Shown: in pieces, positions 1 through 64,000 of the stretch
How the letters are laid out: the number at the start of each line of letters is the position of its first letter
Numbering within the stretch: the first letter of the stretch is position 1
From: Mesorhizobium sp. J428
GTDB taxonomy: Bacteria; Pseudomonadota; Alphaproteobacteria; Rhizobiales; Rhizobiaceae
Assembly: GCF_024699925.1 (NCBI RefSeq)
Contig: NZ_JAJOMX010000001.1
Coordinates: 5,060,001-5,124,000 of the forward strand
DNA: 64,000 bases
Direction: 5' to 3'
Notes under the pieces: model-generated
Database searches by the model: none
What the model was told of the DNA's origin: nothing
What the model saw: only the letters and a program-made list of their open reading frames with translations
Position numbers and translations under genes: made by a program

Positions 1-1
1 G

Positions 2-628
2 GCCAATCCCGAACTGATGGTCGAGGTGCAGGCCGCCCTCGAATCCAGGCAGGAGGAGAAGCAGCGCGTCGCCCAGCAGTCGACGATCGCGTCCGACAAG
101 GACCTGATCTTCAACGGCAAGTATGACGGCTGGGGCGGCAATCCGCAGGGCGACGTCACGCTGGTCGAGTTCTTCGACTACAATTGCGGCTTCTGCAAAC
201 GCGCCTTCCCGGACATGCTGTCCCTCGTGAAGGACGACCCGCAGGTCCGCGTCGTCTACAAGGAGTTCCCGATCCTCGGACCGGACTCTCAGAAGGCTCA
301 CGTCGTATCGATGGCGTTCCGCGCGTTGATGCCGCAGAAGTGGACGGAGTTCCACCACTCGCTGATGGGCATGTCGCGCGCGACTGAGGAAAGCGCGCTC
401 CGCATCGCTCTCTCGCTCGGCGCCGATGAGGCGGCCCTGCGCAAGGAGATGGAGAACCCGCAGATCGGCGCGGCTTTCGAGGAGACGTACAATCTCGCCA
501 CCAAGCTGGCGATCACCGGCACACCCTCTTATGTCGTCGGCAAGGAGGTCGTATTCGGTGCGCTCGGCAAGGCCGTGCTGGAGGAAAAGGTGGCGCTCGC
601 GCGCGGCTGCGGCGAGGAAACCTGCTGA
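2..628 (+). CDS. DsbA-family thiol:disulfide oxidoreductase (5' partial)
   Basis: Thioredoxin-fold oxidoreductase of the DsbA/DsbG type, expected to form or shuffle disulfides in periplasmic proteins. The frame is open from the window edge, and the first ATG (position 17) lies inside a helical linker, so the real start and signal peptide are missing. A CGFC active site sits in 'FFDYNCGFCKRAF', and a cis-proline loop 'GTPSYVVG' appears near the C-terminus, both standard for the family. The sequence ends in two cysteines close together (RGCGEETC), whose role is unclear. It lies 128 bp upstream of aroQ on the same strand. The family assignment is firm; the exact paralogue (DsbA, or the Com1-like group) is not. 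Confidence 0.88.
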   Translation, partial: ANPELMVEVQAALESRQEEKQRVAQQSTIASDKDLIFNGKYDGWGGNPQGDVTLVEFFDYNCGFCKRAFPDMLSLVKDDPQVRVVYKEFPILGPDSQKAHVVSMAFRALMPQKWTEFHHSLMGMSRATEESALRIALSLGADEAALRKEMENPQIGAAFEETYNLATKLAITGTPSYVVGKEVVFGALGKAVLEEKVALARGCGEETC

Positions 629-756
629 AAACCCCACTATCGGCGCCCGCGTTTGTGGACATCCCGACAAGACACTTGCGCTTGGCGGCGCACACTTTAA
701 GCCGGACCGGTAGACGGCGGTCGCCTCGCGGCTGCCGTCCTTGGATGGATTGCTGA

Positions 757-1194
757 ATGACGAAACTGGTCTACGTGCTCAACGGCCCGAACCTGAACAT
801 GCTGGGGATACGCGAACCCGGCATCTACGGCGGCAAGACCCTCGCGCAGATCGGCGAGGATTGTGCGGCCGAGGCCGCCCGCTTGGGCCTCGGCGTCGAG
901 TTCCGTCAGTCGAACCACGAGGGCACATTGGTCGACTGGATTCAGGAGGCAGGCGCCAAGGCGAAGGGATTGGTCATCAATCCCGGCGCCTACGGCCATA
1001 CCTCCATCGCACTCCACGATGCGATCCGCGCCGTCCAGCCTCTGCCCGTCGCAGAGGTCCATCTTTCCAACATCCACGCCCGCGAGGAATTCCGTCACAA
1101 GACCATGATCGCGCCCGTCGCGACCGGAATGATCTGCGGCTTCGGCCCGCTCGGCTACGTTCTGGCGCTTCAGGCGCTTGCCGCGCGGATCTGA
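757..1194 (+). CDS. aroQ: 3-dehydroquinate dehydratase, type II
   Basis: Cytoplasmic enzyme that dehydrates 3-dehydroquinate to 3-dehydroshikimate in the shikimate pathway. At 145 residues it has the usual length of the dodecameric type II family. The N-terminal motif '[18 protein letters not shown]' carries the catalytic arginine (R19) and tyrosine (Y24) of the flexible lid. '[17 protein letters not shown]' and '[15 protein letters not shown]' supply the substrate-binding Asn and His. The ATG start follows a long untranslated stretch after the DsbA-like gene. accB starts 22 bp after the stop, suggesting co-transcription with the acetyl-CoA carboxylase genes. Confidence 0.97.
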
Positions 1195-1216
1195 CCAAAC
1201 GATAAGGAAACGCCAT

Positions 1217-1684
1217 ATGTCGACCAAGAAGACCGGTATCGACCAGCAGCTGATCCGCGACCTGGCAAGCATACTGGACGATACGAACCTGTCCGAGATC
1301 GAGGTCGAGCAGGGCGACCTGCGCATCCGCGTGTCGCGCCAGATCAACGTGCAGGCCTATGCCCCGGCGACCCAGTTCGCAGCGCCCCCCGTGGCCGCGC
1401 CGGCCTCCGCAGCGGCAACCTCCGCTCCCGCCGCTTCCGTCGACACGTCGAAGAACGCCGTCCCCTCACCGATGGTGGGCACTGCCTATGCGGCGCCATC
1501 GCCCGACTCCAAGCCTTTCATCGAGGTCGGCCAGCAGGTCCGCGAAGGCCAAACCCTGCTGATCATCGAGGCGATGAAGACGATGAACCAGATCCCCTCG
1601 CCGCGCTCCGGAACGGTGACGGCCATCCTGTTCAAGGACGCACAGCCTGTCGAATACGGTGAACCCCTCGTCGTGATCGAGTAG
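1217..1684 (+). CDS. accB: Acetyl-CoA carboxylase biotin carboxyl carrier protein
   Basis: BCCP subunit of acetyl-CoA carboxylase, which carries carboxybiotin between AccC and the carboxyltransferase to make malonyl-CoA for fatty acid synthesis. The protein is 155 residues long. An N-terminal dimer region is followed by an Ala/Pro-rich linker (about residues 50-80) and the biotinyl domain. The biotinylation motif EAMKTMN places the modified lysine at residue 121. I chose the ATG at 1217 because AAGGAAAC lies just upstream and the product then begins [11 protein letters not shown], as expected. accC follows after 20 bp. Confidence 0.97.
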
Positions 1685-1704
1685 GGAGGGGAAGGCTAGC
1701 GCCC

Positions 1705-3051
1705 ATGTTCCAGAAGATACTCATCGCCAATCGCGGCGAGATCGCGCTGAGGGTTCTCCGCGCCTGCAAGGAGCTCGGCATCCAAACGGTGGTCGTGCAT
1801 TCGACCGCTGATGCCGATGCCATGCACGTGCGGCTCGCGGACGAGAGCGTCTGCATCGGCCCGCCGCCGTCGCGCGAAAGCTATCTCAACATCCACCAGA
1901 TCGTCGCCGCCTGCGAGATCACCGGGGCGGACGCGGTCCATCCCGGCTACGGCTTCCTGTCCGAAAATGCACGCTTCTCCGACATCCTGAAGGCACACGG
2001 CATCACCTTCATCGGTCCGTCGGGCGATCACATCCGCATCATGGGCGACAAGATCGAGGCCAAGCGGACTGCCAAGCGGCTCGGCATTCCGGTCGTTCCC
2101 GGGTCCGACGGTGCCGTTTCCGACGAGCGCGAAGCGAAGCGCATCGCCGCCGAGATCGGCTATCCGGTGATCATCAAGGCGTCGGCCGGAGGCGGCGGGC
2201 GCGGCATGAAGGTCGCGCGCACCGAAGCCGACCTTGAAGTGGCCCTCCAGACGGCGCGCTCGGAAGCGGGCGCCGCCTTCGGCGACGACGCGGTCTACAT
2301 CGAAAAATACCTGGAGAAGCCGCGCCACATCGAGATCCAGGTATTCGGCGACGGCATGGGCAAGGGCATCCATCTCGGCGAGCGCGACTGCTCGCTGCAG
2401 CGCCGTCACCAGAAGGTCTGGGAGGAGGCGAACTCCCCTGCCCTGAACGCCGACCAGCGCGCCCGCATCGGCGCCGTCTGCGCCAACGCGATTGCCGACC
2501 TCGGCTATTCCGGTGCCGGCACGATCGAGTTCCTCTACGAGGACGGCGAGTTCTACTTCATCGAGATGAACACGCGCCTCCAGGTCGAGCATCCCGTCAC
2601 CGAGGCCATCACCGGCATCGACCTGGTGCATGAGCAGATCCGCGTCGCCTCCGGCGCCGGCCTTTCCGTCACGCAGGACGAGGTGCGCTTCTCGGGTCAC
2701 GCGATTGAGTGCCGCATCAATGCGGAGGATCCGCGCACCTTCACGCCGTCGCCGGGCACCATCACGCATTTCCACACGCCGGGCGGCCTCGGCATCCGCG
2801 TCGATTCGGGTGTCTATTCCGGCTACAAGATCCCGCCCTATTACGACAGCCTGATCGGCAAGCTGATCGTGCACGGCCGCAACCGCGTTGAATGCATGAT
2901 GCGGCTGCGCCGGGCCCTGGACGAGTTCGTCGTCGACGGGATCAAGACCACCCTGCCGCTCTTCCGCGACCTGGTCGGCAATCCCGATATCGCCAATGGC
3001 GACTACGACATCCACTGGCTCGAAAAACATCTCGCCAGCCAGGAAAGCTGA
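1705..3051 (+). CDS. accC: Acetyl-CoA carboxylase biotin carboxylase subunit
   Basis: ATP-grasp enzyme that carboxylates the biotin on AccB using bicarbonate and ATP. The 448-residue length is typical. It starts '[17 protein letters not shown]', has the glycine-rich ATP loop '[11 protein letters not shown]', the conserved '[13 protein letters not shown]' segment, and the catalytic '[14 protein letters not shown]' motif near residue 290. It sits in an aroQ-accB-accC-aat run with short gaps. The preceding purine-rich AGGGAGGGGAAGG stretch at 1683-1695 is a plausible ribosome-binding site. Confidence 0.98.
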
Positions 3052-3063
3052 CGCGGCGAGGCC

Positions 3064-3674
3064 ATGTCGCGCCCCTATGCGCCCGAGAGAGAATCCCGAC
3101 CGACCTTCTCCTGAAGGCCTACGCGTCGGGTGTCTTCCCGATGGCCGACAGCGCCGACGATCCGGAGGTCTTCTGGGTCCGGCCCGAGATGCGCGGCGTC
3201 ATCCCGCTCGACGCCTTCCACGTCCCCAAGAGCCTTGCCAAGATCATCCGCCAGGCGCGCTTCGAGATCGCCTATGACCGCAACTTCGCAGCCGTGATCC
3301 AGGGCTGCGCCGAGGAGCGCGACGTTCGCCGCTCGACTTGGATCAACGGCCCGATCCGTGAAGCCTACGGCCACCTGTTCGAGATCGGCCACTGTCACAC
3401 CGTCGAGGCGTGGCGCGAAGGCCGGCTCGTCGGCGGGCTCTACGGTGTCTCGCTGGGGCGCGCCTTTTTCGGCGAAAGCATGTTCTCGCGCGAGACCGAC
3501 GCGTCGAAGGTCTGCCTCGTCCATCTGGTCGAGCGCCTGCGCACCCGCGGCTTCGTCCTGCTCGACACGCAGTTCACGACTGATCACCTGAAGCGCTTTG
3601 GCGCGATCGACGTGCCGCGCCGCAAATATGAGAGGCTGCTGGAAGATGCGCTGGTGGGTGAAGCACGCTTCTGA
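3064..3674 (+). CDS. aat: Leucyl/phenylalanyl-tRNA--protein transferase (frameshift near start)
   Basis: N-end-rule enzyme that transfers Leu or Phe from tRNA to proteins with N-terminal Arg or Lys, marking them for ClpSAP. The body is clear: '[14 protein letters not shown]' is followed by the family's conserved '[13 protein letters not shown]'. The natural start, ATG at 3064 just after accC, reads [10 protein letters not shown] and then leaves frame. Removing one GA from the (GA)4 tract at 3085-3092 joins it to [11 protein letters not shown] and gives a normal product of about 202 residues. The break is either a dinucleotide slip or a sequence error. Without correction the body has no good start codon before position 3141. 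Confidence 0.88.
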
Positions 3675-3688
3675 AGACTTCTCCAGCG

Positions 3689-4321
3689 TCAGGCACGCTG
3701 GAAGGCGACGTTGATTCCCAGTCCGACCAGCACCACGCCGCCCGCACGCTGCATCAGTCTCACCGCACGGGTGGACCGCTGGAGACGGCCGAGCAGCGAT
3801 CCAGCGAGAAGCACGCAGACGATGTCGGCGAGCGAAAACATGAGGTTCACGACCGTTCCGAGCAGCAGGAATTGCAGCCAGACCGGGAAGCTCGCGCCGG
3901 AATCGATGAACTGCGGCAGGAAGGCCATAAAGAAGATCGCGGTCTTCGGATTGAGCACTTCCACGGTGACGCTTTCGGCGAAGGCACGCCGGCCGGACTT
4001 GCGCCGCACCTGCGGCAAGCCGGTGCCGTCGACGCCTCGCGAGCGGAACAGGGCAATCCCGAGCCATATGAGATAGGCGGCGCCGATGAGCTTTACGGCG
4101 AGATAGAGCACAGGCACGGCGTGAAACAGCACCGACAGGCCGGCCGCCGCCGCAAGGACATGGACATAGCAGCCGACATGGATGCCGAGGCTGGCCATCA
4201 GGCCCGCGACGCGGCCGCCAGCAAGCGTCTGCGCGGTTGCATACAGCATGGCCGGACCAGGTATGAACGCGAAGACCGCCGCCGTGGCGAAGAACGCGGC
4301 GAGAACGTCGTAACTCGGCAT
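3689..4321 (-). CDS. LysE/RhtB-family amino acid exporter
   Basis: Inner-membrane exporter of the LysE superfamily, 210 residues, with about six hydrophobic segments spread over the chain. The N-terminal 'FIPGPAMLYATAQTLAGGR' matches the conserved P-G-P motif of the RhtB/LysE group, and 'YLIWLGIALFRSR' corresponds to the end of the third helix. Substrate cannot be told from sequence; homoserine, lysine and other amino acids are known for the family. It is convergent with aat and interrupts what otherwise looks like an aat-DUF2155-NDUFA12 neighbourhood. Confidence 0.93.
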   Translation of the reverse strand: MPSYDVLAAFFATAAVFAFIPGPAMLYATAQTLAGGRVAGLMASLGIHVGCYVHVLAAAAGLSVLFHAVPVLYLAVKLIGAAYLIWLGIALFRSRGVDGTGLPQVRRKSGRRAFAESVTVEVLNPKTAIFFMAFLPQFIDSGASFPVWLQFLLLGTVVNLMFSLADIVCVLLAGSLLGRLQRSTRAVRLMQRAGGVVLVGLGINVAFQRA

Positions 4322-4394
4322 CTGAAGCTCCGCCCTTGATGCCTCGACCCTTAGACCAGATCGAGACGTCGAGCCAGCGCTACCGACGAAGCTA

Positions 4395-4874
4395 TCAGTT
4401 CGTCTTCGCAGCCTCGGGCGCCGGAACCTCGGACTTCTGCTTGCAGGATTTCAGCCACACATCATAGACGGGATGCTCGACGGCATTGAGGCCCGGGCTT
4501 TCGGCCAGCATGTAGCCGGTGAAGATCCGGCGGATCTTGCGGTCCAGAGTGATCTCGTCGACCTCGACGAAACTGTCGGTCTTCGGCTCTTCCGTGTCCG
4601 GACGAGAATAGCAGACGCGCGGCGTCACCTGCAGCGCGCCGAACTGCACCGTCTCGTTGATGTAGACGTCGAAGGTGATGATCCGGCCGGTAATCTTGTC
4701 GACGCCGGTGAACTCGGCGACCGGATTGGAGATGCGGGTCGGGCCCTTCGGCGTCTCGACGGTCTGTTCCTCCGGCGCCCCCTCTGCGGGGGCCTCGCCT
4801 TCCTGGGCGTGGGCAAGCGAGGCGAGAATCGGCAGCGCGCCCGCGACGATCGATGCTTTCAGGAAAGGAGGCAT
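4395..4874 (-). CDS. DUF2155 domain-containing exported protein
   Basis: Small exported protein of unknown function, 159 residues. The ATG at 4874 gives a signal peptide (MPPFLKASIVAGALPILASLAHAQ), an acidic Pro-rich linker, and the conserved DUF2155 domain from about residue 55 ('DKITGRIITFDVYINE' and 'RIFTGYMLAESPGLNAVEHPVYDVWL'). A single Cys near residue 145 and one in 'RVCYSRP' may pair in the periplasm. The frame continues upstream without a stop, but only this start yields an export signal. It lies just downstream of the NDUFA12-like gene, a neighbour I recall from other Rhizobiales. Confidence 0.9.
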   Translation of the reverse strand: MPPFLKASIVAGALPILASLAHAQEGEAPAEGAPEEQTVETPKGPTRISNPVAEFTGVDKITGRIITFDVYINETVQFGALQVTPRVCYSRPDTEEPKTDSFVEVDEITLDRKIRRIFTGYMLAESPGLNAVEHPVYDVWLKSCKQKSEVPAPEAAKTN

Positions 4875-4960
4875 ATATGTCTCACCCTGTCGGCCGAATC
4901 CCAGCGATGGCCGCGCGACGTATTCCGGTAGCCGCGAAATATGGCGACAAAAGGCGATGC

Positions 4961-5359
4961 TCAGTTGCCCGGCGTCCAGGCGTCGTAGTCGCCCGTCACA
5001 CGCGGGCGCTCCTGATGGCCGAGGATCGAGCCCTTCGGGCGATACGCAGCCGGCGTGCCGGTCAGGTTGGGCTGATGCGACTTCTGCCACTCGCGCGGCT
5101 TGTAGTCTTCCTTCGACGGCAGGATGTCGGTTCGATGATGGATCCAGCCATGCCAGCCTGGCGGAATATCGGTCGCCTCCGCATAGCCGCTGAAGATCAC
5201 CCAGCGGCGCTGCCTGCCTTCGGAATCGACACCGCCGGTGTAGTAGATGTTGCCGTTCTCGTCGCGGCCGACCTCGGTGCCGCGCCGCCAGGTATGGAAG
5301 CGGGTGCCGAGTGTCTGGCCGTTCCACCAGGTGAAGAACTGGGTGAGGAATTTGAGCAT
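4961..5359 (-). CDS. NDUFA12-like accessory subunit of NADH:ubiquinone oxidoreductase
   Basis: Homologue of the mitochondrial complex I accessory subunit NDUFA12 (B17.2), found in alphaproteobacteria. At 132 residues it shows the conserved 'WWNGQTLGTRFHTWRRG' start, 'GRQRRWVIFSGYAEATDIPPGW' (conserved W and Y), and 'GWIHHRTDILP' followed by 'WQKSHQPNLTGTP'. It probably sits on the peripheral arm at the inner membrane. DUF2155 follows on the same strand after about 86 bp. The family match is strong, but no function beyond complex I association is shown by sequence. Confidence 0.94.
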   Translation of the reverse strand: MLKFLTQFFTWWNGQTLGTRFHTWRRGTEVGRDENGNIYYTGGVDSEGRQRRWVIFSGYAEATDIPPGWHGWIHHRTDILPSKEDYKPREWQKSHQPNLTGTPAAYRPKGSILGHQERPRVTGDYDAWTPGN

Positions 5360-5464
5360 GCCGGCCCCGGGATCGAGCGAATATCGAACGCTTCAAGCTT
5401 TGCCGCTTATGGCCCCGCGGCGCGTGCAAGGCAAGGGCCAGCCGACGCGCAAACTGCCGCGCCG

Positions 5465-5959
5465 CTAGTCCGACGCTTCGGAGCGAAGCGAAAGGGTAAA
5501 GCCGGCATGGCTCTGTGCAAAGCCGAGCCTGCGATAGAAGCGATGGGCATCGGTGCGTGACGCGTTCGATGTGAGCTTCACCTTCGAGGCGCCGAGCACG
5601 CCTGCCCGCTCGATCGCGAAGCGCCGCATCGCGGTTCCGATGCCGCGCCCGCGCATGTCCGCCCTCGTCTGCACTGCCGCGACAGTCAGGTGCATCGCGC
5701 CGCGGCCCGACAGGGAGCGACCGAGGATGGTCTGGAACGTTCCGACCACTTCGCCGTCTATCTCCGCCACAAAGATCGCATTGGTCGGGTTCGCCGCGAT
5801 CCAGTCGAAGGCGGCGAGATAATCCGGCAGGGCCGACGGGTCGGCGGTGTCGTCATGTCCGCCGAGTGCATCGTCTGCGAAAAGGGCAACGAGCGCCGGC
5901 ACGTCATCGCGACCGGCCGCCCGGATCAGCAGCCCTGCAAGCTCGTTCGTGGCGGTCAA
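5465..5959 (-). CDS. GNAT-family N-acetyltransferase
   Basis: Acyl-CoA-dependent N-acetyltransferase fold, 164 residues. The acetyl-CoA pyrophosphate-binding motif A is visible as 'TRADMRGRGIGTAMRRFAIERA' (R-G-x-G-I-G), preceded by the beta-strand 'MHLTVAAVQT' and followed by the C-terminal motif B 'DAHRFYRRLGFAQSHAGFTL'. The acceptor substrate is unknown; the 'DDVPALVALFADDALGG' start resembles the general small-molecule group rather than ribosomal protein acetylases. It is monocistronic in appearance and divergent from the methyltransferase-like gene at 6064. Confidence 0.92.
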   Translation of the reverse strand: MTATNELAGLLIRAAGRDDVPALVALFADDALGGHDDTADPSALPDYLAAFDWIAANPTNAIFVAEIDGEVVGTFQTILGRSLSGRGAMHLTVAAVQTRADMRGRGIGTAMRRFAIERAGVLGASKVKLTSNASRTDAHRFYRRLGFAQSHAGFTLSLRSEASD

Positions 5960-6063
5960 ATTCCTCTCCTCTCAGGGTGTCATCAGGTCGCGACCACCAG
6001 TCACAATCGCGCCCGATTCGCTCCCTAGCAAATTTCCACGCTGCACAGCTGATCGGGGAAGGC

Positions 6064-6807
6064 ATGATACCGGATATCATCGCGACGCAAGGCAATTGGC
6101 TGTTCCGCTGGCGCAGCTACATCCTCCTCGCCTTCATTCCCCTCGGCATATGGGCGATAAGTTCACCGGAGCCGATTGAGGCGAATTTCGGCGTGATCGC
6201 CGATCGTGCGTGGGAACTTTTCTGCATCGTGCTCGCGTTCCTCGGTCTGGCAATACGCGTCCTTACCATAGGCCACACACCGCGCGGCACCTCGGGACGC
6301 AACACGAAGGAACAGATCGCCGAAACACTCAACACGACGGGCATGTATTCGATCACCCGCAATCCGCTCTATCTCGGCAATGCAATCACCTATGTGGCGA
6401 TCGCGCTCTTCACGCAGAGCCTCGCCTTCACGCTGATCATGGTGCTGTTCCTGGTGATCTACCTCGAACGTATCATCGCGACAGAGGAGAAGTTCCTCGC
6501 AGCGAAGTTCGGTGCCGAGTACCGCGCTTGGTCGGATCGCGTACCCGTGTTTTTCCCGAGACTCTCGCAGTGGACGCGACCGACGCTGCCATTTTCCTTC
6601 CGAAACGTGCTGCGCCGAGAATATTCAGGTTTCTTCGCCATCATCGTCGCAGTGGTCGCGATAGACTATGCACATGAGGCGTTCGGCGAAGGCGAGGTTG
6701 GCATCGACGTCGCCTGGGCGGCGTTTCTGCTCTCCGGCGCCACGATCTACGTCGTTCTGCGTTCGCTCAAGAAGCACACCCGCGTTCTCGCTGTAGAAGG
6801 CCGGTGA
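6064..6807 (+). CDS. Isoprenylcysteine carboxyl methyltransferase-type membrane protein
   Basis: Integral membrane protein of 247 residues from the ICMT/PEMT-like methyltransferase group. Four to five hydrophobic helices are evident. The cofactor region reads 'TTGMYSITRNPLYLGNAITY', containing the family's R-N-P-x-Y-L-G signature, and is followed by 'RIIATEEKFLAAKFGAEYRAW' with the conserved E-E...G-x-x-Y pattern. This region normally binds S-adenosylmethionine; substrate is unknown and may be a lipid. The ATG at 6064 is preceded by GGGGAAGG. A terminal pair of extra helices lies after residue 190. Confidence 0.85.
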   Translation: MIPDIIATQGNWLFRWRSYILLAFIPLGIWAISSPEPIEANFGVIADRAWELFCIVLAFLGLAIRVLTIGHTPRGTSGRNTKEQIAETLNTTGMYSITRNPLYLGNAITYVAIALFTQSLAFTLIMVLFLVIYLERIIATEEKFLAAKFGAEYRAWSDRVPVFFPRLSQWTRPTLPFSFRNVLRREYSGFFAIIVAVVAIDYAHEAFGEGEVGIDVAWAAFLLSGATIYVVLRSLKKHTRVLAVEGR

Positions 6808-6947
6808 AGACACGACCGGATCGATTTCGAGGACCGGCGCGACCATCGCCCTTTCAGCCGCGCCTCAGCGCCCACTGATGCGCCGGGGTTGAAGAAACCG
6901 GCCATCGATGCGACATGTGGGCCAATCTCCAGACTCCGGACAATCCC

Positions 6948-7775
6948 ATGGTCACCTATCTCGAAGCCGCTTCGGCGCCGCTCAAGAACACCGGCCAGAT
7001 CAGGCTCTACGACGAGGCCGCGTTCGAAGGCATGCGCAAGGCGTGCCGTCTGACCGCTTCCTGCCTCGACGAGCTCGTCGGCATCGTCGCCCCCGGCGTG
7101 CCAACCGAAAAGATCGATCGCTTCGTCTTCGAATACGGCATGGACCACGGCGCGATCCCCGCGACGCTGAACTATCGCGGCTACACGAAATCGTCCTGCA
7201 CTTCGATCAACCATGTCGTCTGCCACGGCATCCCCGACGCCAAGCCGCTGCGCGAGGGCGACATCGTCAACATCGACGTGACGTTCATCCTCGACGGCTG
7301 GCACGGCGACTCCTCGCGCATGTATCCGGTCGGCCGGATCAAGCGCGCGGCCGAACGGCTTCTCGAGGTCACGCATGAATGCATGATGCTCGGCATCGCC
7401 GCGATCCGGCCGGGCTTGCGCACGGGTGTCATCGGCGCTGCGATCCAGAACTATGCCGAGGCGGAGCGCTGCTCGGTCGTGCGCGACTTCTGCGGCCACG
7501 GCGTCGGTCTGCTCTTCCACGACGCGCCCAACATCTTGCACTACGGCACTCCCAGCGAGGGCGTCGAGATGCGCCCGGGTATGATCTTCACCGTCGAGCC
7601 GATGATCAACCTCGGTCGCCCGCATGTGAAAGTTCTGTCGGACGGCTGGACCGCCGTAACGCGCGACCGTTCGCTCTCCGCGCAGTACGAGCACACGATC
7701 GGCGTCACCGAGACCGGCTGCGAAATCTTCACGCTGTCGCCCGCGGGGCTCGACCGGCCCGGCCTTCCGGCTTAG
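6948..7775 (+). CDS. map: Type I methionine aminopeptidase
   Basis: Removes the initiator methionine from nascent proteins. Metal-ligand positions are all visible: 'NIDVTFILDGWHGD' (two Asp), 'GHGVGLLFHDAP' (His), 'FTVEPMIN' (Glu) and 'QYEHTIGVT' (Glu). The ATG at 6948 gives a 275-residue protein beginning MVTYLEAASAPLKNTG, which matches rhizobial homologues as I recall them. An upstream in-frame ATG at 6915 would add 11 residues and is less likely. radC follows 36 bp downstream on the same strand, so the two may be co-transcribed. Confidence 0.96.
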   Translation: MVTYLEAASAPLKNTGQIRLYDEAAFEGMRKACRLTASCLDELVGIVAPGVPTEKIDRFVFEYGMDHGAIPATLNYRGYTKSSCTSINHVVCHGIPDAKPLREGDIVNIDVTFILDGWHGDSSRMYPVGRIKRAAERLLEVTHECMMLGIAAIRPGLRTGVIGAAIQNYAEAERCSVVRDFCGHGVGLLFHDAPNILHYGTPSEGVEMRPGMIFTVEPMINLGRPHVKVLSDGWTAVTRDRSLSAQYEHTIGVTETGCEIFTLSPAGLDRPGLPA

Positions 7776-7811
7776 TCTTCCGCCTCGGGCGCTGTCCGGG
7801 GTGGGAGACGA

Positions 7812-8576
7812 ATGCAGCCTGACGAGATCGACGAACGCGGTTTGTTTGCCGAGGGGCCGCCGGCGAACCTCGACAAGGCCGTGCGTAAGGCCCCTCAACT
7901 CGAAAAGCCGCACTTTCACGGCCACCGCGACAGGTTGCGGGAGCGGATGCGCGCCTCCGGCCCCGCGGCGCTCGCCGACTACGAACTTCTCGAACTCCTG
8001 CTCTTCCGCTTCGTGCCGCGCGCCGACACCAAGCCGCGGGCCAAGGCTCTGCTCGACCGTTTCGGCACCCTCGCCGAGGTGCTGGGCGCTCCCACGCATC
8101 TTTTGGCCGAGGTCAAGGGTATCGGCCCGTCGGTGGCGTTCGACCTGAAACTGGTCGCGGCCGCCGCCGAGCGCATGCTGCAGAGCCAGATCCGCGGCCG
8201 CCAGGTGCTGTCGTCATGGACGCAGGTGATCGACTATTGTCGCGCCGCCATGGCCTTCGAGCCGCGCGAGCAGTTCCGCGTCCTCTTCCTCGACAAGAAG
8301 AACGCGCTGATCGCGGACGAGGTGCAGCAGGTGGGAACCGTGGATCACACTCCGGTCTACCCTCGCGAAGTGGTCCGCCGGGCGCTCGAACTGTCGGCCA
8401 CGGCCATCATCCTGGTCCACAACCACCCCTCGGGTGATCCTACGCCGTCGAAGGCGGACATCGACATGACACGCCTGATCGCCGAGACTGCCAAACCGCT
8501 CGGGATCGCGGTGCATGATCATCTCATCGTCGGCAAGAACGGCCATGCCTCGATGAAAGGCCTGCGCCTGTTCTGA
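7812..8576 (+). CDS. radC: RadC/JAB-domain protein
   Basis: RadC-family protein of 254 residues. The N-terminal part contains a helix-hairpin-helix-like segment ('[17 protein letters not shown]', about residue 105). The C-terminal JAB/MPN domain carries the complete JAMM zinc motif '[18 protein letters not shown]'. The family was named for DNA repair, but its real biochemical role remains uncertain. It starts with ATG and has an extra N-terminal extension of about 35 residues compared with short RadC proteins. It is convergent with tig. Confidence 0.94.
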
Positions 8577-8605
8577 GGAAACTGCCTCCAGTCGCAGCCG
8601 GTCGA

Positions 8606-8635
8606 GAAAAGAAAAAGGCCATCCTCGCGATGGCC
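8606..8635 (-). terminator. Rho-independent terminator of tig
   Basis: On the minus strand the arms GGCCATC and GATGGCC (8617-8635) form a perfect 7-bp stem with a 5-nt loop, followed by TTTTTCTTTTC. It lies about 30 bp past the tig stop. In the radC direction the stem is followed only by CTTCCTTT, so it may act weakly both ways. Confidence 0.8.
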
Positions 8636-8663
8636 CTTCCTTTGCGCGACTGGAAAGCCGGGC

Positions 8664-10094
8664 TTATTCGGCGTCGTCTTCCTTGGCGGCCTTCTTCTTG
8701 GCCGGCGCCTTCTTCTTCGGCGCAGCCTTCTTGGCCTCGGTCTTCTCGGCGCCCTCGTCCTCGTCGTCAGCCAGCAGCTCTTCCTTCGAGACCTTGACGT
8801 CGGTGACGTTCACCTGCGTCAGGAGATGGTCGACGACCTTCTCCTCGAACAGCGGAGCGCGGAGGTTGGCGAGCGCGGACGGGTTGTTGCGGTAGAAGTC
8901 GTAGACCTCCTGCTCCTGGCCCGGATAGCGGCGCACGAACTCGAACAGCGCGCGCTGCATCTCGTCGTCGGTGATCTGGATGCCAGCCTTCTCGCCCATC
9001 TCGGCGAGAACCAGGCCGAGGCGCACACGGCGCTCGGCGAGCTTCTGGTATTCGGCGCGCGCCTCTTCCTCGGTCGTATCCTCGTCGGCAAAGGTCTTGC
9101 CGGCCTGCTGCAGGTCGTTCGTTACCTGCTGCCAGATATTGTTGAACTCAGCCTCGACGAGCTTGGAAGGAGCCTCAAACTGGTAGGATTCGTCCAATGC
9201 ATCGAGCAGCTCGCGCTTCACCTTTTGGCGGGTCAGCGCGCCGTACTGGCTCTCGAGCTGGCTGCGCACGATCTCGGTCAGCTTCTCGGCCGATTCCAGG
9301 CCGAGCGTCTTGGCGACCTCGTCGTTGATCTCCAGCTTGCCGGGCTTGGCGACTTCCTTGACGGTGATGTCGAAGGTCGCTTCCTTGCCGGCCAGATGCG
9401 CCGCCTGGTAGTTCTCCGGGAAAGTGACCGTGATGGTCTTCTCGTCGCCCGCCTTGAAGCCGACGAGCTGCTCCTCGAAGCCGGGGATGAACTGCTTGGA
9501 CCCGAGGGTGAGCTGCTGGTCGGTGCCGGCGCCGCCGTCGAACGCCACGCCGTCGAGCTTGCCGACGAAGTCGATCGTGACGCGGTCGCCCTCTTCCGCC
9601 TTGCCCTTCTTCGGCTCGTAGGTGCGGGCGGATTCGGCCACGCGCTCCATCTGCGCCTGGACCTCGTCCTCCGGCAGGTCGAGCACCTGGCGGGTCACCT
9701 TGATACCGGTGACGTCCTTCAGCTCGATGGCCGGGATCACCTCATAGGCGACCGTGAACTCGAAATCCTTCTGGCCGGCGAGGATGGCTTCCGCCTCCTT
9801 CTCGTCCTCGGTCATCTGGACTTCCGGCTGCATCGCAGCCTTCTCGCCGCGCTCGGCGAGGATGTCGCGGGTCGAATTGTTGAGGATCTCGTTGACGACC
9901 TCGGCCATGAACGACTTGCCGTACACCTTGCGAAGGTGCGCGAGCGGCACCTTGCCGGGGCGAAAGCCGTTGATGCGGGCCTTGCCCTGCGCGTCGCCGA
10001 GGCGGGAGACGAGGCGGCTCTCCATATCGCTCTTCGGCACGACGACCTTGATCTCGCGCTTGAGGCCCTCGTTCAGCGTTTCCGTGATCTGCAT
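8664..10094 (-). CDS. tig: Trigger factor
   Basis: Ribosome-associated chaperone and FKBP-type prolyl isomerase that binds nascent chains at the exit tunnel. The ATG at 10094, preceded by AAAGGAACG, gives 476 residues starting [17 protein letters not shown]. The ribosome-docking signature 'GFRPGKVP' is near residue 45, the FKBP domain ('[20 protein letters not shown]') at about 160-245, and the helical C-terminal arms follow. The last 35 residues are an acidic stretch and then a Lys/Ala-rich tail ([16 protein letters not shown]), an extension common in rhizobia. tRNA-Leu lies about 90 bp upstream. Confidence 0.97.
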
Positions 10095-10181
10095 ACTCGT
10101 TCCTTTGGTCCTCTCGAAATCCCTGTGCTCGAACGGCACACGGCCATTTCGACTGACGGAAATCCTGCCCTGAATGGCTGT

Positions 10182-10266
10182 TGGTGCGGGTGAAGGGACT
10201 TGAACCCCCACGACTTGCGTCACAGGAACCTAAATCCTGCGTGTCTACCAGTTCCACCACACCCGC
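10182..10266 (-). tRNA. tRNA-Leu (anticodon UAG)
   Basis: Class II tRNA with 7-bp acceptor stem GCGGGTG/CACCCGC, encoded CCA, long variable arm and T-loop GGTTCAAGTCC. The anticodon stem CAGGA/TCCTG encloses loop TTTAGGT, giving anticodon TAG, which reads CUN leucine codons. Confidence 0.97.
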
Positions 10267-10404
10267 TCAGAAAGCCCGTCCGGCTCCCCGAAGCGTGCGC
10301 TCTATATCACCTCGATTGTGGCGTTCAAAGGAAATTTGCCGCGAAAAGCGCCTTTTCGAGGGCGGTTTTCCCCATTCTATCCACAGGCTAGCGGACGTAT
10401 TCGC

Positions 10405-10983
10405 TCAATAGAGCGGTTCCTCGAAAAGCACCGTCTCTCCGTCGAGGAAACGCTTGATCTGCGCCGAGCCGTCGGCGGCGACGGCGGCCACCACCGCGAA
10501 GGGACGCACACGCATGTCGACTTCGATCGGCTTGCCCTCTCCTTCCGGCAGGTAGAAGCGTTCCAGGCCGTAATCCACCGACGCGCTGCCACTGGCCGCC
10601 GGAGCCCCTGATGCCATGCCGGAGACCACCACCTCGCCTGCTTCCGCGGCGGGCAGAAGCGCCCTGTCGAAGGCAGCCGACTTCACGCCGAAGTAGCCAT
10701 CGTCCTGCTTGTGCAGGAGAACCCAGACGGGCTTGGCCTCGTAGTCGCCGTCCCCTGTCGGCGGCGGCGTGAACAGCGGGGCCGGAACGGTCGAGATGTC
10801 GTATCCCAGCCGCACATAATCGCCGCGCAAAAGATCGCGCGGATCGACGGGCTGGACCTTGAGCAGGACCTCCTGGCCATTGCGCAGCACCGCGGCCCGC
10901 CCGGCGATGTTCCAGGACAGGAAGCCGATCTGCAACGCCGAGATCAGCAGCGCACCAACGAGGATCAAACGGGAGGATTTCAT
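10405..10983 (-). CDS. GDYXXLXY-family membrane-anchored protein
   Basis: Protein of about 192 residues with one N-terminal membrane anchor (residues 5-25) and the name-giving motif GDYVRLGY at about residue 55, preceded by 'LLKVQPVDPRDLLR'. The family is widespread and usually encoded beside DUF2157 genes, as here, but its function is not known. The start ATG at 10983 overlaps the stop of the DUF2157 gene (TGATG), so the pair is probably translationally coupled. A GTG one codon upstream is an alternative start. Confidence 0.9.
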   Translation of the reverse strand: MKSSRLILVGALLISALQIGFLSWNIAGRAAVLRNGQEVLLKVQPVDPRDLLRGDYVRLGYDISTVPAPLFTPPPTGDGDYEAKPVWVLLHKQDDGYFGVKSAAFDRALLPAAEAGEVVVSGMASGAPAASGSASVDYGLERFYLPEGEGKPIEVDMRVRPFAVVAAVAADGSAQIKRFLDGETVLFEEPLY

Positions 10984-12086
10984 CACGCAGCTCCCTGAAC
11001 GGTGGCGCTCGCGGCGATGCGGCGCTCGATACGGATGATGACAAAGGCCAGGACGCCGAGACCGATGGCCGCGAGCAGGAAGAAGCCGGCGGTCCCCAAC
11101 ATAGTGCCGACGGTCGCGATGTACACGAACGAGATTTCCACGGCGAAGCCGAGATAGGCGAGCCAGCGCACCTTGCGGCCGGCCTTGCCGCCGATGATCA
11201 ACGCGCCTGCGATGGCGGCGAAGTTCGCTGCTGCGAGCAGGGAAAACATCGGCACGGAGTCAGCGAATACGAACTGCAGCGTGAACATGCCGACGAGGAA
11301 GCCGATGAGCGCATCGGCCGCCAGGCCGTCACCCAGCCTGGTGAGGCGGTCGACGATCTCCCCGCCGCGCACCGAGGCAACGAACGCCGCTGCCGAGACC
11401 AGCGCCATCACGGCCGGGATCAGGAGCTGGTCCGTGTCCAGATAGAGAAACGTGAAGTGCGCGACCAGCGACAGAACGATCAGGTGCCGGGCCGGGAGGC
11501 TGCGTGTCCAGACAGCGACCGCCCAGAGAGCCGCGAGAAGCAGCGGATACCAGGCATTGACCTCGAGGTTGAAGCTGAAGATGGGCCAGGCGGCCCAGGC
11601 CGCCGAAAGGCAAACCGACGCCGCCGCGAGTACCGGCGAGCGCAGCAGAGCAGCGGCCAGCGCGGTGCCGACGCACCAGACGAGGATGGCCTGCGTCTCG
11701 TCGCCGCTGAGGTGATACATTTGTCCGATCAGTGCGATACCACCGCCGAAGGCAGCCGCGGAGACCAGCCAGAGCGCCTCGGAAAGTGCCGCATGGTCGC
11801 GGAGCTTGAGGAAGGCACCGCCGAGATAACCGCCCGCAATCACCGCGAAGATGGCAAGGACGCGGCCAACACGCGGGATCTCTTCCCAGTTCGCGGCGAT
11901 CAGGATGAGGATCGCAGCCGACATCAAGAGCGCCGCCATGACGGCGAGTACCTGGCCGAAGCCGATGCCCTTGCCATGATTGGCCGCGACGTCGTCGCGG
12001 AGCTGTTGGCCCAGCGCAGCGGAGACGAGCCCCCTCGCTTCCCATCGGGCAATATCCTGCCCTACCTTGTCGACATACCCGGCCAT
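10983..12086 (-). CDS. DUF2157 polytopic membrane protein
   Basis: Integral membrane protein of 367 residues with a soluble N-terminal segment ('DKVGQDIARWEARGLVSAALGQQLRDD') typical of DUF2157 and roughly ten hydrophobic helices after residue 45. The family is commonly paired with a GDYXXLXY protein; no biochemical role is established. The ATG at 12086, preceded by GGGGAGATCC, was chosen over the one four codons upstream. It is divergent from the DUF1127 gene across a 246-bp spacer. Confidence 0.88.
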   Translation of the reverse strand: MAGYVDKVGQDIARWEARGLVSAALGQQLRDDVAANHGKGIGFGQVLAVMAALLMSAAILILIAANWEEIPRVGRVLAIFAVIAGGYLGGAFLKLRDHAALSEALWLVSAAAFGGGIALIGQMYHLSGDETQAILVWCVGTALAAALLRSPVLAAASVCLSAAWAAWPIFSFNLEVNAWYPLLLAALWAVAVWTRSLPARHLIVLSLVAHFTFLYLDTDQLLIPAVMALVSAAAFVASVRGGEIVDRLTRLGDGLAADALIGFLVGMFTLQFVFADSVPMFSLLAAANFAAIAGALIIGGKAGRKVRWLAYLGFAVEISFVYIATVGTMLGTAGFFLLAAIGLGVLAFVIIRIERRIAASATVQGAA

Positions 12087-12251
12087 GGATCTCCCCAAGT
12101 TTCGTTCGACCTTTGACCGTCCGCAGGTATCGGCGCGATGTCGCCCGTCCGGCGGATCGCAACCGTCCCATTGCGGCGGCTTTGCGGCCGTCGGTTAACG
12201 GCCATTAATGGTGCATTGCACAATATGCATTGCTGCCATGCAACATTTGCC

Positions 12252-12281
12252 CTTTGAACCGGAGCCGAACGCACCTATTTC
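12252..12281 (+). promoter_or_regulatory. Possible RpoH-type promoter upstream of DUF1127
   Basis: TTTGAA at 12253-12258 is followed after 14 bp by ACCTATTT (12273-12280), resembling the CTTGAA and CCCCATNT elements of sigma-32 promoters. The spacing is right but the -10 match is imperfect. It stands about 50 bp before the DUF1127 start. The idea that a heat-shock-type sigma factor drives this unit is drawn from related Rhodobacter loci. Confidence 0.35.
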
Positions 12282-12332
12282 TGGTTCGTAACAAAGACAG
12301 ACGAATACGAAAAAGAAGAAACGAGCACTGAA

Positions 12333-12473
12333 ATGAACATCATCCGCAACTACCGCAACTGGCGTCGCTACCGGGAAACCGTGTCCGAGCTGAACCGCCT
12401 GTCGAACCGCGAACTCACCGATCTCGGCATTTCCCGCAGCGACATCCCCTTCGTCGCGCGCAAGTCGATCTGA
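12333..12473 (+). CDS. DUF1127 small protein
   Basis: 46-residue basic protein MNIIRNYRNWRRYRETVSEL..., matching the DUF1127 pattern with 'LSNRELTDLGISRSDIPFVAR'. These small proteins are common in Rhizobiales and Rhodobacterales; some are stress-induced and linked to RNA or phosphate metabolism, but the role here is unknown. The start lies in a purine-rich leader (AAAAAGAAGAAACGAG). Directly downstream are three hairpins with CCTCCTCCC loops, the arrangement described for CcsR/cuckoo RNAs, so this ORF may be the host mRNA of processed small RNAs. Confidence 0.92.
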   Translation: MNIIRNYRNWRRYRETVSELNRLSNRELTDLGISRSDIPFVARKSI

Positions 12474-12484
12474 CGAATATAGAA

Positions 12485-12523
12485 ATCTCGCCAGGGTCTA
12501 CCTCCTCCCAGACCCTGTGAGAT
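12485..12523 (+). ncRNA. CcsR/cuckoo-like hairpin 1 (CCUCCUCCC loop)
   Basis: Perfect 8-bp stem CAGGGTCT/AGACCCTG (12492-12499 with 12510-12517) closed by loop ACCTCCTCCC. An outer stem ATCTC/GAGAT extends it. It begins 12 nt after the DUF1127 stop. The loop is complementary to Shine-Dalgarno sequences, as in the DUF1127-linked CcsR small RNAs of Rhodobacter. Confidence 0.75.
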
Positions 12524-12525
12524 AC

Positions 12526-12557
12526 GGCCGGAGTTTACCTCCTCCCAAACGACGGCC
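12526..12557 (+). ncRNA. CcsR/cuckoo-like hairpin 2 (CCUCCUCCC loop)
   Basis: Stem GGCCG/CGGCC, a tandem GA/GA internal mismatch, then GTTT/AAAC, closed by the same 10-nt loop ACCTCCTCCC at 12537-12546. The stems differ entirely in sequence from hairpins 1 and 3 while the loop is identical, which indicates selection on the loop and on pairing. Confidence 0.75.
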
Positions 12558-12563
12558 ACCGAG

Positions 12564-12605
12564 ACACCCGCCGGACCTCCTCCCCCGGCGGGTGTTTTCG
12601 TTTCC
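12564..12605 (+). ncRNA. CcsR/cuckoo-like hairpin 3 and terminator
   Basis: Perfect 11-bp stem ACACCCGCCGG/CCGGCGGGTGT (12564-12574 with 12585-12595) around loop ACCTCCTCCC (12575-12584), followed by TTTTCGTTT. It doubles as a rho-independent terminator for the DUF1127 unit, so the array probably ends here. Confidence 0.78.
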
Positions 12606-12643
12606 GGAGGAAAGCTCCCGAATTTCGTACGCAGACGGGCCGC

Positions 12644-13252
12644 CTAGCGCTCGCCCATCACGCCCCGTGACTTCCACTGGTCGAGCGGCATGATGTCCGG
12701 CCTGCCGCCCATTGGCTCATACCAGCTGTCCACCGCCCATCTCGTCCCGCCCTGTTCGGAAAGCACCGCGGTGGAATGAGGATAGCGGCCGTCCACGAAC
12801 ATGCCCCGCGAGACGTTGGATTCGACACGGTGGTGCCGGATCAGGCCCCTCCCCTGGAGATAGAGCATCAGGGTGCGGGTGTTGGTCGATTCGTCGATGC
12901 AATCCATCTGGCCCATGCGACCCGACTGGGCGATGGTGGACTTGGCAGTATCACGCACGCCGATCGCCTGGCCGGCGCGGGTCTCGAAATAGGCGACCGC
13001 CGAGCCGATTGCCTGGCGCTCCGCGTTCGCGGAGCCTTTTCCGCCGGCCATGATCGACGCGAAGCGGTTCGCGTCCGCCGAAGTCAGGGCGAGCGTCGTG
13101 CGGTTGCGGCAATCGAAGCCGTGGCACACGGAAAGCTTCGAGACCGTGGTCTCCTTCTTTACCGCCGAATAGTTCGAAGAGGTTGAGACACATCCCGCCG
13201 CCAGCGGCATTGTGAGGGCGAGGATGGCGAACAAGCTGAATCTGTGCTGCAT
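12644..13252 (-). CDS. Hypothetical lipoprotein
   Basis: I do not recognise the family. The ATG at 13252 gives 202 residues with a lipoprotein signal peptide ending in the lipobox LAAGC, so the mature protein starts at Cys 21 and is membrane anchored. The mature part contains two cysteines in '[10 protein letters not shown]', one in '[10 protein letters not shown]', and a conserved-looking C-terminus '[23 protein letters not shown]'. It is divergent from trmFO with about 80 bp between starts. Orthologues are likely in Rhizobiales as a conserved hypothetical. Confidence 0.82.
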
Positions 13253-13335
13253 GCCGCGCAGACTATTCGGCCCTCTCGACGCACGCAATCCGCGAGACGT
13301 TGTGTTTTGCGCCCTCCGCGACTATTCCACTCTCC

Positions 13336-14761
13336 ATGAACGACAGACCCATTCATGTCATAGGCGGCGGCCTCGCCGGCTCGGAAGCCGCGTGGCAGAT
13401 CGCCAGCGCCGGTGTGCCGGTGATCCTGCACGAGATGCGCGGCGTGCGTGGCACCGAGGCGCACAAGACCGATGGGCTCGCCGAGCTCGTCTGCTCCAAC
13501 TCCTTCCGCTCGGACGATGCCGAGACCAACGCTGTCGGCCTGCTTCACGCCGAGATGCGGCTTGCCGGCTCGCTCATCATGGCCTGCGGCGACGCGCATC
13601 AGGTGCCGGCGGGCGGGGCACTCGCGGTCGACCGAGACGGCTTTTCCGATGCAGTGACGGCGAAGCTCGCCGCACATCCCCTGGTGACGATCGTGCGCGA
13701 AGAGATAGCCGGCCTGCCGCCGGCCGAATGGGACCAGGCGATCATTGCCACCGGCCCCCTCACCGCGCCCTCGCTTGCCGAAGCGATACGTGCCGAGACC
13801 GGGGCCGATGCGCTCGCCTTCTTCGACGCGATCGCGCCCATCGTCCATTTCGACACGATCGACATGACGAAAGCCTGGTTCCAGTCGCGCTACGACAAGG
13901 TCGGCCCCGGCGGCACCGGCAAGGACTATGTCAACTGCCCGATGGACAAGGCGCAAGTACGAGGCCTTCGTCCAGGCGCTGCAGGACGGGCTCAAGACCG
14001 AGTTCAAGCAGTGGGAGGGAACTCCCTATTTCGACGGCTGCCTGCCGATCGAAGTCATGGCCGAGCGGGGCGTCGAGACGCTGCGGCACGGACCAATGAA
14101 GCCGATGGGGCTTACCAATGCGCACAATCCGACGGTCAAGGCCTACGCCGTCGTGCAGCTTCGCCAGGACAATGCGCTCGGCACCCTCTACAACATGGTC
14201 GGCTTCCAGACGAAGCTGAAGCATGGCGAGCAGACGCGCATCTTCCGGATGATCCCCGGCCTGGAAAACGCAGAATTCGCGCGGCTCGGTGGGCTGCACC
14301 GCAACACCTACATCAACTCGCCGACGCTTCTCGCGCGCGATCTGCAGCTCAAGGGGCGTCCCGGCCTGCGCTTTGCCGGCCAGATCACCGGCTGCGAAGG
14401 CTATGTCGAGAGCGCTTCGATCGGCCTGCTCGCCGGCCGCTTCGCCGCAGCCGACAGGATCGGCCGCGCGCCATCGCTGCCACCCGCGACGACCGCCTTC
14501 GGCGCGCTGCTCGGACACATCACCGGCGGGCATCTGGTGTCCGACGACGAGCCTGGAAAGCGTTCCTTCCAGCCGATGAACATCAATTTCGGTCTTTTCC
14601 CGCCACTCGCCGCCGGGACGAAGCTCAAGCCTGACGATTTCGAAGGCCGCTTCCGTGGGAAGGACAAGACCATCGCCAAGAAAAAGGCGATCACGGCCCG
14701 AGCGCTGACGGATTGCAGGGCGTGGCTGGGAATGACGTCAGAATTGAAAGCCGCCGAGTAG
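13336..14761 (+). CDS. trmFO: tRNA (uracil-54-C5)-methyltransferase, folate-dependent (frameshifted)
   Basis: FAD- and methylenetetrahydrofolate-dependent enzyme that makes ribothymidine at position 54 of tRNA. The N-terminus '[16 protein letters not shown]' is the FAD dinucleotide-binding fold, and '[19 protein letters not shown]' and 'NCPMDKAQ' are diagnostic of TrmFO. After NCPMDKAQ the frame breaks, and the rest ([11 protein letters not shown]... to the stop at 14761) continues in the next frame. One extra A in GCGCAAGTACG (13951-13960) explains it. Corrected length is 474 residues, the normal size. Given similar breaks elsewhere, I treat it as an intact gene with a sequence error. Confidence 0.93.
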
Positions 14762-14789
14762 CCGTAACGGATCACATTGGGGGAAAAAC

Positions 14790-15620
14790 GTGTCGAGCTT
14801 TGCCAGCACCTTCTTCCGCGTCGAGCGCGACGGGCCGGTCGCAATTCTCTCCATGAACCGGCCGGACAAGGCCAACGGTATGACGCCGGATTTCTGGACC
14901 GACCTGCCTCAACTGATGGACGAACTCGGCCGAGACGAGACGGTTCGCGTCGCGATCCTGCGCGGCGAGGGCAAGCATTTCACCGGCGGCATGGACCTCG
15001 CCGCCTTCGCGGATGTCGCCACTCTGCTCCAGAAAGAGGCGGGCCGGGCTGCTTACGCGCTGCGCGACATGATCCTGCGGCTGCAGAATGCCTTCAACGC
15101 GATCGAGCGCGCCCGCTTCCCGGTCATCGCCGAGATCCACGGCGCCTGCATTGGCGGCGGCATCGACCTGATCACCGCCTGCGACCTGCGCATCGCATCG
15201 GAGGAGGCGCATTTCTCGATCGAGGAGATCCATATCGGTATGGCAGCCGATGTCGGCACGCTGCAGCGCCTGCCAAAGCTGATTTCACCATCGATCGCCG
15301 CTGAGCTGGCCTATACCGGCCGGCGCTTTCTGGCGGACGAGGCGAAGGCGATCGGGCTGTTGTCCAGCGTCCTGCCCGACCGCGAGGCGCTTCAGTCGGC
15401 TTCCCGCCAGATCGCGCGCGACATCGCCGAGAAATCACCGCTCGCGATCGCCGGCATCAAGCGCAACCTTGCCTATGCTCGCGACCATTCGGTCGCCGAC
15501 GGGCTCGATTACATCGCAACCTGGAACGCCGGCATGCTGCGGCCGGCGGACCTGATGTCGGCGGTGCAGGCGAAGATGGCGAGGACGAAGGCGACGTTCG
15601 CGGACCTACTGAAGGCTTAG
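14790..15620 (+). CDS. Enoyl-CoA hydratase/isomerase (crotonase) family
   Basis: Crotonase-fold protein of 276 residues. The oxyanion-hole regions are visible: 'RGEGKHFTGGMDLAAF' and 'EIHGACIGGGIDLITACDLRIA'. 'EEIHIGMAADVGTLQRLPK' places an Asp at the position used by dienoyl-CoA isomerases (ECH1 type), so a delta3,5-delta2,4-dienoyl-CoA isomerase role is the better guess than a simple hydratase. It follows trmFO by 28 bp but is functionally unrelated to it. Downstream is a convergent sterol desaturase family gene only 6 bp away. Confidence 0.9.
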   Translation: MSSFASTFFRVERDGPVAILSMNRPDKANGMTPDFWTDLPQLMDELGRDETVRVAILRGEGKHFTGGMDLAAFADVATLLQKEAGRAAYALRDMILRLQNAFNAIERARFPVIAEIHGACIGGGIDLITACDLRIASEEAHFSIEEIHIGMAADVGTLQRLPKLISPSIAAELAYTGRRFLADEAKAIGLLSSVLPDREALQSASRQIARDIAEKSPLAIAGIKRNLAYARDHSVADGLDYIATWNAGMLRPADLMSAVQAKMARTKATFADLLKA

Positions 15621-15626
15621 TGGGCT

Positions 15627-16583
15627 TCACTCCGCCGGCTTGAGCCCCTGCCCCGCCCTTGGCAGCCCCGGCTTGCCGGCTTCCGAAGGGTTCCTCCGCA
15701 CATAGTCGGCCTTCAGGCTTTCCGAGGTCTCGCGCGAGCCGTCGTGGCTCCAGCCCGGCGGCATGAAGACGTAGCCGAGCCGCTGGCGCAGTGTCAGCCC
15801 GGGCGCGAAGGCGTCCTTGAACAGGCCGACATATTCGTGGAACGCAACCTTCAGCGGATTGAAGGTGCCGATGTTCTTCACGATGCCGTAGCGCGGCCGG
15901 TCCTCCTCCAATTCCTCGACGAAGGTACCGAACATCCGGTCCCAGATAATCAGCGTGCCGGCGTAGTTCGCGTCGAGGTAACGCGGATTCGTCGCATGAT
16001 GGACGCGGTGATGCGACGGCGTGTTGAACACCGCCTCGAACCAGCGCGGCAGCTTGCCGATCGTCTCCGTATGGATCCAGAACTGCCAGACGAGGTTGAA
16101 GCCGAACACAAAGGCGATGACCGCCGGATGGAAGCCGAGCAGCACCAGCGGCGCCTGCAGCACGAACATGCCGGTGAACAGCCCCGTCCAGCTCTGACGG
16201 AGCGCGGTCGAGAGATTGTAGTGCTGGCTCGAATGATGGTTGACGTGCTCGGCCCAGACCCAACGCACCCGATGGGCGATGCGGTGGTACCAGTAGTAGC
16301 GCAGGTCATCGAGCAGGAAGGCCGCGACGAAGACCCAGACCGACAGGCCGAGATCAAAGAGACGATATTGCCACAGCCAGGCCAGCGCGCTGAACGAAAC
16401 GAAGCCGAGCAGCAGTCCGGCGACGACGTTTCCGGTGCCCATCAGGAGACTCGTCAGCGCGTCGCGGGTCTCGAATTCGCCCTTGGCGCGACCGGTGCGC
16501 ACGAGCCAGAGTTCGAGCAGGATCGCGACCACGAAGAATGGGATCGCGATCTCGGTCACGTTGGGAAAGGAATACTGTTCCAT
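15627..16583 (-). CDS. Sterol desaturase / fatty acid hydroxylase family protein
   Basis: Membrane di-iron hydroxylase of 318 residues with N-terminal hydrophobic helices. The histidine boxes are present: 'YWYHRIAHRVRWVWAEHVNHHSSQHYN' (H-x3-H and H-x2-HH) and 'HRVHHATN'. Such enzymes hydroxylate or desaturate lipids; the substrate could be a fatty acid, hopanoid, carotenoid or ornithine lipid. The C-terminus is Lys/Pro-rich. Its ATG overlaps the stop of the upstream small gene (TGATG), implying coupled translation. Confidence 0.92.
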   Translation of the reverse strand: MEQYSFPNVTEIAIPFFVVAILLELWLVRTGRAKGEFETRDALTSLLMGTGNVVAGLLLGFVSFSALAWLWQYRLFDLGLSVWVFVAAFLLDDLRYYWYHRIAHRVRWVWAEHVNHHSSQHYNLSTALRQSWTGLFTGMFVLQAPLVLLGFHPAVIAFVFGFNLVWQFWIHTETIGKLPRWFEAVFNTPSHHRVHHATNPRYLDANYAGTLIIWDRMFGTFVEELEEDRPRYGIVKNIGTFNPLKVAFHEYVGLFKDAFAPGLTLRQRLGYVFMPPGWSHDGSRETSESLKADYVRRNPSEAGKPGLPRAGQGLKPAE

Positions 16584-17011
16584 CAGGCGGCCCTCCTGCC
16601 GATGGTTCGGGGTGTCAGCGCTGCAGCCACCCGGTCAGCGACCTCGGCGCTCTCAAATTCGAACACCGCGCCCGGAAAGGTGAAGTCCGGGAAGCGTGCC
16701 AGCAATGAGGCCTCGCCGCTCCGCCGTATGGACGCGACGTCCGCCGGCGTGAGCAGCCGGGTTAGGAACTTGGCACCCATCGCATGGACCAGTCCGATGC
16801 GCCCGTCCGCGGTTTCCAGGAATGCCGAGCACCGATCTGCGGTCAGATGGACGGCGCGGACTTCGACATTCGGATAGTCGAGCGCGAACCGCTCGCGCGC
16901 AACGTCTGCGCTCGCGAGCGAAGCCTTTCTGCTGCCGCCGGTCAGATGGATCAGCGCCACGATCAGGCTGATGCCGACCACCACCAAGGCGGCGAGGACG
17001 GGCAAACTCAT
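16583..17011 (-). CDS. Hypothetical single-pass membrane protein
   Basis: Protein of 142 residues with one N-terminal hydrophobic helix (residues 2-24) and a soluble domain. I do not recognise the fold. The soluble part contains 'EVRAVHLTADRCSAFLETADGRIGLVHAMGAKF' and ends in Arg/Ala-rich sequence. It directly precedes and overlaps the sterol desaturase family gene, so it may support or regulate that enzyme. In-frame ATGs at 17014 and 17011 are adjacent; I use the second. Confidence 0.8.
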   Translation of the reverse strand: MSLPVLAALVVVGISLIVALIHLTGGSRKASLASADVARERFALDYPNVEVRAVHLTADRCSAFLETADGRIGLVHAMGAKFLTRLLTPADVASIRRSGEASLLARFPDFTFPGAVFEFESAEVADRVAAALTPRTIGRRAA

Positions 17012-17087
17012 CAAGCTCCTCCGGCTCGGCGGGTCTCGTTCCGCACCTTCGGCGAAGCATAGCAGCCTTGACGTTTACGTCAAAGTA

Positions 17088-17921
17088 TCACCAGCCGCGT
17101 GAGGCACGGCGGAACAGCAGCCAGTGACGGCGCAACGCGGAGATATCGGGCGTCGGCTTCCGGTAGGCTGAGGACGGATCGGTCCTGCCGAGCCGTGCGG
17201 GCAAGGTCGCCATCGGGAGGAAGGCGGGGCGAAGCGAGGCCGGCACGTTGGACACCCCGGCATCGAAGGCACGCAGGTGCTCGCTCGCGAGCGACACCAT
17301 CGCGCTCGCAGCCGCCGCCATCGCGGCGGGATTTTCTCCGGCAATGAAAGCGTCGCGATCGAGGCCCGAAGCGGCGAGGATGTCGAGCGGCACGAAGCAC
17401 TGCCCTCGCGAGCGATGAAACGGCATCAGCCGGATCAGTCGGGCAATGCCTGTCGCGCATCCCGCGTGACCCGACGCCTCGCCCGCGTTCGCCGTCGCTG
17501 CGGGATCGAGTACGAGTGCAGCCAGTTGGAACAGCGCCGACACTGTTTCCCCGCAATAGCCTTCGAGATCCGTCCGGCTCGGCATCGGGTCGTCGTAGAG
17601 GTCGAAGACGCGCGCTTCGAGATAATCGAGGAACGTCTGCCTGGGCAGCCGGTGGTCGGCGATCGCCTTGAGAAGGGCGACCGCAATCGGATGTCCGCTC
17701 CCCGGCTCATCCGAGGAGATCACGTCGCGCCACCATTGCAACCTGATCTCGCCGGGCATCGGCTCCGAGATCAGGTCCCGCACCCGGGCGATCTCCACGT
17801 CGAACGCATAGAGCGCGAGCAGTGCGTCACGCCTGTCCTCCGGCGCGTAGAGCACGCTCAGATACCGGTCCTGGTCGGCCGTGCGCACGAGGTCGGCAAG
17901 ATATGAATCGAGAGAGGCCAT
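17088..17921 (-). CDS. Phytoene/squalene synthase-fold protein, NDUFAF6-like
   Basis: 277-residue member of the squalene/phytoene synthase superfamily. The usual paired Asp-rich catalytic motifs are not intact: the first region reads 'YAFDVEIARVRD' and the second 'DLYDDPMPSRTDLEGYCGET'. This matches the complex I assembly factor NDUFAF6 branch rather than a carotenoid enzyme. It abuts, with no gap, a homologue of NDUFAF3, another complex I assembly factor, which supports the assignment. A true terpene-synthesis role cannot be excluded from sequence alone. Confidence 0.85.
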   Translation of the reverse strand: MASLDSYLADLVRTADQDRYLSVLYAPEDRRDALLALYAFDVEIARVRDLISEPMPGEIRLQWWRDVISSDEPGSGHPIAVALLKAIADHRLPRQTFLDYLEARVFDLYDDPMPSRTDLEGYCGETVSALFQLAALVLDPAATANAGEASGHAGCATGIARLIRLMPFHRSRGQCFVPLDILAASGLDRDAFIAGENPAAMAAAASAMVSLASEHLRAFDAGVSNVPASLRPAFLPMATLPARLGRTDPSSAYRKPTPDISALRRHWLLFRRASRGW

Positions 17922-18326
17922 TCACTCGACCGCGATCAACGCAGCGGCAACCGCCCGACCATCTGCGAGCAGCACATTGAACGTGCGCAGCGCCGCCCCC
18001 GTCGACATCGGGTCTGACGAGATGCCGGCCGCGCGCAGGGCCTCCCGCACCGGCTTGGGGATAGGCCGCAGGTCGCGCCCCATGCCTACGAGCAGAATCT
18101 CGATGTCGTCGCTTTCCGCGAAGACCCTCGCAAGGTCGTCGATGTCGATCGCCGCCGGATCCTTCGGCTCCCAGCCATAGATGCCGGACGGAAGACACAG
18201 GATCGAGCCGCGATGCGACATGTCCGCGAAGCGGAACCCGCCATTGCCATAGGCGTCGATCGGCGCACGCCCGGGAAAATGCGCCTGGCGGATCACGATA
18301 CCCGGGCCTGTGGGAGCCTGAGCCAT
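17922..18326 (-). CDS. Mth938-like domain protein, NDUFAF3 homologue
   Basis: 134-residue DUF498/Mth938-like protein, the family of the human complex I assembly factor NDUFAF3. Conserved elements are 'IDAYGNGGFRFADMSHRGSILCLPSGIYGW', 'EILLVGMGRDLRPIP' and 'MSTGAALRTFNVLLADGRAVAAALI'. It lies 3 bp from secDF, and its stop codon touches the start of the NDUFAF6-like gene. Linkage of this family with Sec genes is known in alphaproteobacteria. It probably acts in inner-membrane complex assembly. Confidence 0.92.
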   Translation of the reverse strand: MAQAPTGPGIVIRQAHFPGRAPIDAYGNGGFRFADMSHRGSILCLPSGIYGWEPKDPAAIDIDDLARVFAESDDIEILLVGMGRDLRPIPKPVREALRAAGISSDPMSTGAALRTFNVLLADGRAVAAALIAVE

Positions 18327-18329
18327 GGC

Positions 18330-20891
18330 TCAGGCCTTGGTCGGTGTTGCCCCGGCGCCGGCCTTCGGTGCTGTCGGCTCGTCGCGGTCGAATATTCCCG
18401 GCCGGAGATTGAACAGGATCAGCAACGGCCCAGCGACGAAGATCGATGAATAGGTGCCGACCACAATGCCGAAAATCATCGCCAAGGTGAACGAGGCGAT
18501 GACCTCACCACCGAACAGATAGAGCGCAATCAGCGCGAACAGCGTGGTGATGCCGGTCAGGAAGGTACGCGAGAGTGTCTGATTCATCGACAGGTCGAGC
18601 AGCTGCTCGATCGGCATCTTCTTGTAGCGCCTGAGATTTTCGCGCACGCGGTCGTATACGACCACCGTGTCGTTGATGGAATAGCCCACCACCGTCAACA
18701 AGGCCGCGATACTCGACAGGTTGAACTCGAGCCCCATGATCACATAGAAGCCGATCATCATGATGACGTCGTGTAAGGTCGAAATAATCGCACCGACGCC
18801 GAACTGCCATTCGAAGCGGAACCAGATGTAGACCAGCATGGCCAGCATCGCGGCGATGACGCCGATCGTTCCTGCCCAGGCCAGTTCCGAGGACACCGTC
18901 GGTCCAACTGATTCAATCCGCCTGAACTCGTAGTCGCCCGACAGTTCTCCCCTCACCTTCTCGACCACGCTCTGCTCGGCATTGTCGCCGGCGTCCTGGC
19001 CTTCGATGCGGATCAGGAACTCATTCGCATTGCCAATCGCCTGCACCTGCACGTCGCCGATGTTCAGCTCGCCGAGACGCGCACGGATGTCGGCCGCGTC
19101 GCCTTCGCCCTGGATCGCCTTGACCTCGATGCTCGAACCGCCAAGGAAATCGATGCCGTAGTTCATGTCCTTGACGAAGAAGAGGGCCATGGAGGCAATC
19201 GATATAGCCAGCGAGAACGCGAACGCATATCTGCGCCATGACATGAACGGAATCTTGGTGTCGTCTGGAACCAGCTTGACGAAGCCTTGCGGCATCTCGG
19301 TCGGCCGGTAGCGACGCAGCCAGATCGCGATGAGCCAGCGCGTCAGCGTGAAAGCGGTGAACACCGTCGTCACGATGCCGATGGCGAGCGTCACGGCGAA
19401 ACCGCGGATCGGACCCGATCCGAGATAGAACAGGATCACCGCCGCGATCAGCGTGGTCAGGTTGGCGTCCACGACGGTCGACAGCGCGCGCGAAAAGCCC
19501 GCGTCGAGCGACTGGACGATGGAGCGGCCGGATCTCCGCTCCTCCTTCACGCGTTCGTAGATGATGACGTTCGAATCGACCGCCATGCCCATGGTCAGCA
19601 CGATACCGGCGATGCCGGGCAGCGTCAGCGTCGCTCCCAGCAGCGTCAGAACCGCGATGATCAGCGCGACGTTGGCGATCAGCGCGATATTGGCGATGAT
19701 GCCGAGCGAGCCGTAGGCAATGACCATGAAGGCGAGCACCAGAACGGCCGCGATCGCCGAGGCGAACTGGCCCGCCGAGATCGAGTCGGCACCGAGGCTC
19801 GGTCCCACCGTGCGCTCTTCGATGATCGTCAGCGTCGCCGGAAGCGCGCCGGCCCTGAGGAGCACGGCGAGGTCGTTGGCGCCCTCGACGGTGAAGTTGC
19901 CGGAGATCTGGCCGGTGCCGCCGAGGATCGGCTCGCGAATCTGTGGCGCGGAGATGACCTGGTTGTCGAGGATGATCGCAAACAGTTTGCCGACATTCTG
20001 CTGGGTCGCCTGGCCGAACAGCGTGGCGCCGCGATTGTCGAAGCGGAACGACACGACCGGCTCGCTGGTGCGCTGGTCGAACGTGGCCTGCGCGTCGACG
20101 AGATTCTCGCCGGAGACGATGACACGGGTCTCGATGAGATAGGCCTCGGGCGGATCGTCGGTCGAATACATGACGACCGAGCCGGCCGGCGGGCGGCCTT
20201 CGATGGCGTCCTGCACCGGCATGGTCGAATCGACCATCTGGAACGTCAGCTTCGCGGTCTGGCCGAGGATGTCCTTCAGCCGGTCGGGATCCTGGAGGCC
20301 GGGCACCTGCACGAGGATGCGGTCGTCACCCTGGCGCTGGATGAGAGGTTCCGTCGTGCCGAGCTCGTTGACGCGCCGGCCGACGACCTCGATCGACTGC
20401 GACAGCGCGGAGCTCATCCGGTAATTGATACCCTCTTCCGTAAGGGTGTAGCGCAACAGGCCGGGCTCCGGCTCGTCGAAGTCGAGTTCGCTGATCGATC
20501 CGCCGGTAAAGAGGCCGGACGCGACCGGCGCCGTCATGTTGGTGAGCGCGTCCTTGGCTTTCTGGACATCGGCCGCGTCGCGGATCCTCACCTGCACCGA
20601 ATTGGCCGTGCCCGACAGACCGGTGTAGCCGATCCGCGCGTCACGCAGCGAGGCGCGGATGTCGTTGCGGGCGGTTTCGAGCCGCTCTTCGACCAGATCC
20701 TTGCGATCGAGCTGCAGGAGAATGTGCGAGCCGCCCTGCAGGTCGAGGCCGAGCGTCATCTGCCGCTTCGGCATCCAGTCGGGCAGCGCGTCGAGAAACG
20801 ACTTGGAAAACAGGTTCGGAGCGGCAATCACCACGCCGACGGCCACCGTCAACCAGATGAGGATGGTCTTCCAGCGTGTGAAATGAAGCAT
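18330..20891 (-). CDS. secDF: Protein translocase subunit SecDF (fused SecD-SecF)
   Basis: Proton-driven accessory of the Sec translocon that pulls preproteins to the periplasm. The 853-residue protein is a natural SecD-SecF fusion: SecD covers about residues 1-530 and SecF starts near residue 549 ('MSWRRYAFAFSLAISI'). Signatures include 'LGLDLQGGSHILLQLD', 'GMAVDSNVIIYERVKEE' in the SecD membrane part and 'GYSINDTVVVYDRVREN' in the SecF part. Twelve transmembrane helices are expected. The ATG at 20891 follows GAGAGGAACGG. The open frame runs on into yajC upstream, but only because yajC is frameshifted. Confidence 0.96.
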   Translation of the reverse strand: MLHFTRWKTILIWLTVAVGVVIAAPNLFSKSFLDALPDWMPKRQMTLGLDLQGGSHILLQLDRKDLVEERLETARNDIRASLRDARIGYTGLSGTANSVQVRIRDAADVQKAKDALTNMTAPVASGLFTGGSISELDFDEPEPGLLRYTLTEEGINYRMSSALSQSIEVVGRRVNELGTTEPLIQRQGDDRILVQVPGLQDPDRLKDILGQTAKLTFQMVDSTMPVQDAIEGRPPAGSVVMYSTDDPPEAYLIETRVIVSGENLVDAQATFDQRTSEPVVSFRFDNRGATLFGQATQQNVGKLFAIILDNQVISAPQIREPILGGTGQISGNFTVEGANDLAVLLRAGALPATLTIIEERTVGPSLGADSISAGQFASAIAAVLVLAFMVIAYGSLGIIANIALIANVALIIAVLTLLGATLTLPGIAGIVLTMGMAVDSNVIIYERVKEERRSGRSIVQSLDAGFSRALSTVVDANLTTLIAAVILFYLGSGPIRGFAVTLAIGIVTTVFTAFTLTRWLIAIWLRRYRPTEMPQGFVKLVPDDTKIPFMSWRRYAFAFSLAISIASMALFFVKDMNYGIDFLGGSSIEVKAIQGEGDAADIRARLGELNIGDVQVQAIGNANEFLIRIEGQDAGDNAEQSVVEKVRGELSGDYEFRRIESVGPTVSSELAWAGTIGVIAAMLAMLVYIWFRFEWQFGVGAIISTLHDVIMMIGFYVIMGLEFNLSSIAALLTVVGYSINDTVVVYDRVRENLRRYKKMPIEQLLDLSMNQTLSRTFLTGITTLFALIALYLFGGEVIASFTLAMIFGIVVGTYSSIFVAGPLLILFNLRPGIFDRDEPTAPKAGAGATPTKA

Positions 20892-20928
20892 TTCCGTTCC
20901 TCTCGACCGGCCTTCTGCGGGCCGTATC

Positions 20929-21272
20929 TCAGCCCTTGGCGTTCTGGTTGGCGACCGGCTCGCCCTTGGCCCGTCCTCCGCGATCGTCGCGCGCACGGCC
21001 GTGACCTTCACATTGTTGCCGAGGTCGATCTCGACTTCGCCGCGCTCGTCGATCACCTTGGCCACCTTGCCGACCAATCCGCCTCCGGTGACGACCTGGT
21101 CGCCACGGCGGATGTTCTTCAGCATCTCCTCACGCTTCTTCAACTGCGCACGCTGCGGACGGATGATCAGGAAATACATGATCACAAAGATCAGCACGAA
21201 CGGCAGGATGCTGATCAGCATCTCGGATCCGCCGGCGACGCCGGTCTGCGCGTATGCAGGGGTGACGAACAT
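20929..21272 (-). CDS. yajC: Preprotein translocase subunit YajC (frameshift near 3' end)
   Basis: Small inner-membrane partner of SecDF. The ATG at 21272 gives MFVTPAYAQTG, one transmembrane helix ('LISILPFVLIFVIMYFLII'), then 'RPQRAQLKKREEMLKNIRRGDQVVTGGG', characteristic of YajC. After 'VRATIAED' the frame runs without stop into secDF. Restoring one base in the GGCCCGTCC region (20966-20976) yields a normal ending, RAKGEPVANQNAKG, with TGA at 20929-20931 and 114 residues. The apparent YajC-SecDF fusion is therefore an artefact of the indel. Confidence 0.9.
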
Positions 21273-21459
21273 CAAGAACTCCCGAAAAGGACAAAGGGCC
21301 GGTCCGTGCGGGCCAGCCGAGGTGGGCGGAATATAGTCGGTCAAGGCGTCAATGCAACCGCGCGCGGCCGCCGCAGGCGCGCTTTTCCCGCCCGAATCCG
21401 CGTGTTATGCCGCCTGCCCGGCCCGGATCGTGCCGGCGCATGCAGACATGGGAAGAGAA

Positions 21460-22326
21460 ATGACGCAGGAATCCATTGAGGCCAAGCTGGACAAGCTCAT
21501 CCAGGCTGTCGCGCGCCTTGCGCCGCCGACGCCTCCGCCGGCCGAGTTTGCCGCGGCCGAAGGTTTCGTATGGGATGCGGAGCGCGGTTATCCGGCGCCT
21601 GTGCCGCGGGTGAGCCGCGTCGAGATCGGCCTGATCAAGGGCGTGGACCGGGTGCGCGACATCCTCGTCGACAACACGATGCGCTTCGCCTCCGGGCTGC
21701 CCGCCAACAACGTGCTCCTGTGGGGCGCGCGGGGCATGGGCAAATCCTCGCTGGTGAAGGCCGCGCACGCGCTCGCCAACCGCGAAGGCCCCTCGGCGGG
21801 CAGGCTGAAGCTGATCGAGATCCACCGCGAGGACATCTCCACGCTGCCGCGGCTGCTCAACCTCCTCAAGGCCGAGCCTTACAGGTTCATCCTGTTCTGC
21901 GACGACCTGTCCTTCGACAACGACGACACGTCCTACAAGTCGCTGAAGGCTGCGCTCGATGGCGGCGTCGAGGGCCGGCCGGAGAACGTCATCTTCTACG
22001 CGACGTCGAACCGGCGCCATCTTCTGCCGCGCGACATGATCGAGAACGAGCGTTCGACCGCGATCAACCCGCACGAGGCGGTCGAGGAGAAGGTCTCTCT
22101 GTCCGACCGCTTCGGCCTGTGGCTCGGTTTCCACAAGTGCAGCCAGGACGAATATCTCGCAATGATCGACGGATACGTCGCGCATTACGGGCTCAAGGTC
22201 ACGCCCGAGACGCTGCGCCATGAGGCGCTGGAGTGGGCGACCACCCGCGGCAGCCGGTCGGGACGCGTCGCCTGGCAGTTCATCCAGGATCTCGCCGGCC
22301 GGCTCGGCCAGCGCATCTCCGAATGA
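21460..22326 (+). CDS. DUF815 AAA-type ATP-binding protein
   Basis: P-loop ATPase of 288 residues in the DUF815 family. Walker A is 'LLWGARGMGKSSLVKA' (about residues 88-103) and Walker B 'RFILFCDDLSFDNDDTSYK'. Downstream 'VIFYATSNRRHLLPRDM' resembles the sensor-1 Asn of AAA+ proteins. Its cellular function is not known. The ATG at 21460, with GGAAGAG upstream, is preferred; an ATG four codons earlier is possible. It is divergent from yajC and convergent with the LysM/M23 gene. Confidence 0.93.
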   Translation: MTQESIEAKLDKLIQAVARLAPPTPPPAEFAAAEGFVWDAERGYPAPVPRVSRVEIGLIKGVDRVRDILVDNTMRFASGLPANNVLLWGARGMGKSSLVKAAHALANREGPSAGRLKLIEIHREDISTLPRLLNLLKAEPYRFILFCDDLSFDNDDTSYKSLKAALDGGVEGRPENVIFYATSNRRHLLPRDMIENERSTAINPHEAVEEKVSLSDRFGLWLGFHKCSQDEYLAMIDGYVAHYGLKVTPETLRHEALEWATTRGSRSGRVAWQFIQDLAGRLGQRISE

Positions 22327-22330
22327 AAAT

Positions 22331-22388
22331 CCGCCCTGCCTTTGGCGCCGCCCCGGACGTGTCCGGAGCGAGATCAAAGGCAGGGCGG
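22331..22388. repeat. Large inverted repeat between convergent genes
   Basis: Arms CCGCCCTGCCTTTG (22331-22344) and CAAAGGCAGGGCGG (22375-22388) are perfectly complementary over 14 bp. The intervening 30 nt contain a second palindrome, CCGGACGTGTCCGG (22353-22366). It starts 5 bp after the DUF815 stop and may act as a bidirectional terminator, or be a copy of a dispersed palindromic element. Confidence 0.7.
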
Positions 22389-22445
22389 GACCGGAGTTGG
22401 CGCGGCGGGCTGGAGGTCCGGACGTCGCGCTAAGGCTCTTCCTGG

Positions 22446-23957
22446 CTATTCGAGATATTGCTGCGGGTCGACGGGGTTCGAGTTCTCGCGAACTTCGAAG
22501 TGCAGCTTCGGCGTATCGGTGCTGCCGGTCATGCCGGAGGTGGCAATCTCCTGGCCGCGCTTGACCGTGTCGCCGCGGCTGACCTTGATCTCGCCGGTAT
22601 GGCCGTAGACGGTTACCTTGCCGTCTGCGTGGCGCACCAGCACGGTCTTGCCGAAATCCTTCAGTCCTTCGCCGGCAAAGATCACGACGCCGTTCTCGGC
22701 CGCCTTGACCGGCGTGCCTTCCGGCACCGCGATGTCGATGCCGTCATTGAACGAGGCGCCGTTCGAGTTGCCGTAGGTGCCGACGACGCGGCCGCGCACC
22801 GGCCAGCGCATCTTGCCGATGCCGGTCGAATCCGGAGCGGCCTCGCTGCTCGCGGCCTCGGCGTCCTTGATCACCTTGTTGTCGGCCTTAGGAGGCGTGT
22901 AGGTGGCGAGCTTTGCCGCTTCCGGCTTCGCCCCCTTCTTGGCAGGGCCGGCGGTGCCGGTGATTACCGGATCGACCTTCGGCGCCTGCGCGACCTGCTG
23001 GCCGGCCGCGGGAATGATCAGCTTCTGGCCGATCTTGAGGTTGGCCGTCTCGCCGAGATTGTTGACCTTGCGGATTTCGGCAGCCTTCGCGCCGGTCTTC
23101 TTGGCAATTGCATAAAGTGAATCGCCGGCGGCGACCGTATAGCCGCCGCCCGTCTGCGCGGTGGGCTTCGGCGCGGCGGGAGCGGCGCTGTTGTCGGCGG
23201 TCTTCGTCTCGACTACCGGTTCCTTGATTTTGGGCTGCTGCGGCAGCACGGCCAGGTTCTCCGGCCGCTTGCCCGGGCGCGGCAGATCCGCCGGCGCATC
23301 GATCTTCACGCCGCGCGACGACTTGGCGTCCGCCACTTCCCGCGTATTGTCCGGCGCGGATACGGGAGCCTTGCTGGAATAGACATAGGTCGGGATCACG
23401 ACCTGCTGACCGACGGTGACCGTATCGGCGCTCGCGATCCCGTTCGCCTTCATGATTTCCTTGACCGGCACGCCGAACCGCTTCGACAGGTTGTAGAGGG
23501 TCTCGCCCTCCTTGAGCGTGACTTGCGTGCCGCCGGCGCGCGACCAGCCCTGATGCGCCTCCTCGGTCTGGGCAGCGGGAGCCCTGGCAACCGATCCGGT
23601 CGGAGTCGTGTCCACCCTCGGCGCCTCGGCGACGACCGCGGGCGCAGGCTTGGATACAGGTGCGGAGGCGACCGGGGGAAGCGAGGAGCGCGTCACGGGC
23701 TGCGGCGCAACCGCCGTCCGGGCTGCCGATTCTGCATAGGTGCCGTTCGCGGGAGCGGGCCTGGCGGCGACATCGGCGGGGAAAGGCTGATTGTCCTTGC
23801 TGACGATCGAGCGCTGATTGGCGGTTGAACCGGTCAGAATGTCGTCAGTGAATCGGCTGACACCGGAGCTGCATCCCGCGGCCACACCGCCGACCAGGAC
23901 AAGCGCTGCGCCGCGCGCGAGAATGCGCTGACTCTTCTGCAACGACCCGAACCGCAT
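22446..23957 (-). CDS. LysM and M23-domain lipoprotein (NlpD/DipM-like)
   Basis: 503-residue envelope protein with a lipoprotein signal (VGGVAAGC). Two LysM repeats follow ('LKEGETLYNLSKRFGVPVKEIMKANG' and 'VAAGDSLYAIAKKTGAKAAEIRKVNN') and then a C-terminal LytM/M23 domain. Long Ala/Pro linkers separate the parts. Zinc ligands of active M23 enzymes appear lost: the first His of H-x3-D is Asn in 'FNDGIDIAVP', and the first His of H-x-H is Lys in 'PKLHFEVR'. It is thus likely an amidase activator like NlpD rather than an endopeptidase, acting in septal peptidoglycan splitting. It lies upstream of no partner but downstream of pcm in gene order. Confidence 0.92.
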   Translation of the reverse strand: MRFGSLQKSQRILARGAALVLVGGVAAGCSSGVSRFTDDILTGSTANQRSIVSKDNQPFPADVAARPAPANGTYAESAARTAVAPQPVTRSSLPPVASAPVSKPAPAVVAEAPRVDTTPTGSVARAPAAQTEEAHQGWSRAGGTQVTLKEGETLYNLSKRFGVPVKEIMKANGIASADTVTVGQQVVIPTYVYSSKAPVSAPDNTREVADAKSSRGVKIDAPADLPRPGKRPENLAVLPQQPKIKEPVVETKTADNSAAPAAPKPTAQTGGGYTVAAGDSLYAIAKKTGAKAAEIRKVNNLGETANLKIGQKLIIPAAGQQVAQAPKVDPVITGTAGPAKKGAKPEAAKLATYTPPKADNKVIKDAEAASSEAAPDSTGIGKMRWPVRGRVVGTYGNSNGASFNDGIDIAVPEGTPVKAAENGVVIFAGEGLKDFGKTVLVRHADGKVTVYGHTGEIKVSRGDTVKRGQEIATSGMTGSTDTPKLHFEVRENSNPVDPQQYLE

Positions 23958-24052
23958 GACTACACCCGCACACCAGTTACCGAACTGGCATGATTAAAGC
24001 GCGTTAATGTTACTGGTCGGTTAAGTCTTGGCGGGGCTTGAAGAAAATTCGA

Positions 24053-24709
24053 CTAAATTGCGGCCGCGACCCCTGAGGCCAGCGGCTGCAGGCGAGCCGT
24101 CGCGATATCCTCGCGGTCGAAGCGGCTGCCCACCTTGGTCAGGCGCGCCATCTGCTGCACGCCCTCCGGCGGACCGATCGGCGCGATCAGCACGCCGCCG
24201 CTCGCCAACTGGTCCACGAAGGTACGCGGAAGCCCTTCGAACGCAGCCCAGACGATGATGCGGTCGAACGGCCCTTCCGCGGGCACGCCGTTGATCCCGT
24301 CCATGTGGCGAACCGAGACATTGGTGATGCCGAGCGCGTCGAGCCTCTGCCGGGCATTGGTCGCCAGCGTCCTGTAGCGCTCGACGGTGAGCACGCGCGC
24401 CGCAAGCCGCCCCATCACGGCCGCGGTGAAGCCGGAGCCGGTGCCGATCTCCAGCACGCGGTGGGACGGCTCTAGCGTGAGGGACGCAAGGATCTTGGCC
24501 TGGAAATCGATCCCTTCGACCGCCTCGCCGCATTCGATGGGCAGCATGCGGTCGGACCAGGCGTGCGCCTGCCACTGGCCCGGGATGAAGCCGCGCCGCG
24601 GCGTGGCCTCCATCGCGGCGATCAGGCCCTTGTCCTCCAGCCCCCGGCCGCGCATGCGCAGAAGAAACGCCGCGAAGGATTCGCGGTCTGCCTGGGTCTC
24701 GTTGCTCAT
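24053..24709 (-). CDS. pcm: Protein-L-isoaspartate O-methyltransferase
   Basis: Repair methyltransferase that uses SAM to methylate isoaspartyl residues in damaged proteins. It has 218 residues. The SAM loop '[22 protein letters not shown]' (motif I) follows '[15 protein letters not shown]', and '[14 protein letters not shown]' plus 'GGVLIAPIG' are later conserved strands. Its start overlaps the surE stop by 4 bp, the classic surE-pcm pairing. A second, clearly different Pcm-like gene lies at 50.8 kb. Confidence 0.94.
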
Positions 24710-25464
24710 CGGAGCACCGCCGCCAGCGCGTCCCGCGTCTCATGCGCGGTGAGGTCGAGCTTCATCGGCGTCACCGAGATCTTCCGCGCATCGAGCGCAT
24801 GGATATCGGTGCCCTTCACCGGTTCGTTCATCTGCTTGCCAAAGCGCAGCCAGTAATAGGGCAAGCCGCGCCCGTCCTGGCGTTCGTCGACCCACAGTCC
24901 GTGCACATATTTCCCCTGCGATGTGACCTCGACGCCTTCGACTTCCTCGACCTCGCAATTCGGGAAATTGACGTTCAGGAACACGCCTTTGGGCAGGTCC
25001 GTGCCGATCAGCTTGTGCAGCAGGTCAGGCGCCAGAGATTCGGCCGTGCGCCACGGCACGACGCGGCCGTCGTCGTGGAACTGGTAGCTCTGGCTCAGCG
25101 CGATCGAGCGGATTCCGATCAGCGTGCCCTCCATCGCGCCCGCGACAGTGCCCGAATAGGTCACGTCGTCGGCGATGTTGGAGCCGGAGTTCACGCCGGA
25201 GAGGACAAGATCCGGCGGCTCGGGCATCAGATTGCGCACGCCCATGATGACACAGTCCGTCGGCGTGCCGCGCAGCGCATAATGCTTGTCGGCGACCTTG
25301 CGCACGCGCAGCGGCTCCGACAGCGAGAGCGAATGCGCGAAGCCCGACTGGTCGTTCTCCGGCGCGACCACCCACACGTCGTCGGAGAGCTGCCGGGCGA
25401 TGCGCTCGAGCACCATCAGTCCCTCGGCATGGATGCCGTCGTCATTCGTGAGCAGGATGCGCAT
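24706..25464 (-). CDS. surE: 5'-nucleotidase SurE
   Basis: Metal-dependent nucleoside monophosphate phosphatase linked to stationary-phase survival. It is 252 residues long and begins '[23 protein letters not shown]' with the diagnostic N-D-D-G metal site; '[26 protein letters not shown]' holds the conserved Ser and Asn loop. It lies 2 bp after serS on the same strand and overlaps pcm by 4 bp, forming a serS-surE-pcm unit. Confidence 0.97.
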
Positions 25465-25466
25465 GT

Positions 25467-26930
25467 TCAGGCTCGCTCGATCTTTTCCATACCGCCCATA
25501 TAGGGCCGCAGAACTTCAGGAATCGTCACCGAGCCGTCTTCGTTCTGGTAGTTCTCGATGACGGCGATCAGGGCGCGGCCGACGGCGACGCCCGATCCGT
25601 TGAGCGTGTGGACGAAGCGCGTCTGCTTCTCGCCCTCCGGCCGGTAGCGCGCCTCCATGCGGCGGGCCTGGAAATCGCCGCAGACCGAGCAGGATGAAAT
25701 CTCGCGATAGGCGTTCTGCCCCGGCAGCCAGACCTCGATGTCGTAGGTCTTGCGCGACCCGAACCCCATGTCGCCGGTGCACAGCAGCATGGTGCGGAAC
25801 GGCAGGCCAAGGCGCTTCAGCACCTCCTCGGCGCAGCCTGTCATCCGCTCGTGCTCCGCATCCGCCGTCTCGGCATCGGTGATCGACACCAGCTCGACCT
25901 TGTTGAACTGGTGCTGCCGCAGCATGCCGCGCGTGTCGCGGCCGGCAGAACCTGCTTCCGAGCGGAAGCACGGTGTCAGCGCCGTCATGCGGCGCGGCAG
26001 CGTCTTGGCGTCGAGGATTTCCTCGCGGACGAGGTTGGTCAGCGGCACCTCGGCTGTGGGGATGAGATAGAATTCTCTTCGGTCCGGTTGTTGGGTTAGC
26101 TCGAAATCGAGGATCTCGTTGAATGTCCGCTTGTCTACTTGGAATCCGAGCAAGCGCTCGATATCCGAGACAGAAACGGTGCCTGCTATCATCGCATTTA
26201 GCAATCGTTCCCTGAGTGGAACGCTGATCCCGGTTGCGAACAAATCCTCTTTGAACTTAGGCAGCTGCCCTGTCCCGAACATAGCCTCGTCCTTGACGAG
26301 CAGCGGCGGCTGCACCTCTTCATATCCATGCTCGTTCGTATGCAGGTCGAGCATGAACTGCCCGAGCGCCCGCTCCAGCCGCGCCAGCTTGCCCCGCACC
26401 ACCGTGAAGCGACTGCCCGAGAGCTTGGCCGCCCGCTCGAAGTCCATCAGGCCGAGCGCCTCGCCGATCTCAAAATGCTCCTTCGGCTTGTTGCCCATGC
26501 GCGGCTGGCGCTCGGTGATCAGCTCCGTGCCCCATTCGCGCACCTTGACGTTATCGTGCTCGTCCTTGCCGACTGGAACGTCGTCCAGCGGGATGTTGGG
26601 GATCACGGCCAGCGCGTCGTTCAGAGCCTTGTCCAGCTCGCGCTCGCGCGCCTCGCCGTTCTGGATGAACTCCTTGATGCCCCTGACCTCGGCCTGCAAC
26701 TCCTCTGCGCGGGCGGAATCCCCTGCCCGCATCGCATTGCCGATCTCCTTCGAGGCCGCGTTGCGCCGCTCCTGCTTGACCTGGAGTTCGCCGAGATGGG
26801 CGCGCCGGTCCTCGTCCTTCTGGATCAGGTCGGACACCGTCGATTCCGCGGACGCCTGCGACTGGCCGCGCTTCATCAGCGCCTTGGCCAGGATGTCGGG
26901 GTTTTCGCGGATCCATCTGATGTCGAGCAT
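25467..26930 (-). CDS. serS: Seryl-tRNA synthetase with an internal insertion
   Basis: Class II synthetase charging tRNA-Ser. The long N-terminal coiled-coil arm (about residues 27-105), the T-x-E loop '[14 protein letters not shown]', motif 2 '[15 protein letters not shown]' and motif 3 '[20 protein letters not shown]' are all present. At 487 residues it is about 55 longer than usual. The excess is residues 234-286 (nucleotides 26073-26231), starting [11 protein letters not shown] and ending LTQQPDRRE, between 'EDLFAT' and 'YLIPTAE'. The insert is in frame, visibly lower in GC, and next to the serine-binding loop. Catalytic motifs are intact, so the enzyme is probably functional. Confidence 0.96.
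26073..26231 (-). other. In-frame insertion within serS
   Basis: About 53 codons absent from typical bacterial SerRS, placed before the T-x-E loop. Base composition falls to near 50% GC from well over 60% in flanking serS sequence. The encoded peptide looks helical ([24 protein letters not shown]). No intein or intron splice motifs are seen. Confidence 0.6.
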
Positions 26931-27069
26931 GATTTGTTCCGTTGACGCGTTTTCGGTGAGATCGCCCCCTCACCCGAACGGTCAGGGGGTTAAACCGTGC
27001 AACGGACCGACGCAATACGGATGCGCATCGTGTCGAGGCTCGAAACGAGAATTGAACGCGCGCCGGCGC

Positions 27070-27924
27070 CTATTCGGCGGGCTTGGCCTCGGCCTGCGCC
27101 TTCGCTGACTCGGCAGCCTCCGCGGCTTCCCGTGCCAGCCTTTGCTTCTCTCGGTCGCGCTCGACCCAGCGAGCCAGGATGATCGACAGTTCGTAGAGCA
27201 GGATCGTCGGAACGGCGAGACCGATCTGGCTCACCGGGTCGGGCGGCGTCAGCACCGCGGCGACGATGAAGGCGATGACGATCGCCCATTTGCGCTTGTC
27301 CGCCAGCCCCTCGGACGAGAGCAGCCCGACACGCGCCATAAGCGTCGTCACTACCGGCAGCTGGAACACCAGACCGAAGGAGAAGATCAGCGTCATGATC
27401 AGTCCGAGATACTCGGACACCTTCGGCAACAGCGAGATTTCGACATGGCCGTCCCCGCCAGTCTGCTGCATGGCGAGGAAGAACCACATCACCATCGGCG
27501 TGAAGAAGAAGTAGACCAGCGCACCGCCGATCAGAAACAGCACGAATGACGCTACGAGGAAGGGGGCGAACGCCTGGCGCTCGTTCTTGTAGAGCCCAGG
27601 CGCGACGAATTTGTAGATCTGCGCCGCGATCAGTGGGAAGGCGATCAGCAGGCCGCCGAACATGGCGATCTTGATCTGCGTGAAGAAGAATTCCTGCGGC
27701 GCGGTGTAGATCAGCTCGACCTTGCTCGAATCGAGCCCCGCCCACTGCGTTGCCCACTGGAACGGAATCACCAGCAGGTTGAAGATCTGCTTGGCGAAAA
27801 AGAAGCAGCCGAGGAACGCGACGAAGAAGCCACCTATCGACCAAATCAGGCGAGTGCGCAGTTCAATGAGATGCTCGATCAGCGGTGCTGACGATTTCTC
27901 GATTTCGTCGTCTTCGGTGCTCAC
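27070..27924 (-). CDS. tatC: Sec-independent protein translocase TatC
   Basis: Twin-arginine translocase core and signal-peptide receptor, 284 residues with six membrane helices. Conserved features include 'PLIEHLIELRTRLIWS' at the N-terminus, 'FKFVAPGLY'-like 'YKFVAPGLYKNERQ', and 'LTPPDPVSQIGLAVPTILLYE' near the end. A long Ala/Glu-rich cytoplasmic tail follows residue 250. Its start overlaps the tatB stop by 4 bp. tatA, tatB and tatC form one unit. Confidence 0.97.
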   Translation of the reverse strand: MSTEDDEIEKSSAPLIEHLIELRTRLIWSIGGFFVAFLGCFFFAKQIFNLLVIPFQWATQWAGLDSSKVELIYTAPQEFFFTQIKIAMFGGLLIAFPLIAAQIYKFVAPGLYKNERQAFAPFLVASFVLFLIGGALVYFFFTPMVMWFFLAMQQTGGDGHVEISLLPKVSEYLGLIMTLIFSFGLVFQLPVVTTLMARVGLLSSEGLADKRKWAIVIAFIVAAVLTPPDPVSQIGLAVPTILLYELSIILARWVERDREKQRLAREAAEAAESAKAQAEAKPAE

Positions 27925-28460
27925 GCCTTGGTTCCGGCTTTCTTGCGGGTTGCCTTGGGCTTCGCCGGGGCAACAGTTGCAACGACAGGCTGGGCCGCGA
28001 CAGGTGCGGCAGGCGCTTCGGCGGCGGTGGATGCGACCGGAGCCGGCGCCTCGGCGACGGCGGCCGGGGCGGCTGTTTCACCCGGGATCGCCGCAGTGCC
28101 GGCCTTCAGCGGTTCGGCGGGGTGTACGTCCGGCGAAGCCGTGGGCTTGGGAGCCGGCTTAAGCGCGGCCTCGAGCCCGGCGCGGACATCGGCGGCCGCC
28201 TTTTCCATCGGATTGAGGGCCTTTTTGATGTCGCTCGCCGGATTGAGGCCCTTGAGCTGGTCGATCGACGACTTCACGTCGTCGAGCTCAGCCTCCTTCA
28301 GCGCCTCATCGAACTGCCGGCGGAAATCGTTCGCCATCGACCGCATCTTGGCGGTCGTGCGGCCGAAACTGCGCAGCATGCGCGGCAAGTCCTTAGGCCC
28401 GACGACCACGATCATGACGATCGCGATCACAAGCATTTCCGTCCAGCCGACATCCAGCAT
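27921..28460 (-). CDS. tatB: Sec-independent protein translocase TatB
   Basis: 179-residue TatB with the single N-terminal helix 'MLDVGWTEMLVIAIVMIVVVGPKDLP' containing the conserved Glu and the V-V-G-P-K-D-L-P hinge. An amphipathic helix follows ('MLRSFGRTTAKMRSMANDFRRQFDEALKEAE'). The C-terminal half is low-complexity Ala/Pro ending in a Lys-rich tail. It binds twin-arginine substrates together with TatC and sits between tatA and tatC. Confidence 0.96.
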   Translation of the reverse strand: MLDVGWTEMLVIAIVMIVVVGPKDLPRMLRSFGRTTAKMRSMANDFRRQFDEALKEAELDDVKSSIDQLKGLNPASDIKKALNPMEKAAADVRAGLEAALKPAPKPTASPDVHPAEPLKAGTAAIPGETAAPAAVAEAPAPVASTAAEAPAAPVAAQPVVATVAPAKPKATRKKAGTKA

Positions 28461-28508
28461 GGCGATTACTCCGGCCAGTCAGATCGGGCAGCGTCCAAAG
28501 GGCGCCGC

Positions 28509-28730
28509 TCAGGTCTTGCTGACGGTCTCCTTAGCCGACGTCACGGTCTCGTCGGCGCGATGATCGACCGTCTTCGGCGCATCGGCTGCCTCGTCGTCCG
28601 CCATGCCCTTCTTGAAGCTCTTGATGCCCTTGGCCATGTCACCCATCAGCTCCGGGATCTTGCCCCGGCCGAATAGGAGAAGCACGACGACCAGCACGAT
28701 GAGCCAGTGCCAAATCGAGAAGGAACCCAT
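28509..28730 (-). CDS. tatA: Sec-independent protein translocase TatA
   Basis: 73-residue pore subunit with the typical '[29 protein letters not shown]' helix, F-G-R-G-K-I-P hinge and amphipathic helix, then an acidic tail. Forms the oligomeric channel of the Tat system. First gene of tatABC, 48 bp before tatB. Confidence 0.97.
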
Positions 28731-28765
28731 GACTATCCTCTTTCGAACAAGTTCGTTGGCATGAT

Positions 28766-29871
28766 CTAAGCGTTTTTGCCGGCTCTTTCAAACACAAGCA
28801 CGTCGCTTTCACGAATCGTGAGCGTTATGTCGCGCCGGCCGGCCGGGTACCTGGCCGCATTTCATACGAGCGCGTACAGGTTGATCGGCGCCCGCGACCC
28901 GGATTTCGAACAGTTCTGCGTCGCCCAGGAAGCGCCGCGAGATGATCCGGCCGGGCGTTCCGGCATCGCCCTCTCCCGCCGAAATTCCGCCAAGCCGCAC
29001 CGCGACCTGTGCCGCCGCGCCATCGGTAAGCCCGGCGGCTGCGAAGTTCCCGACCGGCGTCGCCACGCGCCCGTCGGCCACCTCGCATTCGAAGACATTG
29101 ATTTCCGAAAAGAATCCGGCGGCAAAAAGGCTGTTTGGACGATTGTAGAGCTCTTCCGCCGTTCCAGTCTGCACGAGCCTGCCGTCGCGCAACAGCGCGA
29201 TGCGGTCGCCCATGCGCATCGCCTCCTCCGCGTCATGCGTCACCACGATCGCCGTCGCGCGGCTTTCGCGCAGGATGGCGAGTGTTTCGGCGCGGACGGA
29301 ATCCTTCAGGCGCGAATCGAGGCCGGAGAACGGCTCGTCCATCAAAAGCACCGTCGGCCGCGGCGCGCAGCGCGCGGGCGAGTGCCACCCGTTGCTGCTC
29401 GCCGCCGGACAGGAGATGCGGATAGGCCTGCGCATATTGCTGCAGGCCGACGCGCGACAGCGCGATCCCGGCCTCCCGGTCCGCTTCCGCGCGCGACATC
29501 GCCGTCAGGCCGAAGCGCACGTTTTCCAGGATCGTGAGATGCGGAAACAGCGCGAAATCCTGGAAGACCAGACCGATTGACCGCTTCTCCGGCGGCAGGA
29601 ACACCGACGGCCCGGCGATTTCGCGCTCGTTCATCAGCACCCGCCCGGACGTCTGCGGTTCGATGCCGGCGGCGATCCTGAGCAGTGTCGTCTTGCCGGA
29701 GCCGGATGGGCCGAGCAGGCAGAGCACCTCGCCCGGCTCCGCAGTCAGAGATACGTCGGACAACGTCTCGCCATTGCCGGCGAAGGAGTGCGAAATGTTC
29801 TCGAAGGACAGCCGCGCCGCGAATGTCACCCCGGCCGGCACCCGGGCCGCGGACTGCGCAGCGTTCGTCAT
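28766..29871 (-). CDS. ABC transporter ATP-binding protein, FbpC/PotA-like (two frameshifts)
   Basis: ATPase of an ABC importer. Walker A '[10 protein letters not shown]' (residues 53-62), Q-loop '[19 protein letters not shown]', signature '[16 protein letters not shown]', Walker B '[12 protein letters not shown]' and switch His '[10 protein letters not shown]' are all present, with a TOBE-like C-terminal domain. The frame breaks after 'ALARAL' (one extra base at 29355-29372) and again near 28831-28858. After both corrections it ends normally at TAG 28766-28768 with about 367 residues. No permease or binding protein is nearby, so the substrate (iron, polyamine or sugar) is unknown. Confidence 0.87.
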
Positions 29872-29917
29872 CTATCCTAGCACCTCGACCGGTCGGGCCG
29901 CGAAACGGCCGGTCCGG

Positions 29918-30658
29918 TCAATCATCCCCGCCCTTGGGTGTCAACAGGCCGAGCTCCTCGAGGTCGATGTCGGTCAGTTCGTCCTCGTCGTCGGCAAGCA
30001 GGCCGGGATCGGCCATCGGCGTGGGGACCTGGAAGTTGGACGGCATCCGCGCCGAAAGCAGCCCCGCCCCCTTCAGCTCGTCCATGCCGGGCAGGTCACG
30101 GATCTCAGCGAGGCCAAAGTGGTCGAGGAACGCGTCGGTCGTGCCGTAGGTCACCGGGCGGCCTGGCGTGCGGCGGCGGCCGCGCATCCGCACCCAGCCC
30201 GTCTCCATCAGCAGGTCCAGCGTGCCCTTGGAGGTCTCGACGCCGCGGATCTCCTCGATCTCGGCCCGCGTCACTGGCTGGTGATAGGCCACGATCGACA
30301 GGACCTCCAGCGCCGCGCGCGACAGCTTCTTCTGCTGCACCGCGTCGCGGTTCATCAGGAAGGCAAGGTCGCCGGCCGTGCGGAAGGCCCAGCCGTCGCC
30401 GATGCGCATCAGGTTGACGCCGCGCTTTTCGTAGATGCGCTGCAGTTCGGACATCACATAAGGCACGTTGCTGCCCTGCGGCAGGCGCGCGGCGAGCGCT
30501 TTCTCCGACACGGGTTCCGCCGACGCGAACACGATCGCCTCTGCCATACGCATGGTCTCGGCCAGATGCAGCCGCGTGGCGGGATTGTCGAACACGTCGC
30601 GCGTGCCCGGCTCTTCGTCGTCCATGACGGACATGACCGCGTTCCCACCTTCAGTCAT
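29918..30658 (-). CDS. scpB: Segregation and condensation protein B
   Basis: Kleisin-associated subunit that works with SMC and ScpA in chromosome segregation. The 246-residue product contains the winged-helix core 'AEAIVFASAEPVSEKALAARLP' and 'EVLSIVAYHQPVTRAEIEEIRGV', followed by 'WVRMRGRRRTPGRPVTYGTT'. The C-terminal acidic extension (DDEDELTDIDLEELG) is common in rhizobia. The ATG at 30658 overlaps scpA by 8 bp and has GGAGG upstream; a later Met is possible. Confidence 0.94.
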   Translation of the reverse strand: MTEGGNAVMSVMDDEEPGTRDVFDNPATRLHLAETMRMAEAIVFASAEPVSEKALAARLPQGSNVPYVMSELQRIYEKRGVNLMRIGDGWAFRTAGDLAFLMNRDAVQQKKLSRAALEVLSIVAYHQPVTRAEIEEIRGVETSKGTLDLLMETGWVRMRGRRRTPGRPVTYGTTDAFLDHFGLAEIRDLPGMDELKGAGLLSARMPSNFQVPTPMADPGLLADDEDELTDIDLEELGLLTPKGGDD

Positions 30659-31493
30659 AGGCAACCTCCGCCAGCCGGTCGGCCTTCGGTCCGCCGCGCA
30701 GGTAGATCGGCGCGAACGCGCCGTCCTGGCGGACTTCAAGCTTGCCCTCGCGCACCAGTTCGAGGCTCGCCGCGAAGGAACTTGCGATCGCCGTGGCACG
30801 CTCCTGCGGCGCGGCGATGTATTCGATCAGGAACTGGTCGAGTGCCGTCCAGTCCTTCATCCTGCCGACGAGGCGGATCAGGATGTCGCGCGCCTCCTTG
30901 AGCGACCAGACAGCACGCTTGGCAATCCTGACATTGGTGATCGCCTGGCGCTGGCGCTGCGCCGCATATGCTGTGAGCAGGTCGTAGAGCGAGGCGGAAT
31001 AGGTGTTCGTCGTCTCAACCACGACCGTTTCAGGCATGCCGCGCGCGAAGATGTCCCGGCCGAGCCGGTTCCGGTTGACGAGCCGCGCCGCCATGTCGCG
31101 CATGGCCTCCAGGCGCTTCAGGCGGAACTGCAGGATCGCCGCCATCTCCTCGCCGCTCTCCTCCTCGTCACCCGCCTGCTTCGGGATCAGCAGCTTCGAC
31201 TTGAGGAAGGCGAGCCAGGCCGCCATGACGAGATAGTCGGCCGCGACCTCGAGCTTCAGCTTCCGCACCCGGTCGATGAAGACGAGATACTGCTCGACCA
31301 GCGCCAGGATGGAGATCCGCGCGAGGTCGACCTTCTGGGTGCGCGCAAGATGCAGCAGCAGGTCGAGCGGGCCTTCGAAGCCGGACACGTCGACGACAAG
31401 GGCCTCGTCCGGGTCCGGACGCGGATCGTCGTTGTCCGCCCACAGGCGGTCCATCGGCGTGGGCTTAGCCCTGCTGTCGCTCCGCTCGTTCAC
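30651..31493 (-). CDS. scpA: Segregation and condensation protein A
   Basis: Kleisin bridging SMC heads, 280 residues. It carries the N-terminal signature 'VSGFEGPLDLLLHLARTQKVDLARISI', and 'AADYLVMAAWLAFLKSKLLIP' is strongly conserved. The C-terminal winged helix is around 'FAASLELVREGKLEVRQDGAFAPIYLR'. It lies 15 bp after nagZ and overlaps scpB, a gene order common in Rhizobiales. Confidence 0.96.
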   Translation of the reverse strand: MNERSDSRAKPTPMDRLWADNDDPRPDPDEALVVDVSGFEGPLDLLLHLARTQKVDLARISILALVEQYLVFIDRVRKLKLEVAADYLVMAAWLAFLKSKLLIPKQAGDEEESGEEMAAILQFRLKRLEAMRDMAARLVNRNRLGRDIFARGMPETVVVETTNTYSASLYDLLTAYAAQRQRQAITNVRIAKRAVWSLKEARDILIRLVGRMKDWTALDQFLIEYIAAPQERATAIASSFAASLELVREGKLEVRQDGAFAPIYLRGGPKADRLAEVAYD

Positions 31494-31508
31494 GCGAAGA
31501 CCCGTTCC

Positions 31509-32529
31509 TCATGCGACGGCCTCGAAATAGGCCGCGAATTCGTCCCGAACGGCGCGTTCGTCCGCCCCGTCCGTCCTGCCGAGCGGCGCCATTGCGCGCT
31601 TCGCCCGTTCCAGCGCCTTGCCCTGCAATGCCGGAACGGCCGAGGCGACGGGCGCCATCTCGTCCATCAGCCCGTTGCAGTGAAGAACCACATCGCATCC
31701 GGCCGCAAGGCTCGCGGCCGCGCGGGCGGCGAAATCCCCAGAAAGCGCCTTCATCGACAGGTCGTCGCTCATCAGGAGCCCGTCGAAGCCGATCTCGCCG
31801 CGGATATAGTCGGAGATGACCGTCGGCGAGGTCGTCGCCGGCCGCTCGGGGTCGATGGCCGAATAGATGACATGCGCCGTCATCGCCATGCCGAAGCCGG
31901 CATTGGCCTTGAACGGCGCGAAATCGTGCCGGCGGAGCTCCTCCAGCGGCGTGTCGACCACCGGCAGCGCATGATGCGAGTCCGAAAATGCCCGTCCATG
32001 CCCGGGAATGTGCTTGATAACCGGCAGCACGCCACCGGCAAGCAGGCCTTCCGCCGCCGCCTTGCCCAGGGCGGCAACCGTGTCGGGGTCCTTGCCGTAG
32101 GCGCGGTTGCCGATCACGTCATGCGCGCCCTCGACAGGCACGTCGAGGACCGGCAGGCAGTCCGCTGTGATGCCGAGCGCCGACAGGTCGAAGGCGTGCA
32201 GACGCGATAGCAGCCATGCCGCCCGCAGGCCCGCTTGCGGATCATGCCGGTAGAGCGCGCCGAGCGCGGAACCCGGCGGATAGTTCGGCGCAAGCGGCGG
32301 CCGCAACCGCTGGACGCGCCCGCCCTCCTGATCGATGAAGACGAGCGCATCGCTGCGGCCGGTGCAGTCGCGCAACGCGCCGACGAGGTCGCGGATCTGG
32401 CCAGGTTCCGAGACGTTGCGCGCGAACAGGATGAACGCCCATGGCCGCTCGTCGCGGAAGAACGCCGCCTCGTCGGGAGTAAGCGACAGGCCGGGTACAG
32501 CCCAGGATCATGGCTTTTGATTCGGTCAT
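31509..32529 (-). CDS. nagZ: Beta-N-acetylhexosaminidase NagZ (frameshifted near start)
   Basis: Glycoside hydrolase family 3 enzyme of cytoplasmic peptidoglycan recycling. The catalytic loop 'VIKHIPGHGRAFSDSH' and nucleophile region 'GLLMSDDLSMKAL' are intact, and 'FIDQEGGRVQRLRPP' is diagnostic. The start MTESKAMILGCT is in a different frame. Removing one C from the CCC run at 32493-32495 connects it to GLSLTPDEAAFFRDERPW and the rest, giving 339 residues. The break is probably a sequence error. It sits between the SPOR gene and scpA. Confidence 0.92.
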
Positions 32530-32640
32530 ACGACGAGTCTAGAGCAAAGCGGCGCGCGCTGCACATGGCACTCGCTTCCAGAGAGATGCGGCCTGCAGGA
32601 CCGAGTCTTCTCGACCGCACCTCACCGCCCTCCTCGGCCC

Positions 32641-32670
32641 AAACGGAAACGGGCGCCGCGAGGCGCCCGT
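32641..32670 (-). terminator. Rho-independent terminator after the SPOR-domain gene
   Basis: Perfect 9-bp stem ACGGGCGCC/GGCGCCCGT with a 4-nt loop (32649-32670), followed on the minus strand by TTCCGTTTG. It begins 26 bp after the stop at 32696. nagZ therefore probably has its own promoter. Confidence 0.65.
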
Positions 32671-32695
32671 CGAATTCCGCTTCTGCTTATCAGGA

Positions 32696-35600
32696 TCACT
32701 GCGTGACGAAGCAACTCCCGCCTGCTGTCTTCAGCTTGGCGCAGAGGATGTTGGCGTCGTTCTTGGAAGCCGCGGGCACGCGCACGCGCCACATCGTCCC
32801 CTTGCCCGACACTTCGGCCTGGACGATGTTCACTCCCTTGCCGCCCAGCACCCCGCCGTAGCGGCGTGCGAGGTCCTCATAGGAGGCCTGGGCACCCTCA
32901 CGGGTAGGCTGCGACGCGATCTGCACCGTCCAGAGGCCGGCCACCGGCGCGGTCGCAGCGGGTGCGCTCGCTTCCTGGACGGCCGGAGCCGCGGGCTGCG
33001 GGGCCGGCTCGGCGCGAACCGGCGCGGGCGCGGCGGCCGCCTGGCGGACAGGCTCTTCCGCAGCCGGCTGTGCCGTCCGGCTCGGACGTGGCAACGGCAT
33101 GATCACATCGGACGCGGCCGGCGTTTGCAGGCCGGTTGCGCTGTCGTCGGCGGCGCTGTCGGGAGGCAAGATCGACACGTCGTCCCGCGCGCCGGGCACG
33201 GCCGAAGGCACCTGAGCACCGGGCTGCGCCGCGGCCATCGTCGCCGGATCGGCGTTGGTCGGCATGGTCGCCATCGCGGTGCCGGTCGTCTCGCCGGACG
33301 CCACCGCCGGCGGATCCTCGCGCGGCACCAGCGTTCCGTCCGGACGCACGATCATGGTGCGCACCTTCTTCGGCGCGATCGCCGCGACTTCCTGCGAAGG
33401 CTCGAGCCCTGCGCCGTTTCCTCCGGCGTCACGCGCTCCTCGGACTTCACGGTCGGAGTCTCGACGCCCGGCAGAGCGGCCGTCGGCTGTTCAGCGGCTG
33501 CCGGCGGGTTGGTAGCAGTATCCACCGCAGGTGCTGCCGGGCGGGCTGCAGGCGGCGGCGCGATCGGCTCTTCCGCGCCCGACACGAGCTTGTTCTGCGA
33601 TGGGGCGGCAGCCGGTTGGCCGCGCACCTGCTCGTAGACCTTGCCGTCCTGGTTCGGGACGATCGCCCCGCCCGGATTCTCCGGCTTGACCTTGATCGGC
33701 GACGGATCGGCCTTGACGAGCGCCGGCGCACCATCTCCGACCGAGCCGCCGGTGAAGGCATAGGCACCGATACCGCCGATCACCGCAACGCTTGCAAGCA
33801 GGGCGGCGATCAGCAGACCGCGGCTCCGCTTCGGCTGTTCCTTCTCCATCTCCTCGCCGTAGAAATCTCCGGCGAAGGCGTCGTCGTCCTCGGCATAGGG
33901 CGGCTCGCCGCCCTGATCGAGCTGGAAGCCGGCAAGCTGGTCGTCATAATCCGTGACCGGCGCGTATTGCGTCGGCTGCGCGGCATACTGGTTCGGATAG
34001 GCCGCGCGGGCCGGTTCCGGAGCACGCTCGACATAGTAGCCGGCGCCGGGATCGGGCTGGGCAACGGATCTCGCGGCAGACGGGGTAGGCTTCGGCTCGG
34101 GAACCCGCGACAGCTGCTGGAACGCCGTCGCGAAGTCCGCATCGAGATCGTCGAATCCGACGGGCGTGACATTGGGCTCGTCGAAGGCGAAATCGGGAAT
34201 ATCCAGTTCGTCGGCAAGCGCCACCGCCTGGTCGGAAATCTCGACCGTCTCGATGTCGGGCGCGAAATTGGCGTCGTCCAGCAGATCGGCAAGGTCGGGA
34301 AACTCATCCTCGACCTGCTGCGGTTGCGGAGCAGGCTTCGCTGCGGCCGGAGCCGGCGCGAAGGCCGATGCAGCCGCCCCGCCGGCGGCGGAAGCCGCCA
34401 GACCGGCACGCGGCGCAAGCGGCATGTCGCTCTTCGGCGCTGCATACGGAGCTGCGGGACGCGGTGCTTCCGCACGCGGCGGTTCCACCGGAACAGGTGC
34501 TGCCGCGGCGACCTCGCGTTGCGGCGCAGCCTGCGTCCGCCACGAGGAGAAATCCGGCCGCGCCCCGGCCGCCGGTTCGGCGGCGATAGGGGCAGCAGAC
34601 GGCGCCGGAGCGACCGTCACCGGGCGCAGGGTCTCCCGCGCCGTGGCATTCGGGTTGGCAACCGGATTGCTGCGGCTGAGGCTGCGGACGATCGGCGGCT
34701 GGGCCGCAAGCGCGGCGAGCGCCGCAAACGGATCCGCATCGTCCAGGTCCGGAGCAGCCGGCACCGGCGCCGCACGTTCAGCGACCGGCTCGGAGCGGCC
34801 CGCCTCGACGGACTTCATTTCGGCATAGCGCTGGCGCCAGTCGAACACCGGCGCCGCGGGACGCTCCTGCGCCACCGCACGCCGCTCTTCCGTGAAGGTG
34901 AGCGGACGCAGCGTCGCGGGCTTGGCTTCCGTCGACGGACCGGCGGTTTCGCGCGTCATCGGCTGGGGCTCGATATAGGGTGCCAGTTCGGCCTCGAGAT
35001 CGATGACCGGATCATCGTCCACCTCGGCGGCGGCTTCAAGCTGCCGCTCGGCTGGATCAAACGCCATTTCGGCGTCGGCAAACTGCTGCTCCTCGTCGGT
35101 CTCTGCCACCGCTACAGCTTCAGCCTCGCCCCCGGCGAGCGTCTGCTCGAGTTCGGCGGCGAGATCGTCATGATCGAGATCAGCCTGATCGAAAGCGAAA
35201 TCGTCGAAGGCCGGCATATCCGCCGTCACCTCTTCCTCGGCAGCCGCGACGACTTCCTCTGCCGCGGTCTCCTCGACGGCGACAAAATCGGCCGGCTCCT
35301 CATAGGTGGGCTCCGGATGATATGCCGACGTATCGTCGGAGGCCGCCGCCTCGACGGCGGAAGCCTCGGCCTCGGCGACCTCCTCGGAGATCGCGGACAC
35401 CGCGTCCGACTGCGGCAGCACATGCGCATTGCCGGTGCGGCCCAGAAGCTGGCGCAGCTCGTCCTCGATTGACAGGGGCTTGCTTGGCGCGGGAGCGACC
35501 GCCGCCGGCTGCGCCACCATCTCAGGCGCCTCGGCGCGCAGTTCCACCTCGTCCGCCACGACGGTCTGCGGGGCAATTTCAGCCTCCGCCTCGGCGATGA

Positions 35601-36252
35601 CTGCATCGTCATCGACGAACGCCGCGAAATCCTCAATGATATCGTCTGCCGCGAAATCCTCTTCCGCCGCCAGACCCTCGTCCGCGACGTATTCCTCTTC
35701 GGCTACGTGGTCGACATCGTCGATATGATCCGCCACGGCCATGCCTTCGAGGATCTGTCCGACGGTGTCGTCCACCTCGGCATCAACGGCATCCTGCTCA
35801 ATATGAGCCGAAACCTCTTCGTCCATCCCGGCGGCAAGGTCGAAATCCTCGAACGCGGCATCCAGATCGGCAAGATCGTCTCCGAGCGCGACTTCCATCG
35901 CCTGGAGGTCCACATCGGTCTCAACGGTCGCAGCAACCGGCTCGGACGCCTGCTCCTCTGCCGTCTCGGACAGCATGTCCGCGAAAGCATCGTCGAAATC
36001 AGCCTGCAGCGTCTCGAATTCCGTAGCACCCTCCTCGGGCTGCGGAGCGCGCGCCTCGACGTCGGCGGCGGGCTCCTTGCCGAAGAGTTCGCCCATCAGT
36101 TCCTGCTCGAGATCGATCCCGAAATCCGCCTCGGACGAATTGGCTGCAGCCTCTTCCTTCGCCAGACCCATGATGCGGCTGAGTTCAGCCAGCGGATCGG
36201 TCTCCGGGAACTCGGAGGGACGCGCTGCCTTCAAGACGGTCTTGCTTGCCAT
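32696..36252 (-). CDS. Large SPOR-domain membrane protein (frameshift near 3' end)
   Basis: Envelope protein of about 1185 residues. A very long acidic Ala/Glu/Asp-rich cytoplasmic part (about residues 1-800) precedes one membrane helix near residue 815 ('GLLIAALLASVAVIGGIGAYAF'). A Pro/Ala-rich periplasmic linker follows, then a C-terminal SPOR domain ('WTVQIASQPTREGAQASYEDLARRYG' to 'KTAGGSCFV') that binds denuded septal peptidoglycan. One missing base near 33404-33412 splits the SPOR end into another frame. With it restored, the linker reads QG-LEPSQEVAAIAPKKVRTM. It lies between argS and nagZ and is likely a cell-division factor. Confidence 0.87.
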
Positions 36253-36352
36253 CGTTTTTTCCCACACTCAAAACCCGTCCCGACGTGGCGCCAGGAACAA
36301 GTGGCCGTACCAGCGCAATGTGGGCAAAAGGTGACAGGTATTCCGCGTGAAA

Positions 36353-38110
36353 CTAGCGCATTTCCCGGGGCGCCTCGGCTCCGATCAACGCCAGCCCGGA
36401 CGATAAGACGCCCGAAACGGCCTGCACCAGCCCAAGTCTGGCATAGGTCAATTCTGGGTCGTTAACCTTAATAAAACGTAAGCCGGGGTTGTCGTTGCCG
36501 CGGTTCCACTGCGCATGGAACGCGGTCGCCACTTCGTAGAGGTAGAAAGCCAGGCGGTGCGGCTCCTTAGCGAGCGCTGCGCCCTCGATCAGGCGCGGAT
36601 ATTCGGCGAGCTTCTTGATGAGCGCGATCTCGCTCTCGTCGACGAGCAGATGCGCCCTCGCCGCCAGGTCGCCGACGGCCGGCAGCGCGGCTCCAAGCTG
36701 CTCCTCGGCCTGCCGCATCGCCGAATGCGTCCGCGCCGAGGCATACTGCACATAGAACACCGGATTGTCCTTCGACTGCTCCGTCACCTTGGCGAAGTCG
36801 AAGTCGAGCGGCGCGTCATTCTTGCGGTAGATCATCATGAAGCGGATCGGGTCGCGGCCGACCTCGTCGACCACGTCGCGCAGGGTGACGAAGTCGCCCG
36901 AGCGCTTCGACATGCGCACAGGCTCGCCGTCGCGGAACAGCTTCACGAGCTGGCAGAGCAGGACGGTAAGTTCGATCGCGTCTCCGCCGACGGCCCGAGC
37001 CAGAGCCTGCATGCGCTTCACATAGCCGCCGTGATCGGCGCCGAGGATGAAGATCATGTCTCTGAAGCCGCGCGCATACTTGTCGCACAGATAGGCGACG
37101 TCGGCTGCGAAGTAGGTGTAGGAGCCGTCCGACTTCACCAGCGGCCGGTCGATATCGTCGCCGATCTCGGTCGAGCGGAACAAGGTCTGCTCGCGGTCTT
37201 CCCAGTCCTCGGGCAGCTGGCCTTTCGGCGGCGGTAGCTTGCCCTTGTAGACATGACCCTTCATCGTCAGCTCGTTCAGCGCCGTGCGGATCTTGCGGCC
37301 GCCGTCGGCATGCAGCGTGCGCTCCGAGAAGAACACCTCGTGATGGACGTTGAGCGCGGCGAGGTCCTCCCGGATCATCACCATCATGGCGTCGATGGTC
37401 CGGTCCTTGACGATTGCCAGCGCCTCGTCTTCCGGCATCTGGTTGAGGCCATGGCCGAATTCCTTGGCCAGCGCCTCGCCGACCGGCACGAGATAGTCGC
37501 CCGGATAGAGGCCGGGCGGAATTTCGCCGATCTCCTCGCCGAGCGCCTGCCGGTAGCGCAGCATCACCGAGCGGCCAAGCACGTCGATCTGCACGCCGGC
37601 ATCGTTGATGTAGTATTCCTTCGTCACGTCGTAGCCTGCGAAGGCGAGAAGGTTGGCGAGCACGTCGCCCACCACAGCGCCGCGGCAATGGCCGACATGC
37701 ATCGGCCCGGTCGGGTTGGCCGACACATATTCGACATTGGTCTTGCGGCCGGCGCCCACCTGCGATCGGCCATAGTCGGCGCCGGCCGCCAGCATCGCCT
37801 TCAGCGTCCCGTGCCAGAAGCCGTCCGAGAGACGGAGATTGATAAAGCCCGGACCGGCGACCTCGACCGAGGCAATGTCGGCATCGCTGCGCAGGGCGCC
37901 GGCGATCTTCTCCGCCAGCGCGCGCGGATTCTCGCCGACGCCCTTGGCGAGCACCATCGCCGCGTTCGTGGCGAGGTCGCCGTGCGAGGCATCTCGCGGC
38001 GGCTCGACCGTGACGCGGCTGGTGTCCAGCGCGCCGCCGTCCTTGGGCGTGAGCGCGAGAGCGTCCACCACCGTCCTGATCCGCGCGTTGAAGTCGGCGA
38101 AAATGTTCAT
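36353..38110 (-). CDS. argS: Arginyl-tRNA synthetase
   Basis: Class I synthetase, 585 residues. The HIGH-type motif is HVGH at residues 138-141 within '[20 protein letters not shown]', and the KMSKS equivalent is '[16 protein letters not shown]'. The C-terminal DALR anticodon-binding domain is seen around '[23 protein letters not shown]'. An N-terminal Arg-tRNA synthetase domain precedes residue 100. It lies 62 bp after the dgt-like gene on the same strand. Confidence 0.98.
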
Positions 38111-38172
38111 CGCATCGTCCGTATCGAAGTATTCCGCAGGCCCGGCACCGCTGGCCGGGGCCGCGGCTGCGC

Positions 38173-39396
38173 CTATCCCAAATCGGGGGTGTGGTCAAAC
38201 AGGCGCCGATGCTCCTTGAGCGCATAGGTGTCCGTCATGCCGGCGAGGAAATCCGCCACATGGCGCGCCTTGATCGTTTCGGTGGCATTGGCGAGCACGC
38301 CGCGCCAGCCTTCCGGCATCTCGCCCGGATCGGTCATGTAACGGGCGAAGAGTTCGCGCAGCACACGGTCCGCCTCCGCGCGCACCGCCATCACGGTCGG
38401 GTTGCGGTAGAGATTGCGGTAGAGGAAGGCCTTCAACTCGGCCTCCTGCGCGGTCATGTCCGGCGAGAACACCACCATGGCCCGCCCTGCCCTGCGGATG
38501 TCATCGGCGCTGCCGGGCTTTGTCTCGGTAAGCCTCTGCTGCGCCGTCACGATCACATCTTCCACCATGCGCGTGATCTGGCGCCGCACGAGTTCATGCC
38601 CCGTCCGCACCGGATCGAGCGCCGGATAGAGACGGCGCACCTCGCCGAGAATTCCGGCCGGCAGGCTCACCTCTTCAAGTGCGTCGAGCTTCAAAAGGCC
38701 GGACCTCAGCCCGTCGTCGATGTCATGCGCATTGTAGGCAATGTCGTCGGCGATCGCCGCGCACTGCGCCTCGAGCCCGGCATGTTCCGCAAGATGAAGG
38801 TCGTAGAGCGTGTTGAAGTCGCGGATCGAGCGCGGCACCGGCCCCTTCAGCCCCTTGCCCGCCGCATTGACCAGCGGCCCGTTGTGCTTCACGAGCCCTT
38901 CCAGCGTCTCCCAGGTCAGGTTGAGGCCGTCGAACTCGGCATAGCGGCGCTCCAGCTTGGTCACGACCCGCAGCGCCTGTGCATTGTGGTCGAAGCCGCC
39001 GAACTCGGCCATGCACTCATTCAGCGTGTCCTCGCCCGTATGCCCGAACGGCGTGTGGCCGAAATCGTGGACCAGCGCCACCGCCTCGGCGAGATCCTCG
39101 TCGGCTCGTAGTGCCCTGGCCAGCGCGCGGGCGATCTGCGCCACCTCGATCGAATGCGTCAGCCGAGTGCGGTAATGGTCGCCTTCATGGGCGATGAAGA
39201 CCTGGGTCTTGTGCTTGAGCCGCCGGAAGGCGGTCGAATGGATGATCCTGTCGCGATCGCGCTGGAAAGGCGAGCGCGTCGGGCTTTCCGTCTCTTCGTA
39301 GAAGCGCCCCCGCGACCGCGCCGGGTCGCTGGCATAGGCAGCCCGCGGGCGGTAACCGAAGCCGATGCCCTCGAAGGTGCTGTTCTCCCCGGACAT
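38173..39396 (-). CDS. dgt: Deoxyguanosinetriphosphate triphosphohydrolase-like protein
   Basis: HD-domain dNTPase of 407 residues. Metal-binding residues are in '[13 protein letters not shown]' and '[20 protein letters not shown]', with a third Asp in '[17 protein letters not shown]'. It hydrolyses dNTPs to nucleosides and tripolyphosphate; the dGTP preference of the E. coli enzyme is not certain for this shorter group. The ATG at 39396 is divergent from erpA with 74 bp between starts. Confidence 0.95.
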
Positions 39397-39470
39397 GGCG
39401 ACCCGCCGCTGGTTGACTTGGATGGTGGCGCTTCATACCTATTGCTGAGAGACGAATGCAAGGTGACGCC

Positions 39471-39821
39471 ATGGGCACGGACGCCAAGACTGCCATGAAG
39501 GGCATCGACGTGACGGACGCCGCGGCGTCGCGCGTCGCCAAGATCGTTGCGAAGGAGCCGGGCAAGTCGGCGCTTCGCGTGTCCGTCGAGGGCGGCGGCT
39601 GCTCAGGCTTCTCCTACAAGTTCGACCTGGTCGACGGCCGCAACGAAGACGATATCGCCATCGAGAAGAACGGCGCGACGATCCTGATCGACGAGCTGTC
39701 GCTTATCTACATGGGCGGTTCGGTGATCGACTTCGTCGACGACCTGATGGGCCAGTCCTTCCAGATCAGGAATCCGAACGCGGTCGCCTCCTGCGGCTGC
39801 GGCACCAGCTTCTCGATCTGA
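39471..39821 (+). CDS. erpA: Iron-sulfur cluster insertion protein, ErpA/HesB type
   Basis: A-type Fe-S carrier of 116 residues that delivers clusters to apoproteins. The three cluster cysteines are in 'VEGGGCSGFSYKF' and the C-terminal 'SCGCGTSF'. I chose ATG 39471, preceded by CAAGGTGACG, over the ATG at 39456. The exodeoxyribonuclease III gene begins 5 bp after the stop. Confidence 0.94.
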   Translation: MGTDAKTAMKGIDVTDAAASRVAKIVAKEPGKSALRVSVEGGGCSGFSYKFDLVDGRNEDDIAIEKNGATILIDELSLIYMGGSVIDFVDDLMGQSFQIRNPNAVASCGCGTSFSI

Positions 39822-39826
39822 CCGCG

Positions 39827-40640
39827 ATGAAGATCGCCACCTGGAACATCAACGGCGTCAAGGCACGCATCGAGAATCTCGTCGCGTGGCTCAAGGAGAG
39901 CCAGCCCGACATCGTCTGCCTCCAGGAGATCAAGACGGTCGACGAAGGGTTCCCCCGTGCCGAGGTCGAAGCGCTCGGCTACAATATCGAGACGCACGGC
40001 CAAAAGGGCTTCAACGGCGTCGCGATCCTGTCGAAACTACCTTTCGGTGAAGTGATCCGCGGCCTGCCCGGCGATGACGAGGACGACCAGGCGCGGTTCA
40101 TCGAAGGCGTGTTCTCGGTCGTCGACGCCAAGGGCCGCAAGACGGCACTGCGCGTCGTGTCCCTCTATCTTCCCAACGGCAATCCGATCTCGGAAGACCG
40201 CAAGTTCGGCTATAAGCTGCGCTGGATGGCCCGGCTCGAACGCTGGGCGGCCGAACGCCTTCGCCTGGAGGAGCCGCTGGTGCTCGCCGGCGACTACAAC
40301 GTCATTCCCGAGAAGGAGGACGCCAGGCGCTGGCAGGACTGGGTGAACGACGCCCTGTTCCAGCCCGAATCGCGACAGGCCTTTCGCCGGCTGGTGTCGC
40401 TGGGCTTTACGGAATCGATCCGCTCCGTGACCGATTCGCCTGAGGTCTACACGTTCTGGGACTATCAGGCCGGCGCCTGGCAGAAGAACAACGGCATCCG
40501 CATCGACCACTTGCTGCTGTCGCCCGAAGCGTCGAACACGCTGCGCAGCGCATCAGTCGAAAAGCATGTGAGGTCCTGGGAAAAGCCCTCGGACCCACGT
40601 ACCAGTCGCCATCGATCTGGAGATTGCCGCGCCTGCCTGA
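39827..40640 (+). CDS. xth: Exodeoxyribonuclease III (frameshift near 3' end)
   Basis: Mg-dependent AP endonuclease and 3'-5' exonuclease of base-excision repair. It begins 'MKIATWNINGVKARIENLV', with catalytic 'CLQEIKTVDEGFPRAEVEALGY' and 'LAGDYNVIPEKEDARRW', and near the end 'GIRIDHLLLSPEA'. The conserved final H in 'WEKPSDH' falls after a break: one extra C in GACCCACG (40593-40598) shifts the frame. Corrected, the end reads HVPVAIDLEIAAPA with TGA at 40638-40640 and 270 residues. Confidence 0.93.
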
Positions 40641-40655
40641 GACGCGGAGATAAGC

Positions 40656-41447
40656 CTATTTGGCGTTGCCGAGCATGTCCTGCGCAAGCGCGATCGCCGT
40701 GCGGCGGTCGGCCTCTGTCGCCAGCGCGAAGGCCTCTTCCTGCATGCCGCCGATCCACTGCCGGTCGCTCGGGTCGGCACGCTCCATCGCCGCCGTCAGC
40801 ATCGCCAGGCCGCGCACGACCTTGCCGCGCTGGTAGAGCAGGTTGCCAAGGGTCGCCTGCGCGCCGGCATGCCCCTTTTCCGCCGCGAGCTGCAGCCAGC
40901 GGCCGGCCTGCTTGATGGAAGCCTTCACACCCTCGCCATTGAGGAACATGCGGCCGAGCTCGAACTGCGCCGTCGGGTTGCGGTAGTTGGTGGCCGCGTC
41001 GCGATAGTATTCCTGCGCAAGCACGGGATCGGCCTTGACCGGGCTTCCCGGAATGCCCTTGCGCACATAGCCGCCGATCGCCACCAGCGCGTCGGAGACG
41101 TAGGCCGCCTCGACGCTGCCGTGCTCGACGCCCTGGTTCACGATCTGGGAATAGAACTTGAAGGCCTCGTAGTCGTTCTGCGTGACGCCGTCGCCATCGG
41201 CATACATGCGCGCGAGCTTCCACTGCGCGCCGAGCTGGCCTTTCTCGGCCGCGTAGCGATAGGCTTCCATCGCCTCGCCCTTGTGGCCGCTGCGATATTT
41301 GTCGAAACCGTCGCGCAGCGCTTCCCAGGGATTGGACAGCGGCGCACTGCCCGTCGACGCCGGGTCCAGCGCCAAGGCCGAGCCCATGCCTGCAAGCAGC
41401 AGGCCGGCCGCGACGGCGCCGACTCGTATGGATCCCTGTATCCGCAT
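40656..41447 (-). CDS. exoR: Exopolysaccharide regulator ExoR (Sel1-repeat periplasmic protein)
   Basis: Periplasmic repressor that in Sinorhizobium and Agrobacterium binds and inhibits the ExoS/ChvG sensor kinase, controlling succinoglycan, motility and acid response. The ATG at 41447 gives 263 residues with a cleavable signal peptide ending 'GSALALDPAS'. Sel1-like repeats follow ('AAEKGQLGAQWKLARMYADGDGV', 'RNPTAQFELGRMFLNGEGV', 'AAEKGHAGAQATLGNLLYQRGK'). The sequence pattern 'NDYEAFKFYSQIVNQGVE' matches ExoR as I recall it. It is convergent with xth and monocistronic. Confidence 0.88.
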   Translation of the reverse strand: MRIQGSIRVGAVAAGLLLAGMGSALALDPASTGSAPLSNPWEALRDGFDKYRSGHKGEAMEAYRYAAEKGQLGAQWKLARMYADGDGVTQNDYEAFKFYSQIVNQGVEHGSVEAAYVSDALVAIGGYVRKGIPGSPVKADPVLAQEYYRDAATNYRNPTAQFELGRMFLNGEGVKASIKQAGRWLQLAAEKGHAGAQATLGNLLYQRGKVVRGLAMLTAAMERADPSDRQWIGGMQEEAFALATEADRRTAIALAQDMLGNAK

Positions 41448-41794
41448 CTCAGTCAAAATCGCTCACGCTCTACGCATCGCCCGGACGCTGCCCTGCGCCC
41501 ACACCGCATCCGCGGCAACAGCCTTGAAAACGGAAAGTCTTCCTCCGCCCGTGCGGAGGAACCTGCTTCCAACCTTCATGCCGCTGCTGTTGGTCACGGC
41601 GTCCCTTTTTGTTGCGGCCGCTTGGCTGCGGCGCTGCCTTGTCCTGCGGCCCGCGGGCTGCGTTCGAAGTGGCCTTCGAGGTGCTCCGGGTTTATGGCGG
41701 GAAGTAGGCAATTCGTCCCCGCTGCTCTATAGCGCAAGGGATGTTGAAAGAGTGTTGCGGAATCGTCACAAAGCGCCGCGACGCTGAAACGCAA

Positions 41795-41814
41795 ACGGCC
41801 CCCGAAGGGGCCGT
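41795..41814 (-). terminator. Rho-independent terminator after ilvD
   Basis: Stem ACGGCCCC/GGGGCCGT of 8 bp with a TTCG loop on the minus strand, followed by TTGCGTTTC. It lies 28 bp beyond the ilvD stop. Confidence 0.7.
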
Positions 41815-41841
41815 CACGCGACGGAAAGGCTGGAAATCCGC

Positions 41842-43677
41842 CTATTCCGGCAGGATGCGCACCGCGCCCCGGTCAGCGCTCGCGGCAAAGGCCGCATAGG
41901 CCTTCAGTGCGGTGGTGACATTGCGCTTGCGTGCCGCCGCCGGCTTCCAGCCGAGCTTCTCCTGCTCGGCACGGCGGCTGGCGAGTTCCTCTTCGCCGAC
42001 CTTGAGATTGATCGTGCGGTTCGGGATGTCGATCTCGATGATGTCCCCCGCACGCACCAGGCCGATCGCCCCGCCGCTCGCTGCTTCCGGCGAAACGTGG
42101 CCGATCGAGAGACCGGACGTGCCGCCGGAGAAACGTCCATCGGTCAGCAGCGCGCAGGCCTTTCCGAGGCCTTTCGACTTCAGGTAGCTGGTCGGGTAGA
42201 GCATCTCCTGCATGCCCGGACCGCCACGCGGCCCCTCATAGCGGATGACGACCACGTCACCGGTCTTGACCTCATTGGCGAGAATGCCCTTCACCGCAGC
42301 GTCCTGGCTCTCGTAGACCACGGCCGGGCCGGTGAACTTGAGGATGGACTCATCCACGCCCGCCGTCTTCACCACGCAGCCGTCGAGAGCGATGTTGCCC
42401 TTGAGCACTGCCAGTCCGCCATCTTTGGAGAACGGCGTCTCGGCCGAACGAATGACGCCCTTCTCGCGGTCGAGGTCGAGCTCGTCCCAGCGCCGGTCCT
42501 GGCTGAACGCCGTCTGGGTCGGCACGCCGCCTGGGGCTGCCATGAAGAATTCGCGCACGGAAGCGCTGTTGGTGCGCGAGATATCCCAGCGGTCGATCGC
42601 ATCGCCCATGGTCGTGGTATGAACAGTCGGTCGGTCGCGGTGCAAAAGACCGGCGCGGTCGAGCTGGCCGAGAATGGCAAAGATGCCGCCTGCCCTATGC
42701 ACGTCTTCCATATGAACGTCGTTCTTGGCGGGCGCCACCTTGCACAGCACCGGCACGCGGCGCGACAGCGCGTCGATGTCGTCCATGGTGAAATCCACCC
42801 CGCCTTCATAAGCCGCGGCAAGGATGTGCAGCACGGTGTTCGTGGAGCCACCCATGGCGATGTCCAATGCCATGGCGTTCTCGAAGGCTTCCTTCGTGAC
42901 GATAGAACGCGGCAGCACGCTCTCGTCGTCCTGTTCGTAGTAGCGCTGGCAGAGATCGACGACGAGATGGCCGGCTTCGACGAAGAGGCGCTTGCGATCG
43001 GCATGCGTTGCGAGCGTCGAACCGTTGCCGGGCAGCGACAGGCCGAGCGCTTCGGTCAGGCAGTTCATCGAATTGGCGGTGAACATGCCCGAGCACGAGC
43101 CACAGGTCGGACAGGCGGAGCGCTCGATCGTCTTGACGTCCTCGTCGGACACCTTGTCGTCGGCCGCGGCCACCATCGCGTCGACCAGGTCGAGCGCGAC
43201 CTTCTTGCCCTGCAGCACGACCTTGCCGGCCTCCATCGGGCCGCCCGAGACGAAGACGGCCGGGATGTTAAGCCGCATCGCCGCCATCAACATGCCGGGC
43301 GTGATCTTGTCGCAGTTGGAGATGCACACCATTGCATCGGCGCAGTGCGCATTGACCATGTATTCGACGCTGTCGGCGATCAGCTCGCGCGACGGCAGCG
43401 AATAGAGCATGCCGTCATGGCCCATGGCGATGCCGTCGTCGACCGCGATCGTGTTGAATTCCTTGGCAACGCCGCCCGCCGCCTCGATCTCGCGCGCCAC
43501 GAGCTGGCCGAGATCCTTGAGGTGGACGTGGCCGGGCACAAACTGCGTGAACGAGTTCACCACCGCGATAATCGGCTTGCCGAAGTCCGAATCCTTCATG
43601 CCGGTGGCGCGCCAGAGGCCGCGCGCGCCGGCCATGTTGCGGCCGTGGGTGGTGGTGCGGGAACGATAAGCGGGCAT
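41842..43677 (-). CDS. ilvD: Dihydroxy-acid dehydratase
   Basis: Fe-S dehydratase of branched-chain amino acid and pantothenate synthesis, converting 2,3-dihydroxy-3-methylvalerate or isovalerate to the keto acid. It is 611 residues, like E. coli IlvD. Cluster-binding cysteines are in '[15 protein letters not shown]' and '[19 protein letters not shown]', and '[19 protein letters not shown]' is the C-terminal signature. It is followed by a terminator and preceded by about 150 bp with no evident leader gene. Confidence 0.98.
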
Positions 43678-43830
43678 TTCCGATCCTGGCTATTCTTGGC
43701 TTATCCGAGTTTCTTTAGGCGTTAACGAGCCGGATGACCAGACCTTCGGTCAGGCACGCCTCGTCCCAATCGACATATCTTTCTTCGACCGGCCGATCCG
43801 TGGCGCCGCAGGCCGGCCGTTCGGCCGCGA

Positions 43831-44418
43831 TCAGGCTGCGAACTTGCGGGGGTCATCGAAGAAGAAGCCGGCAGGGATGCCGCTGCCGACGAGGCGGTGG
43901 AATATCGCGTCGACTTCCTCCGGCGACGTCTCCGACTGTTCCGAGAGCCACCACATCGCTACCGACATGAATGTTCCGGTGATGAAATCGAGGACAAGCT
44001 TGCGCGGCATCCCGCGATGCGCACCCTGCCGCGCATAAGCGCCAAGGAACCGAGCCAGTTCGCAGCGGATCGCGTCGAGCACGATCGCGTGCCCGGCCAT
44101 GCCCTCGATTGCCGTCAGGAGCGGCCGATACTCCTTCATATGACGCAGCAACCCGAGCGTTCCTTGGCAGGACTCGATCCGAGGGTTGCGCAATTGCGCC
44201 TCGCGGCCGACCTGCAGGACCGGACGGAGCCGCTCGAGGCTGCGGGCGACAAGGTCGTCTTTGGAGCGGAATTGGGCGTAGAATGTCGAACGGCCCACTC
44301 TCGCTTCGGCGGCGATGTCAGGCACCGCAATCTCCTCATAGGGCCGCTCCAGCATCAGCCGGACGACCGCGTCGTAGAGCGCCTGTCTGGTGCGATGCAC
44401 GCGTCGATCGATGGCCAT
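43831..44418 (-). CDS. TetR-family transcriptional regulator
   Basis: 195-residue repressor. The N-terminal helix-turn-helix is 'PDIAAEARVGRSTFYAQFRSKDDLV' (about residues 33-57). The C-terminal ligand and dimer domain contains 'PLLTAIEGMAGHAIVLDAIRCELARFL' and is not assignable to a ligand class. It is divergent from a small membrane protein gene, with a perfect palindrome between the two starts, so it most likely represses both genes. Confidence 0.93.
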   Translation of the reverse strand: MAIDRRVHRTRQALYDAVVRLMLERPYEEIAVPDIAAEARVGRSTFYAQFRSKDDLVARSLERLRPVLQVGREAQLRNPRIESCQGTLGLLRHMKEYRPLLTAIEGMAGHAIVLDAIRCELARFLGAYARQGAHRGMPRKLVLDFITGTFMSVAMWWLSEQSETSPEEVDAIFHRLVGSGIPAGFFFDDPRKFAA

Positions 44419-44473
44419 TCCTCGCTCCCGTCGTAGTCAGACGTTCGGGCTTTGCGCCGGGATAGCAGACAGA

Positions 44474-44493
44474 TTGCCAGAAGTGTCTGGCAA
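44474..44493. promoter_or_regulatory. Palindromic operator, probable TetR site
   Basis: TTGCCAGA-AGTG-TCTGGCAA is a perfect 8+8 inverted repeat with a 4-bp centre. It is 56 bp from the regulator start and 66 bp from the divergent gene. Size and symmetry are typical of TetR-dimer operators. Confidence 0.75.
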
Positions 44494-44558
44494 CAGCCCG
44501 CCAGCATCGCAGTATATCGCGCTAACGCTCTTCAGTCGCAACACCACTGGAGAGCTCA

Positions 44559-45056
44559 ATGTCGACCCAACTCATCTCCGGCGCGCCGGTAGCGCAGAAC
44601 AAGCTCCGTCTGGCCGAGTTCCGTGCCGGCGCCGCCGCTCTGTTCATCCTCCTCCTCACCTCGGTGCACCACGTCTGGGGCGCCTATGTCTTCGACACGC
44701 CGTGGCGGCTACACATCGTCTTCGTCAGCATTCCGGTTGCCGCCGCGATCGTTTGTCTGCTCTATATTGCGGGCGTAGGAAATTCCCGAAACGCCAGGCT
44801 CGCGCGCTGGATGGCGATTGCGGTGATCGCCGCCTTTCCGATTATCGCGATCGGCTTCTACGAGGGCGGCTACAACCACGTCCTCAAGAACGTGCTCTTC
44901 TTCCTCGGCGGCGAAGGGGCCGCGCGCGCAACATTCTCGTCCTCGATGTACGAAATGCCCAGCAACATCTTCTTCGAGGTGACGGGCGTGCTGCAGTTTC
45001 CCGCCGCAATATTCGCCTCGCGCCAATTGTGGCGGCTCGTGCGCGCGATGCGCTGA
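44559..45056 (+). CDS. Small polytopic membrane protein
   Basis: 165 residues with four hydrophobic helices (about residues 24-45, 52-72, 83-103 and 137-155). 'LLTSVHHVWGAYVFDTPWRLH' and 'FYEGGYNHVLKNVLFF' carry His residues near the membrane, but I do not recognise a family. It is divergent from a TetR gene and has the operator-like palindrome in its leader, so its expression is probably induced by the ligand of that regulator. No partner gene follows on this strand. Confidence 0.85.
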   Translation: MSTQLISGAPVAQNKLRLAEFRAGAAALFILLLTSVHHVWGAYVFDTPWRLHIVFVSIPVAAAIVCLLYIAGVGNSRNARLARWMAIAVIAAFPIIAIGFYEGGYNHVLKNVLFFLGGEGAARATFSSSMYEMPSNIFFEVTGVLQFPAAIFASRQLWRLVRAMR

Positions 45057-45062
45057 AAGCTC

Positions 45063-45086
45063 GAGCGCCGGCACGGGCCGGCGCTC
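45063..45086. terminator. Stem-loop between convergent genes
   Basis: Perfect 10-bp stem GAGCGCCGGC/GCCGGCGCTC with a 4-nt loop, between the stops of the membrane protein gene and valS. There is no clear T-run on either side, so termination is inferred from position and stem strength. Confidence 0.5.
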
Positions 45087-45099
45087 AAATGCCGTTCGA

Positions 45100-47874
<2,775 letters not shown>

Positions 47875-48014
47875 TGGGACGAACCGTGCGGCTGGGGGAG
47901 GATGGTGTCGCTGTAAACCGAAAGCCCGGATGGGAGTCAACTGCCACGCGGCGCGGCGCCTTCCCGTTCCCTGCCCAAGACTCCGCTACGGACGGGTCAC
48001 GTGGACCGCAACGC

Positions 48015-48397
48015 CTACCATCCGGGATAGTAGACGCTGTCGCTGCGGCTCGCGAGTACCTTGCCCTGCGTGTCGCGCGCCATGATGCGTATCTCAACGA
48101 AGCTGCCTCTGCCGCGGGCGTCGCAGCCGATGAAATGGCGCACCGTCCCCGCAGCGAGCCGATCGCCCGCATAGGGCAGAACCTTCACGGTGGGAATCTC
48201 GGAGATTCCGCCCAGCGTGCGGATGCGAAGCTTGAGCGAACTGGCACCTTGGGCACGTCCGAGAGAAGGATTGTGGGACTGCGATTGTCGTCGCAGCTGC
48301 GTCCCGGCTCGGCCGGTATCTCCATGCGCATCGCCGCCGCAGGCAGCGTCCCGGCAGCAAACATGGATATCAGAAGAACGGCGCGCAACGGCTTCAT
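48015..48397 (-). CDS. Hypothetical exported protein (frameshifted)
   Basis: I do not recognise this family. The ATG at 48397 gives a signal peptide (MKPLRAVLLISMFAAGTLPAAA) and 'PAEPGRSCDDNRSPTILLSDVP'. The frame then breaks, and the matching continuation 'QGASSLKLRIRTLGGISEIP' to 'SVYYPGW' is in the next frame, ending at 48015. One missing base at 48246-48256 would give about 127 residues. The conserved-looking part resembles a small beta-rich periplasmic domain. It lies between valS and popZ. Confidence 0.7.
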
Positions 48398-48435
48398 GCG
48401 CCAAATCTAGGCCCGGCCGGGCCGCGCGGCAAGGC

Positions 48436-49146
48436 TCAGCGCGCCGCGCCCCGCGCCACGCGCTCGATCTCCTCGCGCACGAGGCGCTCGACCAACGTCG
48501 GCAGGTTGTTGTCCAGCCATTCCTGCAGCATGGGGCGGATCATCTCTTCCGCGATCTCGTCGAAGGAACGGCGCCGGCTCGCCGCAAAGGCGTCCGACAG
48601 TTCCCCAAAGGCGGCAGCGACCTGGCGGCCGGCCACGTCCGAGATGATCGACGTCCGCGCGGCTTCCGGCGCGGCGGCAGGTGCCTGCGCGGCAGGCGCC
48701 GGCTCGGGACTGACAGGCGTCGCAAGACGCTGCTTCCAGTCCGGCTGCGTCACAGGACCGGATACCGGTTCGACATGCGCGGTCTGCAGCGGCCGGTCGA
48801 CCCGAGGCTGGGCCGGGGTCGCGGCAGGCGCGGGGCGATCGGCAGCCGTGGGCGCAGGCTGCGCCGGAGCGGTGGGGCGCGGCGCCTGCGCCGCTGCCTC
48901 CACGGTCTCGATCCGATCCTGGCGTCCTACTCCACGGAACTCTTCGCGAAATGCGTCCATATCGCCGCGTTCCATGCCGGGAGAGGAAGTATTGGCCGGG
49001 GGTGGTATGATGTTGTCCTCGGCGGAACGTCCGGAATCGCTGTCTTCGATGATGCGCCGGATCGAAGCGAGGATCTCTTCCATCGAGGGCTCGCGTTGCG
49101 CGCCTCCCAACTGCTGGACCACTGCTTCCGCTGCCTGTGACGGCAT
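48436..49146 (-). CDS. popZ: DUF2497 polar organizing protein PopZ
   Basis: Pole-organising scaffold of alphaproteobacteria that anchors chromosomal parS via ParB and recruits cell-cycle proteins. Of 236 residues, the N-terminal helix 'EPSMEEILASIRRIIEDSDS' and the C-terminal oligomerisation helices 'SFDEIAEEMIRPMLQEWLDNNLPTLVERLV' are conserved, separated by a Pro/Ala-rich disordered stretch (about residues 60-160). It lies between tolC and valS, as I recall from rhizobial genomes. Confidence 0.93.
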   Translation of the reverse strand: MPSQAAEAVVQQLGGAQREPSMEEILASIRRIIEDSDSGRSAEDNIIPPPANTSSPGMERGDMDAFREEFRGVGRQDRIETVEAAAQAPRPTAPAQPAPTAADRPAPAATPAQPRVDRPLQTAHVEPVSGPVTQPDWKQRLATPVSPEPAPAAQAPAAAPEAARTSIISDVAGRQVAAAFGELSDAFAASRRRSFDEIAEEMIRPMLQEWLDNNLPTLVERLVREEIERVARGAAR

Positions 49147-49275
49147 ATCCCTTTACCCCGCAACTGAGGATTCGCGTTTCGAATCAGGCCTTCAGGGTAA
49201 CTCACGCGGCGCGAGCGGTGAATCCCCGCCGCCGCTTATTCGGATTTGCGCACAGGATTAGTCGAACAGGCCGGA

Positions 49276-50638
49276 TCAGCGCCCGTCCGGCGTGCGCGTC
49301 CCGATCCACTTGTCCTTGACCGCGTTGTAATGTTCCTGCGGCTTGTATTCGGCAACGTTGAGGCCGATCTGGCGCACGCTGAGACGCCCAATGGCGGACA
49401 TGATCGCATAGCTTGCGACCACTAGATTGCGCTCGGAACTGATCTGGTTGATCTGCGCGGTGATCACATCGGCCTGCGCGTTCAGCACGTCGAGCGTCGT
49501 TCGCTGGCCGACATTGCGCTCCTCGATCACGCCGTTCAGCGCAAGCTGCGCAGCCGAAACAAGTTCGCGGTTGGCGACGACGCTCTCCTTCGCGGCCTGG
49601 GTACTGCGTCCAGGCAGACGCCACGGCCTGGCGAACCTGATCGTGGGCCACATCGACCTCGATGCGCGCTTGGCCGAGCGATTCCTTACGCTGCCGGACC
49701 GTCGCCGAGGTACGGCCGCCGGAGTAGATCGGAACGGTCAGCGTCGCGCCGATATTGGCGCGATCGCTCCAGCCATTGCTGCTGCCGACGCCCGGAAGCG
49801 TTTCCGAATAGTTCTGCGACACGCCAGCGGATGCGCTGATCTGCGGCAACAGAGCGCCTTCGGCTGCTTTGACCGAATAGTCGGAAGCGTCGACCAGATG
49901 CTTGTTGGCGATGATCGCCGGGTGTTCCGCGGCCGCGATCACGAACGCCTTGTCGATCCCGCTCGGCAGGCCCTTGGCCGGTCCCGCCCCGCTCAGCTTC
50001 CCGGGCGCCTCACCGATGATCTGGCGATATAACGCCTCGCTCGCCGCCGCCGTTGCGCGTGCCGCGGCCAGCTGGGCGACAGCCGCCGAGCGGCTTGCGT
50101 CCGCCTGGGCCACATCGGTGCGCGTGCCCTCGCCGACCTCGAAGCGCGACCGTGCCGCGCGAACCTGCTCGACCAGGAATTGCAGGTTCCGCTCTGTCAG
50201 CACCGCGATCTGCCGGTCTCGGATCACGTCCATATAGGCGCTGGCGGCATTGAACAGGATGTTCTGCTCGGTGTTGCGCAGCCCCTCGTTGGAGGCGCGA
50301 ACCTGGGCTTCTGCCGCACGCACATTGTTGCGCGTCTGGAAGCCGTCGAACAGCGATTGAGAGATTGCCACACCGAAGGCCCCGGTGGTGATGCGTACGC
50401 CCGCCTGGGAAGCGTAATTGATGCTGCCCGAACCGGTAATCTGCGGACGGTAGCCCGACTTGGCGATCGCAACGCCCTCATCGGTGACGCGCACACCTGC
50501 CCGCGCCGAATTCAGTTCGGAATTGAACTGATAAGCCTTTGAAAGCGCGCCGAAAATGGTTTCGGCGAAAGCGGGCGATGCCCCCATCAACAGCGTTGAT
50601 GAGATGCCCAAAACGAACAGTTTGCGCACGACGGACAC
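49276..50638 (-). CDS. tolC: TolC-family outer membrane protein (frameshifted)
   Basis: Trimeric outer-membrane channel for type I secretion and efflux. The signal peptide ends 'MGASPAFAET', then two structurally repeated OEP halves follow ('TIFGALSKAYQFNSELNSARAGVRVTDEG' and the second from about residue 240). After 'VRQAVASAWTQ' the frame is lost, and 'AAKESVVANRELVSAAQLALNGV' continues in the next frame to the stop at 49276. One extra C in the CCC at 49599-49601 explains this. Corrected length is 453 residues. Located between popZ and the second pcm. Confidence 0.92.
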
Positions 50639-50809
50639 GACTGACCTCGATTCCTGGCCAGTCGGACGACCGGCATCAGTTCAACCACGCGTGGCGGCCT
50701 CGGAAGGTCAGCGCACACCCCGTTGCGCAAACGCTCCCGCCTTGTCGGTCGGCGGATTCGTCGCTCGCGCCCGGCCAACATGGTTGCATGCGCGATTCAA
50801 ATCAAGCGG

Positions 50810-51463
50810 TCAGAATTCGAAAACCGGGGCATTGTTGAAACCGGGCAACGCTTTAACCGCCGCGTTGAACGCCCGGCGGGCCGACACCGACGATCCGTGC
50901 TTCACGTAAATGTGCACGACGCCCGAATTGCCGAAGCCTTCCACGGCCAGCAGCCGTCCGCCGTCCTTCAACTGGTCGAACAGGACCGGCGGAATCTGCT
51001 CCACCGCGCCCTCGATCACGATGACGTCATAGGGAGCCTGCTCCGGATAGCCGGCCGTCAGCCGTCCTTCCACCACCGCCACCGTGTCGTAGCCCAGCGC
51101 CGACAGCACCGACTGCGCCTTCTCGGCGAGCGCGGGGTCCTGCTCCAGCGCCACGACCGACCCGGCGATCTTCGACAGCACGGCGGAGGAATAGCCTGTG
51201 CCCGCCCCGATATCGAGGACAAAGTCGCCGGGCTGGATATCGGCAAGCTGCACGATACGTGCGAACGGCGACGGCTCCATCAGATAGCGCCCGGGCGCGA
51301 TCTCCAGGTCCTCGTCGATATAGGCGAGGCTCTTCTTCGCGGCCGGAACGAACTCCTCGCGCGGAACGGACAGCAGCGCGTCGAGCAGCGGCAGCGACGT
51401 GACGTCGGTGGTCCGCACCTGCCCGTCGACCATCTTGGTCCGCAATCCGGAGAAATCTGCCAT
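50810..51463 (-). CDS. Protein-L-isoaspartate O-methyltransferase family protein (second copy)
   Basis: 217-residue SAM-dependent methyltransferase of the PCMT family, not closely alike the surE-linked copy. Motif I is 'FVLDIGAGTGYSSAVLSKIAG', followed by 'VVALEQDPALAEKAQSVL' and 'YDVIVIEGAVEQIPPVLFDQLKDGGRLLAV'. The N-terminal 'MVDGQVRTTDVTSLPLLDALLSVPREEFVP' is typical of the alphaproteobacterial copy beside tolC. Activity on isoaspartate is not certain for this branch. Confidence 0.9.
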   Translation of the reverse strand: MADFSGLRTKMVDGQVRTTDVTSLPLLDALLSVPREEFVPAAKKSLAYIDEDLEIAPGRYLMEPSPFARIVQLADIQPGDFVLDIGAGTGYSSAVLSKIAGSVVALEQDPALAEKAQSVLSALGYDTVAVVEGRLTAGYPEQAPYDVIVIEGAVEQIPPVLFDQLKDGGRLLAVEGFGNSGVVHIYVKHGSSVSARRAFNAAVKALPGFNNAPVFEF

Positions 51464-51547
51464 CATTTTCGGCCGCCCAGTCCCGCGCAAATCGAGAGGC
51501 CGCCGGGCTCGCTATGCTCAGGCTGGCCCATGATGTTTCGCACCCAC

Positions 51548-51621
51548 TGGAGGCCTCGCCCGGAATCGAACCGGGGTGCAAGGATTTGCAGTCCTCTGCG
51601 TAACCACTCCGCCACGAGGCC
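51548..51621 (-). tRNA. tRNA-Cys (anticodon GCA)
   Basis: Acceptor stem GGCCTCG/CGAGGCC, discriminator U as expected for tRNA-Cys, encoded CCA, anticodon loop CTGCAAA with anticodon GCA, and T-loop GGTTCGATTCC. Confidence 0.97.
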
Positions 51622-51722
51622 TCGCGGGTGCGAACGGCGCTCTGTTAACAGAGGGAATCCTGGGCCACAAGCCGTCGGCGTGCGCTTGCGTTTCTTTTCC
51701 CTTTCCGGGCGCCCGCGACCTT

Positions 51723-52001
51723 TCAGCCCTTCTTCTGCAGCTTGCGCCGCAGCCACACGCCGGAGCGCCTGTTGAAGCGCCGGATCAGCGGCGAATCGTG
51801 CGCCAGCACGAAAAGCCCGAGCGGAATCATCCAGAATCCCAGCACCGGCAGGAAACCCACCGTACCGCCGAGGACGAGCCCTCCGCCGAGCAGCAGGCGC
51901 GGAAGGCGCGACCGCGGCAGCGCAATCTCGCGGCCGAAAAGCCTGATCGTCGGCGCGGGACGCTCCTCGTCCGGCCGGCTGTCGGTGTCGCCTTCGATCA
52001 T
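51723..52001 (-). CDS. Hypothetical membrane protein
   Basis: About 92 residues from the ATG at 52001; upstream in-frame Mets would add up to 16. A hydrophobic hairpin 'LLLGGGLVLGGTVGFLPVLGFWMIPLGLFVLA' is flanked by basic segments ('FGREIALPRSRLPR' before, 'IRRFNRRSGVWLRRKLQKKG' after). It resembles small conserved proteins of Rhizobiales seen near tRNA genes, with no known role. It lies between tRNA-Cys and tRNA-Asn. Confidence 0.72.
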   Translation of the reverse strand: MIEGDTDSRPDEERPAPTIRLFGREIALPRSRLPRLLLGGGLVLGGTVGFLPVLGFWMIPLGLFVLAHDSPLIRRFNRRSGVWLRRKLQKKG

Positions 52002-52172
52002 CGATCGGTCTCGAATAGATGCATGCTCCGTCCGTTCCATGCCCCGCATATCGGCGCCCAGCGCCCGGATTGCGACCGGCCTGCGGCAAATCGCCGAAAA
52101 AATCGGCGTTGACCTGTTGGCAAATCGGAATCGGGTTTGCTATAGGCACCGCACTTTGATGAGCACCAGTGT

Positions 52173-52247
52173 TCCCCGGTAGCTCAGCGGTAGAGCAACC
52201 GGCTGTTAACCGGTTGGTCGCTGGTTCGAATCCGGCCCGGGGAGCCA
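52173..52247 (+). tRNA. tRNA-Asn (anticodon GTT)
   Basis: Acceptor stem TCCCCGG/CCGGGGA, discriminator G, encoded CCA, anticodon loop CTGTTAA with anticodon GTT, T-loop GGTTCGAATCC. It marks the edge of the conserved core in this window; decayed sequence begins right after it. Confidence 0.97.
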
Positions 52248-52840
52248 ATTTTTTCCAAGCACTTGGAAACCGTCGTAAATCGCCGAAAGTCGAGTGATCT
52301 ACGCTATATCTACGGAAATCGGATTCGCTAGACGTGCCGATCTACGTTGTTTATCCCCTGCCCTACTGTTTTCACGACGTTGGCGACTCAATCGAACCAC
52401 GAACAATTCGCCTCGTCGCGGTGGCGGCAGCCTCGGGCGGGAACTCGCTTTCCATCATGAGCTCGGAATAGATAGGGGACGAGCGATCGGGCCTTAGGCT
52501 GCGTCGTCTGCGGTCGCCACATCGACGACAGGGCATATGCCGGGGAACCGGCGAACTTCGGCCGATGGCGATGAGGGAGCACAGAAGCCGAACGCCAGTC
52601 CCTGCTGCGTGGTAACTTGGTAGACCGGTTGGCGTCGTGGTTCCCATTGGCGAGGCATAGGCGATGTCTCAAGCTGACGACAGCTTCGACGAAGCCGTGT
52701 TGGGATTGGTGCTCAACTTTCATCGGACAAAGATGCGGCGATCCGTGAGGATCCGGCGTTTACCGCCAGTATCCGCTCCGCACAGTATCAAATACGAGCC
52801 CACGGTAGGATGACTGCGACGACACTCTGACGTAGAACGC
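52248..52840. other. Non-coding or degraded stretch after tRNA-Asn
   Basis: No reading frame here looks like a real protein on either strand. GC is lower than in the flanks just after the tRNA. A 49-codon frame from 52664 (MSQADDSFDEAVLG...) shows no family resemblance. I see no integrase, insertion sequence ends or repeat of the tRNA 3' end. Confidence 0.5.
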
Positions 52841-53240
52841 GCACATTACCAAAACACCGGATCCAGCGCTCTAGGCTGTCGGCGACATACATGACGCGCC
52901 CGTCCGGACTGAAACAGAGCAGGTTGGAGATCCGGATGCCGCCGACGAGCGCCTGCGCGCGGCCGTTGTCGCGACATGCCGCAGCGTGCCTGAACACTGG
53001 CTCGAAGGCACCGCTCGCCAGGTCGAGCATCCAGATTCCGTTGGCGAGGCCGCAGACGAGCCTGCCTTCACCTTCAGAGCGATGGATCTGACCTTCGAGG
53101 GGGTGGTCCATTACTGCCGCTCGCCGCTTGCAGGATCGAGCCGATGCACGCGCCGCGCCATCCACCCAGAACAGCCGCCCGGACAGAAGTCCCACACCGG
53201 GCTCTCGCGCAGACGGTCGGGCGTATCCGACACGAGGTGA
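52840..53240 (-). pseudogene. SMP-30/gluconolactonase-family remnant
   Basis: Pieces of an SMP-30-type beta-propeller (lactonase) are spread over several frames: 'RLRESPVWD', 'SGRLFWVDGAA', 'VHRLDPASG', 'LVCGLANGIWMLDLASGAFEPV' and 'LLCFSPDGRVMYVADSLERWI'. They occur in the expected order, but the metal-site segment around N-D-G-K is missing and several frame changes separate the parts. Unlike the single-indel genes elsewhere, this one has lost sequence as well, so it looks truly dead. Confidence 0.7.
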
Positions 53241-53256
53241 ACAGTGGGCTTCGTGC

Positions 53257-53556
53257 CTTTTGGTTCTGCCGGCGCTTGCGCATCTGCTTGACAATGTTGA
53301 GCTGGTGCATCTGATCCGTCCCCTCGTGGAGGCGAACAGCCGCACGTAGCGATCGTAGCGTCCGATTGGCACATTGTCGGCCGCGTAGCCCGCGCCCACG
53401 AACACCTGGACCCAGCGATCCGCTACCGTGCCGCACGCTTCGAGGCGAAATACTTGCAGATCAACGCCTCGAGCGCGATGTCGCGGCCGTCGTCACGCGC
53501 CCGCGCAGTCTGCGGGATCAGCGCTCGTGCCGCCTCGATCGATAGGCGGAGCGGTC
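53257..53556 (-). pseudogene. Acyl-CoA dehydrogenase C-terminal remnant
   Basis: About 100 codons of the C-terminal helical domain of an acyl-CoA dehydrogenase remain, with no N-terminal part. They read 'ARDDGRDIALEALICKYFAS', then 'VADRWVQVFVGAGYAADNV', 'IGRYDRYVRL' and 'HEGTDQMHQLNIVKQ', across at least two frames. The fragment starts immediately after the enoyl-CoA hydratase stop. This suggests a deletion that removed the first two thirds of the gene. Confidence 0.75.
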
Positions 53557-53558
53557 CT

Positions 53559-54331
53559 CTACTCGAAGGTCGGTTTGCGCTTCTCGATGAAGGCGGCCAT
53601 GCCCTCGTGCTGGTCGGCACGTGCCGAAGAGGAGCTGCATGGCCTGCCGCTCCATCGTCAGCGCGGCCTCGAGCGGCAGGTCCGCGCCGGAAAGCTACCA
53701 GCTGCTTGATCCCGGCGAGAGCCTTCGCGGGCAGTGCCGCGATGGCGGCGGCGAGCTCCAGAGCCCGGAGCAGCACCTGATCGTCGTCGACGACTTCCGA
53801 GACCAGCCCTGCCCGCTCGGCCTCCTCCGCCCCGATGGACTCTCCGGTCATCAGGATCTTCATCGCCTTGAATTTCCCGACGGCGCGGACGAGACGCTGG
53901 GTGCCGCCGGCGCCGGGCAGGATGCCCACCTTGATCTCCGGTTGGCCGAACCGCGCGCCGCGGCCGGCGACGATTATGTCGCAATGCATGGCAAGTTCAC
54001 AGCCGCCGCCCAGGGCCAGCCCGTTGACCGCCGCGATCACCGGCTTGGGAAAGTCCTTCAGCGGCCGCCAGAGCGGCGCGGTCGAGTTCGCCGCCGCCTC
54101 GTTGGCCGTCAGCGTGGCCATCGCCTTGATGTCGGCCCCGGCCGCGAAGAGCGTAGGGCCGCCCGTGACGACGACGCAGCGCACCGCCGGATCGGCCGCC
54201 AAGTCCTCGAACGCCGCGGCAAGGGAGCGGCGCATGCCGAGGCTCAGCGCGTTGCGCGCCTCAGGCCGGTCGAGCGTCAGGAGCACGACGCCGGCGCCCC
54301 TCGCCTCGACGATCAGCTCCGCTCCGCTCAT
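53559..54331 (-). CDS. Enoyl-CoA hydratase/isomerase family protein (two frameshifts)
   Basis: Crotonase-fold enzyme, beginning 'MSGAELIVEARGAGVVLLTLDRPEARNALS', with oxyanion-hole segments 'FAAGADIKAM' and 'VNGLALGGGCELAMHCDIIVAG'. The catalytic Glu pair positions fall in 'CELAMHCD' and 'PEIKVGILPGAGGTQRL', both consistent with a true hydratase. The C-terminal helices are broken by an extra base at 53690-53695 and another at 53616-53624. Corrected, the protein ends 'MAAFIEKRKPTFE' at TAG 53559-53561, with 256 residues. The ATG overlaps the alpha/beta-hydrolase stop (ATGA). Confidence 0.88.
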
Positions 54332-55134
54332 CTGTCTTCCAGAAACGCGCGCGCGGCTTCGGCGACCAGATGCGGCGACTGGATGGTCATGAAGTGCCCG
54401 CCGTCGACCGTCCGGAAGCGGCGGTCCGGCAGCGCGGCGGTGCCGGCGTCGACCGCGTCGGGCCCGCTGAACGGATCGAAACGGCCGGCGAGCACGAGAA
54501 CCGGGCATGCTACGCTGGCCAGTTCGGGCCGCAGATCATGGTCGACCAAGATGCGGTAGTTCGCGGCGTAGCCTTCGGGATCGGCGCCGAGCCAGCGGGC
54601 GATCGCCAGCGACTTGACTTCGAGTGACGTCCACAGTTCGTCGGGAAAGGCCTTGGGCAGCACGGCGTCGGCAATGGCGCGCATGCCCTCGCGGTCGATG
54701 CGGTCGGTGAGCTGGCGTGCAGCCTCGCGCCGCTCCTCCGGCACGCCGAGTGCCGGGCCGACAAGCACCATGCGCGCGAGGCGGGAGGGATGGCGGTTGG
54801 CGAAACGCACGGCGACGGCCGCACCCATGGCGGCGGCCATGACGACGACCGGATCGTCCGCGCCGGCATGATCGAGCAGGGCGGCGAGGTCGTCGGCCAG
54901 GGCGTCGATGGAGTTGGTGCCACGGGCCTTTTCCGACATGCCCGCGCCGCGCAGATCGTAGCGCAGCACACGCAGCGTCGCCGGCAGCAGCGGCAGTATG
55001 GCATCCCAGCTGTTGAGGCTGCCGCCGAGCTCGTGGATCAGCACCAGCGTGCGGGCCCCCTGTTCTGCCAGCGCATAACGGCAGGCGGCGCCATTGATCT
55101 CGGCGAAGGAAATGCTCTCTGCCACAGGCCTCAC
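54328..55134 (-). CDS. Alpha/beta-hydrolase fold protein lacking the nucleophilic Ser
   Basis: 268-residue alpha/beta-hydrolase similar in layout to 3-oxoadipate enol-lactonases. The oxyanion region is 'LIHELGGSLNSWD', the acid is probably in 'LAGRFDPFSGPD' and the His in 'VDGGHFMTIQSP'. The nucleophile elbow reads 'MAAAMGAAVA', with Ala where G-x-S-x-G enzymes have Ser. RutD-type proteins also carry Ala there, as I recall, so a non-classical activity is possible. GTG start at 55134 overlaps the stop of the CMD gene (GTGA). Confidence 0.85.
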   Translation of the reverse strand: MRPVAESISFAEINGAACRYALAEQGARTLVLIHELGGSLNSWDAILPLLPATLRVLRYDLRGAGMSEKARGTNSIDALADDLAALLDHAGADDPVVVMAAAMGAAVAVRFANRHPSRLARMVLVGPALGVPEERREAARQLTDRIDREGMRAIADAVLPKAFPDELWTSLEVKSLAIARWLGADPEGYAANYRILVDHDLRPELASVACPVLVLAGRFDPFSGPDAVDAGTAALPDRRFRTVDGGHFMTIQSPHLVAEAARAFLEDR

Positions 55135-55818
55135 TCCACGAATTTTCCGGCCATCACGTCGTCGAGCGCCGGGATGCCGATGGTGCAGGTGTGGACGGAC
55201 AGCGCTGCGGCGAGCTGCAGCACGGCGTAGACTTCCTTAGGGGACGCACCGAGATCCAGCGCGGCCTTCATGTGGCGGCGGATGCCGGGTTCATGCAGGC
55301 AGGTCGGCGCGGCGCAGACGGCTAGCGCGATCAGCTCCTTGTCCAGCCGCGACAGCGGGCCCTCGGTCCAGACCGCGTCGCCGTAGGCGTCGTAGCTTGC
55401 GGCGAGGCCGGCGTCGATCGGCGTGCGCGGATCAGCGGCATCGCCTTGCAGGAGGCCGCCGGGCGCCAGACGCCGAGGATCGCCAGCCCGAGATCGATCG
55501 GGTGATGCGCGGAAAGCACCGTCGTCAGCAGCACCACCTGAAGCAGTTCGTCGGGCGTCGCCCCGGCCTTTAGCGCGTGTTCCATGTGGCGGCGGCCGCC
55601 GCGCTCGCCATGTGGTTCACCGACAGGTCGATCGCGATGTAGATGAATTCGCAGAGCTTCTTCGGCAGCAGGCCGGGCCGCATCGGTGCGGACTGAAAAG
55701 CGACATAGGCTTCCAGAAACTGCGGCGAGCGGTCGAGCAGTACATCGTGGAAGCGGGCCCAATAGCCCCGCGCAGCCACGATCCTCTGTTTCAGGTCGGC
55801 TTTGGCGGCGGCGTCCAT
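55131..55818 (-). CDS. Double carboxymuconolactone decarboxylase-domain protein (two frameshifts)
   Basis: AhpD/CMD-like protein with two tandem domains. Domain 1 has 'KKLCEFIYIAIDLSVNHM', then 'RRHMEHALKAGATPDELLQVVLL'; domain 2 has 'KELIALAVCAAPTCLHEPGIRRHMKAALDLGAS' and 'YAVLQLAAALSVHTC'. One base is missing at 55587-55606 and another at 55446-55456. With both restored the product has about 229 residues and ends 'DDVMAGKFVE'. A redox C-x-x-C is not seen, so a peroxidase role is unlikely. Function within the catabolic cluster is open. Confidence 0.8.
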
Positions 55819-55830
55819 GTGGTCTCCTCC

Positions 55831-56856
55831 TCAGTCCAAGAGATGGCTTGCCAGTGCCTCGCGCGCGGTCCGCGTGCCGGCCAGCGTCGCGGTTCGGAAG
55901 ACGAGGCGGCGGTAGGGCACATGCAGCCCGTAGTCCCAGGTAAAAGCAATGCCGCCATGCATCTGGACGCAACGCTCGGCGACCTTGCGCCCGTGCTCGC
56001 CGACGAAAGATGCGGCCGATTGCAGCGCGAGCCGCGCCTCGTCGACCATCGCCCCGCCCTCGCGGGCCGCGTCCAGGGCCCAGCCGGCATATTCCACCGC
56101 GGCCTTCATGGTCTCGACCGCGACGGCGCAGTCGGCGGCGATGTGCTTGACGGCTTGGTTGGAGCCAATCGGCTTGCCGAACTGCTTGCGCTCGGAAATG
56201 TAGCCGACGGTCCGCGCCAGCGCAGCATCGGCGGCGCCGACGATCTCGGCCAGCACGGCGAGCCGGAGGGCATCGTCCAGACTGACCGCGCCGGGCGCGA
56301 GTTCGGCCACTTCATTGGCGGAGCGGACCGTAATCCGCGCGGCCGCGGCGGTGATATCCATGGTCTCGGCCGGCGCCATCTCGGCCGCGGACGCCTTGAT
56401 CAGCGTCCAGGAGCCGACGCCCTCTCGCTCGATCGGCGCGACGACGCATTCGGCCGCGCCGGCGTGCGGAACGACCAGCTCGCCCGACAGGCGGCCGCCC
56501 GCCTCGACCAGCACGCCCGAACTGGCGACGGCGACGACCTTGCCGGCCGCGAGCGCCTCGGCCAGGTCGGCATTGGCGCCGGAAAGCGCCACGCAAGCAG
56601 CGAGCGCTTCGGCGACCGGGGCCGCCACGACGGTGCGGCCCACTTCCAGCGCCACGGCCACCATGTCGGCACAGCCGAGCGGCGACCCTTCGGCGCCCTC
56701 GCCGAACAGGCCGAATGCAGCGAGGCGGCCGGTGACGTCGCCCGGTGCATAGGCGTAGGGAGGATGCGCGTTCACCGGCGGGAAGGACTGCAGGAGCTTG
56801 CCGACGCTCTCGGCCAGCGTCCGCTGCTCGAAGGAGAAATCGAATTGTAGGCTCAT
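55831..56856 (-). CDS. Acyl-CoA dehydrogenase, short non-canonical subunit
   Basis: 341-residue acyl-CoA dehydrogenase-fold protein with weakly conserved N-terminal and middle domains. The C-terminal helical domain is good: 'YISERKQFGKPIGSNQAVKHIAADCAV' and 'CVQMHGGIAFTWDYGLHVPYRR'. It begins within the upstream dehydrogenase stop (overlap of 4 bp). Such unequal tandem pairs usually form alpha2-beta2 enzymes acting on bulky acyl-CoAs, for example steroid side chains; this would be the partner subunit shaping the FAD and substrate site. Confidence 0.92.
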   Translation of the reverse strand: MSLQFDFSFEQRTLAESVGKLLQSFPPVNAHPPYAYAPGDVTGRLAAFGLFGEGAEGSPLGCADMVAVALEVGRTVVAAPVAEALAACVALSGANADLAEALAAGKVVAVASSGVLVEAGGRLSGELVVPHAGAAECVVAPIEREGVGSWTLIKASAAEMAPAETMDITAAAARITVRSANEVAELAPGAVSLDDALRLAVLAEIVGAADAALARTVGYISERKQFGKPIGSNQAVKHIAADCAVAVETMKAAVEYAGWALDAAREGGAMVDEARLALQSAASFVGEHGRKVAERCVQMHGGIAFTWDYGLHVPYRRLVFRTATLAGTRTAREALASHLLD

Positions 56857-58016
56857 CGTCCCAGCCCCAGCATGCGTTCGCCGATGATGTTGCGCTGGAC
56901 CTCGGAGGTGCCGGCGTAGATCGTCTCGGCGCGGATGTGCAGATAGAGGAAGCGAAAGCGTTCGGCCTCGGGCGTGTCGAGCACGAACTCGTCACCGAAC
57001 ACCTCGCCGGCGAAATCCATGATGCGCTGATGCATCTCGCTCCAGAAGAGCTTGACGATGCTCGCCTCGGCGCCGATGCCTTGTCCGTTGACGATCCGGC
57101 TTGCCGCCTTGAGGTTGAGCAGCCGATGCATGCGCAGCTCGGCCAGCAAGGCGCCGGCACGCTGGCGATACCAGCCGTCATTGGCCTTGTCCGGCCGCCG
57201 CTTCAGGCTGCCGACCAGCTGCAGGAATTCCGACAGGAAGCGCGACTGCCGGTAGAAGCGCGCCGTCGCCCGTTCGAGGCCGAGAACGCCGACTGCGGCG
57301 TTCCAGCCCTGGTTCACCTCGCCAAGGTGCGAACCCTCGGGCAGACGCACGTTCTCGAAGAACACCTCGTTGAATTCACTGCGTCCGGTGATCTGCTTCA
57401 GCGGGCGCACCGTGACCCCGGGTGTCTCCATGTCCAGCAGAAAGAGGGTCAGCCCCTTGTGCTTGGGCGCCTCGGGGTCGGTGCGGGCGAGCAGGATGCA
57501 CTTGTTCGAGTGGTGGGCGAAGCTGGTCCACAGCTTCTGGCCGTTGACCACCCAGCCATTGCCGTCGCGCACGGCGCGGGTGCGCAGGCCGGCGAGGTCG
57601 GAGCCGGCATCGGGCTCGGAAAATCCCTGGCACCAGATGTCGTCGAGCCGGAGGATGCGCGGGATGTAGTGCTTCTTCTGCGCCTCCGTGCCGAGCGCCA
57701 GCACGATCGGCCCGACCAATTCCTTGCCGAGCGTGTTGATGCCTTCGGGCGCGGCGACCCGGCCCAGTTCCTCCGCCGCGATCAGCTGCTCGACGACCGT
57801 AAGCCCTTGCCCGCCATACGCCTTCGGCCAGTGGATGCCCTGGTAGCCCGCCGCGTAGAGGCGGCGCTCCCATTCCGTCTGGAGCACGGCGTTCTCGGCA
57901 TCGTCCTCGGGTCCCATGAACCAGGGTCCGCCCCAGTCGGGCGCGAGGTTCTCAGAAAGCCATTGCCGGAAGCGCTGCCGAAAGGCCTCCTGTTCGGGCC
58001 TGAAGGAAACGTCCAT
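56853..58016 (-). CDS. Acyl-CoA dehydrogenase, canonical subunit
   Basis: 387-residue flavoenzyme that introduces a double bond in acyl-CoA. 'WCQGFSEPDAGSDLAGLRTRA' is the flavin-contact signature, 'WTSFAHHSNKCILLARTD' follows, and 'IYAGTSEVQRNIIGERMLGLGR' closes the protein. The usual catalytic Glu of 'Y-E-G-T' is Ala here; a Glu in 'GVLGLERATARF' is a likely alternative base, as in isovaleryl-CoA dehydrogenase-type enzymes. It overlaps the smaller dehydrogenase gene and follows the acyl-CoA synthetase by 3 bp. Confidence 0.94.
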   Translation of the reverse strand: MDVSFRPEQEAFRQRFRQWLSENLAPDWGGPWFMGPEDDAENAVLQTEWERRLYAAGYQGIHWPKAYGGQGLTVVEQLIAAEELGRVAAPEGINTLGKELVGPIVLALGTEAQKKHYIPRILRLDDIWCQGFSEPDAGSDLAGLRTRAVRDGNGWVVNGQKLWTSFAHHSNKCILLARTDPEAPKHKGLTLFLLDMETPGVTVRPLKQITGRSEFNEVFFENVRLPEGSHLGEVNQGWNAAVGVLGLERATARFYRQSRFLSEFLQLVGSLKRRPDKANDGWYRQRAGALLAELRMHRLLNLKAASRIVNGQGIGAEASIVKLFWSEMHQRIMDFAGEVFGDEFVLDTPEAERFRFLYLHIRAETIYAGTSEVQRNIIGERMLGLGR

Positions 58017-58019
58017 GGC

Positions 58020-60157
58020 TCAGTTCCCCTCGCGGAGCTGCAGCAGCATGTCCAGCGCCACGCCGCCCTTGGGCAAGGCGACGAAGGGGTTGACCTCGAC
58101 ACTCGCGACGCTGTCGCGATTGGCGGCAGCAAAGCGCGACAGCGCGACGATGGCATGGGCGAGCGCGGTCTTGTCGGAAGGAGCGGCACCGCGCCACCCG
58201 TCGAGCACGGCGCTCGCGCGGATCGCGCCGATCATCCCGAGCGCCGTCTTCTCGTCCACCGGCGCGGGCGCGAACACCACGTCCTTCAGCGCCTCGGCCA
58301 TGGTGCCGCCGAGGCCGAACATGACCACCGGCCCGAGGTCCGGATCGTTCTGCGTGCCGATGATAGTCTCGACGCCACCGGAAAACATCGGCGACACGGT
58401 CGCGCCGGCGATCCGCGCCGCCGGCGCGCACTTTTCGACCGACGTCATCATCTCGCTCCAGGCCTGGCGCAGCGCTGCCTCGTCGGCGAGTCCGAGCTTG
58501 ACACCGCCGACCTCCGTCTTGTGCTGGATGTCGGGCGAGGCGATCTTGAGCACTACCGGATAGGCGAAGCCAGCTGCGGCGGCGGCCGCTTCGTCGACGG
58601 AAACGGCGAGACGCGCCGGAACGTCCGGGACCCCGATGCGGGCGCGCAGAGCCGCACCCGCGGCCGGGTCGGAGGCTGCAGCTTCGAGTTCTGCCCTCGG
58701 CGTCGGCGTCCGGTCGACCGCAGCCCAGGCCGGACGGTCGAAATGGCGGGCGAAGTGCAGCAGCGCGCCGACCGCAGCGACCGCACGGTTCGGATCCTCG
58801 AACACCACGAAGCCCGCCTGCGACATCTCGGATACGGAAATCGTCCGCCGCGCGCGTGACGATCGCCATGACGCGGTCCGGATAGCTGCCGGCGATCTCG
58901 CGCAGCATGGGCTTCAGTTGCCCCGTCACTGACGGCGTCTTGCCCATGTGGGCCATGAAGATGAACAGGATCGGCACGTCGGTGCGGGTGGCGACGATGT
59001 CGATCACCTGACCGTAGAGGCGGAAATCGTTCGAGACCTGCGCCGTCGTGTCAACGGGATTGCCGACGCTGGCGAACGGCAGCAGCGCCTTGATCTCGGT
59101 GGCGGCGCCTTCGGCCAACGGCGGCAGCGACAGGCCGGCTTCGATGCAGGCGTCCGCCATCATGATGCCAACGCCACCGGAAGGCGTGATGACCATGGCC
59201 TCGGCGCCCTTCGGCAGCTTGCCGGGTGCTGCAGGCGCGGGCGAGGTCAACGGCTTCCTCGATCGTGTTCGCTGGCCGGGCGCCATAGGCGCGCAGCACC
59301 GCGTCGAAGATCTGCTTCGATCCGGCCATTGAGCCCGTGTGCGACTTGACCGCGGCGAGGCCCGCTTCCGAGGCACCGGGCTTCAGCGCGATGACCGGCT
59401 TCCTCGCCAGGCGCGCGGCTTCCAGCGCCTGCTTCAGCCGGTCGCCGGAGCGGCAGCCCTCCATGTAGGCGACGATCACCTTCGTCTCTGGATCGGTCGC
59501 CATCCATTCGATGCAGTCGGCCACATCGACGTCAGCCTCGTTGCCGGTGGCGATGAAATGGCTGAAGCCGATGCCGGCCTCGGCCGCAAGCGCCATCACA
59601 TAGGTGCCGACCGCACCGCTCTGGCTGGCGATGCCGACATTACCCTTCGCTGGCCAGACATTGTCGAGCGCCGCCGAGAAGGTGGCGAACAGGCCGGTGT
59701 GAAAGTTGATCAGGCCGAGGCTGTTGGGACCGAGCAGCCGAACGCCGGCGGCGCGGCATTTCGCGGCGATGCGCTGCTGGGCGGCGAGGCCCTCGGCGTC
59801 GATCTCGCCAAAGCCGGCGCTGAACAGGACGATGGCGCGCACGCCGGCAGCGACACAGTCGTCGATCGCGCCTTCCGCCACCGGGGCGGCGACGGCAACG
59901 ACAGCGAGATCGGGCACCTCGCCGACCTCGGCGATGCTCTTCGCGGCCTTGAGGCCGAGGATCTCTGCACGGTTCGGATTGATGGGAACGACGGTGCCGG
60001 AAAAATGCGCCTTCATCAGCGCCACCGGCTTGCCGCCGATCTTGGCGGCGTCCGACGAGGCGCCGATGACGGCGGCCGAACGCGGCCGCATCATCGCCTC
60101 GAGGCTCTCTACGCCGGGCCGCGCGGCTTCGGTGACCGATCCTCCCATCGCGTTCAT
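58020..60157 (-). CDS. NDP-forming acyl-CoA synthetase (two frameshifts)
   Basis: Acetyl-CoA synthetase (ADP-forming) family enzyme with fused subunits, 711 residues after correction. Order of domains: CoA-binding Rossmann fold ('AAVIGASSDAAKIGGKPV'), ligase domain with the phospho-His loop 'VKSHTGSMAGSKQIFDAV', then a C-terminal ATP-grasp domain ('YPVVLKIASPDIQHKTEVGGVKLG'). One extra base near 59221-59245 and one near 58825-58837 break it into three frames that join cleanly. It presumably activates the pathway substrate or a product to its CoA thioester. Confidence 0.88.
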
Positions 60158-61347
60158 GCCGCTCCCCCGGCCTTTCTCAGTTCCGCGATCTCGGCCATCG
60201 AATAGCCGGCCTGCGCCAGAATCTCGTCGGTATGCTCGCCGAGCGCGGGATAGCTGCGTGTCATGCGGCCAGGCGTCTCGTGCAGACGGAACGGTGTGCC
60301 GACATAGCGCGCGCCGCTATCCTGGTCGCGGAAGATGCCGCCGACGGCCTCCAACTGGGGATGCTGCGTCGCCTCGCCGATATCGTGCACCACCGAGACG
60401 TTGACCTTGGCGGCGCTCAGCAAGGCGTGGATGTCGTGCTTGCCCATGGTCCGAGTGACCGAGGAAATGGCCTCGACCACCTCCTTGCGCAGCCGCAGGC
60501 GCTCGGACGCCGTGGCGAACTCCGGCACGCCCAGGACCTGCGGGCTCAACGCATCGACCAGCCGGCGCCACATCTCGTCCGACGGGGCGATGATGACCAC
60601 GTAGCCGTCGTGGGTCGGAAAAGCTTGGTTGGGCACGCTCAGGTGGTTGGCAGTGCCCATGCGGCGGTGCTGGTTCCCGCTCAGCCAGTAGTCCTGGTAG
60701 AAATAGCTCATCAGATGCGCTGAGGAGAGCAGCAGCGAGGTGTCCACCCGCTGCCCCCTGCCCGTCCGCTCGCGATGGAACAGCGCAGCCAGAACGCCGC
60801 TGACAATGGCCAGGCTGGCATGCAGGTCGACGATAGCGCTGCCGGCGCGCGCCGGAGGCCCGCCCTCCTCGCCGGTGATGCTCATCAACCCGGAATGAGC
60901 CTGCAACGCGAGATCGTTGGCGCCCACCTGCGCCAGCGGTCCGACCGGTCCGTAGGCGTGGAAGTCGCAATAGACCAGGCGCGGATTGTCGGTGCCCAGA
61001 TGCTCGTAGCCGAGGCCCCAGCGCTCCATCGTGCCCGGACGGAAATTGTTGACGACGACGTCCGCGCCCAGCGCCAGACGCCGCGCTGCCTTCCGGCCCG
61101 CCTCGGTCGACAGGTCGAGCGCGATCGAGCGCTTGTTGCGGTTGAAGGAGCGGAAGGAGGGGCTCGGCGCTCCGATGCGCTCTAGCTCCGCCTTGGTGGC
61201 GCCGAGATAGCGGCAGTCGTCGCCGCCGTCCGGGTCCTCGACCTTGACCACGTCGGCGCCGAGATCGCCAAGGATTTGCGTGGAATCGGGTCCCGCGAAG
61301 ATGCGCGAGAAATCCACCACACGGATCCCTTCGAGGACCGCCGTCAT
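60154..61347 (-). CDS. CaiB/BaiF family (class III) CoA-transferase
   Basis: 397-residue formyl-CoA transferase-like enzyme that moves CoA between carboxylic acids. Start 'MTAVLEGIRVVDFSRIFAGPDSTQILGDLGADVVKVE' is characteristic, and the catalytic Asp lies in 'RTGRGQRVDTSLLLS'. 'LSTEAGRKAARRLALGADVVVNNFRPG' is also diagnostic. The ATG at 61347 has GGGAGGCG upstream and replaces a much longer open frame that antisenses nothing useful. Its stop overlaps the acyl-CoA synthetase start (ATGA). Confidence 0.94.
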   Translation of the reverse strand: MTAVLEGIRVVDFSRIFAGPDSTQILGDLGADVVKVEDPDGGDDCRYLGATKAELERIGAPSPSFRSFNRNKRSIALDLSTEAGRKAARRLALGADVVVNNFRPGTMERWGLGYEHLGTDNPRLVYCDFHAYGPVGPLAQVGANDLALQAHSGLMSITGEEGGPPARAGSAIVDLHASLAIVSGVLAALFHRERTGRGQRVDTSLLLSSAHLMSYFYQDYWLSGNQHRRMGTANHLSVPNQAFPTHDGYVVIIAPSDEMWRRLVDALSPQVLGVPEFATASERLRLRKEVVEAISSVTRTMGKHDIHALLSAAKVNVSVVHDIGEATQHPQLEAVGGIFRDQDSGARYVGTPFRLHETPGRMTRSYPALGEHTDEILAQAGYSMAEIAELRKAGGAA

Positions 61348-61396
61348 CTGCGCCTCCCGCGGGCGGCGCCAATCGCTGGGCGAGCCGGCATCGTCT

Positions 61397-61840
61397 TCAG
61401 ACGTAGACCGTGGCGTCACCCACGGTGAGCTTGGCGCCCGTATCGTCCTCGCACCAGACATCGAGCGCGCAGGCGGTCCTGCCGTCGGCCTCGGCCACGT
61501 CCGTGACCCTGGCGCAGGCGACAACGATCTGGTCTTCGTAGATGGGCGCGATGTATTTGGTGCGCAACCTGCATCGCCCGGCCACCTGGGCCCCGTAGAC
61601 GTCGACCAACAGACCGAGGATCCAGTTGGTGGACACCATGCCGTCGGCGATGATGCCGGGCAGGCCTTGCTTGCGGGCGTATTCGTCGTCGTCGTGGATG
61701 GTCGGTTCCTGGGTGTGGACGCGGCCGTCGTCGGCGGCGATGGTGGGCTGGGCGTCGACATACCAGCGCATCCGCTCGCGGGTCATCGGGCGCGGCGCGA
61801 GACGGAACTCGGCGCCGGTGGTCAGAGCGTTCTCGACCAT
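61397..61840 (-). CDS. MaoC-type (hot-dog) dehydratase, subunit 2
   Basis: 147-residue hot-dog fold protein. The hydratase-2 motif is recognisable as 'TIHDDDEYARKQGLPGIIADGM', with the Asp and His of MaoC dehydratases. The Met at 61840 has GGAGG at a good distance; an adjacent Met at 61843 is the alternative. It lies 10 bp after another short MaoC-type gene. Paired short MaoC subunits form heteromeric enoyl-CoA hydratases in steroid catabolism, so a similar heterodimer is likely here. Confidence 0.88.
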   Translation of the reverse strand: MVENALTTGAEFRLAPRPMTRERMRWYVDAQPTIAADDGRVHTQEPTIHDDDEYARKQGLPGIIADGMVSTNWILGLLVDVYGAQVAGRCRLRTKYIAPIYEDQIVVACARVTDVAEADGRTACALDVWCEDDTGAKLTVGDATVYV

Positions 61841-61850
61841 CATGTCCTCC

Positions 61851-62295
61851 TCAGGCTGCCTTCGAGGCTTCGCGGTAGGCAAGGATGACCTTGTCCTGGT
61901 AACGGATCAGCAGCTCGCCGGTTTCGGCGTTGCTCAGTTCCATGACGAGCACGACATAGTCGCGCCCGTTCTTCTCGTAGCGGTCGGTCACTTCGCCGCG
62001 CACGCTGAGCCGGTCGCCGACACGTACTGGTGCGAAGACCTCGCAATCATATTCGAAATGGATCCGCGCGCTGGGACCGGTGCCGCCCGGGCAGGCGTGG
62101 CGATAGAGCCGCAGCTTGTCCAGGTGGATCAGCGTCGGCGGCATCATCAGCTCGCTGACGCGACCCTGGAAGCAGGGTTGGTGAAGCTCGACGGCATGAC
62201 AGATGCTCGCGCACCACGAAGGGGCTCAGGGTGTATTCGACCGGACCGAGCAAGTCGCCCTTGTCCAGATCGGTCACCACTCCGCCAATTGCCAT
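61851..62295 (-). CDS. MaoC-type (hot-dog) dehydratase, subunit 1 (frameshifted)
   Basis: Hot-dog fold protein of about 147 residues after correction. Begins 'MAIGGVVTDLDKGDLLGPVEYTLSPFVVREHL', loses frame, then resumes 'HAVELHQPCFQGRVSELMM' and 'RIHFEYDCEVFAPVRVGDRLSV'. One extra T at about 62196-62202 explains the break. The Asp/His hydratase motif is not obvious in this subunit, in line with a non-catalytic partner of the next gene. ATG at 62295 has GAGGAGG upstream. It is the first gene of the minus-strand cluster, divergent from a LysR gene. Confidence 0.82.
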
Positions 62296-62356
62296 CGCCA
62301 CCTCCTCCTCGGGATCATTGTGCCTTCCGGGACGAGTAGCACGCGCCCGGCATGGC

Positions 62357-62368
62357 CTGAACGTTCAG
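62357..62368. promoter_or_regulatory. 12-bp palindrome in the divergent promoter region
   Basis: CTGAACGTTCAG is a perfect palindrome between the LysR gene and the MaoC-led cluster. It could be part of a regulator-binding site. It does not fit the T-N11-A LysR pattern exactly, so the link is only positional. Confidence 0.35.
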
Positions 62369-62454
62369 TGACGACAGGCCATCTTTACACCATTTGAAAA
62401 GACAGACACGCCCGGCTACAGTAATTGTGCATTCTTGCAGAGGTTGGTCGTGCG

Positions 62455-63369
62455 ATGGAGTGGGTTCAGACGCTTCGGTCCTTCGTCGGTGCCGTCCAGC
62501 AAGGCAGCCTTTCAGGCGCTGGACGGCTGCTTGGCAGTTCGCCCGCGTCCATCTCGCGGCACATTACCTCGCTGGAGGAGCAGCTCGGCACCCAGCTCCT
62601 GAAACGTTCGAGCCGTAACCTCGCGCTTACCGAGGCGGGTGAGCTTTACTACAATCAGGTCGAGCAGATCCTGCAGCAGCTCGCCGAAGCCAACCGCAGC
62701 GTGAACCAGCTGCAGACCAAGCCGGAAGGCGTGCTGCGGGTTCATACCCGAATGTTGGTTGGGCAGTTGATTGTCGTGCCCTACTTGCCGGAATTCCTCG
62801 CCCAGTATCCCGACATCCGCGTCGACATAGTGTTGTCGAACAACATTGCCCCGGTCATGGATCAGGGCATCGACGTAGACATCCGCATCGGCAAGCTGGA
62901 GGATTCCTCGCTGATCGCGCGCAAGCTCGCAAGCAGCGAGCGAATAGCCGTGGCGACCCCGGCTTATCTTAGGAGCCGGCCCCCCATCTATTCGCCACAA
63001 GACCTCAGGCAGCACAACTGCCTGACCTACCGCATCAATCTAGGCAACCCCGTCTGGCGCTTCATGGATGCGGAGAAGCGGATCGAGGAAGTGCCCGTGC
63101 GCGGCTCGGTGCAGACCGACTTCGGGCATGCGCTCGTGCAGCTGACCAAAGCCGACGTCGGCATCGCGCTGATGCCCGACTGGTCGGTGCACCGCGAGAT
63201 CGCCGACGGGCGGCTGGTGCGCCTGCTGCCCGGCTACAAGGTGAGTCACGTCGATTTCGAGAATGGCGTCTACGCCGTCTTTCCCGCGTCCCGGCAGACC
63301 TCACTCAAGCTGAGGCTGTTCGTGGATTTCCTCGCTCAGGTGTTCAAGCGCGAGCTGGCGAACCTCTAG
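62455..63369 (+). CDS. LysR-family transcriptional regulator
   Basis: 304-residue regulator. The N-terminal winged helix-turn-helix is 'FVGAVQQGSLSGAGRLLGSSPASISRHITSLEEQLG' (about residues 10-45), followed by the linker helix and the effector domain ('LRVHTRMLVGQLIVVPYLPEFLAQYPDIRVDIVLS', 'DVDIRIGKLEDSSLIARKLASSERIAVATPAYL'). The ATG at 62455 has GAGG 10 bp upstream. It is divergent from the catabolic cluster, the usual position of a pathway-specific LysR activator, and probably responds to a pathway intermediate. Confidence 0.94.
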   Translation: MEWVQTLRSFVGAVQQGSLSGAGRLLGSSPASISRHITSLEEQLGTQLLKRSSRNLALTEAGELYYNQVEQILQQLAEANRSVNQLQTKPEGVLRVHTRMLVGQLIVVPYLPEFLAQYPDIRVDIVLSNNIAPVMDQGIDVDIRIGKLEDSSLIARKLASSERIAVATPAYLRSRPPIYSPQDLRQHNCLTYRINLGNPVWRFMDAEKRIEEVPVRGSVQTDFGHALVQLTKADVGIALMPDWSVHREIADGRLVRLLPGYKVSHVDFENGVYAVFPASRQTSLKLRLFVDFLAQVFKRELANL

Positions 63370-64000
63370 GCGCGCCAGCCGATGGCGTCGGCGAAGCGGC
63401 GCAACTCGGCGACAAAACGCTCTGGCGCCTGGAATGGGATGAAGTGGGCGACGTCCTCGAAGACCACCACTTCCGCCTGTGGCACGAGGCTCCTGATGAC
63501 CTCGGCACTGTCCGAAGGCATCAGCACGTCGTTGCCGCCGGGGATGAGCAACAGCGGGCAGGACAGTTTCGGCAGCTCCGGTCGGATGTCGATGTCGAGA
63601 TAGCCGAGCACCGACAAGGCATAGGCTTCCGGATCCTGGGCGACATAGCGATCGACATAGCGGTCGAAGCGGGCATCGCGCGGCATGCCGTAAAAGGAGC
63701 GGTCGGCCGCCGCCGGCAGCAGCACCTGCATGCCCTCTGCCCGCACCTGGTCCACCCGCGCCCGCAGGATGTCTTTGACTGCGTCCGCGTTGCGCACACC
63801 TGGATTGGTCATCAGCAATCCGGCGCAGCGCGCCGGCGCGGCAACCGCCGTCAGCGCAGCGACCATGCCGCCGATGGCGCATCCGGCGAACAGGGCTCTT
63901 TGGATGCCGAGGCTGTCCAGAACGCCGACGAGATCGAGTGCATGCTCCTGCGCCGTCACCGGCCTGTCCGGATTGGGCGTGCGCCCCGATGCCCGCAGGT
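63366..64000 (-). CDS. Alpha/beta-hydrolase fold protein (5' partial)
   Basis: Alpha/beta-hydrolase whose N-terminus lies beyond the window; the open frame continues to the edge through '...SGRTPNPDRPVTAQEHALDLVGVLDSLGI'. The nucleophile elbow reads 'FAGCAIGGMVA', again with Ala instead of Ser. Acid and His positions are seen in 'LIPGGNDVLMPSDSAEV' and 'EDVAHFIPFQAPERFV'. It is convergent with the LysR gene (4-bp overlap of stops). Likely part of the same accessory region as the other hydrolase. Confidence 0.85.
   Translation of the reverse strand, partial: LRASGRTPNPDRPVTAQEHALDLVGVLDSLGIQRALFAGCAIGGMVAALTAVAAPARCAGLLMTNPGVRNADAVKDILRARVDQVRAEGMQVLLPAAADRSFYGMPRDARFDRYVDRYVAQDPEAYALSVLGYLDIDIRPELPKLSCPLLLIPGGNDVLMPSDSAEVIRSLVPQAEVVVFEDVAHFIPFQAPERFVAELRRFADAIGWRA

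Follow-up and report, generated by a model that had tools for sequence, protein, structure and literature searches.

An ar14-family anti-Shine-Dalgarno RNA follows a DUF1127 gene with a VtlR/LsrB-type promoter module in Mesorhizobium sp. J428

RNAs of the ar14 family carry three hairpins with identical anti-Shine-Dalgarno motifs (CCUCCUCCC) on divergent stems (PMC10746234, PMC3927594, PMC7143759), and the number of hairpin modules varies within the family (PMC3927594). According to the available text of these reports, NfeR1 is 123 nt long and is controlled by LsrB, for which a TGCA-N6-GCAT site is reported at the NfeR1 promoter; its three loops are redundant and silence ntrB at the translation initiation region (PMC10746234). 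Predicted NfeR1 targets are mostly transport genes, and in Sinorhizobium meliloti one of six copies was detected by northern blot (PMC7143759). Short DUF1127 genes associated with CcsR-like RNAs define the CIN1 locus (PMC10253847), and in Rhodobacter sphaeroides CcsR1-4 are processed from a 3' UTR, with cleavage by RNase E (PMC8307010). DUF1127 genes are also controlled by VtlR (PMC12595884, PMC7486931), whose box, GCAT-N3-TG-N3-T, is described as established for B. abortus and proposed for A. tumefaciens; the same paper gives the gene order trxB-vtlR-abcR for A. tumefaciens and reports species differences in the VtlR/LsrB circuit (PMC7486931). As far as the accessible portions of these papers extend, the family, its architecture, loop motif and module-number variation, its mechanism, the DUF1127 association, and VtlR-DUF1127 and LsrB-NfeR1 control are thus already in print. 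We add that in the DUF1127-ar14 unit a VtlR/LsrB-type module of conserved spacing precedes the DUF1127 gene, and none stands before the RNA itself. No work joining VtlR/LsrB-controlled DUF1127 genes with ar14/cuckoo RNAs was found in the open-licence literature as far as its text was available; the primary cuckoo and CcaF1 papers may contain such a link.

In the 64-kb stretch of DNA analysed here (the window, whose positions are used below), a frame of 46 codons (46 aa) matches DUF1127 well above the domain cut-off (23.3 bits; E 2.9e-17) and is followed, about 10 nt past its stop codon, by an RNA of three hairpins (Table 1), the order that the first-pass annotation had read from the letters. 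All three hairpins share the loop ACCTCCTCCC, and the core stems measure 8 bp, 9 bp broken by two mismatches, and 11 bp, as had also been noticed; folding lengthens stem 1 to 14 pairs, and the interruption in hairpin 2 is an A.G/G.A tandem in the sequence. The 12474-12606 segment folds into the three hairpins at -60.1 kcal/mol (z = -7.2), equalled by none of 200 shuffles, and the window has a single set of three CCTCCTCCC motifs 20-45 nt apart, with no such set in any of 100 dinucleotide shuffles; chance hairpins were discounted on these two results. The T-run that had been described after the third hairpin is present, but it is weak, short and broken (TTTTCGTTT), and a simple terminator scan, limited to loops of 8 nt or less, called none. 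The convergent neighbour at 12644-13288 (-) is a frame of 214 aa that begins like a lipoprotein and matched nothing in Pfam or NCBIfam at E <= 0.001.

Table 1. Features of the DUF1127-ar14 locus (window positions).
Feature	Position	Strand	Evidence
LsrB/VtlR-type box region	12217..12243	+	exact matches to forms in PMC10746234, PMC7486931 (available text)
-35-like CTTTGAA (12252-12258) and -10-like CTATTT (12275-12280)	12252..12280	+	-10 spacing to box
DUF1127 small-protein gene	12333..12473	+	PF06568, 62.6 bits
A/T-rich linker, putative processing site	12474..12484	+	base composition after stop
ar14 small RNA, whole match	12481..12600	+	RF02344, 89 bits, cut-off 58.8, model 1-123 of 123
Hairpin 1, loop 12500-12509	12485..12523	+	folding
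Hairpin 2, loop 12537-12546, interrupted stem	12526..12557	+	folding
Hairpin 3, loop 12575-12584, 11-bp core stem, likely terminator	12560..12600	+	folding

Judged by its sequence, the RNA is a real, functional-looking and already classified small RNA. The first-pass annotation had likened it to CcsR and cuckoo RNAs, and a covariance-model search (cmscan) separated the two families. The match to the full Rfam ar14 model exceeds the gathering score, so the cuckoo-type guess holds and the RNA belongs to the published NfeR1/cuckoo family and is not new. The CcsR part of the guess fared less well: CcsR1 (RF02791) returned an E of 4.6e-8 in the 601-base search, yet at 39.1 bits against a cut-off of 65.3 membership was rejected, and ar14 is the nearer family. 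Matches to RNAI and anti-hemB (E 0.24 and 0.92) were below their cut-offs and were likewise set aside. Small RNAs of the ar14 family are about 115-125 nt in size. Along with its score, the window RNA has the three CCUCCUCCC-loop hairpins of the family and stems that diverge but remain paired among relatives, and the complementarity of its loop to Shine-Dalgarno regions, already remarked upon, agrees with the anti-Shine-Dalgarno motif in the available text of the ar14 reports. A short DUF1127 gene with same-strand CCUCCUCCC hairpins directly after it is also what defines a CIN1 locus in PMC10253847, and the window locus has this arrangement.

Mesorhizobium is or was placed in the Phyllobacteriaceae, across which comparison of the locus had been suggested. 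We retrieved 80 named loci, the best of 576 confirmed stretches, with an alignment of 12 DUF1127 proteins whose rows came from DUF1127 genes near ar14 matches. At least one downstream motif (at most one mismatch) flanked by arms that reach a pairing energy of -10 kcal/mol was present in 79/80 of these loci, a figure that describes this DUF1127 clade and not all DUF1127 genes, since the rows were drawn near ar14 and the loci are the best 80 of 576. Three or more paired sites were found in 60 of the best 80 (range 0 to 11); the loci are related and some are near duplicates (e.g. L246 and L248), so that such counts are not independent events. In the same best 80 of 576, the exact motif was absent from the first 900 nt (mostly 600-1500 nt before the gene), and neither strand had it anywhere outside the 900 nt after the gene. 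The Brucella- or Ochrobactrum-titled loci (12 among the best 80 of 576) all have at least three downstream motifs.

Loops are constant while stems change with compensation, the pattern that had been proposed as a sign of functional RNA. For 247 distinct hairpins from the best 80 of 576 loci, selected by protein and without an energy filter, a hairpin's own arms paired at a mean of -17.9 kcal/mol vs -8.0 for swapped arms, and -10 kcal/mol was reached by 233/247 own pairs vs 25% of swapped ones. An earlier arm-swap test on the ar14 matches (92/140, those with three motifs at no more than one mismatch) gave -15.0, -16.3 and -22.5 for the own arms of hairpins 1-3 vs -6.3, -6.9 and -12.9 when swapped, in a set biased to paired stems because it was chosen by the covariance model. 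The loop is exact at 263/316 sites downstream of the best 80 of 576 DUF1127 genes, with varying stems; among the 140 ar14 matches, all three motifs are exact in 57 and none in 6. Conservation of the full loop stood only in part. The base before the motif, A at all three window loops, changes from relative to relative (T 129, A 92, C 21, G 5 at 247 distinct sites in the best 80 of 576 loci), so the conserved core is CCTCCTCCC. An alignment of the window and 29/40 loci was dropped for pair counting, since neither the size of the loop nor the register of the stem is the same from locus to locus: a single fixed register left many cells unpaired, 134/247 at the first pair. The arm-swap test on the 247 hairpins, which needs no register, took its place.

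Four ar14 copies exceed the cut-off in the window's own genome: the window copy, C1:1390420-1390534 (-), C1:3504213-3504321 (+) and C5:137848-137965 (+). Across the genome and 60 relatives, ar14 was matched at E <= 0.001 in 45/61 and over the cut-off in 37/61. With the 120 strongest DUF1127 matches as reference, 54/140 ar14 matches have a same-strand DUF1127 gene in the 300 nt before them, 12/140 have a same-strand one in the 300 nt after them, and 0/140 have one on the opposite strand at that distance; in the wider set, ar14 follows within 300 nt after 45 of the 120 strongest DUF1127 matches, of which more exist. The pair is kept in all seven genomes of the genus examined (own plus six), and the nearest named DUF1127 loci among the best 80 of 576, those of Mesorhizobium sp. 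L-8-3, Mesorhizobium soli JCM 19897 and a Mesorhizobium MAG, encode proteins 96 to 98% identical. Array length differs much between relatives: four tandem ar14 units stand behind a single DUF1127 gene in G026:C23 (L137) and again in G033:C45 (L153), and G029:C12 (L143) has a tandem row of five matches.

Several side observations concern the copies themselves. The copy at C1:3504213-3504321 starts 15 nt past the stop of a phasin gene (L277:952-1398; TIGR01985, 122.9 bits), and a hand-made pattern found a phasin-like ending upstream of 10/140 ar14 matches, making this a second recurring 3' UTR setting; the open-licence literature held nothing relevant on a phasin-ar14 link. The copy at C5:137848-137965, without a VtlR-type module, is on a 203-kb contig that is perhaps a plasmid. 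Two records titled Bacillus subtilis and Xylophilus sp. (L204 and L233) contain the alphaproteobacterial DUF1127-hairpin locus; wrong labelling or a mixed assembly is the probable cause.

Upstream of the DUF1127 gene, the promoter resembles a target of LsrB/VtlR, a known host-interaction regulator. TGCA-CAATAT-GCAT (12217-12230) is an exact TGCA-N6-GCAT, and GCAT-TGC-TG-CCA-T (12227-12239), which overlaps it, is an exact VtlR box; a palindrome of the form TTGC-N6-GCAA, TTGC-TGCCAT-GCAA (12230-12243), overlaps the neighbouring boxes. From the start of the VtlR box to the end of the -10-like hexamer is 54 nt, so that the published box stands at promoter distance, and transcription would be expected to start near 12287. 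We defined a module as a VtlR box with at most two mismatches plus a -10-like hexamer ending 51-57 nt from the box start, and scanned 81 DUF1127 upstream regions (window plus the best 80 of 576). The module is present in 71/81, at exactly 54 nt in 68, vs 4% in shuffles; among these 71 matches (window plus best 80 of 576), the box is exact in 26, has one mismatch in 9 and two in 36. TGCA-N6-GCAT is exact in 29 of the same 81 regions and within one mismatch in 73, with 0.2% and 8% in shuffles. Shuffles in both scans keep base composition only, and for the module real background windows elsewhere in the same loci were added, 38/1583 of which have it, none with an exact box. In the window, the module with an exact box has a sole instance, with one other place at one mismatch; the box alone (GCATNNNTGNNNTGCA) occurs once, and at least once in 12/100 window shuffles, and is not rare. 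At two of the ten DUF1127 regions that miss the module (window plus best 80 of 576), L210 and L236, the end of another DUF1127 gene lies directly upstream; none of the Brucella/Ochrobactrum-titled loci is among the misses.

The genome also offers a candidate regulator. Its sole match to ar15 (RF02345, AbcR-type), C1:431971-432083, lies beside a LysR-family gene (L276:4219-5142 (-)) that follows a thioredoxin reductase gene (trxB; L276:5149-6243 (-)), the same arrangement as trxB-vtlR-abcR in A. tumefaciens (PMC7486931). The LysR gene passed no NCBIfam cut-off among 25 of the 55 matching models, and for that reason it is a candidate LsrB/VtlR by gene order only.

We consider it probable that the window has one ar14-family, trans-acting RNA in the 3' UTR of a DUF1127 gene, on a shared transcript activated by LsrB/VtlR, with loops that block Shine-Dalgarno sites. 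The LysR-type regulator would bind and activate a single promoter upstream of DUF1127, giving a joint DUF1127-ar14 transcript; the RNA would be released by cleavage in the A/T-rich linker that follows the stop codon, or act within the mRNA, or both, and would end at hairpin 3. Its three equivalent loops would pair with the Shine-Dalgarno sequences of target mRNAs, including those of transport genes, and block ribosome loading. In the 55/80 loci with a first motif within 55 nt (best 80 of 576), the 12 nt that follow the stop average 58% A/T, vs 38% for the final 60 nt of coding sequence, a composition that would favour cutting by RNase E of the kind reported in R. sphaeroides. The own genome has GGGAGGAGG-N3-12-ATG 15 times vs 4 for the reversed pattern, and 8/15 of these sites open frames of at least 245 codons; three of the eight, picked as transport-like and scanned, all have transport domains (TctC, SBP_bac_5, BPD_transp_2), and such frames are candidate targets only. 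Counting against LsrB/VtlR activation, the module is absent at 10/81 DUF1127 regions (window plus best 80 of 576) and at 68/86 ar14 matches without an upstream DUF1127 gene (among the matches listed, two of them own-genome copies). The two box mismatches in 36 of the 71 module matches, the reported species differences in the regulatory circuit, the assignment of the LysR gene by position and the negative terminator and sigma-70 scans also weigh against this reading. Moreover, with one of six S. meliloti copies seen on a northern blot, the window copy may be silent.

It is unlikely that the RNA is instead an ar14 gene in its own right, transcribed from a promoter within DUF1127 or immediately behind it, and that the linkage reflects a co-travelling gene pair. 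NfeR1 itself is transcribed separately, from a sigma-70 promoter of its own in the available text of PMC10746234, and among the matches listed the module stands directly before the RNA in 18/86 ar14 matches without an upstream DUF1127 gene; the stand-alone copy at C1:1390420 has it at the same 54-nt spacing with two box mismatches, while C1:3504213 lacks it. Where DUF1127 is upstream, however, the module is found in 0/54 of the 130-nt stretches before the RNA (among the matches listed), and a family-type promoter directly before the window RNA was rejected on this ground; from the letters alone, no promoter of the VtlR/LsrB-module type appears to precede the RNA directly. A generic sigma-70 scan likewise found no site at 12100-12700, a result that concerns sigma-70 and module types and leaves room for other promoter types. 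The shared module suggests that some stand-alone and DUF1127-linked copies have one promoter kind, with DUF1127 lying between promoter and RNA in the latter.

We give slightly less credence still to a CcsR/CIN1-type stress operon, driven by RpoH, in which the DUF1127 protein, like CcaF1, binds and matures the RNA. The promoter elements of the window are not far from what we take to be the RpoH type, and this was counted in its favour, as was the E of the CcsR1 model. The same order of DUF1127 and CCUCCUCCC hairpins is reported for CIN1 (PMC10253847, available text), but the CcsR1 score falls short of its cut-off, the unit has three hairpins vs two in the CcsR1 model, the conserved upstream element is a VtlR box, and whether other DUF1127 proteins bind RNA is in dispute in the accessible part of PMC12501420. 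Very improbable is a purely cis-acting role, in which the hairpins would only terminate the DUF1127 mRNA and stabilise its 3' end; their start so close to the stop codon and the strong final hairpin would fit it, but neither function needs a constant CCTCCTCCC loop on varying stems, and stand-alone ar14 copies exist.

The promoter result joins VtlR/LsrB and its small DUF1127 targets with the ar14/cuckoo anti-Shine-Dalgarno RNAs. On the joint-transcript reading, deletion or overexpression of such a DUF1127 gene together with its 3' end should alter a small RNA as well, and the reading bears on the question, raised in the available text of PMC7486931, of whether VtlR-activated atu1667 works as protein or as RNA. 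More tentatively, and as a proposal that we hold at a little under even confidence, the short DUF1127 genes of VtlR/LsrB regulons in this part of the Hyphomicrobiales may have a dual output, a small protein and a 3' anti-Shine-Dalgarno hairpin array of variable length. If so, the RNA would account for some of the phosphate, fucose and biofilm phenotypes ascribed to the DUF1127 proteins and for some of the large VtlR regulon that is indirect, and a transcript's supply of loops would be tuned by the length of its array, which reaches 11 paired hairpins in the best 80 of 576 loci.

Among the known systems, AbcR1/AbcR2 (ar15, RF02345) are likewise anti-Shine-Dalgarno small RNAs linked to LsrB/VtlR with transport targets, but they form a different family, and the one ar15 match of this genome lies at C1:431971-432083. 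The VtlR/LsrB-activated DUF1127 genes, atu1667 and three in Brucella, resemble the window gene in being short and preceded by a VtlR-type box; they are treated as protein genes, with atu1667 called 'unknown' as to protein or RNA, and the available text of PMC7486931 and PMC12595884 mentions no 3' anti-Shine-Dalgarno RNA. In CcsR1-4/ccaF1 of R. sphaeroides CIN1, a short DUF1127 gene also precedes CCUCCUCCC hairpin RNAs, probably on one transcript, but four RNAs follow an RpoHI/RpoHII promoter there (PMC10253847, available text), whereas the window has one three-hairpin unit, below the CcsR1 cut-off, and a VtlR-type box. Closest is NfeR1 (Smr14C2/SmelC397) of S. meliloti, the ar14 founder and a member of the cuckoo family, which the window RNA resembles in its full-length model match over the cut-off, its three CCUCCUCCC-loop hairpins on divergent, paired stems and its several copies per genome. 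NfeR1 has its own promoter directly upstream, whereas the window copy stands behind DUF1127, with the module upstream of that gene.
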